Origin: Streptomonospora nanhaiensis
Lineage (GTDB): Bacteria; Actinomycetota; Actinomycetes; Streptosporangiales; Streptosporangiaceae
Length of the DNA stretch: 64,000 nt
Direction of reading: 5' to 3'
Assembly: GCF_013410565.1 (NCBI RefSeq)
Contig: NZ_JACCFO010000001.1
Span: 5,952,001 to 6,016,000 of the forward strand
The position numbers and the translations under genes were made by a program. Shown here piece after piece: positions 1 through 64,000 of the stretch. The notes beneath the pieces were generated by a model that had not been told where the DNA came from, did no database searches, and worked only from the letters and a program-made list of their open reading frames with translations. Within the stretch, counting starts at the first letter, position 1. The number at the start of each line of letters is the position of its first letter.

Positions 1-98
1 CGCACGGTCATGAGCGTGACGTCGTAGCCGTGCTCCTGGAGACACAGGGCCAACTGGAGCCCGGACTGCCCGCCGCCGACGATCAGGATCTTGCGCAC
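1..98 (-). CDS. styrene monooxygenase-like flavoprotein, N-terminal fragment (cut by window edge)
   Basis: Only the first 32 codons are present, read leftward from a GTG start at 98. They encode a beta-alpha-beta FAD-binding start with the fingerprint GGGQSG near residues 8-13, followed by a typical Rossmann helix. The same start is found in the complete gene at 30313-31560, so the two are paralogues of the StyA-like flavin monooxygenase group. The family uses reduced FAD supplied by a partner reductase to epoxidise or hydroxylate aromatic or alkenyl substrates; the substrate here cannot be told. Everything beyond the dinucleotide fold lies outside the window. Confidence 0.75.
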   Translation of the reverse strand, partial: MRKILIVGGGQSGLQLALCLQEHGYDVTLMTV

Positions 99-436
99 GT
101 TTTCGCCCCCCAGGTGGAAAAAGCACAGAGCCGCAATTCGGGCGGTCCGCCCGAATGCGAAAAGGGTGGGGGCTATGTTCCTTGGGCGTAACATCCCATG
201 CCAAATGGGTCACGCTGCGTGATCGAGGGATGTCGGGAATCGGCGGGAAGAAAGCGTGGAAAACGGGGGAAATGCGGGGAAAGCGGATGCCTTGGAATTC
301 ATGGGATCATCCGAAAGGCGAATTTGAGAATACCCGCCGGTAATTCACATGGGTGCGCGCGCCCGCTCCCGCGCACCCCCCGCACCCGCCCCGGCGCGCC
401 CTCCGCCGCGCGCCGGGACGGGCCGCACGGCCGCCT
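99..436. other. intergenic region with regulatory dyads upstream of the flavoprotein gene
   Basis: No convincing gene is seen. Positions 130-350 are lower in GC than the neighbours, as expected for the promoter of the leftward flavoprotein gene. It holds two adjacent dyads (195-222, listed separately). Positions 350-436 are plain GC-rich spacer downstream of the helicase stop. Confidence 0.5.
195..222. promoter_or_regulatory. two adjacent inverted repeats, candidate operator
   Basis: CCCAT and ATGGG are separated by five bases (195-209). They are followed at once by a 13-base odd palindrome with arms TCACGC and GCGTGA around a central T (210-222). They lie about 100-125 bases upstream of the flavoprotein start. 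The GCGTGA arm recurs in the region upstream of conservon 1. Confidence 0.35.
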
Positions 437-2140
437 CTAGTGGGCGTCGCGGCGCACCACGGGCCGGCGGCCCTTGATGGTGCTGTTGCGCAGCGCGCTG
501 ATCACCTCGTCGGCGGCGGAGTCGGGGACCTCCACGAGCGAGAACCGGTCGGCGATCTCGATGGAGCCGATGTCGCGCCCGCTCAGCCGCGACTCCCCGG
601 TGATCGCGCCCACCAGGTCCTGGGGGCGCATCCGCGCCCCGCGCCCGGCGCCGATGAACAGCCGCGTCATGCCCTGCGCGGGCGCGCGCCCCTGGCGCCG
701 CTCGCGCCGCCCGCCCTCGCGGCCGCCGCCGTCGCGCCCGCCCCGGCCGCGCGCGCCGCCGCGCTCGGGCCGCTCGGCCACCCGCACCTCGGGGATCTCC
801 TCCTCGTCGTCCACCGGGCCCGACGCCTCGTGGGCGAGCTTGACCGCCGCCAGGGCGACCTCCATGACGTCGAACTCGTCGGCCAGCGTCTCGACCACCA
901 CGCGGAACCGGTCGAGGTCGTCCTCCTCCAGCAGGTTCTCGCGCAGCGAGGCCGCCGTCAGCTCCAGGCGGCGCGCCCGCATGTCGGCGACGGTGGGGAT
1001 CTTCTCGACGTTGACCGTGTAGCCGGTGGCGCGCTGGATGCTCTTGAGCATCCGGTGCTCGCGCGGCTCCACCAGGGTGATGGCCACGCCCTCGCGCCCG
1101 GCCCGGCCCACGCGGCCCACCCGGTGCACGTAGGACTCCGGCGCCGAGGGCACCGTGTAGTTGACGACGTGGGTGAGCTGCTCGATGTCCAGGCCGCGCG
1201 CCGCCACGTCGGTGGCGATCAGCAGGTCGGCGGTGCCCGCGCGCAGCCGGCCCATGGCGCGGTCGCGCTGCTCCTGGCTCATGCCGCCGTGCAGCGCCTC
1301 GGCGCGGTGCCCCCGCGCGTTGAGCACCTCGGTGAGCTGGTCGACCTCCTCGCGGGTGCGGCAGAAGACGATGGTGGCGGTGGGCGCCTCGGCGTCCAGC
1401 AGCCGGCCCAGCGCGGCGGGCTTGTGCGCGCGGGGCACCACGTAGGCGCTCTGGCGCACCAGCGGGGCCTGGTCCATCTCGCGCGCGGGCCGGGCGATCT
1501 GGATGCGCACCGGGTCGGTCAGCGTGCGCCGGGCCATGGTCTCGATGCGCGGCGGCATGGTCGCCGAGAACAGCACCCGCTGGCAGCCCTCGGGGACCTC
1601 CTCCATGATCGCGTCGATGTCCTCGGCGAAGCCCATGTCGAACATCTCGTCGGCCTCGTCGAGCACCACCATGTGCAGGCCCTCAAGCGAGAGCGTCGAG
1701 CGGCCCAGGTGGTCCAGCGCCCGCCCGGGGGTGGCCACGACGACGTCGACGCCGCGCTCCAGGCTGTGGATCTGGCGGCCGATGGGCTGGCCGCCGTAGA
1801 CCGGCAGCACGCGCACGCCCAGGTCGCGCCCGTAGCGGTGCACCGCCTCGCAGACCTGCATGGCCAGCTCGCGGGTGGGCACCAGCACCAGGGCGGCGGG
1901 TGCGCGGCCGTCGCGCTCCTCGGGCAGCCGCTGCAGTATGGGCAGTGCGAATGCGGCGGTCTTGCCGGTGCCGGTGGCGGCCTGGCCCAGCAGGTCGCGC
2001 CCCTCCACCAGCGGCGGGATCGCCTCGCGCTGGATGGGCGTGGGCTCCTCGTAGCCCAGCCGGGTGAGCGCCGCCAGCAGCTCCGGCCGCAGCGGCAGCT
2101 CGGTGAAACCGCCCGTGGTCTCGGGCGCGGTGTCGGTCAT
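437..2140 (-). CDS. deaD: DEAD-box ATP-dependent RNA helicase with DbpA-type RNA-binding tail
   Basis: A 567-residue superfamily 2 RNA helicase that should unwind structured RNA in ribosome assembly, mRNA decay or cold adaptation. Visible motifs in order: Q motif around residues 33-37, Walker A AATGTGKT at 54-61, PTRELA at 88-93, DEAD at 161-164, SAT at 192-194, then ARGLDIE and HRVGRVGRAGREG in the second RecA lobe. An Arg/Gly-rich linker leads to a C-terminal RRM-like domain (MTRLFIGAGRG onward) of the DbpA/CsdA type. The start at 2140 is chosen because GAGGAG lies just upstream; an upstream in-frame ATG at 2221 has no such site. It stands alone with a long 5' region. Assignment to the CsdA/DeaD group is solid; the exact paralogue is not. 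Confidence 0.93.
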   Translation of the reverse strand: MTDTAPETTGGFTELPLRPELLAALTRLGYEEPTPIQREAIPPLVEGRDLLGQAATGTGKTAAFALPILQRLPEERDGRAPAALVLVPTRELAMQVCEAVHRYGRDLGVRVLPVYGGQPIGRQIHSLERGVDVVVATPGRALDHLGRSTLSLEGLHMVVLDEADEMFDMGFAEDIDAIMEEVPEGCQRVLFSATMPPRIETMARRTLTDPVRIQIARPAREMDQAPLVRQSAYVVPRAHKPAALGRLLDAEAPTATIVFCRTREEVDQLTEVLNARGHRAEALHGGMSQEQRDRAMGRLRAGTADLLIATDVAARGLDIEQLTHVVNYTVPSAPESYVHRVGRVGRAGREGVAITLVEPREHRMLKSIQRATGYTVNVEKIPTVADMRARRLELTAASLRENLLEEDDLDRFRVVVETLADEFDVMEVALAAVKLAHEASGPVDDEEEIPEVRVAERPERGGARGRGGRDGGGREGGRRERRQGRAPAQGMTRLFIGAGRGARMRPQDLVGAITGESRLSGRDIGSIEIADRFSLVEVPDSAADEVISALRNSTIKGRRPVVRRDAH

Positions 2141-2879
2141 GGCGGAACTCCTCGGAAGAACTCGGGAAAGTACAGGCCGGCGCGGGCGGACGCGCCGGGG
2201 CGGCTCATCGCATCGTCCCACTCCTGGCGGCTACCCGCCGACCGCGCGCCGGGCACATGGGCGCGCCGCCGGCGCCCGGCGCGCCCGCGTCGCGGGCCCG
2301 GGGGCGCCGCGCGGACCCTCCGGGCATGACCTTGATCACGCGCAAGGCGCTTGTCCGCCGCGGGCGCGGTCCGATACGTGCGAGCGGGGCGGCCCGACCG
2401 GGTTCCCGGGGCGCCGCGCCCGCCCGCGCCAGGCCCGCGACCTGGGCGGACCCGGTGCGACCGGCGGAAACACCCCCGCCTCGGCGCGGCCGGCCGCGGG
2501 CCGGGGCCCGGGGGGGAGGGCGGGGGGAATGGGCTGCACTCCGGATGGGATGTGGCGTCTTGCGTGGAATGTCGGATTCGGGACTCTGGGTGCTTTCCCG
2601 GAGGTATTACGCGTGATCAGAAAAGTGCGTGATCAGACCGTTCTGGCCCGTGAGTCCTGTGCTAGCGTAACCGCCGATTCGTCGTAATCCTGGCGGTTGC
2701 TCCGGCGGTATCGTCCGCGGGAGCGCGGTTCCCTATGCGATCGGCACGAAGGTCACGCCTGGCTTCGCCCGCGGCGCGGTCTCGGCGCCCGTCTCCGGCG
2801 CCTCCCCGCTGCCGACCCGCCGTCGAAGCTCGGTGAACCGGCCGCCGCTCACCCGTTCCCGCATACGAGGAGGTGTGCC
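2141..2879. other. divergent intergenic region between helicase and conservon 1
   Basis: No gene supported. The first 420 bases are GC-rich and probably hold the helicase leader. From about 2545 to 2700 GC drops and promoter-like sequence for conservon 1 appears (see 2611-2668). An inverted copy of the GCGTGATCA element lies at 2333-2341. Confidence 0.5.
2611..2668 (+). promoter_or_regulatory. putative conservon 1 promoter with direct repeats
   Basis: GCGTGATCAGA occurs twice in tandem orientation (2611-2621 and 2627-2637), a 16-base period, each copy carrying the palindrome TGATCA. About 26 bases after the second copy is a TAGCGT element (2663-2668) that fits an actinobacterial -10 box. The repeats therefore sit where an activator or repressor would bind. 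No clear -35 hexamer is visible. Confidence 0.4.
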
Positions 2880-4451
2880 GTGGCGCAGGCGTCGTCATCG
2901 GCCGGCCAGGGCTATCCGCCCCAGGCGCAGCCGCCGGTCACGCACGATGGCCGACCCCAACCGCCCATGTGGCCCGCGCCCGAGCCCGAAGGGCGCTGGC
3001 AGCGACTGCTCCGGCGCCTGGGCATGGGCAAGCAGCCCCAGCAGCGGCCCGGCATGACCGCCAACGACCTGCTCAACGCCCAGCAGCAGGCGTTCGCACA
3101 GCAACTGCCCCCACAGCAGGCCCCGGGCACCGGCCCCTGGCCCCAGCAGTACCCGCAGCAGCCCCACCCGCAGCAGCAGGAGTCCTACCCGCAGCACCCC
3201 CAGCAGCACCAGCACCCGCAGCACGCCCAGGACCCCCAGCAGCAGTACGCGTACCCGCAGGCGCCCGCCCCCACCGGAGCCGCCTGGCCCCAGCAGCCGC
3301 CCTCGGCCGCGATGTCGCCGCAGGCGGCCCCCCAGGCCGCGCCCGGCGAGCAGCCGCAGGCCGCCTCCGCCGCGCCCGAAGCCCCCGCCCAGCCCGAGGC
3401 GTCCGCCTTGGAGCAGGCCGGGGAGAGCGACACCCCGCCGCTGGAACTGGTCACCGGCACCCTGGCCGGCCTGGCCATGCGCGACCTCGCCCTGGTGGAC
3501 TCCCTCATCGAGGTGGTCGAGGACCTGGAGGACAGCAGCGAGGACCCCGAGCTGCTGGAGCGCCTGTTCAAGATCGACAACCTCGCCACCCGGATGCGCC
3601 GCAACAGCGAGAACCTGCTGGTGCTGGCCGGCCAGGACACCGGCGACCCCTCGGCCGAGCCGGTGCCCATGCTCGACGTCGCCCGCGCCGCGATCTCCGA
3701 GATCAAGGACTACCAGCGGGTCCAGGTCGGGCGCATGCCCGGGGTCTTCGTCTCGGGCTCGGCCGCCGACGACCTCAGCCACCTGCTCGCCGAACTGATG
3801 GACAACGCCACCGGCAAGTCCCCCGAGCACGCCCAGGTGGTCGTCAGCGGCCAGTACATGGCCGACGGCGAGCGGCTGCTCATCACCGTCCAGGACGAGG
3901 GGATCGGCATCCCCGAAACCCAGCTGGCCCGGCTCAACGAGCGCCTGCAGGGCGATCCCGTGCTCGACGAGCAGACGATCCGGCACATGGGCCTCTACGT
4001 CGTCAGCAACATCGCCCACCGCCACGGGATCGAGGTGCAGCTGGAGGCGCGCGCCTTCCGGGGCATCAGCGCCCACGTGGTGGTGCCGGGCGACCTGTTC
4101 AGCACCACCGGGCCCCTGCCCGCCGCACCCGAGCCCGCGCCCCGCTCGGTGGCCCCGCCGCCGCTGCCCCGGCGCCCCGCGGCGAACCCGGCCGCGCCGG
4201 GTCCCGTTTCGTACCCGAAGGAGGACCGCAGCGCCATGGATTCCTCGTCGGTCACCGCCGCCGGGCTGCCGCGCCGCAGCGCGCACCGGAGCACCGCCCC
4301 GCTGCCGATGCCGGAGCCGCAGGATGCCCCGGCCGCCGAGCCCGAGGAGACCGTCGACCGCGCCGAGCGCATCCGCGACGACCTCGCCGGCTTCCTGGAG
4401 GGCGAGCAGGAGGCCGCCCGCGAGGGCGACGACAACGACCAGTCGCGCTGA
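2880..4451 (+). CDS. cvnA: conservon 1 sensor kinase-like protein (ATP-binding)
   Basis: First gene of a four-gene conservon. The 523-residue product begins at a GTG behind GAGGAGG; earlier in-frame starts lack a ribosome site. Residues about 1-185 are low complexity, rich in Gln, Pro and Ala with HPQ/PQQ runs. A helical dimerisation segment follows, then an HATPase_c fold: N box ELMDNATGKSPEHA, G1 DEGIGIP, and a later MGLYVVSNIAHRHGI. Pro-rich and acidic tails close the protein. Classic CvnA proteins carry membrane sensor segments; none is seen here, so this is a cytosolic form. It probably works with the roadblock, DUF742 and GTPase genes directly downstream as a G-protein-coupled-receptor-like complex, as proposed for Streptomyces conservons. 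Whether it has kinase activity is unknown. Confidence 0.85.
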   Translation: MAQASSSAGQGYPPQAQPPVTHDGRPQPPMWPAPEPEGRWQRLLRRLGMGKQPQQRPGMTANDLLNAQQQAFAQQLPPQQAPGTGPWPQQYPQQPHPQQQESYPQHPQQHQHPQHAQDPQQQYAYPQAPAPTGAAWPQQPPSAAMSPQAAPQAAPGEQPQAASAAPEAPAQPEASALEQAGESDTPPLELVTGTLAGLAMRDLALVDSLIEVVEDLEDSSEDPELLERLFKIDNLATRMRRNSENLLVLAGQDTGDPSAEPVPMLDVARAAISEIKDYQRVQVGRMPGVFVSGSAADDLSHLLAELMDNATGKSPEHAQVVVSGQYMADGERLLITVQDEGIGIPETQLARLNERLQGDPVLDEQTIRHMGLYVVSNIAHRHGIEVQLEARAFRGISAHVVVPGDLFSTTGPLPAAPEPAPRSVAPPPLPRRPAANPAAPGPVSYPKEDRSAMDSSSVTAAGLPRRSAHRSTAPLPMPEPQDAPAAEPEETVDRAERIRDDLAGFLEGEQEAAREGDDNDQSR

Positions 4452-4514
4452 TACGCCGCCCGGTGCGCCCGGCCCCCATTCCCGACCCCTACTTAACGAA
4501 GAAGCTGGACTGAC

Positions 4515-4946
4515 ATGGACAACCGCTTGAGTGAGAGCCCCGAAGCGGAGAACTTCACCTGGCTGATCTCCAACTTCGTCGATGATGTCCCCGGTGTCGA
4601 GCACGCCATCGTGGTCTCCTCCGACGGCCTGCTGCTGACCGCCTCCCGCGACTTCCCCGAGGAGCACGCCGAGCAGCTCGCCGCCATTGCCAGCGGCATG
4701 CACAGCCTGGCCGTCGGCGGCGCCAAGCTGTTCCAGAAGGGCGACTGCGAGCAGCTCATCGTGCGCATGCAGCGCGGCCACCTGTTCGTGATGTCGATCA
4801 GCGACGGCTCGTGCCTGGCGGTGCTCAGCGCGCCCACGGCCGACATGAAGATCGTGGCCTACCAGATGACCAAGCTCGTGGAGAGCGCCGGGCACGCGCT
4901 CACCCCGCAGCTCCGCTCCCAGCTCCGCGGGGTCATGGCGCCGTGA
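4515..4946 (+). CDS. cvnB: conservon 1 roadblock/LC7 domain protein
   Basis: A 143-residue single-domain roadblock/LC7 protein (core FVDDVPGVEHAIVVSSDGLLLTAS, then a helix and a beta-sheet with FVMSIS). In conservons this protein binds the sensor and the small GTPase and may act as a regulator of nucleotide state. It lies 63 bases after cvnA and 67 before cvnC. The ribosome site is weak (GAAG region). A closely similar paralogue is encoded at 32676-33113 in conservon 2. Confidence 0.88.
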   Translation: MDNRLSESPEAENFTWLISNFVDDVPGVEHAIVVSSDGLLLTASRDFPEEHAEQLAAIASGMHSLAVGGAKLFQKGDCEQLIVRMQRGHLFVMSISDGSCLAVLSAPTADMKIVAYQMTKLVESAGHALTPQLRSQLRGVMAP

Positions 4947-5013
4947 GCCGCACCGCACCGCGGCCCGCCGGAGCGGGCCGGAGCGCAACCGCCGGCACGG
5001 AGAGGGCAACCAC

Positions 5014-5373
5014 ATGAGGAATCGCAGGCGAAGGGGCGCCCGCATCCGTCCCTACACCTTCACCGGCGGCCGGACGCGCTCCCGCCACCCGTTGATGGTC
5101 CAGACCCTGGTGTCGGCCGCCGACGCCAACGCCGAGGTCCCGTCGACCCTGCTGCCGGAGTCGCGGCGCATCCACCAGATGTGCCGGGAGACGCGCTCGG
5201 TGGCCGAGATCGCGGCGGAGTTGAAGATCCCGCTGGGCGTGACCCAGGTGCTGCTCAGCGATCTGGCCGACCAGGGGCTGGTCTACATCCACCCGACCAT
5301 CACCGGCCACAGCCCATCGGAAAACCAAGTTCTTGAGAGGGCGCTTCGTGGACTCGAACGTCTCTTCCAATAG
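5014..5373 (+). CDS. cvnC: conservon 1 DUF742 protein
   Basis: A 119-residue DUF742 protein with the family opening RIRPYTFTGGRTRSRHPLMVQTLV and a winged-helix-like middle (SVAEIAAELKIPLGVTQVLLSDLADQGLV). DUF742 proteins are the third conservon component; they resemble small winged helix proteins, but their partner is thought to be protein rather than DNA. A GGAGAGGG site precedes the ATG. Its end overlaps the GTPase start by 26 bases, which suggests coupled translation. Confidence 0.88.
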   Translation: MRNRRRRGARIRPYTFTGGRTRSRHPLMVQTLVSAADANAEVPSTLLPESRRIHQMCRETRSVAEIAAELKIPLGVTQVLLSDLADQGLVYIHPTITGHSPSENQVLERALRGLERLFQ

Positions 5374-5947
5374 CAGCGCGCCGGGCAGGTCGCTGGTCTC
5401 CGCCAAGGTGGTGATCGCCGGCGGGTTCGCGGCGGGCAAGACCACGCTCGTCAAGTCCGTCTCGGAGATCCCCCCGGTGTCGACCGAGGCGGTCATGACC
5501 GAGGCCAGCCGCGAGCACGACGACCTGTCGTCCACCCCGGACAAGACCACCACCACGGTGGCCATGGACTTCGGGCGGCTCACCCTGGAACACGAGCTGA
5601 TCATGTACATGTTCGGCACGCCGGGGCAGGCGCGGTTCTGGTTCATGTGGGACGACATCGTCCGCGGGGCCGTGGGAGCGGTCATCGTCGTCGACAGCCG
5701 CCGCCTGGCGGAGTGCTTCGACGCGATCGACTACTTCGAGACCAACCAGACCGTGCCCTACATCGTGGCGCTCAACCGCTTCGACGGGGAGCTGCCCTAC
5801 ACCGTCGACCAGATCCGCGAGGCGCTGGAGATCGCGCCCGAGGTCCCGATCGTGGACTTCGACGCCCGCGACCGCAACTCCGCGGGCGGGGTGCTCAAGG
5901 AGCTGCTGCGCTACACGCTGTCGCGCAAGGCCGAGCCGGTCGGCTGA
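5348..5947 (+). CDS. cvnD: conservon 1 small Ras-like GTPase
   Basis: A 199-residue small GTPase of the conservon (MglA-like/ATP-GTP binding) group. G1 is GGFAAGKTT, the switch II region is FGTPGQARFWFMWDD, and G4 is NRFD. The GTG at 5348 follows GAGAGGG and is preferred over an in-frame TTG at 5333. It overlaps the end of cvnC. In conservons it is the signalling G protein that cycles with CvnB and CvnA. A strong palindrome just downstream ends the operon. Confidence 0.88.
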   Translation: MDSNVSSNSSAPGRSLVSAKVVIAGGFAAGKTTLVKSVSEIPPVSTEAVMTEASREHDDLSSTPDKTTTTVAMDFGRLTLEHELIMYMFGTPGQARFWFMWDDIVRGAVGAVIVVDSRRLAECFDAIDYFETNQTVPYIVALNRFDGELPYTVDQIREALEIAPEVPIVDFDARDRNSAGGVLKELLRYTLSRKAEPVG

Positions 5948-5960
5948 GTCGTCCGGGAAC

Positions 5961-5998
5961 CGGAGGCCCCTCTCCGCCGCGGCGGAGAGGGGCCTCCG
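5961..5998 (+). terminator. terminator of conservon 1
   Basis: A perfect 38-base palindrome (arms start CGGAGGCCCCTCTCCGCC) lies 13 bases after the cvnD stop. There is no T-tract, as is usual for such high-GC genomes. Confidence 0.75.
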
Positions 5999-6140
5999 TG
6001 TAGCCCGGCACCGGTGCACGCGCCGCCGCCACGGCCGTGCGCCGCGCTTCACCCCCACCCCCCGGGAGCCGCCGGGCGCCGCCCGGCCCCCTGCCGCGCC
6101 CGCCGCTCCCGTGGCAGACCATGCGAAAACGAGGTGCGCA

Positions 6141-7070
6141 GTGCAGGACAACGTCGTCACCGTCGCCGTCACCACGGGCAACGAGGAGAGGCAGTACATC
6201 GCCCAGTCCAAGGAAAAGTTCAAGATGGCCGAACTGCGCATGGCATTCATCGCGGCCGTGGAGGGCCACGAGGGCGTGCGGGTCGTCATGCTCCCCTCGA
6301 CCGACCGGACGGCCGAGAACGCCGACATGGTGGTGGCGGGGGTGGACGCCGTGATCATCACCGGAGGGACCGACATCTCCCCCGAGCATTACGGCGCCGA
6401 GGCCGATCCCAAGACCGCGGCACGGGACCCCGAGCGCGACCGCGCCGAGTACGCGTTGGCCAAGGCGGCCGTCGCCGCCGGAGTCCCCGTCCTGGGGATC
6501 TGCCGCGGCATGCAGATGATCAACGTCGCCCTGGGCGGCACCCTGACCCAGCACCTGCCCGACAGGGTCGGCAGCGACATCCACCAGCCCTCCAACACCT
6601 CGATCGAACGCCACCCGGTGCGCGCGAAGCCGGGCACGCGGCTGGCGAAGACCCTGGGCACGCAGCCCCTGAACGTCCCCACCTACCACCACCAGGGGAT
6701 CGACAAGGTGGCACCCGGGCTCGAGGAGGCGGCGCACGCGGCCGACGGCGTGGTCGAGGCGGTCGAGGGCCGGCGCACCGGCCCCCACGCGCTGCCGGGA
6801 TCGGTCCGCGGCGTGCAGTTCCACCCCGAGGTCTACGACCCGCGCCGCGACGGCCAGGCGAACCTCTGGAAGGCCATCTTCAGCGACCTGGTCGCCGACG
6901 CCCGCGCCTTCCGCGAACGGCGCCGCCGGCCCACGCCGACCAGGGACGTGGCGCGCCGCCGCCTGGCGATCGGCGCCGGCAGGAACCGCCCCAACACCGT
7001 CCGCGGGCGGGCGGCGAAAGAGGCCCGCGACGCCATCAGCCGGCGCCGCGGCCGCGGCGCCCGCTCCTGA
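6141..7070 (+). CDS. peptidase C26 family class I glutamine amidotransferase-like hydrolase
   Basis: A 309-residue gamma-glutamyl-gamma-aminobutyrate hydrolase-like protein (PuuD group), expected to hydrolyse gamma-glutamyl amide bonds of small polyamine or amino acid conjugates in the cytosol. The nucleophile Cys121 is in GICRGMQM and the catalytic His228 is in GVQFHPE; GGTDISPEHY near residue 75 is the usual oxyanion-side segment. The last 60 or so residues are a basic Arg-rich extension not needed for catalysis. The GTG at 6141 follows GAGG; an ATG at 6111 has no ribosome site. No glutamylpolyamine synthetase is nearby, so the substrate is open. Confidence 0.85.
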   Translation: MQDNVVTVAVTTGNEERQYIAQSKEKFKMAELRMAFIAAVEGHEGVRVVMLPSTDRTAENADMVVAGVDAVIITGGTDISPEHYGAEADPKTAARDPERDRAEYALAKAAVAAGVPVLGICRGMQMINVALGGTLTQHLPDRVGSDIHQPSNTSIERHPVRAKPGTRLAKTLGTQPLNVPTYHHQGIDKVAPGLEEAAHAADGVVEAVEGRRTGPHALPGSVRGVQFHPEVYDPRRDGQANLWKAIFSDLVADARAFRERRRRPTPTRDVARRRLAIGAGRNRPNTVRGRAAKEARDAISRRRGRGARS

Positions 7071-7084
7071 CCCTGCCGCCACAC

Positions 7085-7114
7085 CTCCGGGGCGGCGCCG
7101 GCGCCGCCCCGGAG
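7085..7114 (+). terminator. terminator after peptidase C26 gene
   Basis: A perfect 30-base palindrome built on CTCCGGGGCGGCGCC and its complement lies 14 bases after the stop codon. Confidence 0.7.
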
Positions 7115-7189
7115 CCCCCCCGCGCGGCGCCCCCCAGGGCTCCGCACGCTCCCGGGGCGTCCGCGATGGAACGCGCCCAAGGCATGGGC

Positions 7190-7223
7190 TAGATTTCTAG
7201 GTGCCCGCACCGTGGCGGGCACC
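7190..7223 (+). promoter_or_regulatory. -10 element and leader hairpin of the unknown gene at 7314
   Basis: TAGATT (7190-7195) fits a -10 box. A hairpin with 9-bp arms GGTGCCCGC and GCGGGCACC (7200-7223) would form at the very 5' end of the transcript, about 90 bases before the start codon. It may stabilise the mRNA or act in regulation. Confidence 0.35.
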
Positions 7224-7313
7224 GCGGTGATCCGGTCCTCTGGCGCCCCCCGTGCGCCCTCGGCGGTCGGCCGTCCGTCTCCGGCGAATCGCACGCGGAG
7301 GGGAAGGGCCATC

Positions 7314-9089
7314 GTGGACGACCAGGGTGAGAACGCCGGCGGACCGGTCCCGGCGCGCGCGGAGCCCACCGCGCCCCACCTGGGAGCCCGTGCCCGCCTG
7401 CCCGAGCGGTTCCACTACCCCATGCCGGGCCTGCGCCCCGACGGCACCCCGTTCCGCCGCGACGAACTTCCCGAGGCCGTGCGCCAGGCCGCCGCCGCGC
7501 GCGGCGACCGCAGCGCCGCGACCCTGGCCGAGATCCGCCGGCTCAGCGCCCTGCTGCCCCCCGGGTCCCGTCCGCGCTTCTCCGTCGCCATCGGCGCCGG
7601 CGCCTCGGTCGCCGCTCGCGATCCCGAGGTGCTGGTGGTCGACACCCGCACCCAGTGGCAGGTCGGCAACTCCCGCGTGCCGCTCCCGGCCGCCGACCGG
7701 ATCCAGCGCCTCCAGGAGATCGGGATGGGCGACCCCGGACAGTTCGCCGACGCCCAGCGGCCGGTGCCGCTGGGCGCCCTGCACTTCTGGGAGGACACCC
7801 TGGCGGCCCGGGGCCCGCTGGTGGACGGCATGGCCCGCTTCGCCGCCGACGGCCGGGGGCGGCTGCTGGCGCGCATCCAGCCCACCGACGGCTCGGAGCC
7901 GGTGGTCGTCGAGGTCGAGGGCACTCCGGTGGTGGCCACCGGGGTGGGGCAGCGGGTCCCCGGCGCGGACCGCGCCGTGCCCTCGGTCCCCGACGCCCTG
8001 GCCGTGATCGCCGACCACCTGGCGCGGCACGGGGCCGACCCGCGGGTGATCGACGCGCTGGCCTGGCTGCCCGACCGCGAGGGCACCGCGCAGAGCGCCC
8101 TGGAGACCCTGCGCAGCATCGGCTGGGCCGCCCGCCTGGCGGACGCGGCGCGCCGCACCGACCCGGCCGACCCCGCGGGGCCGCTGGTCGGGTCGGCGCT
8201 GCGGACGCTGCGCGCCACCGAGGCGTGGGACCGCGCCCGCGCCGCCGCCCCGGGCCGGGCGCTGTGGAGCGACGAGGTGGTCGAGGGCCGGTTCGACGCC
8301 GCCGTCAGCGACAGCTGGCTGGTGGCCGGCCGCGGCGGGGTCGGCGCCGCACCCGAGACGATCCTGGCGGCCAACCCCCGGGCGCACGTCGTCCAGCTCG
8401 TCGGCGCGCCGCGCACCGGCGAGGGGGTCAGCGAGCGGTACAAGCGGCTGCTGCGGGCGCACGATCCCTCCTGGGGCGGCGACGGCCGCCTGGAGGTGGT
8501 GTGGGAGGCCGCGCCCGAGGCCGTGGCGGCGACGCGCGGCCCCGGCGGCGAGGTCCGGTTCCGCGCCCACGGCCGCGAGGCGGGCGCCTACGTGGCCGCC
8601 ATGGGGCGGGTGCCGCGCCTGCCCGGGGTGCTGCTGGAGTTCGCCCACGCCGCCCGCGTGCCGGAGCGGGAGATCACCGGCGAGCTGCTGTTCGACGGCG
8701 CCCGCCAGCACCTCGGCTACCGGGTGTCCGTTCCGGTCGGGGGCGGGCGCCACGTGTTCGAGGTGGCGGGCTCGGCCTCGCGCGCCCTGCCGCCCCGCAT
8801 CTTCGGCCCGGCCGACATCCGCGAGGTCCAGCGCGCCGGCCGGCACGCCTTCGCCGAGACCGGTGGCGTGGTGGCGGGCTTCGTCGCCACCGCCGTCCAG
8901 GCGGTCAACCGGGCGCTGCACCGGCACGGCCGGCCGCCCCTGGACCCGGGGGGCCCGGCCGAGAGCCCGTCGGCGCGGGTGCCGCTGGCCAAGGGGGCGG
9001 GCGCGCGGCAGCGCGGCGGGTTCACGGCGCCGTCGCAGGCCCGCCGGCCGCCCGGCACCGGCACCTCGCGCCGGCCCAAGCTGGGCTGA
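7314..9089 (+). CDS. unrecognised protein with Rossmann-like dinucleotide-binding motifs
   Basis: A 591-residue soluble protein without signal peptide or membrane helices. The GTG at 7314 follows GGAGGGGAAGGG. Three features recall a highly diverged two-dinucleotide flavoprotein: SVAIGAGAS followed by a strand ending in VVD, a central VAGRGGVGAAPETILAANPR, and AYVAAMGRVPRLPG, which resembles the ATGRxP segment of FAD/NAD-binding proteins. The sequence between them matches nothing I recognise. The last 70 residues are Pro/Arg/Gly-rich. It is a single-gene unit with its own promoter-like element and no functional neighbour, so only a weak oxidoreductase guess is justified. Confidence 0.6.
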   Translation: MDDQGENAGGPVPARAEPTAPHLGARARLPERFHYPMPGLRPDGTPFRRDELPEAVRQAAAARGDRSAATLAEIRRLSALLPPGSRPRFSVAIGAGASVAARDPEVLVVDTRTQWQVGNSRVPLPAADRIQRLQEIGMGDPGQFADAQRPVPLGALHFWEDTLAARGPLVDGMARFAADGRGRLLARIQPTDGSEPVVVEVEGTPVVATGVGQRVPGADRAVPSVPDALAVIADHLARHGADPRVIDALAWLPDREGTAQSALETLRSIGWAARLADAARRTDPADPAGPLVGSALRTLRATEAWDRARAAAPGRALWSDEVVEGRFDAAVSDSWLVAGRGGVGAAPETILAANPRAHVVQLVGAPRTGEGVSERYKRLLRAHDPSWGGDGRLEVVWEAAPEAVAATRGPGGEVRFRAHGREAGAYVAAMGRVPRLPGVLLEFAHAARVPEREITGELLFDGARQHLGYRVSVPVGGGRHVFEVAGSASRALPPRIFGPADIREVQRAGRHAFAETGGVVAGFVATAVQAVNRALHRHGRPPLDPGGPAESPSARVPLAKGAGARQRGGFTAPSQARRPPGTGTSRRPKLG

Positions 9090-9105
9090 GAGCCGAAGAA
9101 CCCGA

Positions 9106-9129
9106 GAACCTGCGAACCTGCGAACCTGC
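9106..9129. repeat. short tandem repeat, three copies of GAACCTGC
   Basis: Three perfect 8-base units in a row, followed by a degenerate GAACACAG, lie between the convergent ends of the genes at 7314 and 9154. Such short repeats often vary in copy number between strains. Confidence 0.7.
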
Positions 9130-9153
9130 GAACACAGCCTGCCGGGCGCGGCT

Positions 9154-10374
9154 TCAGCGCCAGGACGCCGCGGCGGCCGCCGCCAGGACGGCGCTGGTGA
9201 GCCAGAGGCCGCCGGAGGTCCCCGCCAGGCTGGAGATCCCGGCCGCGGCGGCGGGGATGGCGACCTGGCCGACCCGGTTGCCCCACAGGCGCAGGGCCAG
9301 CGCCGTGGCGCGGGCCGTCTGCGGTGCGGCGGTGGCGACGATCGTCATGGTCAGCGGCTGCCCCAGGCCCAGCAGGAAGCCGCCCAGCGCCAGCACCGCG
9401 CCCAGCGCCACCGGGGAGCCGATGGGCAGGGCCACCACCGCCAGCGCCGCGCCCGCACCCGCCGTGCTCGCCGTCAGCAGGGTGCGCCGCCGCCAGCGGA
9501 CGATCAGCCAGGGCAGGCTCAGCCGCGACAGCAGCGACGTCAGCGCGCGCACCGCCAGCAGCACGCCCACGGTCGCCGGGGAGATGCCGCGCGCCTCGGC
9601 GATCAACGGGAGGTAGGCGGTGAGGATGTCGATCGAGGCCAGCAGCGCCAGGCTGGAGAACAGGCCCGAGGGCAGGCCGGGGCGGCGCAGCAGGGCCAGC
9701 GACGACATCCGCTCGGCCGCGCCCCGGCCGCCTTCCCCGCCCCGCGCGCCGGCGGCCCGGGTGCCCGGGCGCGGGCGCAGCCGCGCCGGCGCCGCCAGCG
9801 GCAGCAGACCCAGCGCGGCCATCGCGCCCGCGATGAGCAGCGCCGTGGTTGTGGCGCCCACCAGCGCCGGCCCGCCCGCGTCGCCCAGCACCGCCCCCGA
9901 GATCAGCGGCCCCACGAGCTGGCCCAGTGAGGCGGCGGCGGTGAACCAGCCGAAGGCGCGGTCCAGGCCGGAGTCGGGGGAGAGCCGGGCGATCAGCCCC
10001 TGCCCGGCGATCATGCAGACGAGGTGGCCCACGCCCAGCACCGCGCTGGCGGCTGCGATCAGCGCCAGGCCCTGGGCGGCCGCCAGGGCGAGCGAGGCGG
10101 CGGCCAGCAGGCCGGTACCGGCGGCGATGAGCACCACGCCGTGGCGGGTGCGGTCGATGAACCGGCCCAGTGGCACCGCCATCACCACCGGCAGCAGCGC
10201 GTAGGCGGCGGTGATCAGGCCCACGGCGGCGGCGTCGCCGCCCAGCGCGATGGCGCGGTAGGAGATCAGCGGGCGCGCGAGGTTGAGGGTGGTGTGCGTC
10301 AGCACGACGCTCACCAGCAGCGGCCACAGCCACGCCTGCCCCGCGCCGCCGCGCCGCCCGGTCCGCCCGCCCAT
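9154..10374 (-). CDS. MFS transporter
   Basis: A 406-residue major facilitator with about 12 hydrophobic segments. The first starts at WLWPLLVSVVLTHTTLNLARP, and the loop 2-3 signature is seen as GRFIDRTRHG. A basic central loop (PARLRPRPGTRAAGARGGEGGRG) divides the halves. The ATG at 10374 follows GGGGGGCGG. The pattern fits a small drug or metabolite efflux MFS; the substrate is unknown. It lies 200 bases downstream of the tctA terminators on the same strand and is likely a separate unit. Confidence 0.85.
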   Translation of the reverse strand: MGGRTGRRGGAGQAWLWPLLVSVVLTHTTLNLARPLISYRAIALGGDAAAVGLITAAYALLPVVMAVPLGRFIDRTRHGVVLIAAGTGLLAAASLALAAAQGLALIAAASAVLGVGHLVCMIAGQGLIARLSPDSGLDRAFGWFTAAASLGQLVGPLISGAVLGDAGGPALVGATTTALLIAGAMAALGLLPLAAPARLRPRPGTRAAGARGGEGGRGAAERMSSLALLRRPGLPSGLFSSLALLASIDILTAYLPLIAEARGISPATVGVLLAVRALTSLLSRLSLPWLIVRWRRRTLLTASTAGAGAALAVVALPIGSPVALGAVLALGGFLLGLGQPLTMTIVATAAPQTARATALALRLWGNRVGQVAIPAAAAGISSLAGTSGGLWLTSAVLAAAAAASWR

Positions 10375-10510
10375 CGCCGCCGCCCCCCGTTGGTGTGCCC
10401 GTGATGCCGTGTGCGCCGCCTGTGCGACCGCCGACGGCGCGCGTCCGCGCCCCGGGGATCCTATGATCCGCCCTGTCCGGTTCGGGCGGCGGCCCGGCCT
10501 TCGCGCGGTG

Positions 10511-10544
10511 CGGCACCCCCGGCCCGCTCCGGCCGGGGGTGCCG
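10511..10544 (-). terminator. second hairpin downstream of tctA
   Basis: A 14-bp stem (arm CGGCACCCCCGGCC) with a six-base loop. It lies after the hairpin at 10551-10585 on the leftward path. Confidence 0.65.
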
Positions 10545-10550
10545 CTGTGC

Positions 10551-10585
10551 CCCGGGCCCCGCCGCCCGCGACGGCGGGGCCCGGG
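10551..10585 (-). terminator. terminator of tctA
   Basis: A 14-bp stem (arm CCCGGGCCCCGCCG) with a seven-base loop lies two bases past the tctA stop. With the next hairpin it forms a double terminator. Confidence 0.75.
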
Positions 10586-10587
10586 GG

Positions 10588-12165
10588 TCACGCCTTCGGT
10601 GCCGCGTCCTCGGCGGCGCCGGCCTCCCCGGCCGCCCGCGCGGCCGCGCGGCGCGGCATCAGCGCGGCGGCCGCGCGCTTGAGCGGGGCGGACAGGACCG
10701 GCGCGCACAGCAGCAGCACCAGGACGCACAGCAGCACCAGCGAGGGCGTGCGCTCGACGAACAGGCCCAGGCCGCCCTGGAGGAGCAGGGTCTGGCGCAG
10801 CGTCTCCTCGGCCATCGGGCCCAGCACCAGCGCGATCACGGTCGCCGCCGGGGCCAGGCCGTAGCGCCGCATGAGGAACCCCAGCACCCCGCAGGCGAAC
10901 ATGATGCCCACCTCGACCACGCTGCCGTTGACCGCGAAGGTGCCGAACGCGCACAGGATGATGATGAGCGGCGCCAGCGTGCGGAACGGCGTCTTGGTGA
11001 CCTTGGCGAACAGCGGGATGCAGAACACGTTCATCACCAGCAGCATCACGTTGCCCAGGTACATGCTGCCGATCAGCCCCCACGCGAAGTCGGGGTTGTC
11101 GCGCATGAGCAGCGGGCCGGGCTGCAGGCCCCACATGAGGAACCCGCCCAGCAGCACCGCCGTGGAGGCCGACCCCGGGATGCCCAGCGTCAGCAGCGGC
11201 ACCATGGCCCCGGTGGCGGCGGCGTTGTTGGCGGCCTCGGGCCCGGCCAGCCCCTCGACCGCCCCTCGGCCGAACCGCTGGGGCCGCCGGGACAGCCCCT
11301 TCTCGATGCCGTAGGAGATCAGCGAGGCCACGGTGGCCCCGGCGCCGGGCACCACACCCAGCACGAACCCCAGCGGGGTGCCGCGCGCGATCGCCCCGCG
11401 CGAGTCGCGCCACTCCTGGCGGCTGGGCCAGAAGGCGGCGGAGCGGCGGTCCACCCGCACGTCGGTCATGGTGTCGTCGTTGTGGCCGCCCCGGTAGAGC
11501 GTCCACAGGATCTCGCCGATGCCGAAGAGGCCGATGGCCACGGGGATGAAGTCGATGCCGTTGATCAGCTCGGTGGAGCCGAAGGTGTAGCGCTGCTCGC
11601 CGCCGCCCACGTCGATGCCCACCGTGCCGATGGCGAACCCGATCAGCACCGAGATGAGCCCGCGCAGCCAGCTGCGGCCGACGAGGACCACCAGGGTGAG
11701 CAGCCCGATGATGATGAGCAGGAACAGTTCGGGCGGGCCGAACGAGGACGCCACGCCCGCCATCAGCGGCGCGGCGATGGTGAGCAGGACGACCGCGACC
11801 GTGCCGGCGGCGAACGAGCCGACCGCCGCGATCACCAGCGCCGGCCCGGCCCGCCCCTTGCGGGCCATGGGGTAGCCCTCCAGGGTGGCCGGCACGCTGG
11901 CGGAGTCGCCCGGGGTGTTGATCAGGACCGAGGTGATGGTGCCGCCGTACATGGCGCCGTAGTAGACGGCGGCCAGCATGACGATGGCGGTGGTGGGCTC
12001 CAGGCCGAAGGTCAGGGGCAGCAGGATCGCCAGGCCGGCCGAGGGGCCCAGGCCGGGGATGGCGCCGACGAGCATGCCCACGACCACGCCGATGCCCAGG
12101 AAGAGCAGGTTGGTGGGGGTCAGGACGCCGGTGATGCCGCTCACGAGGTTGGCGAAGATGTCCAT
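10588..12165 (-). CDS. tctA: tripartite tricarboxylate transporter, large permease TctA
   Basis: A 525-residue inner membrane permease of the TTT family with about 11-12 helices. Family marks are IPGLGPSAGLAILLPLTFGLEPTTAI, YYGAMYGGTITSVLINTPGDSASV and the repeated GFVLGVVPGAGATVASLISYGIEK. With TctB and the binding lipoprotein TctC it imports a carboxylate using the ion gradient. The ATG at 12165 follows CGGAG. It is the last gene of a leftward run tctC-tctB-tctA, separated from tctB by 174 bases that contain a hairpin. The upstream CoA-transferase and hydratase genes suggest that the imported acid is activated to a CoA ester. Confidence 0.93.
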   Translation of the reverse strand: MDIFANLVSGITGVLTPTNLLFLGIGVVVGMLVGAIPGLGPSAGLAILLPLTFGLEPTTAIVMLAAVYYGAMYGGTITSVLINTPGDSASVPATLEGYPMARKGRAGPALVIAAVGSFAAGTVAVVLLTIAAPLMAGVASSFGPPELFLLIIIGLLTLVVLVGRSWLRGLISVLIGFAIGTVGIDVGGGEQRYTFGSTELINGIDFIPVAIGLFGIGEILWTLYRGGHNDDTMTDVRVDRRSAAFWPSRQEWRDSRGAIARGTPLGFVLGVVPGAGATVASLISYGIEKGLSRRPQRFGRGAVEGLAGPEAANNAAATGAMVPLLTLGIPGSASTAVLLGGFLMWGLQPGPLLMRDNPDFAWGLIGSMYLGNVMLLVMNVFCIPLFAKVTKTPFRTLAPLIIILCAFGTFAVNGSVVEVGIMFACGVLGFLMRRYGLAPAATVIALVLGPMAEETLRQTLLLQGGLGLFVERTPSLVLLCVLVLLLCAPVLSAPLKRAAAALMPRRAAARAAGEAGAAEDAAPKA

Positions 12166-12260
12166 GCGGACTCCGAGGGGTGTGCCGGACTCGGCAGGGC
12201 GGGTGCGGGGGGCGCCGGACGCGGCCGGGCAGGGCGGCGGGCGGCGCCGTGGTCCGCGGC

Positions 12261-12293
12261 CGGTGCGCCGGCCCGAGGGGGCCGGGCGCACCG
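12261..12293 (-). promoter_or_regulatory. hairpin between tctB and tctA
   Basis: Arms CGGTGCGCC-GGCC and GGCC-GGGCGCACCG, with one bulged base, form a stable hairpin in the unusually long tctB-tctA gap. It may be an attenuator or mRNA-processing site that lowers or raises permease synthesis. Confidence 0.4.
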
Positions 12294-12339
12294 GCGGTGC
12301 GCGGACGGGGGCCGGCTGCGGCGGAGGGGAGGGGGCCGG

Positions 12340-13041
12340 CTAGCGCAGCGGGAGCAGGCCCGGCGGCAGGGGCGCGTTGAGCCACCAGACGAACACGAGG
12401 TAGAGGGCGGTCGGGAAGGCGGCGCCGAGGACGACGGCGCGCACGGGGTGGGCGCGGTCGCACAGCAGCAGCGCGGCGATGAGCGCGAGGGAGCCGGTGA
12501 TCACCGCCCCCACGGGGACCAGGACGGTGACGAACGCGGCGCACACGGCGCACAGCGCCAGGACCAGCCAGGGGTGGCGGGACTCGGCGGCTGCCGGGGA
12601 GTCCGCGGTGTCGGGGGTGGTGGCGGCCGCGCCGCCCGCCTCGGCCCGGGTGCCGGCCGCGGTGTCCGGCGCGCCGTCGGACGCCTCCGGCGCGGCGGCC
12701 GGGCGCGCCGACGCGCTGTGCGCCGCCGCCAGGAGGCAGGCCGCCACTCCCAGGCCGCCGATGACGCGGGGGAACAGCCCCGGCCCGATCCGCCCGGCCG
12801 TGGTCTGCCACTCCATGCCGAAGGCCATCGCGGTGTAGCCGGCCAGCACCGCCGCCAGGACCAGGTAGAACACGGTGGCGCCGGTGACGGCGATCCGGCG
12901 CCCGCCGCCGGCGGCCGATGCGCCGCCGTGGGCGGCGTCCGGTCCGCGCGCCGCGGCGGCGGCCGCGGCCGGGGCGCCGCCCGCCTCCGGAGGGGTGCGC
13001 TGGAAGGGGAGCCGCACCCGGGGGTTGCCGGTCCTGGCCAT
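12340..13041 (-). CDS. tctB: tripartite tricarboxylate transporter, small membrane subunit TctB
   Basis: A 233-residue membrane protein with four hydrophobic stretches (FYLVLAAVLAGYTAMAFG, FPRVIGGLGVAACLLAAA, WLVLALCAVCAAFVTVLVPVG, ALYLVFVWWLNAPLPPG). The order and the closing FxxWLxxxLPxG motif are typical of TctB. It has an extra basic, Ala-rich N-terminal tail and a long Ala/Pro/Glu-rich cytosolic loop. Its ATG overlaps the tctC stop by one base (TGATG), so translation is coupled. Confidence 0.88.
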   Translation of the reverse strand: MARTGNPRVRLPFQRTPPEAGGAPAAAAAAARGPDAAHGGASAAGGGRRIAVTGATVFYLVLAAVLAGYTAMAFGMEWQTTAGRIGPGLFPRVIGGLGVAACLLAAAHSASARPAAAPEASDGAPDTAAGTRAEAGGAAATTPDTADSPAAAESRHPWLVLALCAVCAAFVTVLVPVGAVITGSLALIAALLLCDRAHPVRAVVLGAAFPTALYLVFVWWLNAPLPPGLLPLR

Positions 13042-14024
13042 CAGACCGCCCCCTGCTCTTCCAGCGAGTCCTCGAACCGCGTGCCGGTCTCCTCCAGGTA
13101 GGCGGTGAAGTCGTCGCCCCAGCGCAGGTCCTCGGTGAGGTGGTTCTTCTCCAGGTAGTCCTGCCAGGCGTCGGTGGCCACGACCCGCTTCATGGTCTCG
13201 ATCCACCACTCGCGCGCGTAGTCGGGGGTCTCGGGCGGCAGGATCAGCCCGCGCGGCATCGAGACCATGCCGTCGTAGCCCAGGTCGGCGGCCGTGGGGA
13301 CGTCGGGCAGCGCCTCCAGCGGGTCCTCGCCGCTGAACAGCAGGGCGTTGACGTCGCCGCTGTCGACCTGGCCCATGATCGAGCCGGGGTTGGACACCAT
13401 GGCGTCGATCGCCCCCGAGGACAGCGCCGTCTGGAGCTGTCCCTCCTCGTTGAAGGGCACGTACTCGATCTCGTAGCCGGCCTGGTCGGCGAGTTCGGCG
13501 TGGATGATGTAGTCCACGTTGACCGTGCCGATCCCGCCCACCGACACGGTGCCCGCGTCCTTGGCGTGGGCCACCCAGTCCTCCCAGGTGGTGATCCCGG
13601 AGGAGTCGGGCGTGATGAACAGGGTGTCGTCGGTGGCGAACAGCCCCACGTGCGTGAAGTCGGCGTGGGTCCAGCCGGTGTCGGCCTGCAGCGGCGTGGT
13701 GATGAACGACCCCGAGGTGGTCGAGATGACGTAGGGGTCGCCCGCGCTGCTGAGCAGGTGGCCCCAGCCGGTGGCGCCGCTGCCGCCCTCCCGGTTCTCG
13801 ACGACGATGTCGTGGGGGTACAGCTCCTGCTGCTGGAGGATCTCCACGATCGTGCGGGCCATGATGTCGTTGCCGCCGCCGGGGCCGAACGCGATCGTCC
13901 AGTCCAGTTCGCGGCTGGGGTAGGCGTCGGGGTTCTCCTCGACCGCCGTCCCCGCCCCGCAGGCGGTCACGGCGGCGAGCAGTGTCGCCGACGCCAGCAG
14001 GCGGATGGTGGTGGTTCGGGGCAT
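13041..14024 (-). CDS. tctC: tripartite tricarboxylate transporter substrate-binding lipoprotein TctC
   Basis: A 327-residue extracytoplasmic solute receptor. The signal peptide ends in LLAAVTACG, with a lipobox Cys near residue 23, so it should be anchored to the outer face of the membrane. The family signature IAFGPGGGNDIMARTIVE follows, and the fold continues with VENREGGSGATGWGHL and a GLILPPETPD segment. The start at 14024 has GAGGAGG upstream. It heads tctCBA and lies 184 bases after the hydratase gene. Confidence 0.92.
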   Translation of the reverse strand: MPRTTTIRLLASATLLAAVTACGAGTAVEENPDAYPSRELDWTIAFGPGGGNDIMARTIVEILQQQELYPHDIVVENREGGSGATGWGHLLSSAGDPYVISTTSGSFITTPLQADTGWTHADFTHVGLFATDDTLFITPDSSGITTWEDWVAHAKDAGTVSVGGIGTVNVDYIIHAELADQAGYEIEYVPFNEEGQLQTALSSGAIDAMVSNPGSIMGQVDSGDVNALLFSGEDPLEALPDVPTAADLGYDGMVSMPRGLILPPETPDYAREWWIETMKRVVATDAWQDYLEKNHLTEDLRWGDDFTAYLEETGTRFEDSLEEQGAV

Positions 14025-14156
14025 GGGGTGCCTCCTCGCCGGCACGGTGCGGGATTTCGGTAGTGGGGCGCGGGCCGGCCGCGGGTGCTGGGCGGCGGCC
14101 GGCTCAGGGAGGGTGCGGGGGACCGGCGGCGGTGGGCGGCGGAGGTCGGGCCGCCC

Positions 14157-14202
14157 GGGCGCCCCGCTGGGCGCGAAGGGTCCGCGGCCCGGCGGGGCGC
14201 CC
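14157..14202 (-). terminator. hairpin downstream of the hydratase gene
   Basis: Arms GGGCGCCCCGC and GCGGGGCGCCC enclose a 24-base loop, five bases after the hydratase stop. It may end a caiB-hydratase transcript, allow partial read-through, or protect a processed mRNA end before tctC. Confidence 0.5.
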
Positions 14203-14207
14203 TGCTG

Positions 14208-14990
14208 TCAGGACCAGGTGAAGCGGGGCGGGCGCTTCTCCAGGAAGGCCCGCACGCCTTCGGCGTAGTCGTCGGTGTCGAAGGAGGAGTTGCGCAGCTC
14301 GGTGGTCTCCGCGTCGTCGTGGAGCTGGCCGGCCACGATCCGGTTCACGATCTGCTTGGCGGCGCGCACGCTGTACTGGGCGCGGGTGGCCACCAGTTCG
14401 GCGAAGGAGTAGGTGTGCTCGGCCAGGGCGTCGGGCTCGGTCACCGCGTCGACCAGGCCGGTGCGCAGGGCGCGGTCGGCGTCCAGCCGGCCGCCGGAGA
14501 ACAGGATCCACTTGGCCTGCGCCGGGCCGACCAGGTCGACCAGGCGGCGCGTGGACTCCAGGCTGTAGACCAGGCCGAGCTTGGCCGGGGTGATGGCGAA
14601 CCCGGCGTTGGTGTCGCAGAAGCGCAGGTCGCAGGCGAGCGCCAGGCCGCACCCGCCGCCCACGCAGTGGCCGTGGACCATGGCGACGGTGGGCTTGGCC
14701 ATGCCCTCCAGGGCGCGTTCGGCGGCGGCGACGTGCTCGTTGTAGGAGCGCGCGCTCTCGGCGTCGGCGCGCACCCGGCCGAACTCGCTGATGTCGGCGC
14801 CGGCGGCGAACGCCTTGGTGCCGGCGCCGCGCACCACCAGCACCTTGACGCCGGGGTCGTCGTCGATGCCGCGCAGCAGGGCGGGCAGTTCGGCGTACAT
14901 CTCCAGCCGGATGGCGTTGCGGCTCTCGGGCCGGTTCAGCGTCAGGGTCGCGACGGCGCCCGAGCGCTCCACCACCAGATCGTCGGACAT
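14208..14990 (-). CDS. enoyl-CoA hydratase/isomerase family protein
   Basis: A 260-residue crotonase-fold enzyme. The oxyanion-hole segments are GTKAFAAGADISEFG near residue 65 and HGHCVGGGCGLALACDLRFC near residue 107. Family members hydrate, isomerise or cleave CoA thioesters. The ATG at 14990 is seven bases after the CoA-transferase stop and follows AGGTAGG, so the two are co-transcribed. Together with the carboxylate transporter downstream it suggests catabolism of an imported acid through its CoA ester. Confidence 0.9.
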   Translation of the reverse strand: MSDDLVVERSGAVATLTLNRPESRNAIRLEMYAELPALLRGIDDDPGVKVLVVRGAGTKAFAAGADISEFGRVRADAESARSYNEHVAAAERALEGMAKPTVAMVHGHCVGGGCGLALACDLRFCDTNAGFAITPAKLGLVYSLESTRRLVDLVGPAQAKWILFSGGRLDADRALRTGLVDAVTEPDALAEHTYSFAELVATRAQYSVRAAKQIVNRIVAGQLHDDAETTELRNSSFDTDDYAEGVRAFLEKRPPRFTWS

Positions 14991-14997
14991 GGGGTGC

Positions 14998-16230
14998 CTA
15001 CCTTTCCTGCGGTGCGGGGGAGTCGTGGAGTTCGGGGTGGGCGTCGTAGGCCACCTCGGCGGCGTAGAGTTCGGCGATCTCGGCCTCGCTGAGCCCGGCG
15101 TCGGCCAGGACGTCGCGGGTGTGCTGGCCCAGCCACGGCGCCGGGCCCTTGACCTCGAACTCCAGTGAGCCGAACTTGGCGGGCGGGGCGATGGTGCGCA
15201 TGGTGCCGACGATGGGGTGCTCGACCTCGGCGACCATGCCGCGGGCGATGACGTGGGGGTCGGCCAGCGCCTCGGCGTAGGTGAGCACCGGGCCGCCGGG
15301 CACGCCCGCCCGGTCCAGGGCCTTGATCCACTCGGCGGTGGGGCGGGTGGTGGTGATGGCCTCGATCTCCTCCTGGAGTTCGTCGATGTGGGCCATGCGC
15401 GCCGGCAGGGTCGCGAACCGCTCGTCCTCCAGCCAGGCGGGCCGCTCCAGGGCGTCCACCACCAGGCGGTGCCAGAGCCGGTCGTTGTTGGCGCCGATGG
15501 TGACGTAGCCGTCGGCGGTGCGGTAGGCCTGGTAGGGGGTCGACCGGCGGTGGCGGGTGCCGGTGGGGGCGGGCTCCTCGCCGCTGCCGAAGTAGGCGCC
15601 CGACTCCCACACCGTCCAGGCCAGGCCCGCGTCGACCAGGGAGATGTCGATGTAGTCGCCCTGCCCGGTGGCGCGCCGGTTCAGCTCGGCGGCCAGGATG
15701 GAGTAGATGGCGGTGGCGCCGGCGGCGATGTCGTTGACGGCGATCCCGACCTTGGCCGGGCGGCCGTCGGGGTGGCCGGTCATCCGCAGGAAGCCCACCG
15801 CGCCCTGGGCCATGATGTCGAAGCCCGGCCGGTCGCGGTAGGGGCCGGTCTGGCCGAACCCGCTGATGGAGCAGTAGATCAGTGCGGGGTTGGCCGCCCG
15901 CAGCGTCTCGTGGTCGATGCCCAGGCGCGCGACCACGCCGGGGCGGAAGTTCTCGATGACGAGGTCCGCGCCCTGGGCCAGGCGCAGGAACACGTCGCGG
16001 CCCCGGGGGTCCTTCAGGTCCAGCGACACGCTGCGCTTGCTGCGGTTGGGCATGCCGAACGGGTAGCTCTCGCCGTTGACCTTGGGGGCCAGCCGGCGGG
16101 AGTCGTCGCCGGTGATGGGCTGCTCCACCTTGATCACGTCGGCTCCCAGCTCCGCCAGCACCATCGTGCAGTAGGGGCCGGAGAGGAAACGGGTGAGGTC
16201 GAGGACCCGGAATCCGTCGAGTGGCTTCAT
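14998..16230 (-). CDS. CaiB/BaiF (class III) CoA-transferase
   Basis: A 410-residue class III CoA-transferase that moves CoA from a donor such as succinyl-CoA to a carboxylic acid. It opens with LDGFRVLDLTRFLSGPYCTMVLAELGADVIKVE and has DLVIENFRPGVVARLGI near residue 92. The probable catalytic Asp lies in the motif RPGFDIMAQG near residue 168. It is the first gene of a leftward run with the hydratase and TctCBA, and is divergent from an IclR regulator that probably controls it. The substrate could be a dicarboxylate or aromatic acid; the sequence does not say which. Confidence 0.9.
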   Translation of the reverse strand: MKPLDGFRVLDLTRFLSGPYCTMVLAELGADVIKVEQPITGDDSRRLAPKVNGESYPFGMPNRSKRSVSLDLKDPRGRDVFLRLAQGADLVIENFRPGVVARLGIDHETLRAANPALIYCSISGFGQTGPYRDRPGFDIMAQGAVGFLRMTGHPDGRPAKVGIAVNDIAAGATAIYSILAAELNRRATGQGDYIDISLVDAGLAWTVWESGAYFGSGEEPAPTGTRHRRSTPYQAYRTADGYVTIGANNDRLWHRLVVDALERPAWLEDERFATLPARMAHIDELQEEIEAITTTRPTAEWIKALDRAGVPGGPVLTYAEALADPHVIARGMVAEVEHPIVGTMRTIAPPAKFGSLEFEVKGPAPWLGQHTRDVLADAGLSEAEIAELYAAEVAYDAHPELHDSPAPQER

Positions 16231-16354
16231 CCACGCACCTGATTTCGTGTGCTTCCCACGGTGATGTCACATGCTTTCCGCATTGTGGGATACGATCCCG
16301 TATAACAGGAACGTACGATTGCAGGCATGTGAACGTCAATGGGGTTGGGAGAAA
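16231..16354. promoter_or_regulatory. divergent promoter/operator region between CoA-transferase and IclR genes
   Basis: This short spacer has clearly lower GC than the genes. It contains an exact dyad ATACG-ATCC-CGTAT (16290-16303), overlapping GGGAT-ACG-ATCCC, plus GTGA-TG-TCAC (16261-16270). The 14-base dyad has the size and position expected of an IclR-type operator that would serve both directions. Confidence 0.55.
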
Positions 16355-17173
16355 TTGAGCGAGACAACCGAAGGCCAGGCCGTCGGCGGCGCGCGCGCTG
16401 CGGGCGCCGCACGCCAGGGCGTGCAGTCGATCGACCGCGCCGTGGCCATCCTCAAGTGCTTCAGCCCCCGGCGCCCCGAGATGGGCATCAGCGATCTCGC
16501 CCGCGCCACGGGGCTGTCCACCAGCACCACCCACCGGATTCTGGCGTCCATGCAGGCCAACGGACTGGTCCGGCAGACGCCGCAGCGGCGCTACGCCCTG
16601 GGTCCGCTGCTGGTCCAGCTCGCCCGCAGCGGCGCGTTCCCCACCACACTGGGCGACGCCGCCCGGGGGCCCATGCACGAGTTGCGCGCCCTGGTCGACG
16701 AGACCGTGGGCCTGCACGAACTGCTGCCGGGCAACCGGCGCGCGGTGGTCGACCAGGTCGAGAGCCACCACGCGCTGCGCCGCACCTACACCGAGCTGGG
16801 CGTGCCCATCCCGCTCGTCTACGGCGCCCCGGGCAAGGCGATGCTGGCGTTCCTGCCCGCCGCCGAGGCCGAGGCGGTCCTGGCCGAACCGATCGCGCCC
16901 GTCACCCCCGCCACCATCACCGACCGCGCCGAGGTCCGCGCCGAGCTGGCGCGCGTCCGCGAGGACGGCTACGCGCTGTCCTTCTCCGAGCGCACCCCCG
17001 GGATCCGCACCGTGGCCGCGCCCGTGTTCGACCACGACTCCCGCGTGGTGGGCTCCATCAGCGTCAGCGCGCCGGAGTCGCGGATGCCCGAGGAGCGCAT
17101 GCGCGAGATGGGGCCGCAGGTGCGGCGCTGCGCCGCCTCGGTGTCGCAGGCCCTGGGCTGCCCCCGGCCCTGA
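16355..17173 (+). CDS. IclR family transcriptional regulator
   Basis: A 272-residue IclR regulator. The N-terminal winged helix covers about residues 20-85 (AVAILKCFSPRRPEMGISDLARATGLSTSTTHRILASMQANGLV). The C-terminal effector domain includes TVGLHELLPGNRRAVVDQVESHH and ends with ISVSAPESRM. The TTG start follows GGGAG; no ATG or GTG with a ribosome site exists nearby, so a TTG is inferred. IclR proteins respond to small carboxylates or aromatics. Its divergent position makes it the likely regulator of the caiB-hydratase-tctCBA block. Confidence 0.88.
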   Translation: MSETTEGQAVGGARAAGAARQGVQSIDRAVAILKCFSPRRPEMGISDLARATGLSTSTTHRILASMQANGLVRQTPQRRYALGPLLVQLARSGAFPTTLGDAARGPMHELRALVDETVGLHELLPGNRRAVVDQVESHHALRRTYTELGVPIPLVYGAPGKAMLAFLPAAEAEAVLAEPIAPVTPATITDRAEVRAELARVREDGYALSFSERTPGIRTVAAPVFDHDSRVVGSISVSAPESRMPEERMREMGPQVRRCAASVSQALGCPRP

Positions 17174-17174
17174 C

Positions 17175-17208
17175 GGCCGGCCGCCTCCCGGCGGGCGGCG
17201 GCCCGGCC
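17175..17208 (+). terminator. terminator of the IclR gene
   Basis: Arms GGCCGGCCGCC and GGCGGCCCGGCC with one bulged base form a stem right after the stop codon. Confidence 0.5.
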
Positions 17209-17425
17209 CGGCAGAGTGGGGCGCGAACGCGACCGGGTTCCACGAGCTGAGGGGCCGCCCCCACGCCGAGCCCCGGGTCGCCGACACCCGCTGACCGGCC
17301 CGCGGCCGGCCCCGGACCGATGTGATGCGGCCGACACCCGCGCGCCGTAGGATCGATCGCACCAGCTCACCCGACCCGCCGCCCCACACTCCCGGACACC
17401 CTCCCCCAGCCCGTTGGAACCGACC

Positions 17426-18505
17426 ATGCAGCGATCCACCGGCCGCCGTCCGCGCCGGGCACCGGCGCGGACCTGGCCCGTGCCGCCGCGCACCGACGCC
17501 ATGGCGGTCCTGAGCACCGCCCGCAGGGTCGTCGACGACCTGCGCGACGGCCTGTCGGGACCCGGCGCCGCGCGCGCCGCCCGGCGCGTGCGGCGGTTGC
17601 TGGGCGCCCCCGGCCTGGCCCTGGCCGACCTGTCGGGCGCCCTGGTGTGGGCCGGGCGCCCGGCCCCCGGGTCACCCACCTCCGCCCTGGTCGACTCCGT
17701 GCTGCACACCGAGGACCCCGCCGGGCGCGCGCCGCTGGTGGCCGTGCCGCTGCACGTCGACGCCGAACTCGCCGGGGCCCTGGTGGTGTCGGGGCCGGTG
17801 CCCGCCGCCGCCGTGCGCAAGGCCGCCGACTGGATCGCCGACGCGCTGGAGCGCTGCCGCCTGGAGACCTCCGCCGAACTCGCCGCCCAGGCGGAGTTCC
17901 GCGCGCTGCGCGCCGAGATCTCCCCGCACTTCGTCTACAACGCCATGACCGTGATCGCCTCGCTGGTGCGCACCGAGCCCGACCGCGCCCGTGAGCTGAT
18001 GACCGACTTCGCCGACTACACCCGCTACAGCCTGGCCCGCCACGGCGACTACACCACCGTCGCCGACGAGTTCCACGCCATCGAGGCGTACCTGATCCTG
18101 CAGCGGGCGCTGCTGGGCGACCGGCTGCGGGTGCAGGTGCGCGTGGCGCCCGAGGTGCTGGGCGTGGCAATGCCCTACCTGGTGCTCCAGCCGCTGGTGG
18201 AGAACGCCGTGCGCCACGGCGTGGAGCCGCGGCCGGGCGCCGGACTGGTGCAGGTGGCCGGCGAGGCCCAGGGCAACGACTGCGTCATCAGTGTGGAGGA
18301 CGACGGCCCCGGTATGGACCCCGCCGTGGCCAAGGCGGCCCTGGCCGGGCGGGGCGCGGCCGACAGCGTCGGCCTGGCCAACGTCGACCGCCGGCTCCGC
18401 CACGTCTACGGCCCCTGGTACGGCCTGGTGGTGGAGACCGCCGTGGACGCCGGGACCCGCGTGGTGCTGCGGGTCCCCCGATTCCAGCCGGGAGTGATGC
18501 CCTGA
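17426..18505 (+). CDS. LytS-like histidine kinase (cytosolic)
   Basis: A 359-residue kinase of the HisKA_7TM/LytS (His_kinase) type. Phospho-acceptor His168 sits in ISPHFVYNAMTVIASL. The ATPase domain has the N box LVENAVRHGVEPR, G1 DDGPGMDP and G2 VGLANVDRRLRHVYG. The first 150 residues form a GAF-like region without membrane helices, so the signal is sensed in the cytosol. The ATG at 17426 is chosen; an in-frame TTG lies 12 bases earlier. Its stop overlaps the regulator ATG by one base, and four genes are coupled in this way up to the symporter. Confidence 0.9.
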   Translation: MQRSTGRRPRRAPARTWPVPPRTDAMAVLSTARRVVDDLRDGLSGPGAARAARRVRRLLGAPGLALADLSGALVWAGRPAPGSPTSALVDSVLHTEDPAGRAPLVAVPLHVDAELAGALVVSGPVPAAAVRKAADWIADALERCRLETSAELAAQAEFRALRAEISPHFVYNAMTVIASLVRTEPDRARELMTDFADYTRYSLARHGDYTTVADEFHAIEAYLILQRALLGDRLRVQVRVAPEVLGVAMPYLVLQPLVENAVRHGVEPRPGAGLVQVAGEAQGNDCVISVEDDGPGMDPAVAKAALAGRGAADSVGLANVDRRLRHVYGPWYGLVVETAVDAGTRVVLRVPRFQPGVMP

Positions 18506-19383
18506 TGGCGGATCGGCCCGTCGGGCTGCGGGTGCTGGCCGTGGACGACGTCCCGCTGGCGCTGGAGGAGCTGTGCCGGCTGCTGCGCGAGGCCCCCGAG
18601 GTCGCCGAGGTCACCCCCGCCGGCGACCCCATCAGCGCGCTGCGCAGCATCCAGGCCCGGCCCTTCGACGCGGTGTTCCTGGACATCGCCATGCCGGGCC
18701 TGGACGGTATCGAGCTGGCGTCGCTGCTGTCGCGGCTCAGCGACCCCCCGGTCATCGTCTTCGTCACCGCCTATGAGGACCACGCGCTGACCGCCTACGG
18801 GCTGGGCGCGATCGACTACCTGCTCAAACCGGTGCGCGCCGACCGGCTGGCCACCGCGCTGAAGAAGGCGGCGCGGCTGGCGGCGGCCGGGCCGCCCGAG
18901 CCGGCCGGCGCCGAGGGCGGCGCGGCCGTGCCCCGCCGGCGCCGCGCGCCCGAGACCATGGCCGCCATCCGGGTCGAGACCGCCGGGCGCACCCGCTACG
19001 TGCGCCGCGGCGACGTCGCCTACGTCGAGGCCAGCGGCGACTACGTGCGGCTGCACACCGCCGGCGGCGTCCACCTGGTGCGGATGCCGATCTCGCGGCT
19101 GGAGGAGTACTGGGCCGAGGCCGGGTTCGCGCGGGTGCACCGCGGGTTCATGGTCGCGCTGGGCGCCGTGCGCGAGCTGCGCAGCGACGCCGTGGGCGGG
19201 CTGCTGGCCCACACCGACCTCGGCGACGTCCCGGTCAGCCGCCGCCACGCCCGCGAGCTGCGCGCCCGCCTGCTCCAGGCCGCCCGCAGCGGCGAACTCG
19301 ACCGCGACCGCGCCGAGCGCGCCGACCGGTCCCCGCGGTCCGAGCGCCCGGCCCGCCCCGCCCGACCGGAGCGGCGGCCCTGA
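18505..19383 (+). CDS. LytTR-family response regulator
   Basis: A 292-residue response regulator. The receiver domain has phospho-acceptor Asp60 in VFLDIAMPGLDG, followed by VTAYEDHALTAYGLGAIDYLLKPV. The LytTR DNA-binding domain lies around residues 150-255 (YVEASGDYVRLHTAGG, LEEYWAEAGFARVHRGFMV). The tail is rich in Arg and Pro. Cognate partner of the kinase just upstream, with TGATG overlaps on both sides. The probable targets are the symporter genes downstream, as with known LytS/LytTR pairs that control carboxylate uptake. Confidence 0.92.
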   Translation: MADRPVGLRVLAVDDVPLALEELCRLLREAPEVAEVTPAGDPISALRSIQARPFDAVFLDIAMPGLDGIELASLLSRLSDPPVIVFVTAYEDHALTAYGLGAIDYLLKPVRADRLATALKKAARLAAAGPPEPAGAEGGAAVPRRRRAPETMAAIRVETAGRTRYVRRGDVAYVEASGDYVRLHTAGGVHLVRMPISRLEEYWAEAGFARVHRGFMVALGAVRELRSDAVGGLLAHTDLGDVPVSRRHARELRARLLQAARSGELDRDRAERADRSPRSERPARPARPERRP

Positions 19384-19733
19384 TGCCCCAGCGCCCCCGC
19401 CGCGTGGCCGTGACCAGCCCGCAGACCCGCCTGGCGCACGCGCGCGGGCGGGCGCGCGGCCGCTGGCGGGTGCCCCGGCTGGACCCCGCCGACGCCGACC
19501 GCGCCCTGCGGCTCTACCGCCGCCAGCGCGCCCAGGCGCTGCGGGCGCTGGCGGCGGTGCTGGTGCTGCTCATCGGCCTGCCCGCCGCGTTCGCGCTGTG
19601 GCCCGAGGGCGCGGGGCCCCGGCTGCTGGGGGTCCCGCTGGCCTGGCCGCTGCTGGCCTGGCTGCCCTACCCGGCGATGATGCTGCTCGCCCGCTGGCAG
19701 CTGCGCCGCGCCGAGCACATCGAGGAGGGCTGA
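19383..19733 (+). CDS. small two-helix membrane protein, symporter-associated
   Basis: A 116-residue protein with a basic N-terminal half and two membrane helices (LAAVLVLLIGLPAAFALW and a second containing LAWPLLAWLPYPAMMLLA). It sits between the response regulator and a sodium:solute symporter with one-base overlaps on both sides. Small two-helix proteins (DUF485 or DUF4212) accompany many SSS transporters; this one holds the same place although its sequence is not an obvious DUF485. Confidence 0.7.
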   Translation: MPQRPRRVAVTSPQTRLAHARGRARGRWRVPRLDPADADRALRLYRRQRAQALRALAAVLVLLIGLPAAFALWPEGAGPRLLGVPLAWPLLAWLPYPAMMLLARWQLRRAEHIEEG

Positions 19734-21454
19734 TGGGCGCGCTGGCCGCCGTCGCGCTCGTGGTCGCCGGAACCCTGGTGATCGGGCTGCGCGGGGTGGC
19801 CGCCATGCGCACCACCTCCGACTTCCTCGTGGCCTCGCGCCGTGTCTCGCCGCTGCTGAACTCCGCGGCGGTGTCGGGGGAGTACCTGTCGGCGGCGTCG
19901 TTCCTGGGCGTGGCCGGGCTGGTGGTCAAGGACGGCGTGGGCGCGCTGTGGTACCCGGTCGGGTTCACCGCGGGCTACATCGCCATGCTGATCCTGGTGG
20001 CGGCGCCGCTGCGCCGCTCGGGCGCGCTGACCGTGCCCGACTTCGCCGAGGCGCGGCTGCGCTCGCCGGGGCTGCGGCGGCTGAGCGCGGCGGTGGTGCT
20101 GGTCATCGGCGCGCTGTACGTGGTGCCGCAGTTCCGCACGGCCGGGCTGGTGCTCAGCGCGGTCAGCGCCACCCCCTACTGGGTGGGCGTGGTGATCGCC
20201 GGGTTCGTGGTGAGCGTGACGCTGGCGCTGGGCGGCATGCGCGCGGCCACCTACGTGCAGGCGTTCCAGTTCGGGCTCAAGCTGCTGCTGTTCATCGTCC
20301 CGGCGGTGTGGCTGGTGGTGGCGGCCGGACCCGAGGTGCGCCACGCCGCCGTCCACCCGGTCGACTTCACCCGGTTCGCCGCCGACACCCCGGTTTCCTT
20401 CCAGGTCGACGTCACCCTGGTGGTGGAGGAGCCCACGCGGGTGCGCACCGGCGAGGGCGACCCCCGGCTGCTGCGGCCCGGCGAGCACCCCATGGCCGGC
20501 GGCACCTCGGCGGTGTTCCCCGAGGGGGCGCGCGTGCCCGAGGTGCGCGGCGACGCCCCGCTGGACGCCCAGCAGTGGGCGCGGCCGCTGCTGGACCAGG
20601 AGGGCGACGGCCACCCGCTGGTGGGCACGTGGGCGGTGCTGGTGGCCACGGCGCTGGGCACCATGGGGCTGCCGCACATCCTGATGCGGTTCCACACCAG
20701 CCCCGACGGCCGGGCGGCGCGGCGCACGGCGGCGATCACGGTGGCGCTGCTGGGCGTGTTCTACCTGTTCCCCGGGGTCTACGGGGTGCTGGGGCGGGTG
20801 CTGGTGCCCGAGCTGTACCTGTCCAACGCCACCGACACCGTGGTGGTGGCGCTGCCCGCCCAGGTCGACACCGGGTGGGCGGGCACGCTGGCCACCGCGC
20901 TGCTGACCATGGGGGCCTTCGCGGCGTTCCTGGCGACCTCGCTGGGCCTGGTGCTGGTGATGGCCGGCGCCATCGCGCACGACCTGCTGCCGGGCGGGCT
21001 GCGGCGGCTGCGCGCCACGGTGGTGGGGGTGGCGGCGGCAACGGTGCTGCTGGCGCTGCCCGCCGCAGGTATCGACGTCGGGGTGGTGGTGACCTGGGGG
21101 TTCACCGTGGCGGCGGCGACGTTCTGCCCGCTGCTGGTGCTGGGCGTGTGGTGGCCGCGGCTGACCGCCGCGGGCGCCGTGGCGGGGGTGCTCACCGGGC
21201 TGCTGACCACCCTGGGCGCGATCGCGCTGGCGCTGTTCGGGCCGCCGCTGGGCGGGCTGGGCGGGCTGCTGGTGACCCAGCCGGCGCTGTGGACGGTGCC
21301 GCTGGCGTTCGCGGCGATGGCGGGGGTCTCGCTGAGGGGCCGGCCGCCGTCGTGGTCGCGGCGGGCGATGCTGCGGCTGCACCTGGACGAGCGGCGGCGG
21401 GAGGGGCCGCAGGCGCCGCCGCGGCCGGGCGGGCCGGGCGCCGGGGCGCGCTGA
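19733..21454 (+). CDS. sodium:solute symporter (SSS family, acetate/carboxylate type)
   Basis: A 573-residue SSS permease with about 13 helices. Family marks are TTSDFLVASRRVSPLLNSAAVSGEYLSAASFLG and LGTMGLPHILMRFHTSP, as in ActP/MctC carboxylate symporters. An unusual hydrophilic insertion of about 80 residues (roughly 215-295, with FQVDVTLVVEEPTRVRTGEG) interrupts the usual core and is absent from the paralogue at 22313. It is last in the kinase-regulator-small protein chain, with its ATG overlapping the upstream stop. Likely substrate is a short carboxylate; this is inferred from the family. Confidence 0.88.
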   Translation: MGALAAVALVVAGTLVIGLRGVAAMRTTSDFLVASRRVSPLLNSAAVSGEYLSAASFLGVAGLVVKDGVGALWYPVGFTAGYIAMLILVAAPLRRSGALTVPDFAEARLRSPGLRRLSAAVVLVIGALYVVPQFRTAGLVLSAVSATPYWVGVVIAGFVVSVTLALGGMRAATYVQAFQFGLKLLLFIVPAVWLVVAAGPEVRHAAVHPVDFTRFAADTPVSFQVDVTLVVEEPTRVRTGEGDPRLLRPGEHPMAGGTSAVFPEGARVPEVRGDAPLDAQQWARPLLDQEGDGHPLVGTWAVLVATALGTMGLPHILMRFHTSPDGRAARRTAAITVALLGVFYLFPGVYGVLGRVLVPELYLSNATDTVVVALPAQVDTGWAGTLATALLTMGAFAAFLATSLGLVLVMAGAIAHDLLPGGLRRLRATVVGVAAATVLLALPAAGIDVGVVVTWGFTVAAATFCPLLVLGVWWPRLTAAGAVAGVLTGLLTTLGAIALALFGPPLGGLGGLLVTQPALWTVPLAFAAMAGVSLRGRPPSWSRRAMLRLHLDERRREGPQAPPRPGGPGAGAR

Positions 21455-21963
21455 GGAGCGCCGCGGGCACCGGAGGGCACAGCGGGGCACCGCGAAGGGC
21501 GGGGCGCGGCGCCGGGGGCGCCGCGGTGACGGGCGGCCATGCGGGCCGCCGCCGCCCGTGCCGGGGAACCGGCCGGGCCCCGCGCGCGTCCCAGGGCCCG
21601 GGAGGGGCCGAGAGTCCCTCCCCCGGAACCGCCCCCGCCCGGCACACTGGACACGCAGGGGAGCGATCCGGACACGCACGGTCCCACCGGTACGGCCGCC
21701 CACCTGGGCCGCGCCCGATCCGCGCCGCCCCGCGCGGCTCCCGCCCGGGGCCGCCCGCGCCGTTCGCCGCGCGCCACCGACCGCTCGTCGACCGTTCGTC
21801 GCGCAGCACGGCGTTCGGGCGGGTCCCCCTGTCACCGCGCGCCCCCGTTTTCCTACTGTGGCGCGGAACACAGTGTGTCCCAGAACACAGGCGTCGGCGC
21901 GACGCGGGTGTCCTCGGGCACGGCTGTCCCAGCCACACACGAGATGGGGATGCGGAGGTAGTG
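21455..21963. other. intergenic region before the second symporter pair
   Basis: No gene is supported. Positions 21455-21800 are very GC-rich with no clear signal. GC falls near 21840-21900, where a dyad and direct repeats (21865-21890) lie about 75-100 bases before the DUF485 start, which suggests a promoter here. Confidence 0.45.
21865..21890 (+). promoter_or_regulatory. candidate operator upstream of the DUF485-symporter pair
   Basis: A 17-base dyad, GG-A-ACACA around a central G then TGTGT-C-CC with one mismatch (21865-21881), overlaps a direct repeat of GAACACAG (21866-21873 and 21883-21890, 17-base spacing). Direct repeats of this kind are typical of LytTR-domain binding sites, so the regulator at 18505 is a plausible but unproven binder. 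Confidence 0.4.
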
Positions 21964-22311
21964 GTGACCGACTCCGACCACGCCACCGGCGGACCGCCGC
22001 CGGACCACGACTGGGAGCGGGTGCAGGCCAGTCCCGAGTTCGTGGAGCTGCGCAGGCGCCTGCGCGTCTTCGTCTTCCCGATGACGGCGTTCTTCCTGGC
22101 CTGGTACCTGCTCTACGTGATCCTGGCCGACTACGCGCACGACTTCATGGCCATCCCGGTGGCGGGCAACATCAACATCGGGCTGGTCTTCGGGCTGCTC
22201 CAGTTCGTCTCGACGTTCGTGATCACCGGCCTCTACGTGCGCTACGCCAACCGGCGCCTGGACCCGGTGGCCGACAAGATCCGCACCGACATCGAGAAGA
22301 CGGGGGCCTGA
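21964..22311 (+). CDS. DUF485 membrane protein
   Basis: A 115-residue DUF485 protein with two helices (VFPMTAFFLAWYLLYVILA and INIGLVFGLLQFVSTFVITGLYVRYANRRLDP). It almost always accompanies acetate symporters, and the ActP-like gene starts two bases after its stop. The second of two adjacent GTG codons (21964) has the better five-base spacing to GGAGG. Confidence 0.9.
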   Translation: MTDSDHATGGPPPDHDWERVQASPEFVELRRRLRVFVFPMTAFFLAWYLLYVILADYAHDFMAIPVAGNINIGLVFGLLQFVSTFVITGLYVRYANRRLDPVADKIRTDIEKTGA

Positions 22312-22312
22312 C

Positions 22313-23935
22313 ATGGACGCCGGCACCCTCACCCTGGCCGACACCGCGCTGACCGACGTCAACCCGGTCCTCAACATCAGCATCTTCGGGCTGTTCGTCG
22401 CGATCACCCTGGTGATCGTGCTGCGGGCCAGCCGCAACACCAAGACCGCCGCCGACTACTACGCCGCCGGCCGGGCGTTCAGCGGCCCGCAGAACGGCAT
22501 CGCGATCGCGGGCGACTACCTCTCGGCCGCGTCCTTCCTGGGCATCTGCGGCGCCATCGCGCTCTACGGCTACGACGGCTTCCTCTACTCGATCGGGTTC
22601 CTGGTGGCCTGGCTGGTGGCGCTGCTGCTGGTCGCCGAGCTGCTGCGCAACACCGGCAAGTACACCATGGGCGACGTGCTGGCCTTCCGGATGCGCCAGC
22701 GGCCCGTCCGCGCCGCCGCCGCGATCTCCACCCTGGCCGTGTCGTTCTTCTACCTGCTGGCGCAGATGGCGGGCGGCGGCGGCCTGGTCAACCTGCTGCT
22801 GGGCATCGAGGGCGCGGTCGCGCAGTCGGTGGTGATCGCGGTCGTGGGCGTGGTCATGATCATCTACGTGCTGATCGGCGGCATGCGCGGCACCACGTGG
22901 GTGCAGATCATCAAGGCCGTGCTGCTGATCGCGGGCGCCTTCGTCATGACGGTGTGGGTGCTGGGGCTGCACGGGTTCAACCTGTCGGAGCTGCTGGCCC
23001 AGGCCGTGGAGCGCGGCGGCGAGAACGGCGAGGCGCTGCTGGCGCCCGGCGCGCAGTACGGAATCGACGCCATGACGCGGCTCAACTTCCTGTCGCTGGG
23101 GATCGCCCTGGTGCTGGGCACCGCCGGCCTGCCGCACGTGCTGATGCGCTTCTACACCGTGCCCACCGCCAAGGAGGCGCGGCGCTCGGTGGTGTGGGCG
23201 ATCGCGCTGATCGGCGTGTTCTACCTGTTCACGCTGGTGCTGGGCTACGGCGCGGGAGCGCTGGTGGGGCCCGAGACCATCGAGGGCGCGCCGGGCGGCC
23301 CCAACTCCGCGGCGCCGCTGCTGGCGCTGGCGCTGGGCGGGCCGATCCTGCTGGGGTTCATCGCGGCGGTGGCGTTCGCGACCATCCTCGCGGTGGTCGC
23401 CGGGCTCACCATCACCGCCTCGGCGTCCTTCGCCCACGACGTCTACGCCAACCTGATCCGCAAGGGGGCGGAGGACAAGGTCGGCGAGGTGCGGGTCGCC
23501 CGGATCACCGCCCTGGTGATCGGCGCGGTGTCGATCATCGGCGGCATCCTGGCCCGCGACCAGAACGTCGCGTTCCTGGTGGCGCTGGCGTTCGCGGTGG
23601 CGGCCTCGGCCAACCTGCCGACGATCCTCTACTCGCTGTTCTGGAAGCGGTTCAACACCTCCGGGGCGCTGTGGAGCATCTACGGCGGCCTGGTCATCAC
23701 GATCACGCTGATCGTGTTCTCCCCGGCGGTGTCGGGCAGCGAGACGGCCATGCTGCCCAACGCGGACTTCGCGATCTTCCCGCTGTCCAACCCGGGCCTG
23801 GTGTCGATCCCGCTGTCCTTCCTGCTGGGCTGGCTGGGCACGGTGCTCTCCAAGGAGCACAACGCCAGGAAGCAGGCGGAGATGGAGGTCCGCTCCCTCA
23901 CCGGAATCGGTGCCGAGAAGGCGGCCTCGCACTGA
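22313..23935 (+). CDS. actP: cation/acetate symporter, ActP-like
   Basis: A 540-residue SSS symporter with about 13 helices. Marks are TAADYYAAGRAFSGPQNGIAIAGDYLSAASFLGI, YVLIGGMRGTTWVQIIKAVLL and GTAGLPHVLMRFYTVP. Length and motifs fit ActP/MctC, which take up acetate, pyruvate or propionate with Na+ or H+. It is co-transcribed with the DUF485 gene and ends at a strong hairpin. It lacks the hydrophilic insertion of the paralogue at 19733, so the two transporters may differ in substrate or control. Confidence 0.93.
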   Translation: MDAGTLTLADTALTDVNPVLNISIFGLFVAITLVIVLRASRNTKTAADYYAAGRAFSGPQNGIAIAGDYLSAASFLGICGAIALYGYDGFLYSIGFLVAWLVALLLVAELLRNTGKYTMGDVLAFRMRQRPVRAAAAISTLAVSFFYLLAQMAGGGGLVNLLLGIEGAVAQSVVIAVVGVVMIIYVLIGGMRGTTWVQIIKAVLLIAGAFVMTVWVLGLHGFNLSELLAQAVERGGENGEALLAPGAQYGIDAMTRLNFLSLGIALVLGTAGLPHVLMRFYTVPTAKEARRSVVWAIALIGVFYLFTLVLGYGAGALVGPETIEGAPGGPNSAAPLLALALGGPILLGFIAAVAFATILAVVAGLTITASASFAHDVYANLIRKGAEDKVGEVRVARITALVIGAVSIIGGILARDQNVAFLVALAFAVAASANLPTILYSLFWKRFNTSGALWSIYGGLVITITLIVFSPAVSGSETAMLPNADFAIFPLSNPGLVSIPLSFLLGWLGTVLSKEHNARKQAEMEVRSLTGIGAEKAASH

Positions 23936-23962
23936 GCCGCCGCTGAAGCCCTCCCGGACAGG

Positions 23963-23996
23963 CCGCCCCGGAACCTCCCTCCCGGTTCCGGGGCGG
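23963..23996. terminator. bidirectional terminator between symporter and acyl-CoA synthetase
   Basis: A 13-bp stem (CCGCCCCGGAACC with GGTTCCGGGGCGG) around an eight-base loop lies between two convergent genes. Confidence 0.8.
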
Positions 23997-24063
23997 TCGT
24001 CTGCGCCGGGCGGCCCGGCCGCCGGGTGCGCGGCCCCGGCCGCCCCGACCGCGCGGCCGGGCG

Positions 24064-25635
24064 CTACTGCCGGGACACCGCCGAGGCCCCCCTGCGCAGG
24101 ACGTACTTCTGGATCTTGCCGGTGGCGGTCTTGGGCAGGGCGTCGGTGAACTCCACCTGGGTGGGGGCCTTGAAGTGGGCCATGTTGTCGCGGGCGAAGG
24201 CGATCAGCTCCTCGGCCGTGGCGTGCGCGCCCTCGCGCAGGACGACGGTGGCCCGGGGGGTCTCGCCCCACCGCTCGTGCGGCACGCCCACCACCGCGAC
24301 CTCCTGGACGGCCGGATGGCGCAGCAGCACGCCCTCCACCTCGATGGAGGAGATGTTCTCGCCGCCGGAGATGATGACGTCCTTGATCCGGTCCTGGATC
24401 TCGACGTAGCCGTCGGGGTGGGTGACGGCGGCGTCGCCGGTGTGGAACCAGCCGTCGCCCATGACCCGCTCGGTGGCCTCGGGGTCGTTGTAGTAGCCCG
24501 CCATCACCACGTTGCCGCGCACGGCGATCTCGCCGACGGTGGTGCCGTCCCAGGGCACCTCGGCGCCGGAGGAGTCCAGGACCTTCAGCTCGCCGCTGGT
24601 GATCAGCTCCACGCCCTGGCGGGCCTTGACGGCGGCGCGCTCGGCGGGCGGCAGCCCGGCGTGCTCGGGGCGGGGCTCGCAGACGGTGATGAACGGCGTG
24701 GTCTCGGTCAGGCCGTAGACGTGGGTGACGGTCCAGCCGAAGGTCTCCTCCAGCCGCCCGATGGTGTCGGCGGCCGGGGCGGCCCCCGCCGTGACGACGT
24801 GCACGCCGGGCCGGACCCGGCCGCGCACCTCCTCGGGGGTGTTGGCCAGCGTGATCAGGACCGTGGGCGCGGCGCACAGCCACGCCACGTCCTCGTCGCG
24901 GATCAGGGCGAACACGCGGGCGGGGTCGACGGCGCGCAGGCACACGTGGACGGCGCCGACGGCCGTGACGGTCCAGGTGTAGGTCCAGCCGTTGGCGTGG
25001 AACATGGGCAGCGTCCACAGGTAGCGCTCGCCCAGCCCCAGACGCAGGTGCAGGAGCGTGCCGACCACGTTCATGTAGGCGTTGCGGTGGGTGATCATCA
25101 CGCCCTTGGGGCGGGCGGTGGTGCCGCTGGTGTAGTTGATGGTGAGCAGGTCGGTCTCGGCGATCTCGACCGGCGTGTAGTCGGGCGCGGACTCCGCCAG
25201 CAGGGTCTCGTAGTCCGCCCAGCCCGGCGCGGAGCCCTCCAGCGCCACGAAATGGCGCACGTGGGGGAGCCGGTCGCGCACGCGGTCGACGGCGGCGAGC
25301 TGGTCGGCGTGCGCGCACACGACCTCGGCGCCGGAGTGCTCGATGATGTAGGCGAAGTCGTCGGGGGCGAGCCGGTAGTTGACCGGCACCAGCACGGCGC
25401 CGATCTGGGGCACTGCGTAGAACGACTCCAGTTGGGCGTGGGTGTTGGGCGCGATGTAGGCGACGCGGTCGCCCTTGCGCACCCCCATGCGCTGGAGGGC
25501 GGCCGACCAGCGGTCGCAGCGCTCGAAGAAGCCGGCGTAGGTGAGCCGGAGATCGCCGTCGACCACGGCGTCGAGATCGGGATACAGCCGCCTCGTGCGC
25601 CGGGCGAACTCAAGCGGGCTGAGGGCGGTTTCCAC
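24064..25635 (-). CDS. acyl-CoA synthetase (AMP-forming, ANL superfamily)
   Basis: A 523-residue adenylate-forming ligase that activates a carboxylic acid to its CoA thioester. The P-loop-like motif is INYTSGTTARPKGVMITHRN near residue 163. The core motif VYGLTETTP, the hinge DGWFHTGDAAVTHPDGYVEIQDRIKD and the C-terminal Lys in PKTATGKIQKYVLR are all present. The GTG at 25635 follows AGGAGGT. Length and motifs fit medium- or long-chain fatty acid or similar ligases. It forms a single-gene unit divergent from the xylanase gene. Confidence 0.92.
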   Translation of the reverse strand: METALSPLEFARRTRRLYPDLDAVVDGDLRLTYAGFFERCDRWSAALQRMGVRKGDRVAYIAPNTHAQLESFYAVPQIGAVLVPVNYRLAPDDFAYIIEHSGAEVVCAHADQLAAVDRVRDRLPHVRHFVALEGSAPGWADYETLLAESAPDYTPVEIAETDLLTINYTSGTTARPKGVMITHRNAYMNVVGTLLHLRLGLGERYLWTLPMFHANGWTYTWTVTAVGAVHVCLRAVDPARVFALIRDEDVAWLCAAPTVLITLANTPEEVRGRVRPGVHVVTAGAAPAADTIGRLEETFGWTVTHVYGLTETTPFITVCEPRPEHAGLPPAERAAVKARQGVELITSGELKVLDSSGAEVPWDGTTVGEIAVRGNVVMAGYYNDPEATERVMGDGWFHTGDAAVTHPDGYVEIQDRIKDVIISGGENISSIEVEGVLLRHPAVQEVAVVGVPHERWGETPRATVVLREGAHATAEELIAFARDNMAHFKAPTQVEFTDALPKTATGKIQKYVLRRGASAVSRQ

Positions 25636-26177
25636 GGGCGTACCTCCTGCCTCGGCGACGACCGGCGTCAGCGGCCCCCGGCCACCAATAACCCCAGGCC
25701 GGGACCCGCCCACCGAACATACGTTTCCCCCTGACCCGGGACAAGACCACCAACCCACCCGACACAGCCCCGCCGCGCCCCCGCGGCGAGTCGCGTCGCG
25801 GGGAATGCGCGCACGGAACGCCGCGGCCGTCGGCCGCGGCGCCGCTGGAGACCGGCGTGGAAGCCGTCTCCCCGCGGTTCACCCGCCGCCGCGTGCCCGG
25901 CGGCGGCGCGGCCGGTCGCCGGTCCGGAGGGAGCCCTGCGGCGCCCGGGGCGGGTTCCGAAAGCCGAAAGTTTCGGTCCGCCGTCCTGCTCCGCCCGGCG
26001 GGTGATCGTGCAGGCGGGGCGGGCGGTTGGCCAGGGTTGACGCTCGCTTCCGGCATTGTTCGGCCAGAAAACATTCGGCAATCTTCCGGAAATTATTGAC
26101 AACTCCCCGCGGTCGCCCCAACACTCGGTCTCATCACGCTGCCTAGTCCCCCAGCCTTCACAAGGAGGCAGCAGCAC
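25636..26177. other. divergent promoter region between acyl-CoA synthetase and xylanase
   Basis: No gene is supported. The right third (25940-26160) is lower in GC and carries the xylanase control sequences: CCGAAAG repeats and palindrome (25957-25976), TTCGGC repeats at 26059 and 26074, a TTCCGGAA palindrome (26084-26091) and a TTGACA-like element near 26095. The rest is GC-rich spacer. Confidence 0.55.
25957..25976 (+). promoter_or_regulatory. candidate xylanase operator
   Basis: A CCGAAAG half-site (25957-25963) abuts the perfect odd palindrome CCGAAA-G-TTTCGG (25964-25976). CGAAA-type inverted repeats upstream of Streptomyces xylanase genes are known sites for xylan-responsive repressors. 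The site lies about 200 bases upstream of the xylanase ATG. Confidence 0.5.
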
Positions 26178-27191
26178 ATGACCGAAATCCCCATTCGCGC
26201 CAAGCAGCCGACCCGTCCGCGCGCGCAGGCGCGCCCGTGGCGGCTCCTCAGCCGCGTGTGCGCGGCCGCGGCGGCCCTGGTCCTCAGCGTGACCATGCTG
26301 CCCGCGTCCGCCAACGCGGACATCACCACCAACCAGACCGGCACGAACAACGGCTACTTCTACTCGTTCTGGACCGACGCCCAGGGCACGGTCTCCATGG
26401 GCCTCGGCTCCGGCGGCAACTACACGACCCAGTGGCGCAACACCGGCAACTTCGTCGCCGGCAAGGGCTGGGCCACCGGCGGCCGCCGCACGGTCACCTA
26501 CTCCGGCACCTTCAACCCGTCGGGCAACGCCTACCTGACCCTCTACGGGTGGACCCGGAACCCGCTCGTGGAGTACTACATCGTCGACAACTGGGGCACC
26601 TATCGGCCCACCGGCACCTACATGGGCACCGTCACCAGCGACGGCGGCACCTACGACATCTACAAGACCACCCGCCACAACGCCCCCTCCATCGAGGGCA
26701 CCCGGACCTTCGACCAGTACTGGAGCGTCCGGCAGTCCCGCCGCACCGGCGGCACCATCACCTCGGGCAACCACTTCGACGCCTGGGCGCGCGCCGGGAT
26801 GAACCTCGGCAGCCACGACTACATGATCATGGCGACCGAGGGCTACCAGAGCAGCGGGAACTCCAACATCACGGTGGGCGGCACCGGCGGCAACCCCGGC
26901 AACCCCGGCAACCCCGGCAGCCCGGGCGGCTGCACCGCGACGCTGTCGGCCGGCGAGCGCTGGGACGACCGCTACAACCTCAACGTCGCGGTCAGCGGCT
27001 CCAGCAACTGGACCGTGACCATGAACGTCCCCTCACCGGCGCGGATCCTGTCCACCTGGAACATCAGCGCCAGCTACCCCAGCCAGCAGGTCCTGACGGC
27101 ACGCCCCAACGGCAACGGCAACAACTTCGGCGTGACCATCCAGCACAACGGCAACCACACCTGGCCGACGGTCTCCTGCAGCGCGGCCTAG
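26178..27191 (+). CDS. secreted endo-1,4-beta-xylanase, GH11 with C-terminal CBM2
   Basis: A 337-residue secreted xylanase that cuts the xylan backbone. A long Arg-containing signal peptide (about residues 1-47) ends at SANA. The GH11 domain covers about 50-235, with nucleophile Glu132 in PLVEYYIVD and acid/base Glu221 in [11 protein letters not shown] Gly-Asn-Pro linker (PGN repeats) leads to a family 2 carbohydrate-binding module (252-337) bounded by Cys252 and Cys334 with surface Trp residues. AAGGAGG precedes the ATG. Architecture matches Thermobifida and Nocardiopsis Xyl11 enzymes. It is monocistronic between a control region and a strong terminator. Confidence 0.96.
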
Positions 27192-27283
27192 CCCCGCCCG
27201 CGGCCCGGCTTAGATCCCCCAACCCAACGAAACCCGTGGCGCGACGGCCCAACGGCCTGGCCGCCGCGCCACGGCGCGTCACG

Positions 27284-27308
27284 GGTCCGGCCCGCGGCGG
27301 GCCGGACC
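27284..27308. terminator. bidirectional terminator between xylanase and ion channel genes
   Basis: Perfect 12-bp arms GGTCCGGCCCGC and GCGGGCCGGACC around a single G lie between two convergent genes. Confidence 0.75.
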
Positions 27309-27383
27309 GCCTTGAATTCAGGGGAAACGGAATCCGGACGAGGGTTTTCCCCACGGGCGCCGGGTCCGGAGAGCGGGCGCTGG

Positions 27384-29277
27384 TCAGTCCTCGGCCAGGA
27401 CGATGAGGCGGTCGCCCGGGGAGAAGCGGACGCGTTCGCGCTTGTCGGGGTTGAGGACGATGCCGTGGTCGGGGTCGGACGACTGGGCGTGGAGGCGGTA
27501 GCCGATGGCGGTGTGTGCGCGGCGGCGGGCGGATTCCAGGACCGTGTAGTAGTCGATGCGCGCCCCCCGGGCGGACGTAGTCCTCGATCGGCTTGAGGTA
27601 GATCTCCGAGCCGGCCGGGTCGAGCAGGTGGGTGAAGATCTCGTGCAGGTGCGGGTTCTCCGACACCTGGGTCATCAGCAGGCTGATCAGCTTGCCGCTG
27701 ACGATGAAGTCGTCGGTCTGGGTGATCTGGCCCAGTTCGCGGTTGCGGTCGTCGCGCATCTCGCTGACGATCGAGTACTTCTCCTGGCGGCGCTCGGAGA
27801 TGTCGCGCAGGTGCAGCAGCGTCACCAGGGTCTGGGAGTCGGCGTTCTGGAGCTTGAGGTGGTCGTAGGTCAGCACGATCACGTGGTGGTACATCGCGAG
27901 GTTCACGCGCTCCAGGAACGCGCGGTCGGTGATGTCGGCCTCGGCGAACGCCACCTTGGCGTTCTTCAGGCGCGGCTCGACCGCGTCGATGTCCGCGCGC
28001 ACCCGGGGGCTGCGGGCCGCGACGTGGATGCCGGAGTCCGGCGGCAGGTAGCTGTCGAGCTGCTCCAGCACCTTGGTCGCGCCGGTGTTCCAGCCCATCA
28101 CCAGCACCATGCGCGGCTCGCTGGGGCGGGGCCGGGGCGGGACGATCAGCTCCTCCTGCGGCGCGGGCGGTCGGGGCCCCAGCTTGATGGTGCTGTCGTC
28201 CTCGGCGATGACGATGAGCTGGTCGCCGCGCCGGATCTCGGTGTCCATCGGCGGGTTGAGCACGGTCCGCCCCTCGGCCGTGCGCAGCCCCAGCAGGCTG
28301 GAGGTGGCGAAGGCCGCGAGCGCGTGGCCGTAGGGCGTGCCCACCAGGCCCGGCTGCTCGGTCAGGTAGATCTCGTCGCCGCCGAAGTCGAACAGGTCGG
28401 TGTAGACGGCCGAGAGCCCCGACTGCAGCGCGGTCTGCACCACCAGCCGCGACGCGATGTCGGTGGTGTCGATGATGTTGGCCTGGCGCCCGCCCGCGAG
28501 CTGGGTCGGGCGGACGCTGAGCGGGTCGCCCACCGCCGCCACGATGTTGCAGGACCGCCCGCGCCGCCCCGGCCGGTTGGCGATCGCCAGCAGGGTCTTG
28601 ATGACCTGGTTGTCGCCGCCCTCCTCGCCGGAGGGCACGACGATGATCGACCGGGCGTCGTCGGGGTTGGCGATGTCGAGGTCGTGCGGGTTGAGCAGGT
28701 TGCCGGTGCGGCAGATGACCCGGGTCGAGCGGGTGTCGGCGATCCGCTCGCGGATCTCGTCCTCCATCTCGACCTTGTCGCGGTCGGCGAGGATGGCCAC
28801 GACCGCGCGCCGCTCGCTCTCGTTGGCCGCGATCAGCTCCTCCAGCATCACGAACACCTGCTCCGACCAGCCCAGCAGGATCGTGTGGCCGCGCTCGATC
28901 ACCCGCGAGCGGCCCTTGCGCAGCTCGGTGAGCTTGTTGTCCAGGCCCGAGGAGATCACGCCGACCAGCGCGCTGAACACGAAGATGCCGCCGAGCGTGG
29001 CCACCAGCATCACGGCGATGAACGGGAGGTTGGCGGTGTCGTCGCCGCCGATGGCGCCGGGGTCGGTGATGCGGATGAAGGTCATCCACAGGAGCCCCAG
29101 GAACCCGTGGCCGGCCAGGCCGCCGGTGCGGGGCACCGCCGCCCAGGTGACCAGGCCGAACGCCAGGATCATGAGGACGAGCACCACCGCCAGCCAGCCG
29201 ATGAGCGCGGGCGTGCCGCGCGACATCGTGCCGTCGAACCAGTAGCGCAGGCGTTCGCGGCGAGTGATCCTGGGCAC
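27384..29277 (-). pseudogene. CASTOR/POLLUX/SYM8-like ion channel gene with a one-base frameshift near its 3' end
   Basis: About 630 codons. The GTG at 29277 follows GGGAGG. Two N-terminal helices (LIGWLAVVLVLMILAFGLVTWAA, and LPFIAVMLVATLGGIFVFSALVGVISSG) flank a pore-like segment. Two RCK/TrkA-N-like Rossmann units follow (HTILLGWSEQVFVMLEEL and MVLVMGWNTGATKVLEQL). Reading is intact for about 570 codons up to IYLKPIEDYVRPG. Then a run of six C (27563-27568, + strand) holds one base too many. Removing one restores RIDYYTVLESARRRAHTAIG and an ending RLIVLAED before TGA at 27384. Without correction the frame runs on through the terminator into the xylanase gene. Either a recent lesion, phase variation or a sequencing error. 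Family members pass cations; a role here is not known. Confidence 0.8.
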
Positions 29278-29492
29278 GCGGAACCTCCCGTGGCACGGTT
29301 CGGGGACAGGGCGCGGGAGCAGGAACCGGCCAGGGGGCATGGGCGACGGTGGACTCGGCTTCCCGGAAGTAGGGATCGTACTCCCCGCCGCCGACCGTTG
29401 CGGACGCGCGCGCGGTCGCGGAAGCCGCGGACGGCCCGTCACGGCCTTTCGCGGCCGGAACCGGCCGCCTCCGGCCACCGGTCCGGCCGCCC

Positions 29493-30215
29493 TCAGCGGC
29501 GCGGCAGGTAGAAGCCGGTGGCCACGCCCGGCGACCACAGCGCGGACTCCGGCGGCCGGTCCGGCAGCGCCACGCCGGCGGCGGCCACCAGGTCGCCCTC
29601 GTAGCGCAGCACCCACGCGGAGTGCAGCGGCCAGGGCGGGTGCGCCACGGGAATCCATGCGGTGGCGCCGAACCAGGTGGTGAACAGCCCCCACCGCGCC
29701 GTCACGAACCGCTCCAGCGGGGAGGGGCGGGCGATCGGCGCGCCGACGGCGACCCGCCACCGGGCGCGGGCGGGCGGCCCCGGCGCGCGGCGGCGCACGC
29801 CGCCCACCGCCTGGCCGCCCGCCGTGCGCACCGCGACGTCGGACCAGATGTAGGGCACGCGGGCCAGCGCGCGCCCGGCCAGGACGTTGTGCGCGGAGTC
29901 GGCGTCCATGGTGAGGAACACCACCCCCTGGCGGCCGTTCCGGTCGCGCGCGTAGAGCCGCACGTTGGCCTCGTCGAACCCGCCGGTGGGCACCGCGCCC
30001 AGGACGCGCGTGTAGGCGACGCCGAACGCCACCACCCCCACGTAGGTGGACCCCGCCAGCACGTCGGGCCGGGTGCCGGGCGGCAGCAGCGGCGCCACCA
30101 GGTCGGGGTCGACGCTCCAGTGCAGGAACACGACGTCGCGCCAGCCCTGGGTGAGCGCCGGGGGACCGGGCGGCGGCGCGACCGCCTCCGGCGGCAGCGG
30201 ATCCGACGCGGACAC
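29493..30215 (-). CDS. DUF2071 family protein
   Basis: A 240-residue DUF2071 (YqjF-like) protein, recognised by GWRDVVFLHWSVDPDLVAPLLPPGTRPD, TYVGVVAFG and a long beta-rich body (NVRLYARDRNGRQGVVFLTMDADS). The GTG at 30215 follows AGGGAGG. The family is widespread and has no settled function. It lies 97 bases downstream of the flavin monooxygenase and could be the last gene of the conservon 2 transcript. Confidence 0.82.
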   Translation of the reverse strand: MSASDPLPPEAVAPPPGPPALTQGWRDVVFLHWSVDPDLVAPLLPPGTRPDVLAGSTYVGVVAFGVAYTRVLGAVPTGGFDEANVRLYARDRNGRQGVVFLTMDADSAHNVLAGRALARVPYIWSDVAVRTAGGQAVGGVRRRAPGPPARARWRVAVGAPIARPSPLERFVTARWGLFTTWFGATAWIPVAHPPWPLHSAWVLRYEGDLVAAAGVALPDRPPESALWSPGVATGFYLPRR

Positions 30216-30312
30216 GGCACACCCTCCCTTCCGCCGGCGGCCCTCGCGGCGCCGGGGCCGAACGCGGGCCCCGGCGCACCCCCTCCTACCCCCGCGGCGC
30301 ACCCGCTCGTCC

Positions 30313-31560
30313 TCAGACGGCCGTGTGGTCCTTGTCGGCCACCGACGCCAGGTAGGCGTCGGACTTCTCGGGGTCCAGGATCCAGTGCTGGAAGTCCGAC
30401 GGGTCGGTGTAGCCCTTGGCGAACCGGTAGGCGACCTCGGGGTTGTGCGCGGCCGTGGCGAGCACGCGCTGCACGTGCTCGGGCAGCGGCGCCAGCATCA
30501 TGTTGGTGTAGGCGGTCACCCAGCGCGCGTGCGCCCAGTAGGTGTCGAACGTCCGCTGCATCCACTCCGGGTCGAACGGCCGGCCGCCGTGCTCCAGGAT
30601 GGCGCGGTAGTAGACGTCGGCGCAGCGCGCCGCGTTGTTGGAGCCCTGCCCGGTGACCGGGTCGTTGGCCACCACCACGTCGGCCATGCCCAGCACGTGC
30701 GCGGTCGCCGACAGCCGCCCCACGGGGTGGCGCACCACGGGCGCGTAGCCGCCGAACAGGGTGCAGCGGGCGTCGGTGGGCCGCGCGTCGGCGCACAGCT
30801 CGTACTCCCAGGGCACGTAGCGCCGCATGAGCTCCAGCGTGCGCTCCAGGTGCTGCTCGGGTCCCGGCCGGTCCGACCAGCAGTCGAACGGCCCGCCCGG
30901 CACCGCCTCCCACAGCAGGATGTCGCAGGGCCCGGTGTTGGTGTAGCCCGGCATGAAGAAGTGCTCGCCGATCCCGGGCAGCGCGCTGATGCGCACGTGC
31001 GGCTCGGGGTAGTCGGGCCGGGGCGCCATGCCGTGCAGGTAGATGCACGACAGCATCCGCTGGGGCCGGTCGTAGGGCGAGCGCTCGGGGTCGCGGTCGA
31101 ACAGCTCCACCAGTTCGCCCTTGCCGGCGGCGATGACCGTGAGGTCGTACATCGCCGACAGCGCCTCCAGCTCCGAGGTCATCACGCCGTGGTAGACGAC
31201 CTCGCCCCCGCGCGACTCGAACAGCTCCAGCCAGCCGGCCATCTTCACCCGCTGGTCGACGGACTGGGCGTAGGCGTCCCAGCGCCCCACGAACCCGAAG
31301 GCGACCTCGCCGGGCGGGTCGGAGACCGTCAGCCGCTGCGCGACGATGCGCGGCGCCCGGTCCTCCCACAGGTTGAGCCCCAGGTCGCGCTCGATCTGCA
31401 GGCTGGGCGCGAACATGCACTGGGTCGACATGATCCGCCCGCCGCGGATCTCCTCGGGGGTGCGCGCGGACATGACCGTCACGTCGTAGCCGGCGCCCTG
31501 CAGGCTGAGCGCGAGCTGGAGCCCGGCCTGCCCGGCGCCGACGATGAGGATTCTGCGCAT
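30313..31560 (-). CDS. styrene monooxygenase-like FAD-dependent oxygenase linked to conservon 2
   Basis: A 415-residue flavoprotein with FAD fingerprint GAGQAG at residues 8-13. The body matches the StyA/indole monooxygenase group (MSTQCMFAPSLQIERDLGLNLWED, then VVANDPVTGQGSNNAARCADVYYRAI near the FAD ribityl site and FDTYWAHARWVTAYTNMMLAPLP). Such enzymes use FADH2 from a separate reductase; no reductase gene is in the window. It follows the conservon 2 GTPase by 144 bases on the same strand. Many Streptomyces conservons end in a P450 gene; here the oxygenase is a flavoprotein instead. The truncated gene at the left edge is a paralogue. Confidence 0.85.
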   Translation of the reverse strand: MRRILIVGAGQAGLQLALSLQGAGYDVTVMSARTPEEIRGGRIMSTQCMFAPSLQIERDLGLNLWEDRAPRIVAQRLTVSDPPGEVAFGFVGRWDAYAQSVDQRVKMAGWLELFESRGGEVVYHGVMTSELEALSAMYDLTVIAAGKGELVELFDRDPERSPYDRPQRMLSCIYLHGMAPRPDYPEPHVRISALPGIGEHFFMPGYTNTGPCDILLWEAVPGGPFDCWSDRPGPEQHLERTLELMRRYVPWEYELCADARPTDARCTLFGGYAPVVRHPVGRLSATAHVLGMADVVVANDPVTGQGSNNAARCADVYYRAILEHGGRPFDPEWMQRTFDTYWAHARWVTAYTNMMLAPLPEHVQRVLATAAHNPEVAYRFAKGYTDPSDFQHWILDPEKSDAYLASVADKDHTAV

Positions 31561-31704
31561 TGCCGCCTCTCTTGGTTGCCGATGGGGGGTAGCGGCGTAC
31601 CCGGCCGCGCCGCCGGCCGAAAGACCCGTGGCGGCGCAGGCGGCCGGGGCGGCCGGTCCGCGCACCGCGCGGACAGCGGGGTCGTGGGTGGTGCGCGCGG
31701 CGGC

Positions 31705-32322
31705 CTAGCGCAGCGCCGCCGCCTGCCGGTCGGGGCCGCCGGACGCGGAGGTGCGCCGCAGTGTGTGGGTCAGCGAGGCCGTCAGCGTCTGGACCACCGA
31801 GGCGCGGTCGCGGGCGTCGCACGCCACCAGCGGGATCTCCGGGTCCAGCTGGAGGGCGTCGCGCACCTCGGCCAGGTCGTGGCTCTGCTCGCCGTCGAAC
31901 AGGTTGACGGCGACGATGAACGGCACGTCGGAGTCGTTCTCGAAGTAGTTGACCGCCGGGAAGGACACGTCCAGCCGCCGGGTGTCCACGAGCACGACGG
32001 CGGCGCTGGCGCCCCGGCTCAGGTCGTCCCACATCGGCCAGAACCGCGCCTGGCCGGGGGTGCCGAACAGGTACAGCACGAGGTCGGGCGACATCGTGAT
32101 GCGGCCGAAGTCCATGGCGACCGTGGTGGTGACCTTGCCGGTGCCCTGGGTGTCGGGGTCGACCGTGCGGGCGGCCTGGGTCATCCACGCCTCGGTGTTG
32201 ACCGGGGGGATCTCCGACACCGTGCCCACGAGGGTGGTCTTCCCGACACCGAACCCGCCGGCCACGACGATCTTCGCCGAGGTCAACTGCGGCGACCGGT
32301 CAGGCGAGCTGGTAAAGGCCAT
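31705..32322 (-). CDS. cvnD: conservon 2 small Ras-like GTPase
   Basis: A 205-residue small GTPase with G1 GGFGVGKTT, switch II region FGTPGQARFWPMWDD and G4-like NLFD. It is very close to the conservon 1 GTPase over its whole length apart from the termini. Its start overlaps the DUF742 gene by 23 bases, the same layout as in conservon 1. Expected to signal together with the roadblock protein and the kinase-like protein of the same operon. Confidence 0.88.
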   Translation of the reverse strand: MAFTSSPDRSPQLTSAKIVVAGGFGVGKTTLVGTVSEIPPVNTEAWMTQAARTVDPDTQGTGKVTTTVAMDFGRITMSPDLVLYLFGTPGQARFWPMWDDLSRGASAAVVLVDTRRLDVSFPAVNYFENDSDVPFIVAVNLFDGEQSHDLAEVRDALQLDPEIPLVACDARDRASVVQTLTASLTHTLRRTSASGGPDRQAAALR

Positions 32323-32644
32323 CGATGACTCTCTTCAGCAGGCGGGGGTCGTAGGGGGAGGAGTAGGTCTCGGGGTTGATGACCATGCGCTCGCGGGCGG
32401 CCATGTCGCCGATGAGCACCCGGGTGACGCCCAGCGACACCCCGCAGTGCGCCGACAGTTCGGCGACCGACTGCACGGCGGTGTGGGCGCGCTCGTAGAG
32501 GGAGCGCGCCTCGGGCGGCAGCCGCCGGGAGTACGCCGGGTCGTAGTGCGGCACCGAGATCAGCGTGTGCACGTGGAGGCGGTGCCGGGTGCGGGTCCGC
32601 CCGCCGGTCAGCACATAGGGGCGCACCCATGGATTGACCGTCAT
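32300..32644 (-). CDS. cvnC: conservon 2 DUF742 protein
   Basis: A 114-residue DUF742 protein: VRPYVLTGGRTRTRHRLHVHTLI, then the winged-helix-like SVAELSAHCGVSLGVTRVLIGDMAARERMVI. It lies between the roadblock and GTPase genes, overlapping the latter. The ATG at 32644 is preceded by GAAGAAG. Confidence 0.88.
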   Translation of the reverse strand: MTVNPWVRPYVLTGGRTRTRHRLHVHTLISVPHYDPAYSRRLPPEARSLYERAHTAVQSVAELSAHCGVSLGVTRVLIGDMAARERMVINPETYSSPYDPRLLKRVIDGLYQLA

Positions 32645-32675
32645 AGTGGCTTCTTCCTCGTGGTGGGCGGGGACG

Positions 32676-33113
32676 TCACGACACGCTCCGGCCGACGGAC
32701 ATCCCGCGCAGGTCGTCGCGCATCTGCGGGGTCAGCACGTGGCCCACGCTCTGCACCAGTTGGGTCATGCGGTGGGCCACCACGCCGAGGTTGGCGCCCT
32801 CCCGGACGAGCACGGCCAGTCCGGCGAGGCTGCCGATGCCCATGAACAGGAAGTGCCCGGCGGGGAACTTCAGCATGATCTGGTCGCAGCGGGCCTCGTC
32901 GACCTGGCGGGCGATGTTGTGCCCCAGGCTGATCAGCCCGCTGGTCATCGCCGCGAGCGGGTCGGCCGTGTCGGCGGGGATGTCGCCCGAGGAGATGAGC
33001 GGCAGCCCGTCGGAGGACACGATGAGCGCGTGGGCCACGCCCGGGGTCGAGTTGGCGAAGTCGTTGACCAGCCAGCCGAACTCCTGGGGGCTGCGCGGTG
33101 CTGCGCCGTCCAT
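32676..33113 (-). CDS. cvnB: conservon 2 roadblock/LC7 domain protein
   Basis: A 145-residue roadblock/LC7 protein (FANSTPGVAHALIVSSDGLPLISS; FLFMGIGSLAGLAVLV; VGHVLTPQMRDDLRGM). Its ATG overlaps the kinase stop by one base (TGATG), so the two are translationally coupled. It is the second component of conservon 2. Confidence 0.88.
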   Translation of the reverse strand: MDGAAPRSPQEFGWLVNDFANSTPGVAHALIVSSDGLPLISSGDIPADTADPLAAMTSGLISLGHNIARQVDEARCDQIMLKFPAGHFLFMGIGSLAGLAVLVREGANLGVVAHRMTQLVQSVGHVLTPQMRDDLRGMSVGRSVS

Positions 33114-34450
33114 CACCACACCTCGTTGTCGTCGTCGCGGTCGGTGCCGGGGCCGCCGGCGGGCGGGGGCGGGTCGTCGGCGCCGGTGCCCGCGGCGCCG
33201 GAGGTGAAGGCGGCGAGGTCGTCGGCGAACGACCCGGCCGGGGCCGGGCCGGTCCCGGCCTCGTCCGCGTCCGTGCCGCCCTCGCGCGCCAGCGGTCGGC
33301 GGGGCCGGTCGGCGCTGCCGGCGTCCTGGCGGCGCAGGCTGCGGCGCTCGCGGCGCGGCAGGTCGCCGGCGGGCGGGCGCTCGGGCGGCGGGGGCTCGGG
33401 CGGGGGCGCCGACTCCGGGCCGATGGGGCCCGGCGCCAGGCTCAGCCGCGGCGGCGCCGGCGCGGGCTGCTCCGCCCCGGCGGGGCCGCCGGGGTCGGCG
33501 GGGGCGCCGGCGGCGAAGAGGTCGCCCACCGGCGGCGGGGGAGCGGGGATGTCGCACACCAGGTGCGGCGGCAGCGACACCACCACGGTGGTGCCGCCCG
33601 GCCCGCCGGCGGTGCGGCTGGAGAAGTGCACGCCCACGCCGTGGCGCTGGGCGAGCCGGTGCACCACGGGGAAGCCGGTGTGCCGGGCGGTGCGGTCGTC
33701 CACGGGCGGCACCGGGCCGGCCATGGCGGCGTTGAGGGTGCGGACCTGCTCCTCCTTGAGGCCGATCCCGGAGTCGACGATGCGCACCACCACCCCGCCG
33801 GTCTCGGTGGGGTGGGCGCTGACGGCCACGGAGCCCGGCGAGTAGCGGGTGGCGTTGTCCAGGAGCGGGGCGATGAGCGCGGCCACGTCGTCGGTGGCGT
33901 AGGCGGGCACGGCGAGTTCGGCGACCGTGCCGATCTGGATGCGGGTGTAGGACTCGATGGAGGACGCGGCCATGCGCACCACGTCCAGCAGCGAGGCGAG
34001 GTCGCCGCCCAGTTCGCTGTCGTCCTGGCCGGCCAGGACCCGCAGTTCGCGGGCCGCGCGGCGCATCATCGCCACGGCGTGGTCGACGGCGTAGAGGCGG
34101 CCGAGGCGCTCGGGGTCCTCCTCGTCGCGCTCCAGCAGGTCCAGCGCCTGGCGCTGCTGCTCGGCCAGGACGAGCACCTGCATGGCGAAGCGGTCGCACA
34201 CCGAGGCCATGGGGCCGCCCGCCGGGTCGGCGGAGGCGGGGGCCGCCGGCTCCGCCGGCGTCGTGCGCGCCGCGGGCGGCTGCCCGGCGGGGCCCTGCTC
34301 GGCGGCGGGGGCCGGCGCGGGCGCGGCGTGCCGGGGCGAGGAGGCGGGAGCGGCGGGCGCGGCGTCCGCCGCGGGGGGCGTACCGGCGGCGGCCGGGGGC
34401 GCGGCCGGCTCGGCGGAGTCCGCGCGGCGGCGCCGGAGCAGCCGGATCAT
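33113..34450 (-). CDS. cvnA: conservon 2 sensor kinase-like protein (ATP-binding)
   Basis: A 445-residue protein that opens conservon 2. Residues 1-80 are basic then Ala/Pro-rich, with no membrane helix. A helical region (residues about 80-170) includes DRFAMQVLVLAEQQRQALDLLERDEEDPERLGRLYAVDHAVAMMRRAARELRVLAG shortened relative to classic sensors. The ATPase part has APLLDNATRYSPG, DSGIGL and a degenerate G2 around HTGFPVVHRLAQRHGV. The C-terminal 150 residues are Pro-rich and acidic. The ATG at 34450 follows GGGGAGAAG. As in conservon 1, the sensor lacks a membrane domain, so the signal must come from inside the cell or from a partner. Confidence 0.85.
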   Translation of the reverse strand: MIRLLRRRRADSAEPAAPPAAAGTPPAADAAPAAPASSPRHAAPAPAPAAEQGPAGQPPAARTTPAEPAAPASADPAGGPMASVCDRFAMQVLVLAEQQRQALDLLERDEEDPERLGRLYAVDHAVAMMRRAARELRVLAGQDDSELGGDLASLLDVVRMAASSIESYTRIQIGTVAELAVPAYATDDVAALIAPLLDNATRYSPGSVAVSAHPTETGGVVVRIVDSGIGLKEEQVRTLNAAMAGPVPPVDDRTARHTGFPVVHRLAQRHGVGVHFSSRTAGGPGGTTVVVSLPPHLVCDIPAPPPPVGDLFAAGAPADPGGPAGAEQPAPAPPRLSLAPGPIGPESAPPPEPPPPERPPAGDLPRRERRSLRRQDAGSADRPRRPLAREGGTDADEAGTGPAPAGSFADDLAAFTSGAAGTGADDPPPPAGGPGTDRDDDNEVW

Positions 34451-34655
34451 GGTCTTCTCCCCATGCGCGGGCTGAGGGGCAGGCGGTGCGAAGCGCCGGG
34501 GCGCGGCAGTGGCACGGACATCGACTTCTCGCACTTCTGGTCAGGGCGGTGCGCGGCGGGCGCGCGGGAGGCCGGCGCGGCCGACGGGCGCGCGCTGCCG
34601 GGTCGGGAAAAGGCCGACGCCAATGGCGAAAAGGCCGGTCGGCGGACCCGTTGAT

Positions 34656-34678
34656 CTTCAGACTTGCACAAGTTGAAG
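34656..34678. promoter_or_regulatory. dyad 1 of a paired operator
   Basis: CTTCA-(G)-ACTTG and CAAGT-TGAAG face each other across CA, giving ten paired bases with one bulge. It shares the CAACTT/AAGTTG core with the second dyad 77 bases to the right. Confidence 0.45.
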
Positions 34679-34754
34679 CGGACGAAAAGCGCGCGAGTCG
34701 CAATTGCTCTTCTAACTCATTAAAGACGTCAAAACGCCCAAATGTCACGATTGT

Positions 34755-34773
34755 CCAACTTTGAACAAGTTGG
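34755..34773. promoter_or_regulatory. dyad 2 of a paired operator
   Basis: Perfect seven-base arms CCAACTT and AAGTTGG are separated by TGAAC. The core matches the dyad at 34656. Confidence 0.45.
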
Positions 34774-34978
34774 CCCGCGGGCTCCGCCGCCGCGCCCGCC
34801 GCCTCCGGCCGCGCGCCGCTGACGAGCCAGGACCCCGCCGCGGGAGCGGGATCAGCGCGCCGGTCCGCGCGCCCGGGCCGCCCACCGGCCCGGAGCCGGT
34901 GCCCACCGTAGCCGATCGCCCGCGGCCGGCCGCGGGCACCCCCGCTCGGCGCCCGCCGCCCGGATTTAGGATCCTCCA

Positions 34979-37408
34979 ATGGTCCTGTTCGGTCATATCC
35001 GGGAATTCGTCCGGGCGGTGCGGGCGTGGCAGCGGGCCGCGGCGGAGCGGGCGCCGGACTGGGACAGGGAGGTGATCGCCGACCTCGCCCTGCCCATCCT
35101 GCTGTCCCCCGAGATCCGCGCGGCCGTCCGCCACGCGGGCGCCACCCCCGAGGAGATCGTCCAGGACCTGGAGCCGAGCCTGGACCGGCTGCTGCGGACC
35201 GAGGTCCTGTCCTACTCCATGGAGCTGGACACCCGCCGGTGGCTCCAGGACCTCGCCGACGCCGCCGCCGCCGACGTGGAGTTCCCGCCCGGCGCCCTGC
35301 GCTCGGCCGCCGCGCTCGCCGTCGTGGCCGTCGGCGTGCCGCTCGCGGGGCTGCTGATCACCCCGGCCGCCGGGCTGCTGCCCCTGGCCGCCGCGGCGGC
35401 GGCCGTCCCCCTCGTGCGGCTGCTGGGCCACGCCAGCCACACCCGCGCGGTGTTCTCCCCCGCCTCCGAGCGGCACCTGCGCGACACCGTCATCGCGCCC
35501 GGTGTGCGCCGCGCCATCAACGACCGGCTGCGCGCCCTGGACCGCGAGCAGCCCTTCCACGTCACCCGGGCCCCGGCGCTGACCGAGCCGACCGAGCCCC
35601 AGCAGATCGTCTCCACCGACGCCGTGCGGCGGCTCACCCGCCTGGCCGACACCATGGCCTACGGCAGCATCGGGATCTCCGGCCCCCGGGGCGTGGGCAA
35701 GAGCACCCTGCTCAAGGGCTTCTGCGACATCCGCTTCGCCCGCGGCGACGCCCCCGACCTGCGCGTCCTGGTCTCGGCGCCGGTGCAGTACGACGCGCGG
35801 GAGTTCCTGGTGCACGCCTTCGCCGAACTGTGCGAGGCGGTCGTCGCCACCGCGCACACCCCCTCGGGCCTGTCGCGGGTGGCGGTGCTGCTGCGCGCCG
35901 TGGCCGCCGTGCTCGCGGTGGCGGCCGGCGCGGCGCTGTGGCGCGCCTCGGACCTGTCGGTCGCGCCCGCCACCCTGATCTGGCTGGAGCACGTCGCGGT
36001 GAACTTCGCGCTGGCCATGGCGGCCGGCACCGCCGCGCTGGCGGCGGTCATCCGCCTGCTGACCGAGCGGCGGGCCGGGCTGCTCAGCGGGGAGCGGGTG
36101 CCGGCGGGCCACCTGCGCCGGGCGGCGGCCGTCCTGGCGGCGGGGGCGCTGCCGGCGGCCGCGGCCTACTTCGTGTGGCAGGTCGTGCAGGTCGTGCAGC
36201 GGGCGCCCCGCGAGCGGCCCGACTACGCCGCGCTGTGGACGCCGGTCACCCCGGGGCTGCTGATCCTGGCCGGCGCGGCGGCCGCCCTGTTCCTGGCCCA
36301 GCGCCTGGCCGCGCGGGCGCGGCGCGGCAGCCCCCGGCGGCCCGACATCGCGCAGTCGGCGCGCGAGCACCTGCGGCGGCTGCGGTTCATGCAGACGGTG
36401 ACCACGGGACTGACCGGGGGGCTCGCCGCCACCCGCTTCCTCCAGTTCGGCGGCACCCGCGGCAGCGAGCTGGCCGAGCAGCAGATGGGGCTGCCCCAGG
36501 TGGTCGCGGACTTCCGGGAGTTCGCCGCCGAGGCCGCGCAGTGGTGGCGCTCGACGCACAACGGCGAGGGCCGGATCGTCATCGGCATCGACGAGTGCGA
36601 CAAGATCAGCGGCGGGGACGCCGCGCAGCGGTTCATGAACGACGTCAAGGCGGTCTTCGGCGTGCCGCACTGCCTGTTCCTCGTCTCGGTGTCGGAAGAG
36701 GCGCTCGCGGCGTTCGAGAACCGCGCCTTCGGGGTGCGCGACGCCTTCGACACCGCCTTCGACGACATCCTGCGGGTGGGCCACCTGACCTTCGCCGACG
36801 TGCGCGAGATCCTGGTGCGCCGCGTCGCGGGCATCCCCGACTCCCTGGTGGCGCTGTGCCACGTGCTGTCGGGCGGGCTGCCGCGCGAGTGCCTGCGCAC
36901 CGCCCGCGCCCTGGTGGAGATCCGCGCCGCCCACGAGGCCGACGGCACCGGGCCGGCGCCCGAGACCGGCGAGTTCGCCACCGCCCTGGTGGCCGCCGAG
37001 GTCGACACCGCCAAGCGGGAGCTGCTGCGGCGGCTGCGCGCCGAGGGGCCGGTGTCCACGCGCGCCGACGTCCCCCCGGCCCTGGTGGACGATCTGCTCG
37101 GGCAGTCCTGGCCCGAGGTGACGGCCGAGGGGCTGCGCGCGGGCGCCGCCGCGTGTGCGGACGTGCCCGCCGCGCGGGAGTTCGCCACCCGGCTGTGGTT
37201 CCTCGCGGCGGTGCTGGAAGCATTCGTGGACGGCCGGTCCCGGCTGGCGGGCGGGCTGCGCGACGACCCCGAGCCGACCGCCGCGCTGCTCGCCCTGCTG
37301 GCCCGGGTGCGCCAGGGCGGCACCGACGACGACCAGCTCGTCCGCGCCCAGGTGGACCTGTTCCGCGCCGCGTGGAGCGGCGCGCCCGCCGCCGGGCGGC
37401 ACGGGTAG
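34979..37408 (+). CDS. KAP-like membrane-inserted P-loop NTPase
   Basis: An 809-residue protein. Walker A GPRGVGKS is at residues 235-242 and Walker B-like IVIGIDECDK starts near 533. Hydrophobic pairs lie at about 105-140 (AALAVVAVGVPLAGLLI, GLLPLAAAAAAVPLV) and, between the two Walker motifs, at about 300-325, 340-362, 380-405 and 420-440. Insertion of membrane helices between Walker A and B is the hallmark of KAP NTPases, which are thought to organise protein complexes at the inner face of the membrane. The C-terminal 200 residues are helical. The ATG at 34979 has a weak AGGA site. It is a single gene divergent from conservon 2. Function is unknown; some relatives sit in conflict systems but no effector is adjacent. 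Confidence 0.75.
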   Translation: MVLFGHIREFVRAVRAWQRAAAERAPDWDREVIADLALPILLSPEIRAAVRHAGATPEEIVQDLEPSLDRLLRTEVLSYSMELDTRRWLQDLADAAAADVEFPPGALRSAAALAVVAVGVPLAGLLITPAAGLLPLAAAAAAVPLVRLLGHASHTRAVFSPASERHLRDTVIAPGVRRAINDRLRALDREQPFHVTRAPALTEPTEPQQIVSTDAVRRLTRLADTMAYGSIGISGPRGVGKSTLLKGFCDIRFARGDAPDLRVLVSAPVQYDAREFLVHAFAELCEAVVATAHTPSGLSRVAVLLRAVAAVLAVAAGAALWRASDLSVAPATLIWLEHVAVNFALAMAAGTAALAAVIRLLTERRAGLLSGERVPAGHLRRAAAVLAAGALPAAAAYFVWQVVQVVQRAPRERPDYAALWTPVTPGLLILAGAAAALFLAQRLAARARRGSPRRPDIAQSAREHLRRLRFMQTVTTGLTGGLAATRFLQFGGTRGSELAEQQMGLPQVVADFREFAAEAAQWWRSTHNGEGRIVIGIDECDKISGGDAAQRFMNDVKAVFGVPHCLFLVSVSEEALAAFENRAFGVRDAFDTAFDDILRVGHLTFADVREILVRRVAGIPDSLVALCHVLSGGLPRECLRTARALVEIRAAHEADGTGPAPETGEFATALVAAEVDTAKRELLRRLRAEGPVSTRADVPPALVDDLLGQSWPEVTAEGLRAGAAACADVPAAREFATRLWFLAAVLEAFVDGRSRLAGGLRDDPEPTAALLALLARVRQGGTDDDQLVRAQVDLFRAAWSGAPAAGRHG

Positions 37409-37472
37409 CCGGTGCGGCGGGCGCGCGGGAAGCGGGCGGTGCGGCCGAGGCGGGCGGCGCGTGCGCGGCGGC

Positions 37473-38417
37473 TCAGCGCAGGGCGCCGGCCACCACCTCG
37501 GCCGCCGCGGCCACCAGCGCGTCCTGGGGCTCGTCCTCGGGGTCGTCCTGGCCGGTCATGATCGCCATCACGATCGGGTCGCCGCCCTCCTCGGGCCACA
37601 CCACGGCGATGTCGTTGCGCGCGCCGTAGCCGGCCGTGCCGGTCTTGTCGCCGACCTCCCAGCCCTCGGGCACGCCCGCCCGGATCAGGGCGTCGCCGGT
37701 CCGGCTGCGCTTGAGCATGTCCACGAGCAGGGCGCGCTTGTCCTCGGGCAGCACGTCGCCCAGCGTGTAGGCGCGCAGGGTGGTGGCCATGGCCTCGGGC
37801 GTGCTGGTGTCGCGGTCGTCGCCGGGCCGGCCCTCGCTGAGGTCGGGCTCGACCCGGTCGACCTGCGTGACGTCGTCGCCCAGCTCCTCCAGCGCGGCGT
37901 CCAGCCCCTCGGGGCCGCCCAGCTCCTCGAACAGCAGGTTGGCGGCGCTGTTGTCGCTGAAGCGCACGGCGGCGTCGCAGATCTCCAGCAGCGTCATGGT
38001 GGAGCCCACGTGCTCGCTCACGACGGGGGAGTGGGAGTCGGGAAGCAGGTCGGCGGCCTCGATCGGCACCTCCTCCTCCAGTTCGGCCATGGTGTTGGCC
38101 TCCAGCACGGCCCCGGCCGAGAACGCCTTGTGGGTGGAGGCGTAGGCGAACCGCTCGTCGGCGTTGAAGGCGACCTCCCGCCCGGTGCCGGTGTCCAGGG
38201 CGTAGACCCCGAGCCGGGCGTCGTACTCCTTCTCCAGCTCCTCCAGGTCGGGGGTGTAGGCGGCCGGGTCGAGCGGGGCCGCCGAGGGCGGTGCCGACTC
38301 CTCGGCGGCGGACGCGTCCGGCTCCGGGGCGCCGCAGCCCAGCACGGACAGCAGGGCCAGCGCCGCCGCGGCGGCGGGCAGGGCGCGGACGGGTTCGGCG
38401 GGTGTTCCGACGGACAT
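37473..38417 (-). CDS. blaL: class A beta-lactamase, lipoprotein form
   Basis: A 314-residue serine beta-lactamase. The signal peptide ends in LLSVLGC, giving a lipidated Cys28, so it should be tethered outside the membrane. Motifs: S94-T-H-K97 (SxxK), SDN at 154-156, an EPDLSE segment in the omega-loop position, and KTG in VGDKTGTAGYG near residue 255. Having His rather than Phe or Val in the SxxK box is less common. An acidic, Ser/Pro-rich linker follows the lipobox. It is divergent from a LysR gene of BlaA type, the arrangement known from Streptomyces cacaoi, where expression is induced by beta-lactams. Confidence 0.92.
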   Translation of the reverse strand: MSVGTPAEPVRALPAAAAALALLSVLGCGAPEPDASAAEESAPPSAAPLDPAAYTPDLEELEKEYDARLGVYALDTGTGREVAFNADERFAYASTHKAFSAGAVLEANTMAELEEEVPIEAADLLPDSHSPVVSEHVGSTMTLLEICDAAVRFSDNSAANLLFEELGGPEGLDAALEELGDDVTQVDRVEPDLSEGRPGDDRDTSTPEAMATTLRAYTLGDVLPEDKRALLVDMLKRSRTGDALIRAGVPEGWEVGDKTGTAGYGARNDIAVVWPEEGGDPIVMAIMTGQDDPEDEPQDALVAAAAEVVAGALR

Positions 38418-38567
38418 GGCGGTGTCCTTCTCCTCGCGGTGGTGGGGCGGGCGGGACGAGGGCGCCCCTCCCGGGGACACGGCAGGGCGCGGGCCCGCGG
38501 CGCGGCGAGGCGCCGCGCGTCCCCCCTGGTGGCGGGCCCGCGCAGCAGTCTGGTGGACGACCGCCGA

Positions 38568-38616
38568 TGCCGTCCAAGACGGCAATGACCAGTTCCATGC
38601 CAAACGGGCATATCCT
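38568..38616 (+). promoter_or_regulatory. blaL-blaA operator and leaderless blaA promoter
   Basis: Two dyads lie in the 205-base divergent spacer. The first has arms TGCCGTC and GACGGCA around CAA (38568-38584). The second is ATGCC-AAACG-GGCAT (38597-38611), which contains the T-N11-A signature of LysR sites. TATCCT (38611-38616) fits a -10 box only six bases before the blaA ATG, so the blaA mRNA is probably leaderless and the operator overlaps its promoter. Confidence 0.6.
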
Positions 38617-38622
38617 CTGGCC

Positions 38623-39522
38623 ATGGATCTTGTCGGCGCCTGCCGCGCGTTCGTCTCCGTGGGGGAGCGCGGCAGCTTCACCCTCGGCGCCGCCGCCGCG
38701 CGCATCCCCCAGCCGGTGGCCAGCCGGCGCATCGCGGCGCTGGAGAAGCACCTGGGGGCGCCGCTGTTCGACCGCTCGGCCCGGCGCGCCACCCTCACCC
38801 CCTTCGGCCGCGAGATGCTGCCCTCGGCCCAGCGGCTCGTCCGGCTGGCCGACGCCATGGAGTACGACGCCGAGACCGCCCGGCGCACCCCGCTGCGCCT
38901 GGCCGTGCCCGACACCTGCGCCACCCTGGCCCTGGCGCGGCTGGAGGCCGAGGCCCGGGGCCACGGCCTGCACCTGGAGTTCCAGCCCGCGCCGCCGGCC
39001 CGGCGCGCCGAACTGCTGCGCTCCCACCAGGTGCGCGCCGCCGTGGTGGCCGTGGCGCCCGACAGCGCGGCCTGGACGGTGCCGCTGGGCCTGGCCGGGG
39101 CCGCCCCGCCGCGCGCCGCGGTGTACTACCTGGAGACCCTGCGGCCCGGCCGCGGCGACCCCGCGCCGCGCGCCCGGCGGGTGTGGATCCAGCCCGAGGA
39201 CGACGTCCCCCACGTGCGCGACCGCCTGGTGCGGCTGGGCGACACGCTGGGCCTGCGGCCCGCGCAGGTGGCCGTGGCGGGCTCGCTGACCTCGGCGGTG
39301 GCCGACACCCTGGAGTCGGCCGACCTCCTGCTGTGCCCGGCCGGCCAGGCCGCCGAGCTGGGCCTGCACTGGCGCCCGCTGGGCGAGACCGCGCTGCCGC
39401 GCGGCTACGACGTCGCCGGGGCGGTGGGCGCCGGCGACGACGCCGAGCGGATCCGCACCCTGCTGGGTGCGGCGGTCGCCCGCTGCCTGGGTGCCGCGGC
39501 CGGGGCGGAGGCGGCGGCGTGA
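38623..39522 (+). CDS. blaA: LysR family activator of the beta-lactamase gene (BlaA-like)
   Basis: A 299-residue LysR-type regulator. The winged helix-turn-helix is at residues about 1-60 (FVSVGERGSFTLGAAAARIPQPVASRRIAALEKHLGAPLFDR), followed by the linker helix and an effector domain. No ribosome site precedes the ATG; a -10 box six bases upstream implies a leaderless transcript. Its stop overlaps the GTG of the next gene. Divergent position from blaL and coupling to a BlaB-type gene match the S. cacaoi blaA-blaB system, in which BlaA activates blaL. Confidence 0.88.
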   Translation: MDLVGACRAFVSVGERGSFTLGAAAARIPQPVASRRIAALEKHLGAPLFDRSARRATLTPFGREMLPSAQRLVRLADAMEYDAETARRTPLRLAVPDTCATLALARLEAEARGHGLHLEFQPAPPARRAELLRSHQVRAAVVAVAPDSAAWTVPLGLAGAAPPRAAVYYLETLRPGRGDPAPRARRVWIQPEDDVPHVRDRLVRLGDTLGLRPAQVAVAGSLTSAVADTLESADLLLCPAGQAAELGLHWRPLGETALPRGYDVAGAVGAGDDAERIRTLLGAAVARCLGAAAGAEAAA

Positions 39523-40424
39523 GTGTCGAGGCCCTGGTCCGCGGGCTGTGCGCCGAACTCGACGAGGGCGGCCTGCACGGCTCCTTCCTCGTGCGCGACC
39601 TCGACACCGGCGAGGAGCTGGGCATCGAGCCCGACCTGGAGTTTCCCATCGCCTCGCTGGTGAAGGTCCCGCTGGCCGCCGCCACCCTGGACCGCATCGC
39701 CCGGGGCGAGCTGGACGGCGCGGCCCGGCTGCACGTGGAGCCGGGCCGGGTCACCACCCCCGGGCCCACCGGCATCACCCGGTTCCGCCACCCCGTCGAC
39801 ATCGCCGTGGACGACCTGCTCTACCTGGCGGTGGCCCTCAGCGACGGCGCCGCCAGCGACGCGCTGTTCGGCCTGACCCCGCCGGAGGAGGTCGCCGCCT
39901 GGCTGCGATCGGCGGGCCTCCACGGCATCACGGTGCGCCGCCACCTCATGAGCGACCTGCTGGACACCCCGGCCGAGCGGCTGGACCCCGAGGACCTCCA
40001 CCTGGCCTACGCGCTGGCCATCGAGGCGCAGACCGCCGGGCGCGGGCACCGGCTGCGCCAGCTCGACGTCTCGCGCTCCAACTCCGGGTCGGCGCGGGCG
40101 ATGGTGGACCTGCTGGAGGCGCTGTGGCGGCCCTCGGCCGTGCCCGAGGGCGTGGCCGCGCGGGTGCGCGAGCTGATGGCCGCCAACGTGCTGCGCCACC
40201 GCCTGGCGCCCGACTTCGCCTCCGACGCCGCCCGGTGGTCCTCCAAGACCGGCACCCTGCTCAACATGCGCCACGAGGCCGGGGTGGTCGAGCACGCCGA
40301 CGGCCGGACCTTCGCGGTGGCCGCGCTGACCGCCTCGCGCGTGGCCGCCATGGTGCAGCCCGGCGCCGAGGCGCTGATGGGCCGGGTGGCGCGCGCCCTG
40401 CGCGACCACCTGCGGGAGCTGTAG
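39519..40424 (+). CDS. blaB: BlaB-like serine-motif regulatory protein
   Basis: A 301-residue cytosolic protein with a penicillin-recognising fold. S46-L-V-K49 forms the SxxK box, SDG around 109-111 replaces SDN, and KTG occurs in SSKTGTLLN near residue 243. There is no signal peptide. In S. cacaoi, BlaB is needed with BlaA for beta-lactamase induction and is not itself a secreted lactamase. The GTG start lies inside the blaA stop (GTGA overlap), so the two are co-translated. Its sensing ligand is not established; a peptidoglycan fragment or a beta-lactam are the options. Confidence 0.85.
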   Translation: MSVEALVRGLCAELDEGGLHGSFLVRDLDTGEELGIEPDLEFPIASLVKVPLAAATLDRIARGELDGAARLHVEPGRVTTPGPTGITRFRHPVDIAVDDLLYLAVALSDGAASDALFGLTPPEEVAAWLRSAGLHGITVRRHLMSDLLDTPAERLDPEDLHLAYALAIEAQTAGRGHRLRQLDVSRSNSGSARAMVDLLEALWRPSAVPEGVAARVRELMAANVLRHRLAPDFASDAARWSSKTGTLLNMRHEAGVVEHADGRTFAVAALTASRVAAMVQPGAEALMGRVARALRDHLREL

Positions 40425-40439
40425 CGGCGGCGCGCGGCG

Positions 40440-41095
40440 CTAGACGTCGGGGAGCTCCCCGGTGAGGGCGACCGAGCGGGCGACCTCGCGCAGCTTGGTG
40501 TTGGTGTTGTTGGAGGCGGTCCGCAGCAGCGCGAACGCCTGGTCGCTGGTGAGCCGGCGGCGTTCCATGATGATCCCCACCGCCTCGCCGATCTCCTGGC
40601 GGGTCTCGTAGCCCGCGCGCAGCGTGGCCACGCGCTGGGCGGCGGCGATGGCCACCACGGCGTGGGAGGCGAAGGCCCAGCCAGGGCGCTCAGCGTGGCG
40701 TCGTGGGTGTACAGCTCGAAGCCGAGCATGGAGCCGATCCCCAGCTCCACCGCGCGCGGGCGGTAGCGCGGCCACCGGTCCTCGGCGGCCATGTCGTCGA
40801 CCCGGAAGCTCTGCTCGTGGCGGGCGGCGTCCAGGCACGGGCCCTCGTCGCACTCCACCTGGGCGCGGTCGGAGGCGCGGACGAACTCGTGGGTGGCGGC
40901 CGGGGTGTCCAGCAGGTGCCTGCGCCGGTCCAGCAGCATGACCCCGGCGGCCTCGCAGCCCTGGACGGTGTCCACCGCCAGTTCGCAGATGCGCTGCAGC
41001 ACGTCCTCCACGGTGTCCTGGGCCAGCAGCTCCCGCGCCATCTCGGCGAAGAGCCGGATGTGGCGGTCCTGCACGGCCCCGTGCGACTCGGCCAC
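40440..41095 (-). pseudogene. GAF-ANTAR regulator broken by an internal deletion
   Basis: The GTG at 41095 follows GAGGAGG and opens a GAF domain (DVLQRICELAVDTVQGCEAAGVMLLD, then MLGFELYTHDATLSAL). Near 40680 the frame is lost. A second frame continues with WAFASHAVVAIAAAQRVATLRAGYETRQEIGEAVGIIMERRRLTSDQAFALLR, a clear ANTAR RNA-binding domain that ends at TAG 40440. Relatives have roughly 15 more residues between these blocks (the usual GALNLY segment onward), so a deletion of some 45-50 bases, not a multiple of three, fits better than a single-base error. ANTAR proteins act as antiterminators. As read, the protein would lack the ANTAR domain. Assembly error cannot be excluded. Confidence 0.75.
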
Positions 41096-41212
41096 CGCCT
41101 GCCTCCTCTCCCCGGCGCCCTCCCGGCACTGCGGCGCCTGGGACCACGCTACCCAGGTGCGAACCCGGCATTCCCGACCCGCCCGGGCTCGCGCGCGGCG
41201 GTAGGGGCCGCC

Positions 41213-42934
41213 TCAGCCGGCGAACCGCTCCAGCCGGGCCTCCTCCACGTCCAGGGCGGACTGGGCGCGGCGCAGCGCCCGGGAGTCGTGGAGGCCGCGC
41301 CCGCGCGCCGCCAGCAGGGCCTCGCGCTGGGCCGACAGCACCGCCCGGCGCAGCCGCACGTACTCCGCGCGCGCCGCGTCGTCGTCGCGGCCGCAGACCC
41401 CCAGCCCGTCGTCCTCGTCGTCGGAGGACCGCACGCGGCTGTCGGCGCGCACCCGGTCCAGCAGGGCCGGATCGGCGGGTTCCCCCTCCGGCGCGGTCAC
41501 GGCGGGGTCGGCCAGCACGGCGGCGCCGGCCCGCGACAGCTCCGCCAGCAGTCCGGCGTAGTCGTCGCGCATCCGGTCGGGGTCGTCGCCGGGGACCTTG
41601 ACCGCCCGGATGACCGCCGGCAGGGTGAACCCCTGGACCAGCAGCGTGGCCGCCGCCACGACGAACGCGACCAGCACCAGGAGCGGGCGGTGCGGTGTGT
41701 CGGCGGGCAGGGTCTGGGCCGCCGCCAGGGTGATCGCGCCGCGCATGCCCGACCAGGCCAGCACCACGCCGCCGCGCCAGCCCACCGGCTTGCGCAGCCG
41801 GAACGCGGCGTCGGCCGAGGCGCGGACCACCCGGCGGCGCAGCCGCTCCCGGCCGCGCCCGCGGGGCCCCGAAGGCGCCTCGGTGTCCTCCAGGCGGCGG
41901 CGCAGGACCTCCAGGCGGGGCCGGATCCGCCGGGCGCGGCGCACGTCGCGGCGCATCACCGCCACCAGCGGGACCGCGAAGGCCATGCGGATCACGGTGA
42001 CCACGGCGGAGGCCGCCAGACCCAGGCCGACGGCGGTCCAGGGGTCCAGGCCGCGTTCGGCCACCCGCGCCACCAGCGGCGCCACGCTCAGACCCATCAG
42101 CAGGAACACCGCGTTCTCCAGCAGGAACGATAGCGTGCGCCAGTTGGTGGCCTCGCTGAGGCGGTCGCGCGCGGCCAGGTGGCGCGGGCTGAGGTGGCCG
42201 GTGGCCAGGCCGGCGACCACCGCGGCCAGCACACCGGAGGCACCGGCGTCCTCGGCCGGCACGAACGCCACGAAGGGCACCACGAAGGAGACCGCCGTGT
42301 TGAGCACGGGGTCGTTGAGCAGCCCGCGCACCCGCACGTTGACCACGCCCACCGCCAGGCCGATCAGCACCGACACCGCCACGGCGTAGAGGAAGTCGCC
42401 CAGCACGCCCCACACCGACACCGCCGCCGCCGAGGCGGCCACCGCCGTGCGCAGCAGGATCAGCGCCGAGGCGTCGTTGACCAGCCCTTCGCCCTCCAGC
42501 AGGGTCAGCAGCCGCGAGGGCAGGCCCAGGCGCCGGCCCACGGCCGTGGCGGCGACCGCGTCGGTGGGGCTGACGACCGCGCCCAGCGCGAAGGCCGCCG
42601 GCCAGCCGATGCCCGGCACCGCCGCGTGGAACAGCCAGCCCGTGCCCAGGGTGGTCAGCACCACCAGCAGCACCGCCAGCCCGGTGATGGGCCCCACGTC
42701 GCGCCGGAAGTCCTGCACCGGCATGGTGACCGCCGCCGCGTAGAGCAGCACCGGCAGCACCCCGGCCAGCACCCACTCGGGATCGAGCCGGGGGTGGGGC
42801 ACCCCGGGCACGAAGCTCAGCCCGATGCCCACGGCCACCAGGCTCAGCGGCAGCGCCACCCCGAGCCGGTCGGACAGCGCGGCCACCACCACGATGCTGA
42901 CCACGCCCGCCGCGACGACGAGGGTCACCTCCAT
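41213..42934 (-). CDS. Na+/H+ antiporter, CPA1 family
   Basis: A 573-residue antiporter with about 12 helices in the first 420 residues and a hydrophilic C-terminal tail of 110 residues. Family motifs are SPTDAVAATAV, EGEGLVNDASALILL and SGMRGAITLAAAQTLP, as in NhaP/NHE-type proteins. A basic loop of about 70 residues (RRDVRRARRIRPRLEVLRRR) is inserted before the last helices. The ATG at 42934 follows GGGGAAGGGG. Exchanges Na+ or K+ for H+ across the membrane in pH and salt homeostasis. Monocistronic. Confidence 0.92.
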   Translation of the reverse strand: MEVTLVVAAGVVSIVVVAALSDRLGVALPLSLVAVGIGLSFVPGVPHPRLDPEWVLAGVLPVLLYAAAVTMPVQDFRRDVGPITGLAVLLVVLTTLGTGWLFHAAVPGIGWPAAFALGAVVSPTDAVAATAVGRRLGLPSRLLTLLEGEGLVNDASALILLRTAVAASAAAVSVWGVLGDFLYAVAVSVLIGLAVGVVNVRVRGLLNDPVLNTAVSFVVPFVAFVPAEDAGASGVLAAVVAGLATGHLSPRHLAARDRLSEATNWRTLSFLLENAVFLLMGLSVAPLVARVAERGLDPWTAVGLGLAASAVVTVIRMAFAVPLVAVMRRDVRRARRIRPRLEVLRRRLEDTEAPSGPRGRGRERLRRRVVRASADAAFRLRKPVGWRGGVVLAWSGMRGAITLAAAQTLPADTPHRPLLVLVAFVVAAATLLVQGFTLPAVIRAVKVPGDDPDRMRDDYAGLLAELSRAGAAVLADPAVTAPEGEPADPALLDRVRADSRVRSSDDEDDGLGVCGRDDDAARAEYVRLRRAVLSAQREALLAARGRGLHDSRALRRAQSALDVEEARLERFAG

Positions 42935-43126
42935 GCCCGCCCCTTCCCCACCGACAGCGGTCCCGTCCGATGTTCGCGTTTCGGCGCGCGACGAAAGAGG
43001 TGGCACGCCGAGGAGCGGCGTGGTCGGGTGGTGGGGGTCACGCCCCGTCGCGGCGCGGGCGGCGCGCGTGAGCGACCGGCCGCGGCCGGCCCCGAGAACA
43101 CGAGTGCGATGAAAGGCGGAACAGCC

Positions 43127-43465
43127 ATGACGTTCACGACGAAGACGCGGGCCTGCGCGGCGGCGGCCGCGGCGGCGGCGGGCCTGGCCCTGGTCGGGCT
43201 CGGCGCTCCGGCGGCCCACGCCGAGCAGGCGAGCGCCGGCGAGCCCTGCGGCTACCTCGACATGGGCCGCTACAACCACTGCGGCACGGGCTCGGTGGCG
43301 GTCGACGTCGACCAGTGGAACCCGGCCTTCCCGTCGTCCCTGTACTGCGTGGGCCCCGGGATCACCGACCTGGACAACCACTCCACCGAGGACTGGGGGG
43401 TCTACTACGCCTCCTACGCCCCCGGGTACGAGGGCTGCACCGTGGGCGCCGTCTGGGTGCCCTGA
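43127..43465 (+). CDS. small secreted Cys-containing protein, possibly DUF6355-like
   Basis: A 112-residue protein with a clear signal peptide (basic start, Ala-rich core, cleavage after AHA near residue 36). The mature part of about 75 residues has four Cys, enough for two disulfides, and is rich in Tyr, Gly and Asp (CGYLDMGRYNHCG, LYCVGPGITDLDNHS, EGCTVGAVWVP). The pattern recalls the actinobacterial DUF6355 group, whose role is unknown. The start at 43127 has AAAGGCGGA upstream; an in-frame ATG at 43109 is less likely. It stands alone and ends at a strong terminator. Confidence 0.75.
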   Translation: MTFTTKTRACAAAAAAAAGLALVGLGAPAAHAEQASAGEPCGYLDMGRYNHCGTGSVAVDVDQWNPAFPSSLYCVGPGITDLDNHSTEDWGVYYASYAPGYEGCTVGAVWVP

Positions 43466-43492
43466 CCCGGGAGGCGGCAAGCCCCGTCCCCC

Positions 43493-43527
43493 GGGCGGCG
43501 CCCCGGCCGGCTCCCGGGGCGCCGCCC
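43493..43527. terminator. bidirectional terminator
   Basis: 14-bp arms (GGGCGGCGCCCCGG and its complement) around seven bases separate the secreted protein gene from the leftward membrane gene at 43528. Confidence 0.75.
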
Positions 43528-43845
43528 TCAGCGCAGCAGCAGGTAGGCGGCCAGCGCGCCCAGGGTGAAGGCGGTGCCCAGCAGCAGGAGCACGGTCGCG
43601 GCCAGGCCCCGGTCGGGCTCGAAGGCGTAGCCGAACCCCAGGCGCCGCGCCACGCCCACTCCCGTCAGGACGATCCCCACGACGAACACGCCGAGCAGGG
43701 CGGGCAGGAGTTCGGGCCCCAGGGAGTCGGGCCGGGGCGAGCGGAGGAACGCCACGACCGCGATGACGACCGCCGCCGGGGTGGTCACCACGCCGAAGAG
43801 GTCGGCGCCCAGGCTCAGCATCCCGCGCCCCTGGTCACCCGCCAC
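43528..43845 (-). CDS. small three-helix membrane protein
   Basis: A 105-residue protein with three hydrophobic segments (LFGVVTTPAAVVIAVVAFL, LLPALLGVFVVGIVLTGVGVA, LAATVLLLLGTAFTLGALAAYLLL) and a very short C terminus. The GTG at 43845 follows GAGGGGG. It is the last gene of a leftward operon with a two-helix protein and a GTPase-like protein, 30 bases after the former. No family is recognised. Confidence 0.7.
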   Translation of the reverse strand: MAGDQGRGMLSLGADLFGVVTTPAAVVIAVVAFLRSPRPDSLGPELLPALLGVFVVGIVLTGVGVARRLGFGYAFEPDRGLAATVLLLLGTAFTLGALAAYLLLR

Positions 43846-43875
43846 GCTGGCCCCCTCGGTTCTCGGTTGACCGCC

Positions 43876-44409
43876 TCACAGCGGGAACCGCTCGACCCGG
43901 CGGCGGGCCAGGCGGTAGGCGCTGCGGCTCCACTCGCCCTCGGCGGCGACGGAGCCGAGCAGTTCCCGGAGTTCGTTGACCGTCTCGGTGGCGGCGTTCT
44001 CGTCGCGCAGCAGGCGCCGGCGCAGCGGGGCGGCCAGCAGCGCCTGGAGCGTGTAGGCCAGCGCGCCGCAGGTCAGCGCGAGGACCAGCACCGCCGCGCC
44101 GAGGAGGGCGGCGGCCTGGGCCGCGGGCGCGGCCGCGGCGGCGCAGGCCAGGCCGGCGCCGCCGGCCAGGACCTGCACGGCCCGCACCGTGCCCAGCGCG
44201 GTGCGCGCGCGGTCGGCGCCGGCCAGCAGCTCCTCGGCGCGGGCCAGCGCGGCCTCGAAGCTCGCGGCCAGCGCCTGCTCGCGGGTCTCGTAGCGCAGGT
44301 GCACGTCGCCGCCGTGCACGGTGACGGCGTGGCCGGCGGTCGGGCCGGGCTGGTCGCCGCCGGGTGTCCGCGGGCCGCCTCCCGCGCCGGTGCCAGTGCC
44401 AGTGCTCAT
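43876..44409 (-). CDS. two-helix membrane protein coupled to a GTPase-like gene
   Basis: A 177-residue protein. Residues 1-75 are soluble with a helical stretch (REQALAASFEAALARAEELLAGADRARTALG). Two adjacent helices follow around 85-130, then a charged helical C terminus (RRRLLRDENAATETVNELRELLGSV). Its ATG overlaps the GTPase stop (ATGA), so the two are translated together and probably form a membrane complex. No family is recognised. Confidence 0.7.
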   Translation of the reverse strand: MSTGTGTGAGGGPRTPGGDQPGPTAGHAVTVHGGDVHLRYETREQALAASFEAALARAEELLAGADRARTALGTVRAVQVLAGGAGLACAAAAAPAAQAAALLGAAVLVLALTCGALAYTLQALLAAPLRRRLLRDENAATETVNELRELLGSVAAEGEWSRSAYRLARRRVERFPL

Positions 44410-45269
44410 ACCGTGTTCCCCACCAACGAGAGAAAGGAGTTCATCAGGCGCGAGGAGTGGGTGGCGTCCAGCTGCGGTGCCACCCGGACGTCGCGGCCCA
44501 CCTGGTAGGTCTCCAGCCAGCAGCTGAACGGCACCACGGCGACCCGGCGGAGGTTCATGGTGCCCACCGCCTCCACGAGGTCGGCGAGCAGCGCGGCGAA
44601 CTCCGAGTCGCCGCCGCGCCGCCCGCGCGGGATGTAGTAGTCGCGGGCGCGGTCCAGGTCGTCCCAGTACAGGTCGGCCTTTGCGGCCACCACGATCAGC
44701 CAGACGTCGGTGCGCCGGCGCCAGGCCCGGGTGAGCCGCCCGCAGATGTCGGCGAAGTCGGCCAGTTCCTCGCGGCGGTTGCGCTCGGTCAGGCTCTCCA
44801 GGGTGACCGGCTTGCCCTCGACGTCGCTGAGCGCGTTGAGGACGCCGTTCTGCTCCTCCGGCCAGATCTTGTTGTAGCCCCAGCAGACCGTGTGGATGAC
44901 CCCGGCCGGGTAGCGCCCGCCGGTCATGATCCGCTCCAGCCCGTGGGTGCGGGGGTCGCTGGCCTGGCCGGGCGGGATGTGGGTCTCGGCGCGGAAGGTC
45001 CCGCGCGGGGTGCGGATGCGCGCCCGGTGCCGCTCCACCCGGTCGCTGCGGGCGGTGGGCAGCGAGTGGTTGCGGGTGCGCCCGGTCAGGGACCGGTAGA
45101 TCATGGTCTTGCCGGCGCCGCTGTGGCCGGTGAGCGCGATGGGCACCTGGGTGCGCATCAGCGAGAAGGGCAGCATGGGCCGCATCGTGACCGGTGATGC
45201 CGCGGCGGCGGTGTCGACCGCGGCGGCGGCCCGGTCCCACCCCGCCCGCACCTCGTCCCAGAAGTCCAC
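44406..45269 (-). CDS. GTPase-like P-loop protein
   Basis: A 287-residue soluble protein. Walker A/G1 is GHSGAGKT at residues 48-55. A later hydrophobic strand runs into the G4-like motif VAAKADLY (usual form NKxD), and an apparent G5 lies near VVPFSCWLE. The N-terminal helix is amphipathic and Ala-rich. This resembles G proteins of signalling or conflict operons rather than translation GTPases. The GTG at 45269 follows GGGAC; the upstream start is not certain. It is first in an operon with two small membrane proteins, so a membrane-anchored nucleotide switch is inferred. Confidence 0.72.
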   Translation of the reverse strand: MDFWDEVRAGWDRAAAAVDTAAAASPVTMRPMLPFSLMRTQVPIALTGHSGAGKTMIYRSLTGRTRNHSLPTARSDRVERHRARIRTPRGTFRAETHIPPGQASDPRTHGLERIMTGGRYPAGVIHTVCWGYNKIWPEEQNGVLNALSDVEGKPVTLESLTERNRREELADFADICGRLTRAWRRRTDVWLIVVAAKADLYWDDLDRARDYYIPRGRRGGDSEFAALLADLVEAVGTMNLRRVAVVPFSCWLETYQVGRDVRVAPQLDATHSSRLMNSFLSLVGNTV

Positions 45270-45476
45270 AGGCGTCCCGCTTCTCGGTCCCCTCGCCGAC
45301 GGTTGGCGCCCAATTAAAGCAGGGGCCGCCGCGCCCCACCACCGGGTACGGGAGGCCGCCCCCGCCCGGTGGCGGTGCGGTGAGGAGTGAGCCGGGCGCC
45401 TTCGGGGCAGGGGAAGCCACGACGACCTGCGGCGACACGCGCCGCGGCCGTCCGCCACCGACCCAGGGGAGGGCCG

Positions 45477-46244
45477 ATGAGGGGGCCGAACCGACCCGAG
45501 GGCGGCGACGTGGGGCGCCGTGTCGCCCGCCGCCGCACCGAGCTCGGGCTCTCGCGCGAGCAGTTGGCCGAGCGTACCGGGATGGACCCCGGCTACGTGG
45601 CCTACCTGGAGGAGAACCCGGCGGAGCCCAGCCACGAGGCGCTCTACCGCCTGGCCCAGGCGCTGCGCACCTCCACCGAGTGCCTGCTGGGCGCGGGCGG
45701 CGACACCCCGCCGGGCAGCGCGGTCACCGCCGTCCCCGCCCCCGCCGGCCGCGTGCTCGGCGCGGAGGAGTGCCGGAGCCTGATCGCGCCCGGCGGCGTG
45801 GGCCGGGTCGCGTTCACCACCGCGCCCGGGGCCCCGCCCACGGTGCTGCCGGTCACCTACTCCTTCTGGCGGGGCGCGGTGGTGTTCCGCACCGAGGAGG
45901 GCGGGCTGATCGCCCGGCACGCGCCGGGGGCGATGAGCTTCGAGGTCGACCGGCTCGACGGCGCCACCGCCGAGGGCTGGAGCGTGCTCGTCACCGGGCG
46001 GGGCCGCCCGGTGACCGACGCCCGGGAGCTGGCGGACCTGCGCGCCGACACCGACGTCCGCCCGTGGGCGGGCGGTCGGCGGGAGGCGTGGATCCGCGTC
46101 GACGAGGAGTCGATCACCGGCCGCCGGGTGGGCGACCGCCGCGCCCCCCGGCCCAGGGCGGCCGACACCGACGCCGACAGCGAAACCGGCACCGGCGCGC
46201 AGGCGCCGGGCGCGGGCCGCGAGGCCGGGGGCCGCACCGGCTGA
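45477..46244 (+). CDS. XRE-type helix-turn-helix protein fused to a PNPOx-like flavin domain
   Basis: A 255-residue fusion. Residues about 12-72 form an XRE helix-turn-helix (VGRRVARRRTELGLSREQLAERTGMDPGYVAYLEEN). Residues about 95-215 form a split-barrel pyridoxamine-oxidase-like domain (GVGRVAFTTAPGAPPTVLPVTYSFWRGAVVFRTEEGGLIARH, then WSVLVTGRGRPV). The ATG follows GGGGAGGG. Such fusions are common in actinomycetes and may sense flavin, F420 or redox state. It is divergent from the GTPase operon and convergent with the SDR, so its targets are unclear. Confidence 0.85.
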   Translation: MRGPNRPEGGDVGRRVARRRTELGLSREQLAERTGMDPGYVAYLEENPAEPSHEALYRLAQALRTSTECLLGAGGDTPPGSAVTAVPAPAGRVLGAEECRSLIAPGGVGRVAFTTAPGAPPTVLPVTYSFWRGAVVFRTEEGGLIARHAPGAMSFEVDRLDGATAEGWSVLVTGRGRPVTDARELADLRADTDVRPWAGGRREAWIRVDEESITGRRVGDRRAPRPRAADTDADSETGTGAQAPGAGREAGGRTG

Positions 46245-46282
46245 GGGCGGGCGCCGCCCCGGGAGCGCGGCGGCGCCGCGCC

Positions 46283-47039
46283 TCAGCGCGTGAGCTGCCG
46301 GCCGCCCGCGACCGACAGCACCTCGCCGTTGACGTGGCCGTTGGCGCCCGAGCCGAGGAAGACGGCCGCGGCGGCGACGTCCTCGGGCGTGCAGATGCGG
46401 CCGGTGGGGGTCTGCCGGCTCTCGGACTCCACGGCCTCCCGGCCCAGCCAGGGGGTGTTCAGCGCGCTCGGTCAGCGTGAATCCGGGGCGAACCACGTTG
46501 GTCAGCACGCCGTGGCGGGCCTCGCGCACGGCCAGGACGCGCGCCGCCGCCTCCAGGGCGCCCTTGGCGGCGGGGTAGCCGGTGGGCCCGGCCATCGGCT
46601 GGTCGACCACGTCGGAGGAGACGAGCACGATCCGCCCCCACCCGGCGCGGCGCATCCCCGGCAGCACCGCCTCCACGGTGGCAAGGGGGCCCGAGACGTT
46701 GGCGGTCAGCACGGCGGCCAGGGCCGCCCAGTCCTGGTCGTGGGAGGCGGGCCAGGCCACGGCGTTGGCCACCAGTACGTCGACGCCGCCGAAGGCGGCC
46801 TCCACCTCGGCCGCGGCGCGGGCGACCGAGTCGGGGTCGGCCTGGTCCAGGCGGACCGGGCGGGCGGTGCCGCCGGCCTCGGCGATCTCCCCGGCGGTCT
46901 TCTCGGCCGCGGCGCGGTTGGTGTGCCAGCCCACCGCCACCGCCGCGCCCTCGGCGGCGAACGCGGCGGCGACGGCGCGCCCGATCGCGCCCGAGCCGCC
47001 GGTGACGAACGCTGTCCTGCCGGTGAGTCCGGTTTCCAT
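46283..47039 (-). pseudogene. short-chain dehydrogenase/reductase with a frameshift in its last third
   Basis: About 252 codons. The ATG at 47039 follows AGGAGGT. The N-terminal part has TGGSGAIGRA, NAVAW, a catalytic Ser in VLVSSDVV and Y-x-x-x-K in GYPAAKGALEAAAR, up to RPGFTLTER. There the frame shifts (near 46462-46466). One extra base explains it: the next frame gives LNTPWLGREAV, TPTGRICTPEDVAAAAVFLGS and the SDR ending GEVLSVAGGRQLTR before TGA at 46283. As read, the enzyme would end in a long nonsense tail. It is divergent from the MarR gene over a palindromic operator, so it was presumably the MarR target. Lesion or sequencing error cannot be told apart here. Confidence 0.8.
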
Positions 47040-47057
47040 GCGCACCTCCTGGTGTCG

Positions 47058-47103
47058 TTAGCCGAACATCATTTAGTCGGCTAATGAATAGCCGACTATA
47101 CAT
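47058..47103. promoter_or_regulatory. MarR operator and promoter, nested inverted repeats
   Basis: A perfect dyad with ten-base arms TAGTCGGCTA and TAGCCGACTA around ATGAA (47074-47098) overlaps a second dyad TTAGCCGA...TCGGCTAA (47058-47084). TATACAT (47097-47103) fits a -10 box for marR, whose start is 16 bases away. Repressor binding would block both marR and the divergent SDR gene. Confidence 0.75.
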
Positions 47104-47118
47104 CAGTAGCATGGGCGG

Positions 47119-47580
47119 GTGAACAGGGACGAGGCGATGCGCGTCAACCGGGCGCTGACCAAGACGGGCAAGCTCTACCGCGCGGTGCGCGCCCGCAAGC
47201 TCGCCGCGCTGGACCTGCATCCGGGCCAGGACGTGCTGCTGTGGCTGCTGGCCGAGGAGGAGGACGGCATGACCGTCTCCCAGCTCGCGGCCCGCGTGGG
47301 GGTGGAGCCGCCCACCGCGACCCGCAGCCTGGCCCGTATGGAGAAGCGCGGCCTGTTCCGGCGCGAGCCGGTGCCCGCCGACCGCCGCCAGGTGCGCATC
47401 GTGCTGACCGAGGAGGCCCGGCGCCTGCTCCCGGCGATCGAGGCCGCCTGGGTCGAACTCGCCGACGAGGTGGTGGGCGACCTTCCGCCCGAGCAGCGCG
47501 CGGCGGTGGTGGCCGCCCTGGAGCACGCCAACGACCGCATGCGCGCCCAGGTCGGCGCGGCGGAGCCGGCCGAGGACTAA
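47119..47580 (+). CDS. MarR family transcriptional regulator
   Basis: A 153-residue MarR regulator with the winged helix at about residues 45-105 (MTVSQLAARVGVEPPTATRSLARMEKRGLFRREPVPADRRQVRIVLTEEG-like stretch) between N- and C-terminal dimerisation helices. The GTG at 47119 follows GGGCGG at short range. It overlaps its own operator in the divergent spacer, so autorepression is likely. Typical ligands are phenolic or toxic small molecules; the SDR across the operator is the obvious target. Confidence 0.9.
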   Translation: MNRDEAMRVNRALTKTGKLYRAVRARKLAALDLHPGQDVLLWLLAEEEDGMTVSQLAARVGVEPPTATRSLARMEKRGLFRREPVPADRRQVRIVLTEEARRLLPAIEAAWVELADEVVGDLPPEQRAAVVAALEHANDRMRAQVGAAEPAED

Positions 47581-47617
47581 AGGGCCCGCCCCGAAGCACT
47601 GGCACCGGCGGCGGCGC

Positions 47618-47645
47618 GGGCGGCCCCCCGAGGGGCGGGCCGCCC
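47618..47645. terminator. bidirectional terminator after the MarR gene
   Basis: Nine-base arms GGGCGGCCC and GGGCCGCCC enclose ten bases between convergent genes. Confidence 0.55.
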
Positions 47646-47663
47646 GGCCGGCGCCGAAGGCCC

Positions 47664-48056
47664 CTACTCCTCGGGGCGGCCGCCCGGAGCGGCCGCGGCC
47701 TCGCGGCGGCGGGGCGCCCAGGCCATGGCCAGCGCGCCCGCCAGCACGCCGACGGCGGCGCCGGCCGCGGCCCACGTCCAGGGCGGGGCGGCCGCGGCGT
47801 CACCGGACGCCCCGTAGTCGGGGATGTCGGCCGGGTCGCCGTAGGAGCCCCGGCGGTCGACGGTGGAGCCGTCGGCCCAGCCGTCGCCCATGTCGCAGTT
47901 GACCCGGTCGTGCGCGGGCGCGCCGCCCGGGGCGGGGGCGGGCGGCGCGGACGCGGCGGGAGCGGGGGCGGGGTCGGCCGCTGCGGCGGCCGGCGGGGCC
48001 GATGCCGCCAGGACGGCGGCGGCCAGCGCCGCGCCGGCGGTGCGGAGGACGGTCAC
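47664..48056 (-). CDS. small cell-envelope protein with signal peptide and C-terminal anchor
   Basis: A 130-residue protein. An Ala-rich signal peptide ends near residue 26 (AAAAA). A Pro/Ala-rich spacer and a short acidic domain with one Cys (VNCDMGDGWADGSTVDRRGSYGDP) follow, and then a C-terminal helix (WTWAAAGAAVGVLAGALAMAWA) and an Arg-rich tail. That arrangement fits a surface-exposed anchored protein. The GTG at 48056 follows AGGAGAAG. The family is not recognised. Confidence 0.65.
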   Translation of the reverse strand: MTVLRTAGAALAAAVLAASAPPAAAAADPAPAPAASAPPAPAPGGAPAHDRVNCDMGDGWADGSTVDRRGSYGDPADIPDYGASGDAAAAPPWTWAAAGAAVGVLAGALAMAWAPRRREAAAAPGGRPEE

Positions 48057-48261
48057 GAAGGCTTCTCCTCTTCGGGCGCGCGGTGGGCGGCGGCACGACC
48101 GCGCGGGGAGGGCGCGGGCGCCGGTGAAGGCGCGCGGCGCCGCCCCGCGCGGTCACCGCGACCCCTTCCCGGGGCGGCCCCGGCCACACGCGGGTCCGCC
48201 GGGGCGCGGGCCGCCGGCGGGGTCCGCCGCGACACGCCGGTCCTATTTCCTACTTTTCAGA

Positions 48262-48290
48262 TTGACAAAGATCGGTAGAGCGGTGAGGAT
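48262..48290 (+). promoter_or_regulatory. promoter of the organosulfur operon
   Basis: TTGACA (48262-48267), a 17-base spacer and GAGGAT (48285-48290) make a good housekeeping-type promoter, giving a leader of about 175 bases. Confidence 0.55.
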
Positions 48291-48372
48291 GGCGGCAGTC
48301 GGCTCGGAACTTCGACTGCGAGCCGGCGCCGCGGCGCTTTCTTTCGTAGAAGATCCAGGGCGCCGCCGATCC

Positions 48373-48408
48373 GGGCCGGGACCGCACTCTCCGCTGCGGT
48401 CCCGGCCC
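48373..48408 (+). promoter_or_regulatory. leader hairpin before the LLM monooxygenase gene
   Basis: 14-bp arms (GGGCCGGGACCGCA and its complement) around eight bases lie about 80 bases downstream of the likely start of transcription and 65 upstream of the GTG. It could be an attenuator controlling the sulfur genes; there is no T-run. Confidence 0.45.
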
Positions 48409-48472
48409 GCCGCGATCCCGTGCACCGCCGCCCGCTCCCGGGCGGCAGGTCCCAGCCGAGAGGACGACTGCC

Positions 48473-49498
48473 GTGGCCGTGGCGCTGCACTGGCGCCTGC
48501 CCGCCCGGGGCGCCGACCAGGGGACGGGGGCCGTGCCCACCCGCGCCCAGAGCGAACGCGCGGTCGGCCTGTTCCGCGCCTTCGCCCGCGCCGCCGCCGA
48601 CCACGGGTTCACCGGGGTGGCCACCGCGCCCGAGCGGTGGAGCCAGGACGCCTGGATCAGCGCGGCGCGCCTGGCCGACGAGGCGCGCACCCTCACCTTC
48701 CTGCTGGCCCTGCGCCCCGGCCTGATGCCGCCCGCCCTGGGCGCCCAGCTCGCCGACACCTACCAGCGGCTCAGCGGCGGCCGGGTGCTGCTGCACGTCG
48801 TCGCCGACGACGAGCCCGGCGCCGGGGGAGCCGGCGACCCCCGCCGCGCCGACGCCTTCCTCGGCGCCATCGCCCGCTACCGCGCCGACGCCGACCTCGC
48901 CGCCGCCGCGGGCGCCATGGGGCGCAGCCCCGACTTCCCGCCCGTCTACCTGGGCGGGTACTCCCCGGCGGCGCTGGAGGTCGCGGCCCGCCACGCCGAC
49001 GTGTGCCTGCTGCCGGCCCGCCCGCGCGGCGCGCTGCGGCGCGCCCTGGACCGCGCCCGGGCCCTGGCCGAGCGCGCGGGGCGCCGACCGGCCTTCGGCA
49101 CCCGGTTGCACGTGGTCACGCGCGACACCGAACTGGAGGCCCGCCGGCACGCCGGGCCGCTGATCGCGGGCACCGGGCCGCGCGGCCGGCGGCTGCCCGC
49201 CGCCGCGCCGGCGCGCGCGGGCGCGGTGCCCCGCGCGCCGGCCGGGACCGCGCCGGGGCGCGCCCTGCCCCGGCCCGCCGCACGGCCGGGCGAGGGCGCG
49301 GCCGTGCTGGTGGGCAGCCACCGGCAGGTGGCCGACCGCATCGCCGAGTACGCCGACGCCGGGATCACCCACTTCGTCCTTAGCGGCGACCCGGCGCTGG
49401 AGGAGGTGCACCACTTCGGCGCCGGGGTGCTGCCGCTGCTGGGCGAGCGCGGCCTGTGGCGCCCGGCCGCGGCCGCGCCCGCCGCCGCGCCGAGGTAG
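48473..49498 (+). CDS. LLM-class flavin-dependent monooxygenase, alkanesulfonate (SsuD)-like
   Basis: A 341-residue luciferase-like flavin monooxygenase. Marks are FARAAADHGFTGVATAP, TLTFLLALRPGLMPPALGAQLADTYQRLSGGRVLLHVVADDEP, PPVYLGGYSPAALEVAARHADVCLLPARP and the ending VLVGSHRQVADRIAEYADAGITHFVLSG. This matches the SsuD group, which uses FMNH2 and O2 to release sulfite from alkanesulfonates. It is about 40 residues shorter than SsuD, mainly before the C-terminal block, where a low-complexity Ala/Pro/Arg stretch sits. The GTG at 48473 follows GAGAGGA. It leads a run with cysteine dioxygenase and rhodanese genes. Confidence 0.85.
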   Translation: MAVALHWRLPARGADQGTGAVPTRAQSERAVGLFRAFARAAADHGFTGVATAPERWSQDAWISAARLADEARTLTFLLALRPGLMPPALGAQLADTYQRLSGGRVLLHVVADDEPGAGGAGDPRRADAFLGAIARYRADADLAAAAGAMGRSPDFPPVYLGGYSPAALEVAARHADVCLLPARPRGALRRALDRARALAERAGRRPAFGTRLHVVTRDTELEARRHAGPLIAGTGPRGRRLPAAAPARAGAVPRAPAGTAPGRALPRPAARPGEGAAVLVGSHRQVADRIAEYADAGITHFVLSGDPALEEVHHFGAGVLPLLGERGLWRPAAAAPAAAPR

Positions 49499-49692
49499 CC
49501 GGTACAGGACGGATCAGCGCCCCGCGCCGCAGGCGGCCGGGGCCGGGGGAGCGACGAGAGGGGGTGGCGGCCGTGGCGGAGGCGCGGTCGGCGGCGGCGC
49601 TGCGCGCGGCCGTGTTCGACGAGCGGTGTCGCCGGCGCGCGCCGCACCGGCACCCGCCACGTCCGCTCGTCCCGCCTGGAAAGGCAACCGCC

Positions 49693-50223
49693 ATGACCGC
49701 CGTAGTCCAGCCACCGGCACCCACCCCGCTGACCCTCGACCGCCTGGTCGAACTCACCGCCCGCACCGCCGAGGAGGTGCGGCGCGGCCTGCACGCCGTC
49801 CGCTACGACACCCGCAACCGCTGGTCGATGCGCCTGAGCACCGACGCCTACGTCGACCTGTGGCTCATCTCCTGGACCCAGGACCAGGCCACCGCCCTGC
49901 ACGACCACGCCGGCTCGCTCGGCGCCCTCACCGTGGTCCACGGCGACCTCACCGAGCACCACTGGACCGGCCGCCTGGCCCGGCGCGAGCTGCCCCAGGG
50001 CACCGGCGCCGCCTTCCCGCTGGGCCACGTGCACGACGTGGTCAACCTGGCGCCGGCCCCGGCCGTCAGCGTGCACGCCTACTCGCCGCCGCTGACCGCG
50101 ATGTCCTACTACCGGGTCGACGACAGCGGCGCGCTGCGCCGCACCCACAGCACCCTCACCGACGACCCCGAACCGGCCGCCCCGACCGTCGCCTCCGTGC
50201 CGCTGCTGCGGGAGGACGCGTGA
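49693..50223 (+). CDS. cdo: cysteine dioxygenase family protein
   Basis: A 176-residue cupin of the cysteine dioxygenase type, which oxidises cysteine (or a related thiol) to the sulfinic acid with Fe(II) and O2. Iron ligands are seen as His-x-His in TALHDHAGSLGALTVVHGDL, and the third His in LGHVHDVVN. The Tyr/Ser region MSYYRVDDSG closes the cupin. The ATG at 49693 follows GGAAAGG. Its stop overlaps the rhodanese start (GTGA). The neighbours suggest that sulfite and thiosulfate metabolism follow. Confidence 0.92.
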   Translation: MTAVVQPPAPTPLTLDRLVELTARTAEEVRRGLHAVRYDTRNRWSMRLSTDAYVDLWLISWTQDQATALHDHAGSLGALTVVHGDLTEHHWTGRLARRELPQGTGAAFPLGHVHDVVNLAPAPAVSVHAYSPPLTAMSYYRVDDSGALRRTHSTLTDDPEPAAPTVASVPLLREDA

Positions 50224-50633
50224 GCGCCGGCGCCGTGCCGCCGGGCGGCGCGGTGGCGCGGCTGCTTGAGCGGCGCCGCGCCCGGCTGGTGCGGCTGGCC
50301 CCGCGCGAGGCCGCCCGCGCCCGGGACGAGGGTGCGGTGCTGGTGGACATCCGCCCCCAGGCCGACCGGGCCGCCGAGGGCGCGATCCCCGGCGCGCTGG
50401 TCGTGGAGCGCAACGTCCTGGAGTGGCGGCTGGACCCCACCAGCCCCGACCGGCTGCCCGGCCCCGCCGGATCCGCCGACACGCGCGTGGTGCTGTTCTG
50501 CAACGAGGGCTACGCCTCCAGCCTGGCTGCTGCCGACCTGCTGGACCTCGGCCGGCCCGGTGCCACCGACATGGTCGGCGGCTTCCGCGCCTGGGCCGCC
50601 GAGGGCCTGCCGGTGGTCCCGCCCGGCGCCTGA
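50220..50633 (+). CDS. rhodanese-like sulfurtransferase
   Basis: A 137-residue single rhodanese domain. The active-site loop is VLFCNEGYASS with catalytic Cys near residue 97. Other marks are VLVDIRPQADRAAEGAIPGALVVERNVLEWRLDP. The GTG lies in the cysteine dioxygenase stop, so both are translated together. It would transfer sulfane sulfur produced by cysteine catabolism to a thiol acceptor. Cysteine dioxygenase plus rhodanese pairs are common in actinomycetes. Confidence 0.92.
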   Translation: MSAGAVPPGGAVARLLERRRARLVRLAPREAARARDEGAVLVDIRPQADRAAEGAIPGALVVERNVLEWRLDPTSPDRLPGPAGSADTRVVLFCNEGYASSLAAADLLDLGRPGATDMVGGFRAWAAEGLPVVPPGA

Positions 50634-50672
50634 GCGCGCCGGGCGGGACCACCGGCAGGGCCCCGCCCGCAC

Positions 50673-50710
50673 GCGCGGGCCGCCGCCCCGGGGGAGGCGG
50701 CGGCCCGCGC
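50673..50710. terminator. bidirectional terminator between rhodanese and aldo/keto reductase genes
   Basis: 15-bp arms (GCGCGGGCCGCCGCC and its complement) around eight bases. Confidence 0.75.
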
Positions 50711-50734
50711 GGCGGCGGGCGGGCCGGAGCGCGG

Positions 50735-51712
50735 TTACCAGCGGTGGTGCACCTGGGGGCGCACCAGGTCGTCGTAGACCGCGCGCACGGCGTCGTGGAC
50801 CGGGGCGGGCAGGGGGGCGAACCCGGCCGCGGCGGCGTTGGCGCGGGCCTGGTCGGCGTTGCGCGCGCCGGGGATCACCGTGCTCACGCCCGGCTGGTCC
50901 AGGATCCAGCGCAGCGCGAACTGCGCCATGGTCATGCCCTCGGGCACCAGCGGGCGTAGGCGGTCCACCGCCGCCAGGCCGGTGCGGAAGTCCACGCCCG
51001 AGAACGTCTCGCCGACGTCGAACGCCTCGCCCGCGCGGTTGAAGTTGCGGTGGTCGTCCTCGGCGAAGGAGGTGTCGGCGCCGAAGCGGCCGGACAGCAG
51101 CCCGCTGGCCAGCGGCACCCGCGCGATGACGCCCACCCCGGCCGCCCGCGCCGCCGGCAGCACCCGCTCCAGCGGCCTGTGCCGGAACGCGTTGAGGATG
51201 ATCTGGACGGTGGCGACGTTGGGGCGCGCGATCGCGGCCAGCGCCTCGTCGCAGGTCTCGACGCTGACCCCGTAGGCGCGCATGCGGCCCTCGGCGACCA
51301 TCGCGTCCAGGGTGTCGAACACCGCGTCGGCGGCGTAGACGGCCGGGGGCGGGCAGTGCAGCTGCACCAGGTCGAGGGTGTCCACGCCGAGGTTGGCGCG
51401 GGAGCGGTCGTTCCACGCCCGCAGGTTGTCGGCGTGGTAGTTGGCGGGGTCCTGCTCGACGCGCCGGCCCATCTTGGTGGCCGCCGTCAGGCCGGGCCGC
51501 TCCGCGAGGAGTTCGCCGACCAGCCGCTCGCTGCGGCCGTCGCCGTAGACGTCGGCGGTGTCGAAGAAGGTGACCCCGGCGTCGGCCGCCGCGCGCAGTG
51601 CCGCCCGCGCGTCGTCCTCGTCGACGTGCCCCCACGAGGCGCCGATCTGCCAGGCGCCGAACCCGACGGCGCTGACACCGGTCCCGGTCCTGCCCAGTGT
51701 GCGTTCTTCCAT
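50735..51712 (-). CDS. aldo/keto reductase
   Basis: A 325-residue NADPH-dependent (alpha/beta)8 oxidoreductase. The catalytic tetrad is visible as Asp in FFDTADVYGDGRSE with its Tyr, Lys in TAATKMGR, and His in DLVQLHCPP. The NADPH-binding C-terminal segment is VIPGARNADQARANAAAA. The ATG at 51712 is followed upstream by only a weak AGGAT. A CelR-like box lies 25 bases upstream of the start, shared with the divergent aconitase gene. It may reduce a sugar or its aldehyde; the substrate is not shown by sequence. Confidence 0.9.
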   Translation of the reverse strand: MEERTLGRTGTGVSAVGFGAWQIGASWGHVDEDDARAALRAAADAGVTFFDTADVYGDGRSERLVGELLAERPGLTAATKMGRRVEQDPANYHADNLRAWNDRSRANLGVDTLDLVQLHCPPPAVYAADAVFDTLDAMVAEGRMRAYGVSVETCDEALAAIARPNVATVQIILNAFRHRPLERVLPAARAAGVGVIARVPLASGLLSGRFGADTSFAEDDHRNFNRAGEAFDVGETFSGVDFRTGLAAVDRLRPLVPEGMTMAQFALRWILDQPGVSTVIPGARNADQARANAAAAGFAPLPAPVHDAVRAVYDDLVRPQVHHRW

Positions 51713-51736
51713 GGCAGCCGATCCTACGGCCCCGCT

Positions 51737-51750
51737 TGGAAGCGCTCCCA
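51737..51750. promoter_or_regulatory. CelR/CebR-like LacI-family operator
   Basis: TGGAAGCGCTCCCA differs at one base from the 14-base box TGGGAGCGCTCCCA bound by Thermobifida CelR and Streptomyces CebR, cellobiose-responsive repressors. It lies 25 bases before the aldo/keto reductase start and 83 before the aconitase start. Confidence 0.65.
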
Positions 51751-51832
51751 CCGTCGTGGCCCCCGCGGGCGGCACGGGGCGCGGTTTGCCGCCGGCGCGC
51801 GCGGTCAGCCGTGCGGGAAGAGGAGGAGCGCC

Positions 51833-53791
51833 ATGGGATGCGGAGTCGCGCACAAGCTCATCGAGTCGCACCTGGTCGAGGGCGAGGCGGTGCCCGGCAC
51901 GGTGATCGGGCTGCGGGTCGACCAGACCCTCACCCAGGACGCCACCGGGACCCTGGTCATGCAGGAGCTGGAGGCGCTGGGCCTGGACCGCACGCGCGCC
52001 GAGGTCAGCGTGCAGTACGTGGACCACAACCTGCTCCAGGCCGACGAGAAGAACGCCGAGGACCACGCCTTCCTGCACTCGGCGGCCCGGCGCTACGGGC
52101 TGTGGTACTCCAAGCCGGGCAACGGGGTCTCCCACCCCACCCACATGCAGCGCTTCGGCGTGCCCGGAAAGACGCTGGCCGGGTCCGACTCCCACACCTG
52201 CGCCGCCGGGTCGCTGGGCATGCTCGCCATCGGCGTGGGCGGGCTGGAGGTCGCCATGGCCGTCGCCGGGCGCCCGCTGCACCTGCGCATGCCCGAGGTC
52301 TGGGGGGTGCGCCTCACCGGCGCGCTGCCGCCCTGGACCTCGGCCAAGGACGTGATCCTGGAGATGCTGCGCCGCCACGGGGTCAAGGGCGGGCTCAACC
52401 GGATCGTGGAGTACCACGGGCCGGGGGTGGCCACGCTCACGGCGATGGACCGGCACGTCATCGCCAACATGGGCGCCGAGCTGGGCGCCACCACCACCGT
52501 GTTCCCCGCCGACCGCGCCGTGCGGGAGTTCCTGCGCGCCGAGGACCGCGAGGAGGACTTCACCGAGCTGCTCGCCGACGACGGCGCCCGCTACGACGTC
52601 ACCGAGGAGATCGACCTGTCGGCCGTCGAGCCGCTGATCGCGCGGCCCTCCTCGCCCGGCGACGTGGTGCCGGTGCGCGAGGCCGCCGGCACCGAGGTCG
52701 ACCAGGTGGTCATCGGGTCCTCGGCCAACCCCGGGCTGCGCGACTACGCCGTGGCCGCCGCCATGGTGAAGGGCCGCCAGACCGACAGCGCGGTCAGCTT
52801 CGACGTCAACCCGTCCTCGCGGCAGATCCTCTCCGACCTCACCCGCATCGGCGCGACCCTCGACCTGGTCGCCGCCGGCGCGCGCATCCACCAGGCCGGC
52901 TGCCTGGGCTGCATCGGTATGGGCCAGGCGCTGGCCCCGGGCCGCAACTCCCTGCGCACCTTCCCGCGCAACTTCCCCGGGCGCTCGGGCACCGAGGAGG
53001 ACGCCGTGTGGCTGTGCTCTCCGGAGACCGCCGCGGCCGCCGCGCTCACCGGGGTGATCACCGACCCGCGCGACCTCGCCGCCGAGCTGGGCCTGGAGTA
53101 CCCCCGCCTGGAGCCGCCCGCGCGCGCCTCGGTCAACACCGCGATGCTGGTGCCGCCGCTGCCGCCCGAGGAGGCGCGGCGGGTCGAGCTGGTCAAGGGG
53201 CCCAACATCTCGGCGCTGCCCGACTTCCCGCCGCTGCCCGACCGGATCGAGGCCCCGGTGCTGCTCAAGGTCGGCGACAACGTCTCCACCGACGAGATCT
53301 CGCCGGCCGGCGCCCGGGCCCTGCCCTACCGCTCCAACGTGCCCCGCCTGGCCGACTTCACGTTCACCCGCATCGACCCCGACTACCCCCGGCGGGCGCG
53401 CGAGACCGCCGGGGACTCCGGCCACCTGGTGGTGGGCGGCGACAACTACGGCCAGGGCTCCTCGCGCGAGCACGCCGCCATCACGCCCCGCTACCTGGGG
53501 CTGCGCGCGGTGGTGGCGAAGTCTTTCGCCCGGATCCACTGGCAGAACCTGGCCAACTTCGGCATCCTCGCGCTGGAGTTCACCGACCCCGCCGACCACG
53601 ACCGGATCGGCGCCGGGGACGTGCTGGTGCTGGAGGGCCTGACCGAGCGCCTGACGGCCGGGGACGAGGTTTGCGCGCGCGACGCCGCCACGGGGGAGGA
53701 GTACCGGCTGCGCCACCGGCTCTCGCCCGACCAGGCCCGGGCCGTGCTGGCGGGCGGGCGGATCCCGCTGCTGGCCCGGGAGCTGGAGTAG
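51833..53791 (+). CDS. aconitate hydratase, single-chain 650-residue type
   Basis: A 652-residue aconitase that interconverts citrate and isocitrate through cis-aconitate. The [4Fe-4S] ligands fit Cys123 in GSDSHTCAAGS, and Cys357 and Cys360 in QAGCLGCIGMG. The swivel domain follows with GDNYGQGSSREHAA near residue 540. It is shorter than AcnA (about 900 residues) and resembles the mitochondrial-like and homoaconitase-like bacterial enzymes, so a homologous hydro-lyase reaction is possible. AGGAGGAG precedes the ATG. It starts near the CelR-like box, which suggests sugar control of a TCA enzyme. Confidence 0.9.
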   Translation: MGCGVAHKLIESHLVEGEAVPGTVIGLRVDQTLTQDATGTLVMQELEALGLDRTRAEVSVQYVDHNLLQADEKNAEDHAFLHSAARRYGLWYSKPGNGVSHPTHMQRFGVPGKTLAGSDSHTCAAGSLGMLAIGVGGLEVAMAVAGRPLHLRMPEVWGVRLTGALPPWTSAKDVILEMLRRHGVKGGLNRIVEYHGPGVATLTAMDRHVIANMGAELGATTTVFPADRAVREFLRAEDREEDFTELLADDGARYDVTEEIDLSAVEPLIARPSSPGDVVPVREAAGTEVDQVVIGSSANPGLRDYAVAAAMVKGRQTDSAVSFDVNPSSRQILSDLTRIGATLDLVAAGARIHQAGCLGCIGMGQALAPGRNSLRTFPRNFPGRSGTEEDAVWLCSPETAAAAALTGVITDPRDLAAELGLEYPRLEPPARASVNTAMLVPPLPPEEARRVELVKGPNISALPDFPPLPDRIEAPVLLKVGDNVSTDEISPAGARALPYRSNVPRLADFTFTRIDPDYPRRARETAGDSGHLVVGGDNYGQGSSREHAAITPRYLGLRAVVAKSFARIHWQNLANFGILALEFTDPADHDRIGAGDVLVLEGLTERLTAGDEVCARDAATGEEYRLRHRLSPDQARAVLAGGRIPLLARELE

Positions 53792-53794
53792 GGC

Positions 53795-53830
53795 GGCCCG
53801 GGGCGGCCGGCGCGGCGGGCGCCCCGGGCC
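53795..53830. terminator. bidirectional terminator after aconitase
   Basis: Ten-base arms GGCCCGGGGC and GCCCCGGGCC enclose 16 bases between convergent genes. Confidence 0.6.
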
Positions 53831-53837
53831 CGAGCGC

Positions 53838-54581
53838 TCAAGCCAGGCCGCCGTTGACCATGACGGTCTGGCCGTTGATCCAGCGGGCCGGGCCGGCCAG
53901 GGCCGAGACGACCTCGGCGATGTCGGCGGGCTCGCCCAGGCGGCCCAGGGGGATCCGCCCGGTGATCTGGCGCACCAGCTCCTCGCTCTTGCCGTCGAGG
54001 AACATGGAGGTGGCTGTGGGGCCGGGCGCCACGGCGTTGACGGTGATGTCGCGCCCGGCCAGCTCCCGGGCCAGGACCGGCACCAGCGCCTCCACGGCCG
54101 CCTTGCTCGCCGCGTAGGCGGCGTAGGTGGGCTGGAGCGTGCGGGTGACGGTGGTGGAGAAGTGGATCAGCGCCCCGCCCGGGCGCAGGCGGCGGGCGGC
54201 CTCGCGGCTGACCGCGAACGCGCCGTACACGTTGACGCGGTGCACCCGCTCCAGTTCGGCGAGGTCGAGGTCGGCCACGGGTGTCAGGCGCATGATCCCG
54301 GCGGCGTTGACGACCACGTCGATCCCGCCGAAGCGGGCCTGGGCGGTGTCGAACAGGGCCCGCACGGAGTCCGCGTCGCCCACCTCGACCTGGGCGGCCA
54401 CCGCCGTGCCGCCGGCCTCCTCGATCGCGGTGACGGCGGCCTTGGCCTCGGCCTCGCCGGCGGAGTAGCCCACGACGACGCTCTGGCCGTCGGCGGCCAG
54501 CCGCTCGGCGGCGGCCCGTCCGATGCCCCGGGACCCGCCGGTGACGACGGCGACGCGCGGCTTCTCGCTCATGGTGCTCAC
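53838..54581 (-). CDS. short-chain dehydrogenase/reductase
   Basis: A 247-residue classical SDR. The cofactor motif TGGSRGIG is at residues 14-21, NAAG near residue 95, catalytic Ser in IHFSTTVTRTLQ and Tyr-x-x-x-Lys in YAAYAASKAAVEAL. The ending INGQTVMVNGGLA is typical of FabG-like reductases. The GTG at 54581 with GAGGG upstream is preferred over the ATG three codons later. It is divergent from a TetR gene across operator-like repeats, so it is likely repressed by that regulator. Confidence 0.9.
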   Translation of the reverse strand: MSTMSEKPRVAVVTGGSRGIGRAAAERLAADGQSVVVGYSAGEAEAKAAVTAIEEAGGTAVAAQVEVGDADSVRALFDTAQARFGGIDVVVNAAGIMRLTPVADLDLAELERVHRVNVYGAFAVSREAARRLRPGGALIHFSTTVTRTLQPTYAAYAASKAAVEALVPVLARELAGRDITVNAVAPGPTATSMFLDGKSEELVRQITGRIPLGRLGEPADIAEVVSALAGPARWINGQTVMVNGGLA

Positions 54582-54625
54582 TTTGCTTCCCTCGGTGGAG
54601 CGCACGGGCGGCCGGCCGTGCAGCG

Positions 54626-54655
54626 GTTGTTAACGCTGACAACGTAACGTCGTTA
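54626..54655. promoter_or_regulatory. candidate TetR operator
   Basis: GTTGT-N8-ACAAC (54626-54643) is followed by the 11-base odd palindrome TAACG-T-CGTTA (54645-54655). They lie in an AT-richer spacer between the divergent SDR and TetR genes. Confidence 0.6.
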
Positions 54656-54733
54656 TCGATTGTCGTCAATGCGCCAACAGAAAAACGTTGCCACTGGAAA
54701 CATCGCCGGGTCGGCGGTAGTATCGCCGCCACC

Positions 54734-55441
54734 ATGAAGCGCGAGATCATCTGCGACCGCATCGTCCAGGCGGCCACCGAACTCCTTGCCGAGGGCGGGC
54801 GCGAGGCGGTCTCCACGCGCGCGGTCTGTGCCCGCTCCGGCGTGCAGTCGCCCACCATCTACCGCATCTTCCACGACAAGCAGGGCCTGCTGGACGCGGT
54901 CGCCCGCCAGGGGTTCGAGCGCTACCTGGCCGACAAGGCCGGCCTGCCCGCCTCCGCCGACCCGGTCGAGGACCTGCGCCGGGGCTGGGACCTCCACGTC
55001 GGGTTCGGGCTGGCCAACCCCGCGCTGTACACGCTGGTCTACGGCGACGTGCGCACCGGCCGCCAGTCACCGGCCGCGGCCCTGGGCGCGGCGGCGCTGG
55101 CCGAGCGCGTGCGGCGCGTCGCCGCCGCCGGCCGGCTGCGCGTCAGCGAGGAGCGCGCGGCCCACCTCATGCACTCCGCCGGGCGCGGGCTGACCCTGAC
55201 CCTGATCGAGCTGCCCGAGGAGCGGCGCGACCCCGCGCTGTCGGCGCTGGCCCGCGAGGCCGCCATCGCCGCCGTCACCACCGGCGCGCCCGCCCCCGCC
55301 GGCGCGGGCGAGCCGGTCACCGCCGCCGTCGTGGCCCTGCGCGCCGCCCTGCCCGGCCTGGACGCGCTCAGCGCGGCCGAGCGCACCCTGCTCACCGAGT
55401 GGCTGGACCGCCTGGCCGCGCCCGCGGCGCCCTCCGTTTGA
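54734..55441 (+). CDS. TetR family transcriptional regulator
   Basis: A 235-residue TetR protein. The helix-turn-helix is at residues about 25-48 (VSTRAVCARSGVQSPTIYRIFHDKQGLLDAVA). The ligand-binding part has a TetR_C-like all-helical composition and a C-terminal tail with Ala/Pro stretches. No clear ribosome site precedes the ATG; TAGTAT ends about ten bases upstream, so a nearly leaderless transcript is possible. It probably controls itself and the divergent SDR. Confidence 0.88.
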   Translation: MKREIICDRIVQAATELLAEGGREAVSTRAVCARSGVQSPTIYRIFHDKQGLLDAVARQGFERYLADKAGLPASADPVEDLRRGWDLHVGFGLANPALYTLVYGDVRTGRQSPAAALGAAALAERVRRVAAAGRLRVSEERAAHLMHSAGRGLTLTLIELPEERRDPALSALAREAAIAAVTTGAPAPAGAGEPVTAAVVALRAALPGLDALSAAERTLLTEWLDRLAAPAAPSV

Positions 55442-55498
55442 GGTGCCGCCCCTCCCGCCGCCCCTCCCGCCGCCCCGGCCCGGCCCGGGCGCGAACAA

Positions 55499-55532
55499 CG
55501 GCGGCCACCCCGCGCACGCGGGGTGGCCGCCG
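55499..55532. terminator. bidirectional terminator between TetR and FMN reductase genes
   Basis: 16-bp arms (CGGCGGCCACCCCGCG and its complement) with a two-base turn make the strongest hairpin of this region. Confidence 0.75.
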
Positions 55533-55687
55533 CCGGCAGGCGGGTGCGGTCCAGGGACGAGGCAGGGGCAGGGCGCGTACGCCCCCGGAGCCGCACCGCC
55601 CGGCCCGCGAGGGGCCGGGTCTGTGATGTCTGGTGCGAGAGGCGGACCTCCTGACGTGGTCGCGGCGGACGGATCGGCCGGGGCGGA

Positions 55688-56278
55688 TCAGACGACGTAG
55701 GGAGAGACCCGGCGGGCGTCGCGCAGGGCGCGCGCCCACCACTCCAGCTGCTCCAGGAACGCCTTGGCGGCGACGTTGACGGGCTCGGGGGTGACCGGGT
55801 TGCCCTCCTCGTCGAACTTGTCGTGGCAGTCCATGAAGCACACGGTGTTGCGGATGGTGGTGGCCTGCACCTCGTTGAAGACCGCGCGCAGGGCCTCGAC
55901 CGAGGTGACGCCGCCGGTCAGGCCGCCGTAGGACACGAAGCCCACGGCCTTGGCGTTCCACTCGGTGTAGAACCAGTCGATCGCGTTCTTCAGCGAGGCC
56001 GGGTAGCCCCGGTTGTAGACGGGGGTGACCACGATGAACGCGTCGGCGCGGGCCAGCCGCGGCGACAGCGCCGCCACCTCGGGCGGCACGGGCGCGCCGG
56101 GGTCGTCGCCGCCGAGCACGAACGGCAGGTCGGCCTCGGCGAGGTCGATCACGTCGACCTCGAAGGAGCCGTGCTGCCGCGCCCGCTCGGCGATCCAGCG
56201 GGCGGGGATGGGGCCGAACCGGTCGGTGCGGATGCTCCCGACGATGACGGCCACGCGTAGGGGGTCGTTCTCCGGCAT
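55688..56278 (-). CDS. NADPH-dependent FMN reductase family protein
   Basis: A 196-residue flavodoxin-fold reductase. The FMN phosphate site is GSIRTDRFG near residue 14. VTPVYNRGYPASLKNAIDWFYTEWNAKAVGFVSYGG is the usual flavin-binding stretch. AAGGAGC lies upstream. Such enzymes supply reduced FMN or reduce quinones and dyes; the flavin monooxygenases of this window would need such a partner, but none is adjacent. It is followed by a strong terminator and lies downstream of the MFS gene on the same strand. Confidence 0.92.
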   Translation of the reverse strand: MPENDPLRVAVIVGSIRTDRFGPIPARWIAERARQHGSFEVDVIDLAEADLPFVLGGDDPGAPVPPEVAALSPRLARADAFIVVTPVYNRGYPASLKNAIDWFYTEWNAKAVGFVSYGGLTGGVTSVEALRAVFNEVQATTIRNTVCFMDCHDKFDEEGNPVTPEPVNVAAKAFLEQLEWWARALRDARRVSPYVV

Positions 56279-56349
56279 GGTGGGCCTTGCTCCTTAACTG
56301 CTTCTTCCTGTTCAGGGACGGGGCGGCCCCTGCCGGGGTCTGGGGCGCG

Positions 56350-56392
56350 GCGGGCGGCGCCCCCGGGCCTTCCGGCCGGGGGCGCCGCCCGC
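56350..56392 (-). terminator. terminator of the MFS exporter gene
   Basis: 17-bp perfect arms around a nine-base loop, 60 bases past the MFS stop. Confidence 0.75.
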
Positions 56393-56453
56393 CCGGGCCG
56401 CCGTCGCGGATCCGTGCGGCGGATCCGTTGGCGCCCGCGCGGGTCGCGCGCGG

Positions 56454-58064
56454 TTACTCGGCGGCGATGCGCTCCTGGCGCTGCTCGCGCCGCTCAGCGG
56501 CCTCCGCGTCCGGCGTGCCGGCGGTCTGGGGCGCGTCCTCGCCCTCCTGCCCGCCGCGCTTGCGGCGGGAGTCCAGGAAGAACCCGGAGAGGACGGCCAG
56601 GACCAGCAGTACCGCCACGCTGGTGTAGGACACGGCGGCCTGCCCGGAGGTGAAGGCCGCGCGGGCGGCCTCCAGCACCGCCGCGCCGGTGCCGGAGGCC
56701 AGCTCCTGGGCCACCGCGGTGGCGCCGGCGATGCTGTCCACCGCCTGCGGAGCGGCCGACTCCGGCACGCCCGCCGGAAGGCTGTCGCTCATCTGCGAGC
56801 GGTAGACGGCCGAGCCGATCGCGCCGAGGGTGGCCACGCCCAGCGCCATGCCCATCTCCGAGGCTGTCTCCGACATCGAGGACGCCGAACCGCTCTTCTC
56901 CTTGGGCGCCGCCGCGATCACCAGGTCGATCACCAGCACCATCAGGGGGCCGATGCCGATGGAGATGATCATGGAGGCGGCCACCGGCAGCCAGAGGGCG
57001 GAGTCGGGGCCGGCCTGGGCGAACATGAGGAACCCGCAGGCCATCACGAGCAGCCCCAGGGCGATCGTGCGGCCGGGGCCGATGCGCTGGGCCAGCGGCG
57101 GCGACACCATCGAGCCGAGGATGTTGGCCGCCGCGAACGGCGCCATCCACAGCCCGGCGGCCAGCGCCGACAGGCCCATGGACAGCTGGAGGTACTGGGC
57201 CAGCAGCAGGATGAAGGAGCCCTGGACCAGGGTGCCCAGCAGCAGGCTGCCCAGCCCAACCGTGAAGGCGCGGTGGCGGAACAGGCCCAGCTCCATCAGC
57301 GGGTCGCGCAGCCGCCGCTGGCGCCGCACGAACAGCCAGCCGAACACCGCGGCCACGGCGATCACGACGAACGTCGAGACCTGCCAGCCCTCGCGGGCGG
57401 CGTCCTTGAAGGCGTAGACGAACGGCAGGATCGCGGCCAGCGACAGGACCACGCTGAACAGGTCCAGCCGCCCGGGGACGGGGTCGCGGTACTCGGGCAG
57501 CAGCAGCGGGGCGGTGATCAGCAGCAGCACCATCACGGGGACGGCCATGAGGAACACCGCGCCCCACCAGAACCACTCCAGCAGGACGCCGCCGGCCATG
57601 GGGCCGATGGCGCCGCCGGCGGCGAAGCAGGAGCCCCACACCGCGATGGCGAAGCCGCGCTGGCGGGCGTCGTGGAACATGTTGCTGATGAGCGACAGCG
57701 TCGAGGGCATCAGCGTGGCACCCGAGATGCCCAGCAGCGCGCGGGCGGCGATCAGGGTCTCGGGCGTGGGCGCGTAGGCGGCGGCCACCGAGGCGGCGCC
57801 GAAGGCCGTGGCCCCGATCATCAGCAGCCGGCGGCGGCCGATCCGGTCGCCCAGCGTGCCCATGGTGATCAGGAAGCCGGCGACCATGAAGCCGTAGATG
57901 TCGAGGATCCACAGCTGCTCGGTGCTGGTGGGGTCGAGGTCGGCGGCCAGGTGCGGCAGCGCCAGGTGCAGTGCGGTGAGGTCGAGCGAGAGCAGCAGGA
58001 TCGGCAGAGCCAGCACGGCCAGGCCGACCCACTCCTTCACTCCGGCCTTGGAACCGGATGACAT
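56454..58064 (-). CDS. MFS drug exporter, 14-helix DHA2 (EmrB/QacA/SmvA) type
   Basis: A 536-residue exporter. About 14 helices and the DHA2 motifs are seen: LDLTALHLALPHLAADL near the start, GTLGDRIGRRRLLMIG (loop 2-3) and a motif C around ISGATLMPSTLSLISNMF. It most resembles SmvA/QacA proton-coupled exporters of cationic or antibiotic compounds. AAGGAAGG precedes the ATG. The gene is divergent from a large BTAD-type regulator, which may control it. A hydrophilic acidic tail of 40 residues closes the protein. Confidence 0.92.
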   Translation of the reverse strand: MSSGSKAGVKEWVGLAVLALPILLLSLDLTALHLALPHLAADLDPTSTEQLWILDIYGFMVAGFLITMGTLGDRIGRRRLLMIGATAFGAASVAAAYAPTPETLIAARALLGISGATLMPSTLSLISNMFHDARQRGFAIAVWGSCFAAGGAIGPMAGGVLLEWFWWGAVFLMAVPVMVLLLITAPLLLPEYRDPVPGRLDLFSVVLSLAAILPFVYAFKDAAREGWQVSTFVVIAVAAVFGWLFVRRQRRLRDPLMELGLFRHRAFTVGLGSLLLGTLVQGSFILLLAQYLQLSMGLSALAAGLWMAPFAAANILGSMVSPPLAQRIGPGRTIALGLLVMACGFLMFAQAGPDSALWLPVAASMIISIGIGPLMVLVIDLVIAAAPKEKSGSASSMSETASEMGMALGVATLGAIGSAVYRSQMSDSLPAGVPESAAPQAVDSIAGATAVAQELASGTGAAVLEAARAAFTSGQAAVSYTSVAVLLVLAVLSGFFLDSRRKRGGQEGEDAPQTAGTPDAEAAERREQRQERIAAE

Positions 58065-58172
58065 GGTCCTTCCTTCCCCTCGCGGGCGCGGATCGCGCCG
58101 TCTGGCCACCAGGGTGGCCAGCGGGGGTTCCGGAGAGGTTGCGGTCCCCGGGCGCCGGACCGGAACCTGTAC

Positions 58173-58184
58173 TAGGCTGCCCCC
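58173..58184 (+). promoter_or_regulatory. leaderless -10 box of the BTAD regulator
   Basis: TAGGCT (58173-58178) lies six bases before the ATG and there is no ribosome site, the usual picture of a leaderless actinobacterial transcript. Confidence 0.5.
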
Positions 58185-61100
58185 ATGCGGTTCGGCGTTC
58201 TCGGGCCTGTGCAGGTGTGGAGCGCCGACGGGCGGCTGGTTCCGGTGCCCGAGGCCAAGGTGCGCGCCATCCTGGCCGCCCTGCTCATGCGCAACGGCAC
58301 CCCCGCCACCACCGGCGCCCTCATCGAGGAGGTCTGGGAGACCGACCGCCCGGCCGCGCCCGAACGGGTGCTGCGCTCCAAGATCTCCCGGCTGCGCGGC
58401 GTGCTCGACTCCGCCGAACCCGGCGGGCGCGACCGCCTCGTGCACCGCCCCGGCGGCTACGCCCTGCGCTTCTCCGACGACGAGCTGGACGCCCTGCGGT
58501 TCCGGGCGCTGGTGGAGCACGCCCGCGCCAGCGCCGACCCCGACGTCCGCGCCGCCGCGCTGGAGGAGGCGCTGGACCTGTGGCGGGGCCCCGCGCTGGC
58601 CGACGCCGCCGACACCACCGCGCTGCGCCCCTGGGCCGAGCACCTGGAGGAGGACCGGCTCACCGCGATCGAGGAGCGCGCCGACGCCCGCACCGGGCAG
58701 GGCCGCCACCCGCTTCTCGCCGACGAGTTGGGCGCGCTGGCCGAGGCCCACCCGCTGCGCGAGCGCATCCGCGCCGCCCACATGCGCGCCCTCTACCGGG
58801 CCGGGCGCCAGACCGAGGCGCTGGAGTCCTACGAGCGGCTGCGCGCCGCGCTGGCCGAGGAGCTGGGCGTGGACCCCAGCCCCGAACTCGCCGAGCTGCA
58901 CGGCGCGATCCTGCGCCAGGACCCCGGCCTCCTGGCCGAGCCCGCCAAGCCCGCGGCCCCGGCCCGCTCCGGGCTGCCCGCGCCGCTGGACGAGTTCGTC
59001 GGGCGCGAGGCCGACCTCGCCGACCTGCGCCGGCTGCTGGCGGAGGGCCGCCGCCTGGTCACCCTCACCGGGCCCGGCGGCGTGGGCAAGACCCGGCTGG
59101 CGGTGGAGGCCGGGCGGGCCGCCGCCGCGGACTTCGACGCCACCTGGTTCGTGGAGCTGGGCCACCTGCCCGCCGAGACCGGCGACGACCCCGACCGCCT
59201 GGCCGACGCCGTCGCCTACGCCGTGGGCATCCGCGACGAGAGCGTGCCGCGCCACGCGCGCGGGCTGGCCCGGCTGGCCGGCGCGCTGTCGGGCACCCGC
59301 GGCCTGCTGGTGCTGGACAACTGCGAGCACCTGCTGGGCGCGGCGGCGCCGCTGATCCGCTCCCTGCGCGAGGCGGCGCCCGACCTGCACCTGCTGGCCA
59401 CCAGCCGGGAGCCGCTGCGGGTGCGCGGCGAGTGGGTCTACCAGGTGGCCCCCCTGCGCGCCGACGGCGACGGGTCGGCCGTGCGGCTGTTCGCCGTGCG
59501 CGCGGCCGCCTCGGCGCCGGGCTTCCGCCTCGACGCCCGCACCGAGCCGGTGGTGGCGGCCATCTGCCGGCGGCTGGACGGCCTGCCGCTGGCCCTGGAA
59601 CTGGCCGCCAACCGGGTGCGCGCCCTGGGCGTGGCCACGCTGGCCGCCGGGCTGGACGACCGGTTCGCCCTGCTGGCCTCGGGCGAGCGCGACGCGCCCG
59701 AGCGGCTGCGCACCCTGCGCGCCATGATCGACTGGAGCTGGGACCTGCTGGAGGAGGACGAGCGCGTCGCCCTGCGCCGGGTCTCGGTCTTCTCCGACGG
59801 GTTCACCCCCGAGGCCGCGGCGGCGGTGCTGGGCCGCCCGGCCACCGGGTCGCTGGCGCGGCTGGCGGAGTCCTCGCTGGCGGTGCCGATGGAGGGCGCC
59901 GACGGCGTGCGGTTCCGGCTGCTGGAGACCATCGCCGCCTACGCCGCCGAGCGGTTGGAGGAGGCCGGCGAGGCCGGCCTCGTGCGCGAGCGCCACATGC
60001 GCTTCCACGTGGAGTTCGCCGAGCGGGCCGACGTCGCGCTGCGCGGCGCCGACCAGGCGCTGACCCTGCGGCGGCTCGACGAGTCGGCCAACGACCTGCG
60101 CGCCGCCTTCGCCGAGGCGCTGCGCACCGGCGACGCCCACAGCGCGCTGCGGCTGGCGGTGGGCGGGTTCTGGTACCGCTGGCTGCGCGGCCGGCTGGGC
60201 GAGGCCCACCGCACGCTCACCTCGGCGCTGGCGCTGCCCGGCGGGCCGCCCGGCCTGCGCGCGCTGGCCGCGGCCTGGCGCACCGGCCTGGAACTGGGCG
60301 ACCGCGACCTGCCCGACCCCGCCGCCCGGGCGGCCGCCGCCGTGACCGCCTTCCAGGACGCCGGCGACCGCGCCGCCCAGGCGCGCGCGTGGTGGTTCAT
60401 GGGCCCCATGCTCATGGAGGTCGGCGAGCAGGAGGCGGCCGAGTGGATGCTGGCCGCCGCCCTGGCCGACTTCCGCGAGCGCGGGGACCGCTGGGGTGTG
60501 GCGGCGGTGCTGTGCAACCGCGCCTGGCTGGCGCTGATGCGCGGCCGGGCCGACGAGGCCGGGGGCGAGGGCCGGCGCGCCCTGGCCTTGTTCGAGGAGC
60601 TGGGCGACGGCTGGGGCCGGCTGGAGGCCATGGCGGTGCTGCGCCGGCACGCCGAGGCCGTGGGCGACCACGCCGAGTCCGCCCGCATCGGCGAGGCCGG
60701 GCTGGCGCTGTCGGAGGAGCTGGGCCTGGTGACCAAGACCGGGCACTGGCTGGCGTTCCTGGGCCGCTCGGCGATGCTGGCCGGCGACCTGGAGCGGGCC
60801 GCCGGGCTGCTGGAGCGCGCCCACCGCCTTTCCGTGCGCCACGGCGACATCTTCGGCCGCCGGTTCGCCGGGCTGCACCTGGGCGCGCTGGCCCGGCGCC
60901 AGGGCCGCTCGGCCGAGGCCGAGACCCTGCTGGAGGCGTGGCTGGGCGAGCGCGGCGGCGAGCAGCCCACCGAGGAGCGGGCGATGGCGCTGACCGAACT
61001 GGGTTTCGCCGCGCTGGCGCGGGGCGACGCCGCGGCGGCGCTGACCCGCCACCGGCGCGCGCTGGCCACGGCGCGGTCCACGGCCTCGGGCCAGGCGGTG

Positions 61101-61373
61101 GCGGCGGCGTGCGCGGGGCTGGCCGCCACGGCCGCGGCCCTCGGGCGGGGGGCCGACGCCGCGCTCCTGCTCGGCGCGGCGGCGGGCGCGCGCGGGGGCA
61201 CCCGGCCGGCCGCGGCCGAGGCCGCCGAGGCCGAGCGGATCGCCGAGGCGGTCCGGAAAATCGCCGGTGCCGACGAATTCGACGCGCAATTCGAACAAGG
61301 GCGGCGAACGGGTGTGCGCAGTGCGGAGAACATCGCCGCTTCCTGGGACAACGCCCTCACCGAAGGTGCCTAA
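58185..61373 (+). CDS. AfsR/SARP-type BTAD and NB-ARC/STAND regulator
   Basis: A 1062-residue multidomain regulator. Residues about 1-90 form a winged DNA-binding domain (OmpR/SARP type). The BTAD domain of TPR-like helices is at 95-245. A P-loop ATPase (STAND) domain starts with GPGGVGKTR near residue 300, with Walker B-like LLVLDNCEHLLG and the ARC marker GLPLALELAANRVR. The rest is TPR-like repeats (residues about 590-1030). This is the AfsR/MalT-like layout, used to switch on secondary metabolism or transport. It lies divergent from a DHA2 exporter and just before a response regulator and a YcaO gene, all plausible targets. Confidence 0.9.
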   Translation: MRFGVLGPVQVWSADGRLVPVPEAKVRAILAALLMRNGTPATTGALIEEVWETDRPAAPERVLRSKISRLRGVLDSAEPGGRDRLVHRPGGYALRFSDDELDALRFRALVEHARASADPDVRAAALEEALDLWRGPALADAADTTALRPWAEHLEEDRLTAIEERADARTGQGRHPLLADELGALAEAHPLRERIRAAHMRALYRAGRQTEALESYERLRAALAEELGVDPSPELAELHGAILRQDPGLLAEPAKPAAPARSGLPAPLDEFVGREADLADLRRLLAEGRRLVTLTGPGGVGKTRLAVEAGRAAAADFDATWFVELGHLPAETGDDPDRLADAVAYAVGIRDESVPRHARGLARLAGALSGTRGLLVLDNCEHLLGAAAPLIRSLREAAPDLHLLATSREPLRVRGEWVYQVAPLRADGDGSAVRLFAVRAAASAPGFRLDARTEPVVAAICRRLDGLPLALELAANRVRALGVATLAAGLDDRFALLASGERDAPERLRTLRAMIDWSWDLLEEDERVALRRVSVFSDGFTPEAAAAVLGRPATGSLARLAESSLAVPMEGADGVRFRLLETIAAYAAERLEEAGEAGLVRERHMRFHVEFAERADVALRGADQALTLRRLDESANDLRAAFAEALRTGDAHSALRLAVGGFWYRWLRGRLGEAHRTLTSALALPGGPPGLRALAAAWRTGLELGDRDLPDPAARAAAAVTAFQDAGDRAAQARAWWFMGPMLMEVGEQEAAEWMLAAALADFRERGDRWGVAAVLCNRAWLALMRGRADEAGGEGRRALALFEELGDGWGRLEAMAVLRRHAEAVGDHAESARIGEAGLALSEELGLVTKTGHWLAFLGRSAMLAGDLERAAGLLERAHRLSVRHGDIFGRRFAGLHLGALARRQGRSAEAETLLEAWLGERGGEQPTEERAMALTELGFAALARGDAAAALTRHRRALATARSTASGQAVAAACAGLAATAAALGRGADAALLLGAAAGARGGTRPAAAEAAEAERIAEAVRKIAGADEFDAQFEQGRRTGVRSAENIAASWDNALTEGA

Positions 61374-61676
61374 GACCGGCCCGCATTTGTTCGCCGCGAA
61401 TTGACGGGGAGTTGCCGGTGAGTGCGCTCGGCGCATGCGCGCCGGCCAATCGCGCCACCGCGCCTATTTAAGGGAGTTGCGACTACGCTCCGCATGAGCC
61501 GTGACCCCATTATCACTCTCCGTACCGCTGCGGGAAAATACTGGCTTAATCGGGTCGTAATGGTATTCTTCCGTGATAGGGATTGCAGGGGCGCGTGGGG
61601 TGCCGCCGCCGTGCGCTCCGCCGTTTCCGGGCGCGCTTCGCGGAGCGGCGCCCGGAGGCAGGGTGACGGTCTTTTC
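61374..61676. other. intergenic region upstream of the NarL-type regulator
   Basis: No gene is supported. It is noticeably AT-richer than the rest (61440-61600), in keeping with a promoter for the regulator at 61677. A TATTCT element near 61562 could be a -10 box; no -35 is certain. Confidence 0.45.
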
Positions 61677-62282
61677 ATGATCAGCGTGGTCTTGGCAGAG
61701 GACATGCACATGGTGCGCGGGGCACTGGTATCGCTGCTCCGGCTGGAATCCGATATCAACGTTGTGGCGGAAATCGTCTCCGGCGACGATATCCTTCCGG
61801 CGGTGCTCAAACACCGGCCCGACGTCGCCATTCTCGACATTGATCTTCCCGGAAAGGACGGGTTGTCCGCGGCGGCCGACATCCACGAGCAGGCGCCCGA
61901 GACCCGCACACTCATTCTCACCAGCATCGGCAAGCCCGGCGCGCTGCGCCGCGCGCTTTCGGCGAAGGTCGACGGATTCCTGCTCAAGGACGCACCGCCG
62001 CACGAACTCGCCGAGGCGGTGCGGCGGGTGCATTCGGGCCGGCGCGTCATCGACGGCGAACTCGCCCTCGCCGCGTTCGAGACCGACGAATGCCCGCTGA
62101 CCGCGCGCGAACTCGACGTGCTGCGCCGCGCCGCCGACGGCAGCGACGTCCCCGAGATCGCCGCGCAGCTCTACCTGACCGCCGGGACCGTGCGCAACTA
62201 CCTCGCCTCGGTCACCACCAAGCTCAACGCCCGAAACCGGGTCGACGCGGTGCGCATCGCCCGCGAGGCCGGCTGGGTCTGA
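61677..62282 (+). CDS. NarL/LuxR-type response regulator
   Basis: A 201-residue response regulator. The receiver has acidic residues in LAEDMHMVRGALVSLL, phospho-acceptor Asp54 in AILDIDLPGKDG and a switch Lys in FLLKDAPP. The LuxR-type helix-turn-helix covers about 135-195 (LTARELDVLRRAADGSDVPEIAAQLYLTAGTVRNYLASVTTKLNARNRVDAVRIA). The ribosome site is weak. Codons are less GC-biased than in the genes around, hinting at a different origin. No kinase is adjacent. It is convergent with the YcaO gene and may regulate that cluster. Confidence 0.9.
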   Translation: MISVVLAEDMHMVRGALVSLLRLESDINVVAEIVSGDDILPAVLKHRPDVAILDIDLPGKDGLSAAADIHEQAPETRTLILTSIGKPGALRRALSAKVDGFLLKDAPPHELAEAVRRVHSGRRVIDGELALAAFETDECPLTARELDVLRRAADGSDVPEIAAQLYLTAGTVRNYLASVTTKLNARNRVDAVRIAREAGWV

Positions 62283-62317
62283 CCGGCCGGCCCATGAAGG
62301 GCTCCCGGCTTCCGACC

Positions 62318-64000
62318 TCACAGGAACAGCGGCACGGGGTTGAGGTCGGCGTAGGCGACGGGAGCGGCGCGCCGCCCCAGCCGCACGGGCACGTCGAACA
62401 GCCGGCCCGGTGCGAACCGCGCCCAGAACGGCCGCAGCCCCGGCACCACCGTGCGCACCACGGGCAGGCCGACGTCGGGGCGGGTCTGGTCCAGCACCAG
62501 CATCTCCAGCCCGCGCGCGGCGAACGCGTCGCGCAGCCACAGCACGTCGTCGCGCAGGTCGGCGCGCGCGGCGCGGGGGTAGTCGCCCGGGCCCAGCGCC
62601 GGGCGCCCCGGATCCGGCAGCAGGTGCGGCGCGCCCGCCGTGCCCGGGCCCTTCCACCAGCGCTCGGCGTCGGGGTCGCCCCAGTCGGCCACGCCGTCCG
62701 GCACGGCCGCGACGAGCTGGTTCATCTCGGCCACCGCCCGGCGCAGCGCCACCGCCGGGTCGAAGTGGCAGCCGAACCCGAACATCACCCGCTCGGGGCC
62801 CTCCGCGCACCGCGTCACCGCAGCCATGGCCGGCACCCCCAGGTCGGAGGTCACGTCCAGCACCCAGAACACCCGGCCCAGCCGCGCGTACTCCCCGGCC
62901 ACGCGCTCCACCCAGGGGTCGGCGAAGGCGCCCGGGTCCACCGCCGGGTGCACCGTGCGGTTGTACCACCACAGCGCCACCGCGTCGCGCTCCACCAGCT
63001 CCAGGGCGCCCTGCACCACCGCGTCGGCCACGCTGGAGCCCGCGGCGCAGCCGTTGGAGTCGGCGCGGAAGGGCCGCCACCCCGGCTCACCGGGCGCGCC
63101 GAAGTACAGCAGGGCCGTGGGCAGCAGCCGGTGCTCCTCGCGGGTGAGCGACCACACCGGCGTCCAGTCCAGCTCGGCGGTGTCGTCGAAGGGGTCGCAC
63201 ACGAACTGGAAGGCGCCGTGCTCGGCGTTCCACCGCTCCCGGTCGGCGTACTGGCGCGCGTCCACCAGCGTGCAGGTGTCGGGGTGCACGGCCGCCCCGC
63301 CCAGGTCGGCGTAGCGGGCCCGCACCCGCTCCTCGTCGCCCTGGAAGGCGCCGCTGTACCGCTCGACCGCCTCGCACAGCGCGCTGACGCGGGCGTCGAG
63401 GTCGGTGACCCCCTTGCCGCCGTTCTCGGCGCGCAGCGCCGCGCGCACCCCCGCCAGCCCGGTGCCGGGCGCCGCCGCGTTGGGGCCGGAGCGGTAGGCG
63501 TGGAACCCGGGGGGCGCCCCGCGCACCGGGCGCAGCGCCTTGGCGATTCCGGTGACCGGGCCGACCAGGTGGCCGAACTCCTCCAGCACCCGGTGGGGCT
63601 CGCGCGCCCGGTGGCCGGTGCCCCCGGCGGCGGCCTTGGGCGCGGACCCCACGCGCACCGGCCGCCGCGTGCGCGCGGCCACCAGGCCGGGGTCGCCGCA
63701 GACCGGGCACTGCGGGCGGGCGCGTACCGGGTGCGCGCGGCCCTCCAGCGCGGCGCCGTCCAGCGTCCACACGTACTCGCCCGCGCCCCCGGCGCCGCGC
63801 AGCCCCGCGGCCCACCGCAGGACCTCCACCGCCACCAGGTGCGCCGCTGCCGCCTCCAGCGCGGGCAGGCCGGCGGGCGGCGCCGCCGGAGGGCGGGCGC
63901 CCGCCGCCCGCAGCGCCGCCAGTTCGGCCTGGCGGTGCGGCCGCAGCCGGTGGGCCAGGCAGTGCCAGCAGCCCGAGTCCGTCCCGGGCGTGAACACCGG
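62318..64000 (-). CDS. YcaO-domain TOMM cyclodehydratase, C-terminal part (cut by window edge)
   Basis: The reading frame is open to the right edge, so about 560 codons are only the C-terminal portion. The first visible residues contain CWHC and later CPVC, the two Cys pairs of the zinc site found in the fused E1-like part of azoline-forming cyclodehydratases. The YcaO domain follows: CEAVERYSGAFQGDEE, then GAFQFVCDPFDDTAEL, GCAAGSSVADAVVQGALELVERDAVALWWYNR and the Pro-containing ending LNPVPLFL. YcaO enzymes use ATP to cyclise Cys, Ser or Thr of a precursor peptide to azolines. The precursor and partner genes must lie beyond the window. Confidence 0.88.
   Translation of the reverse strand, partial: PVFTPGTDSGCWHCLAHRLRPHRQAELAALRAAGARPPAAPPAGLPALEAAAAHLVAVEVLRWAAGLRGAGGAGEYVWTLDGAALEGRAHPVRARPQCPVCGDPGLVAARTRRPVRVGSAPKAAAGGTGHRAREPHRVLEEFGHLVGPVTGIAKALRPVRGAPPGFHAYRSGPNAAAPGTGLAGVRAALRAENGGKGVTDLDARVSALCEAVERYSGAFQGDEERVRARYADLGGAAVHPDTCTLVDARQYADRERWNAEHGAFQFVCDPFDDTAELDWTPVWSLTREEHRLLPTALLYFGAPGEPGWRPFRADSNGCAAGSSVADAVVQGALELVERDAVALWWYNRTVHPAVDPGAFADPWVERVAGEYARLGRVFWVLDVTSDLGVPAMAAVTRCAEGPERVMFGFGCHFDPAVALRRAVAEMNQLVAAVPDGVADWGDPDAERWWKGPGTAGAPHLLPDPGRPALGPGDYPRAARADLRDDVLWLRDAFAARGLEMLVLDQTRPDVGLPVVRTVVPGLRPFWARFAPGRLFDVPVRLGRRAAPVAYADLNPVPLFL

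Follow-up and report, generated by a model that had tools for sequence, protein, structure and literature searches.

The window, i.e. the whole 64,000-nucleotide stretch of DNA analysed here, lies on contig 1 (bases 5952001-6016000) of a two-contig genome with a size of 6.28 Mb. Its right edge cuts the gene of a fused E1-like/YcaO cyclodehydratase, which lies on the reverse strand, occupies positions 62318..64000 of the window and continues to extended position 64657 (L009:4318-6657). A further 74 kb to the right of the window were also read, giving 138 kb in total, and genes were called with a codon-usage script. Coordinates above 64000 are referred to as extended; hereby, position p of L009 corresponds to 58000+p and position p of L010 to 78000+p. 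The cyclodehydratase comprises about 779 amino acids with the GTG at extended 64657 as start codon, or 831 amino acids with an upstream TTG.

The assignment of this protein is based on Pfam and NCBIfam profiles, an alignment and structure-based relatives. It matches the Pfam YcaO family (PF02624) with E=7.6e-99, TIGR03604 (SagD-family component) with 246.8 bits at a cut-off of 219.25, and TIGR03882 (leader-binding C-domain) with 129 bits at a cut-off of 36.9. All 13 sequences of an alignment retain its four zinc-type cysteines (CWHC and CPVC). The nearest solved structures are those of the cyanobactin heterocyclases LynD (profile match E=1e-236), TruD (8e-235) and MusD (2e-226), and an enzyme with 91% identity is present in G080, a genome of the same genus. 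Together with the leader/core precursor described below, the YcaO D protein and its E1-like C-protein partner with zinc cysteines make up the set that marks azol(in)e RiPP systems (LAP/TOMM), and the fusion corresponds to the LynD/TruD-type heterocyclase of cyanobactin pathways. Judged by its sequence, the protein is an azol(in)e-forming enzyme of the RiPP type and a relative of LynD/TruD, which should carry out the ring formation. A SagB/ThcOx dehydrogenase, which is optional for LAP/TOMM systems, was not found above cut-off in the genome, a single match of 32 bits lying elsewhere. The oxidation to azoles is therefore doubtful and the rings may stay azolines.

On its left side the enzyme gene is bordered by a NarL-type response regulator (RR; 61677..62282, forward strand; Response_reg E=1.7e-19, GerE E=1.1e-15), an AfsR-type (SARP-NOD) activator (58209..61373, forward strand; BTAD, Trans_reg_C and AAA domains) and an MFS exporter (56454..58040, reverse strand; MFS_1). 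A preceding sequence-only reading of the window had described the fused cyclodehydratase with four zinc cysteines and a YcaO domain, cut at the right edge, as well as a NarL-type regulator with less GC-biased codons, a large AfsR-like regulator and an exporter. The domain matches and the invariant cysteines confirm this description, as does the GC3 value of 0.81 for the RR compared to 0.98 and 0.97 for the AfsR and YcaO open reading frames; the label DHA2 for the exporter is that reading's alone. Among the 250 family genomes searched, orthologues of the RR with at least 71% identity occur in 10 other genomes. Orthologues with 71-74% identity are found in G006, G072 and G063, which carry no YcaO at E<=1e-40, and in G006 and G072 the orthologue adjoins a HisKA_3 kinase. 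Since NarL-type matches at E<=1e-20 are present in all 250 genomes, the RR was rejected as a cassette-specific marker, and weight is placed only on close orthologues and on position. The exporter is a neighbour in several close relatives, and its blast cluster occurs in 12 of the 95 related loci introduced below.

To the right of the enzyme, extended 64870-74710 holds a set of sugar genes, starting with a Gfo/Idh reductase, a sugar C-methyltransferase, an EryCIII-like glycosyltransferase and two small proteins without Pfam match, and continuing with RmlC, a methyltransferase, RmlA, RmlB and an NDP-hexose 2,3-dehydratase. These are followed at extended 74797-79457 by a PhzE-like chorismate-binding/glutamine amidotransferase protein, a PhzD-like isochorismatase, an SDR and a class-II DAHP synthase, a set which presumably makes 3-hydroxyanthranilate. 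Beyond 79457 lie a transposase, regulators and an erythromycin-esterase-like protein, and a dehydrogenase/START fusion, an AMP-dependent ligase and a lyase at extended 87469-92418 complete the neighbouring biosynthetic genes. A diazotase identity of the ligase was considered and rejected as weak (92 bits at a cut-off of 975), and genes 62 and 63, at one point taken as TetR-like, have no Pfam match and are left unnamed. No PKS/NRPS was found among the scanned cluster genes, the SDR being scanned over 87 amino acids only, and no PatA/PatG subtilisin-type protease among the cluster genes scanned against Pfam, with the genes beyond and those of the relatives scanned in part.

Identification of the precursor

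Related loci were collected from two sources. A search of 250 family genomes, in which a YcaO relative at E<=1e-40 is present in 50, contributed 15 loci. A species-genome collection gave at least 545 related stretches, of which the best 80 were used. Together with the window's own genome (G000) this results in 96 loci, of which 95 were analysed; L091 was excluded because its YcaO fell outside the family in the gene calls. Three loci (L069, L102 and L127) are repeats of genomes already among the 95.

The candidate precursor peptide, 48 amino acids in length (MSTQETALRPGPVSVEPNDLVIEEFDNWTTAEDAVVTPTSICTRPAAS), is encoded on the forward strand at extended 94731-94877 (L010:16731-16877) and is preceded by AGGAG. 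It sits 30 kb from the cyclodehydratase gene, between two divergent genes for histidine kinases (HK) with HisKA_3 domains (extended 92987-94177, reverse strand, and 95147-96508, forward strand). In a peptide search of the 250 family genomes, 122 gave a match at E<=1, and only three of them (G000, G080 and G076) did better than 0.01. The homologue in G080 is 79% identical (E=6.4e-20), is likewise flanked by two kinases and lies on a different contig than the YcaO gene of that genome; the weaker one in G076 (E=1.1e-5) is located directly upstream of the YcaO gene. The remaining matches were taken as chance, though some of them (e.g. in G147, G143 and G008) adjoin YcaO. A comparison of the G080 gene with that of the window's genome reveals that the core-encoding second half is identical base for base, with many substitutions in the leader half, which may be a sign of selection.

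In addition, a profile HMM was built from 23 precursors whose genes adjoin related YcaO genes, with G000 and G080 left out. Hereby, the peptide of the window's genome scores E=6.2e-9 among 15,773 open reading frames of the 95 loci. Within the 138 kb it is the single open reading frame under E=1, the next-best match reaching E=3.1, and a precursor immediately to the right of the enzyme is rejected on this ground. Over the 95 loci, 66 possess a match at E<1 and 43 at E<0.01, and the 29 loci without match include some with a nitrile-hydratase-like precursor leader. The precursors have a pattern in common in which a leader end like ELVIDEFDxW is followed by a short core, which is PT[ST]I[CT]W-like in several. 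An NCBIfam match to the precursor of the window's genome was not obtained at E<=0.1. Taken together, the sequence comparisons make it likely that the open reading frame between the kinases encodes the precursor of the cyclodehydratase.

The sequence-only reading had seen in this region the border of an azole RiPP cluster whose precursor and dehydrogenase should follow just to the right of the enzyme. A RiPP cyclodehydratase and a matching precursor do indeed exist, and this part of the proposal stands. Its placing does not, as the precursor lies 30 kb away instead and no azole dehydrogenase is found next to the enzyme or, over the cut-off, genome-wide; for reasons given in the Discussion, the notion of such a cluster border is not favoured either. 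Housekeeping genes directly to the right of the enzyme, with neither a small open reading frame nor a modifying enzyme, had been named as the picture that would speak against a RiPP cluster; this picture was not seen, the genes to the right being for sugar and aromatic-acid formation and, further on, for an acyl ligase.

Gene order and co-variation in related loci

The surroundings of YcaO in the 95 loci are summarized in the following. A member of the HK family occurs at a distance of at most four genes from YcaO in 78 loci, an RR in 60 and a SARP in 54. The HK is found at position +1 relative to YcaO in 19 loci, at +2 in 50 and at +3 in 7, with 0 to 3 loci at any single upstream position, and the SARP occupies position -2 in 44 of 94 loci. 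At least one of the HK and RR families is present in 86 of the 95 loci and both in 68, while nine have neither in the stretch read. In 70 loci the gene directly before YcaO, in the same orientation, is an open reading frame of at most 125 amino acids; in 48 of these cases the two lie within 30 nt of each other, many with a 4-nt overlap. HK and RR are thus conserved together with a precursor and a modifying enzyme, the combination expected of a peptide autoinducer. A SagB-type dehydrogenase is present within four genes of YcaO in 48 loci, and directly follows it in 48; a shorter dehydrogenase-like protein occurs in 16. A SagB/ThcOx-like gene adjoins YcaO in G076, G008 and G124, the protein of G076 staying below the TIGR03605 cut-off (69 compared to 78.4 bits). 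Neither exporters nor proteases form a cluster that is commonly met within four genes of YcaO in the 95 loci.

To relate these companions to the neighbouring biosynthetic genes, a YcaO tree of 92 rows (three duplicates dropped) was labelled according to neighbourhoods of about 20 kb. KS or ACP genes were assigned to 30 loci, an acyl ligase only to 11, DUF1702/ASPIC to 9, deoxysugar genes to 7 and KS plus sugar to 5, and none of the classes to 30; L057 and L058 received their sugar labels by hand. This tree requires 30 changes of the neighbour type and 2 of the presence of HK/RR, although HK/RR absence is rare (8 rows) and the number of possible changes is itself limited. For this count five loci were set positive by hand, four of which have an RR anyway. 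The fifth is L062, in which an open reading frame at the contig end resembles a kinase start by eye; it has no Pfam match and was not accepted as a kinase start. The neighbour labels are clustered on the tree, the 30 changes comparing with a mean of 50.8 after shuffling. In the YcaO clade of the window, seven of the eight genomes carry deoxysugar or PhzE/PhzD-type genes; no sugar genes are found within the 30 kb read around YcaO in G076. Among nine Amycolatopsis loci, the upstream genes of eight resemble metal-homeostasis or housekeeping genes by eye, and the ninth (L079) begins at YcaO. All nine contain a second precursor-like open reading frame 4.6-5.0 kb past YcaO, accompanied by an additional HK and, in most cases, an RR.

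If the peptide is sensed by the kinase, precursor and sensor region should vary together. We compared pairwise distances in 55 loci in which the precursor is adjacent, an HK is found no more than five genes away, and this HK has an H-box and a sensor region of more than 100 amino acids. The final filters reduced the set from 57 loci, and the locus of the window itself did not enter it. In simple correlations, the precursor distances agree with those of YcaO at 0.82, with those of the HK sensor region at 0.72 and with those of the kinase region at 0.50. When YcaO and kinase distances are taken into account, the sensor region retains a partial Mantel r of 0.21 (p=0.0005, 2000 permutations), a small residual effect in a type of test that is liberal for related sequences; the kinase region, given YcaO and sensor, yields r=-0.12. 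After pruning of close relatives to 43 loci, the value for the sensor region is r=0.177 (p=0.001). No residual correlation with the precursor is seen for the dehydrogenase (22 loci), the SARP (30 loci) or the RR (34 loci), and in these same subsets the sensor region keeps r=0.14-0.22. The sensor regions have a median length of 162 amino acids, and by a crude count 52 of the 55 contain 2 to 5 hydrophobic segments. At the level of sequence distances, the precursor thus appears to co-vary weakly but specifically with the HK sensor region.

A possible link between the two ends of the locus was also noted in the promoter regions. The divergent promoter region of the exporter and the AfsR-type activator contains the element GGGGGTTCCG-N9-CGGTCCCC (58122..58149, unstranded), and an inverted repeat in the kinase/precursor promoter region (extended 94496-94524), 36 kb away, agrees with it in 24 of 28 bases, sharing CGGGGGTTCCG-N-AGA-N-GTTGCGG. 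A pair of this quality was matched in 3 of 60 dinucleotide shuffles for 28-base words and equalled in 21 of 60 for 24-base words; with 20-base words the pair does not stand out above the shuffles. Genome-wide, the two-copy pattern with at most 2 mismatches occurs at these two places alone, both exact, but the reversed control gives 4 matches, so that the count by itself is uninformative. With at most 4 mismatches it is absent from 14 other loci of relatives and present only in two of G080. The shared site near the AfsR and precursor genes is hence suggestive of a candidate operator and is offered as a lead.

Discussion

Across the relatives, a two-component system and a SARP are the commonest companions of the YcaO enzyme, which suggests a signalling module that is attached to another cluster. 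We therefore favor, with a probability of roughly 0.55, the reading that the window contains part of an azol(in)e peptide-signal cassette which borders, and probably controls, the adjoining cluster for a glycosylated aromatic natural product. The sequence supports the presence of enzyme, precursor, kinases and regulators as well as the conserved linkage between them, and from these parts we infer the following course. The 48-residue precursor would be made with a leader ending in DLVIEEFDNW, close to the presumed leader/core border, and a short core around VTPTSICTRPAAS. The leader would be held by the N-terminal leader-binding part of the cyclodehydratase, while the YcaO part would convert Cys, Thr or Ser of the core to azolines. 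The modified peptide would subsequently be trimmed and exit the cell by a route to which no gene is assigned. Outside, it may be sensed by the membrane HKs encoded beside the precursor, which would phosphorylate the NarL-type regulator; this regulator and the AfsR-type activator would then switch on both the cassette and the adjoining deoxysugar/aromatic-acid cluster. Several results weigh against this reading: RR orthologues are found in genomes with no YcaO at E<=1e-40, nine loci have neither HK nor RR, 29 loci give no precursor match at E<1, exporters and proteases are not common near YcaO although a signal acting outside must be able to get out, and the precursor correlates more strongly with YcaO than with the sensor region.

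The same gene content might also be explained by a hybrid product, in which the azol(in)e peptide becomes part of the compound made by the neighbouring cluster, e.g. after glycosylation by the EryCIII-like glycosyltransferase or acylation with a 3-hydroxyanthranilate-type unit, and the two-component system merely regulates. The frequency of deoxysugar or PhzE/PhzD-type genes in the clade of the window, the clustering of neighbour types on the YcaO tree and the lack of PKS/NRPS among the scanned cluster genes are consistent with this explanation. We nevertheless consider it unlikely, since the same cassette stands beside KS/ACP, DUF1702/ASPIC and acyl-ligase genes as well as beside the metal-homeostasis or housekeeping-like genes of Amycolatopsis, and since G076, despite belonging to the same clade, lacks sugar genes in 30 kb. 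Improbable in our view is an ordinary linear azol(in)e antibiotic cluster which carries a two-component regulation and an immunity of its own and has come to lie next to another cluster by chance. The enzyme and the precursor are of the LAP/cyanobactin type, and a double role would not be without parallel, as known lantibiotics unite antibiotic and signal functions. Yet the own genome has no dehydrogenase above cut-off, no common exporter or protease cluster accompanies YcaO within four genes, and the core is very short with a single Cys; moreover, the recurrence of the SARP at position -2 in nearly half of the loci means that a chance neighbourhood is not an explanation.

The 30 kb between precursor and enzyme raise the question whether the cassette has decayed here, the insertion of the sugar cluster having split the two genes and left a system that no longer works. 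The absence of the SagB/ThcOx-like gene seen in G076, G008 and G124 would agree with such a loss. Against it, the cassette genes have open reading frames, two species with divergent leaders agree fully in the residues and the DNA of the core, and the precursor of G080 too lies between two kinases, away from the YcaO contig; decay is thus considered very improbable.

With regard to known systems, the cassette combines features of several. Like LynD, TruD and MusD, the enzyme unites leader-binding and YcaO parts in one chain; unlike them, the family described here is nearly exclusively actinobacterial (among the best 80 of at least 545 stretches) and occurs in linkage with a two-component system as well as a SARP. 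In contrast to cyanobactin systems, PatA/PatG-type proteases were not seen among the scanned genes, and the precursors are short and non-repeated in most loci. As in the autoinduction of nisin-type RiPPs via a cognate two-component system, precursor, modifying enzyme, HK and RR form one unit and the peptide is assumed to be the ligand, but the modification is azol(in)e instead of lanthionine and the proposed output is a different, neighbouring cluster. A TOMM survey from 2015 (PMC4603692) covers the YcaO/C-protein fusion, the leader/core precursor and the optional SagB dehydrogenase; its section list names no class for a two-component/SARP link, and its main text contains no word that starts with kinase, two-component, signal, quorum or polyketide. 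The nearest functional precedent that we found is goadsporin, an actinobacterial azole RiPP from a fused cyclodehydratase which elicits secondary metabolism and morphogenesis (PMC5303826, PMC4603692). It has six azoles, two dehydroalanines and an acetyl cap as features of its own, and the main text of PMC5303826 contains neither 'histidine kinase' nor 'regulator'. AfsR/SARP activators (PMC10936776) resemble the present one in that a BTAD-type activator lies beside a biosynthetic cluster; the difference is its frequent partnership with an azole-peptide/two-component unit. A passage of the accramycin paper (PMC6767120) mentions kinase and regulator genes and none of the cassette words. Among the papers listed by searches of the open PMC literature, subscription papers and preprints being outside this scope, no description of a YcaO/two-component/SARP unit was found.

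Beyond the window, and at slightly less than even odds, we propose that a precursor, an azoline-forming YcaO, an HK, an RR and a SARP constitute a mobile peptide-hormone module that is widespread in Actinobacteria and switches on unrelated antibiotic clusters, the strain-specific cores being read by matching sensor domains. Such a module would be the ribosomal equivalent of the gamma-butyrolactone systems. Many actinomycete antibiotic clusters are silent in laboratory culture; if short azoline peptides induce the clusters adjoining them, they would represent a new class of bacterial signal, and each peptide would be a predictable and synthesizable key to a specific silent cluster. In that case, some of the 'LAP/azole RiPP' calls that genome mining places beside other clusters may refer to regulators and not to products. 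Within the family itself both roles may occur, as one clade of five loci with neither HK nor RR (L092, L099, L106, L108 and L135) contains two, L092 and L099, with long or repeated core-like precursors, which suggests that some members may make a product and not a signal.

Adjoining biosynthetic genes

To the right of the YcaO gene, a class-II DAHP synthase, PhzE-like and PhzD-like enzymes and an SDR are encoded at 74797-79457 in coordinates extended beyond the window (locus positions L009:16797 to L010:1457), a set whose role is likely the supply of 3-hydroxyanthranilate. Hereto adjoins a sugar gene set of the dideoxy, C-methylated type; the product of this cluster is possibly a glycosylated aromatic, which perhaps carries a diazo group. 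A lyase resembling nitrosuccinate lyase is encoded at extended 90874-92418 (L010:12874-14418), with a similar gene in a relative (L156:8342-9781). Its profile match amounts to 327 bits (cut-off 650), compared to 704 bits for the lyase of G159, a genome from the family search. There, an AMP ligase and an FAD-NAD(P)-binding protein precede the nitrosuccinate-lyase-like gene; no equivalent of the FAD-NAD(P)-binding protein was seen among the called cluster genes of the window genome. For clusters of this family, the nitrosuccinate-lyase-like gene points to an ANS-type pathway (nitrite/diazotisation).

Cassette variants in relatives

Precursors of L067, L083, L131 and other loci around YcaO relatives (one BLAST cluster, 18 loci) carry a nitrile-hydratase-like leader; L067, the sole member tested, scored 49.8 bits against TIGR04351 (cut-off 65). 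Since these precursors accompany the same enzyme and kinase, one cassette seems to be used with two leader types. Upstream of the YcaO relatives of two Amycolatopsis loci (L092, L099), which occur without histidine kinase and response regulator, ORFs contain repeated AEPVxxC-like segments and are perhaps multi-core precursors.

A dehydrogenase-like protein occupies, or is close to, the place of the SagB-type azole dehydrogenase in 16 loci (L061, L065, L100, L101, L118, L119, L121-L125, L129, L130, L140, L141, L147). It perhaps represents only the N-terminal half of the SagB-type enzyme; the L061 protein (222 aa), the only one of the 16 tested, gave no Pfam or NCBIfam match.

The cassette is also present in a record titled Candidatus Melainabacteria (L109, contig k141_3460212), reflecting either a mis-binned actinobacterial contig or transfer.
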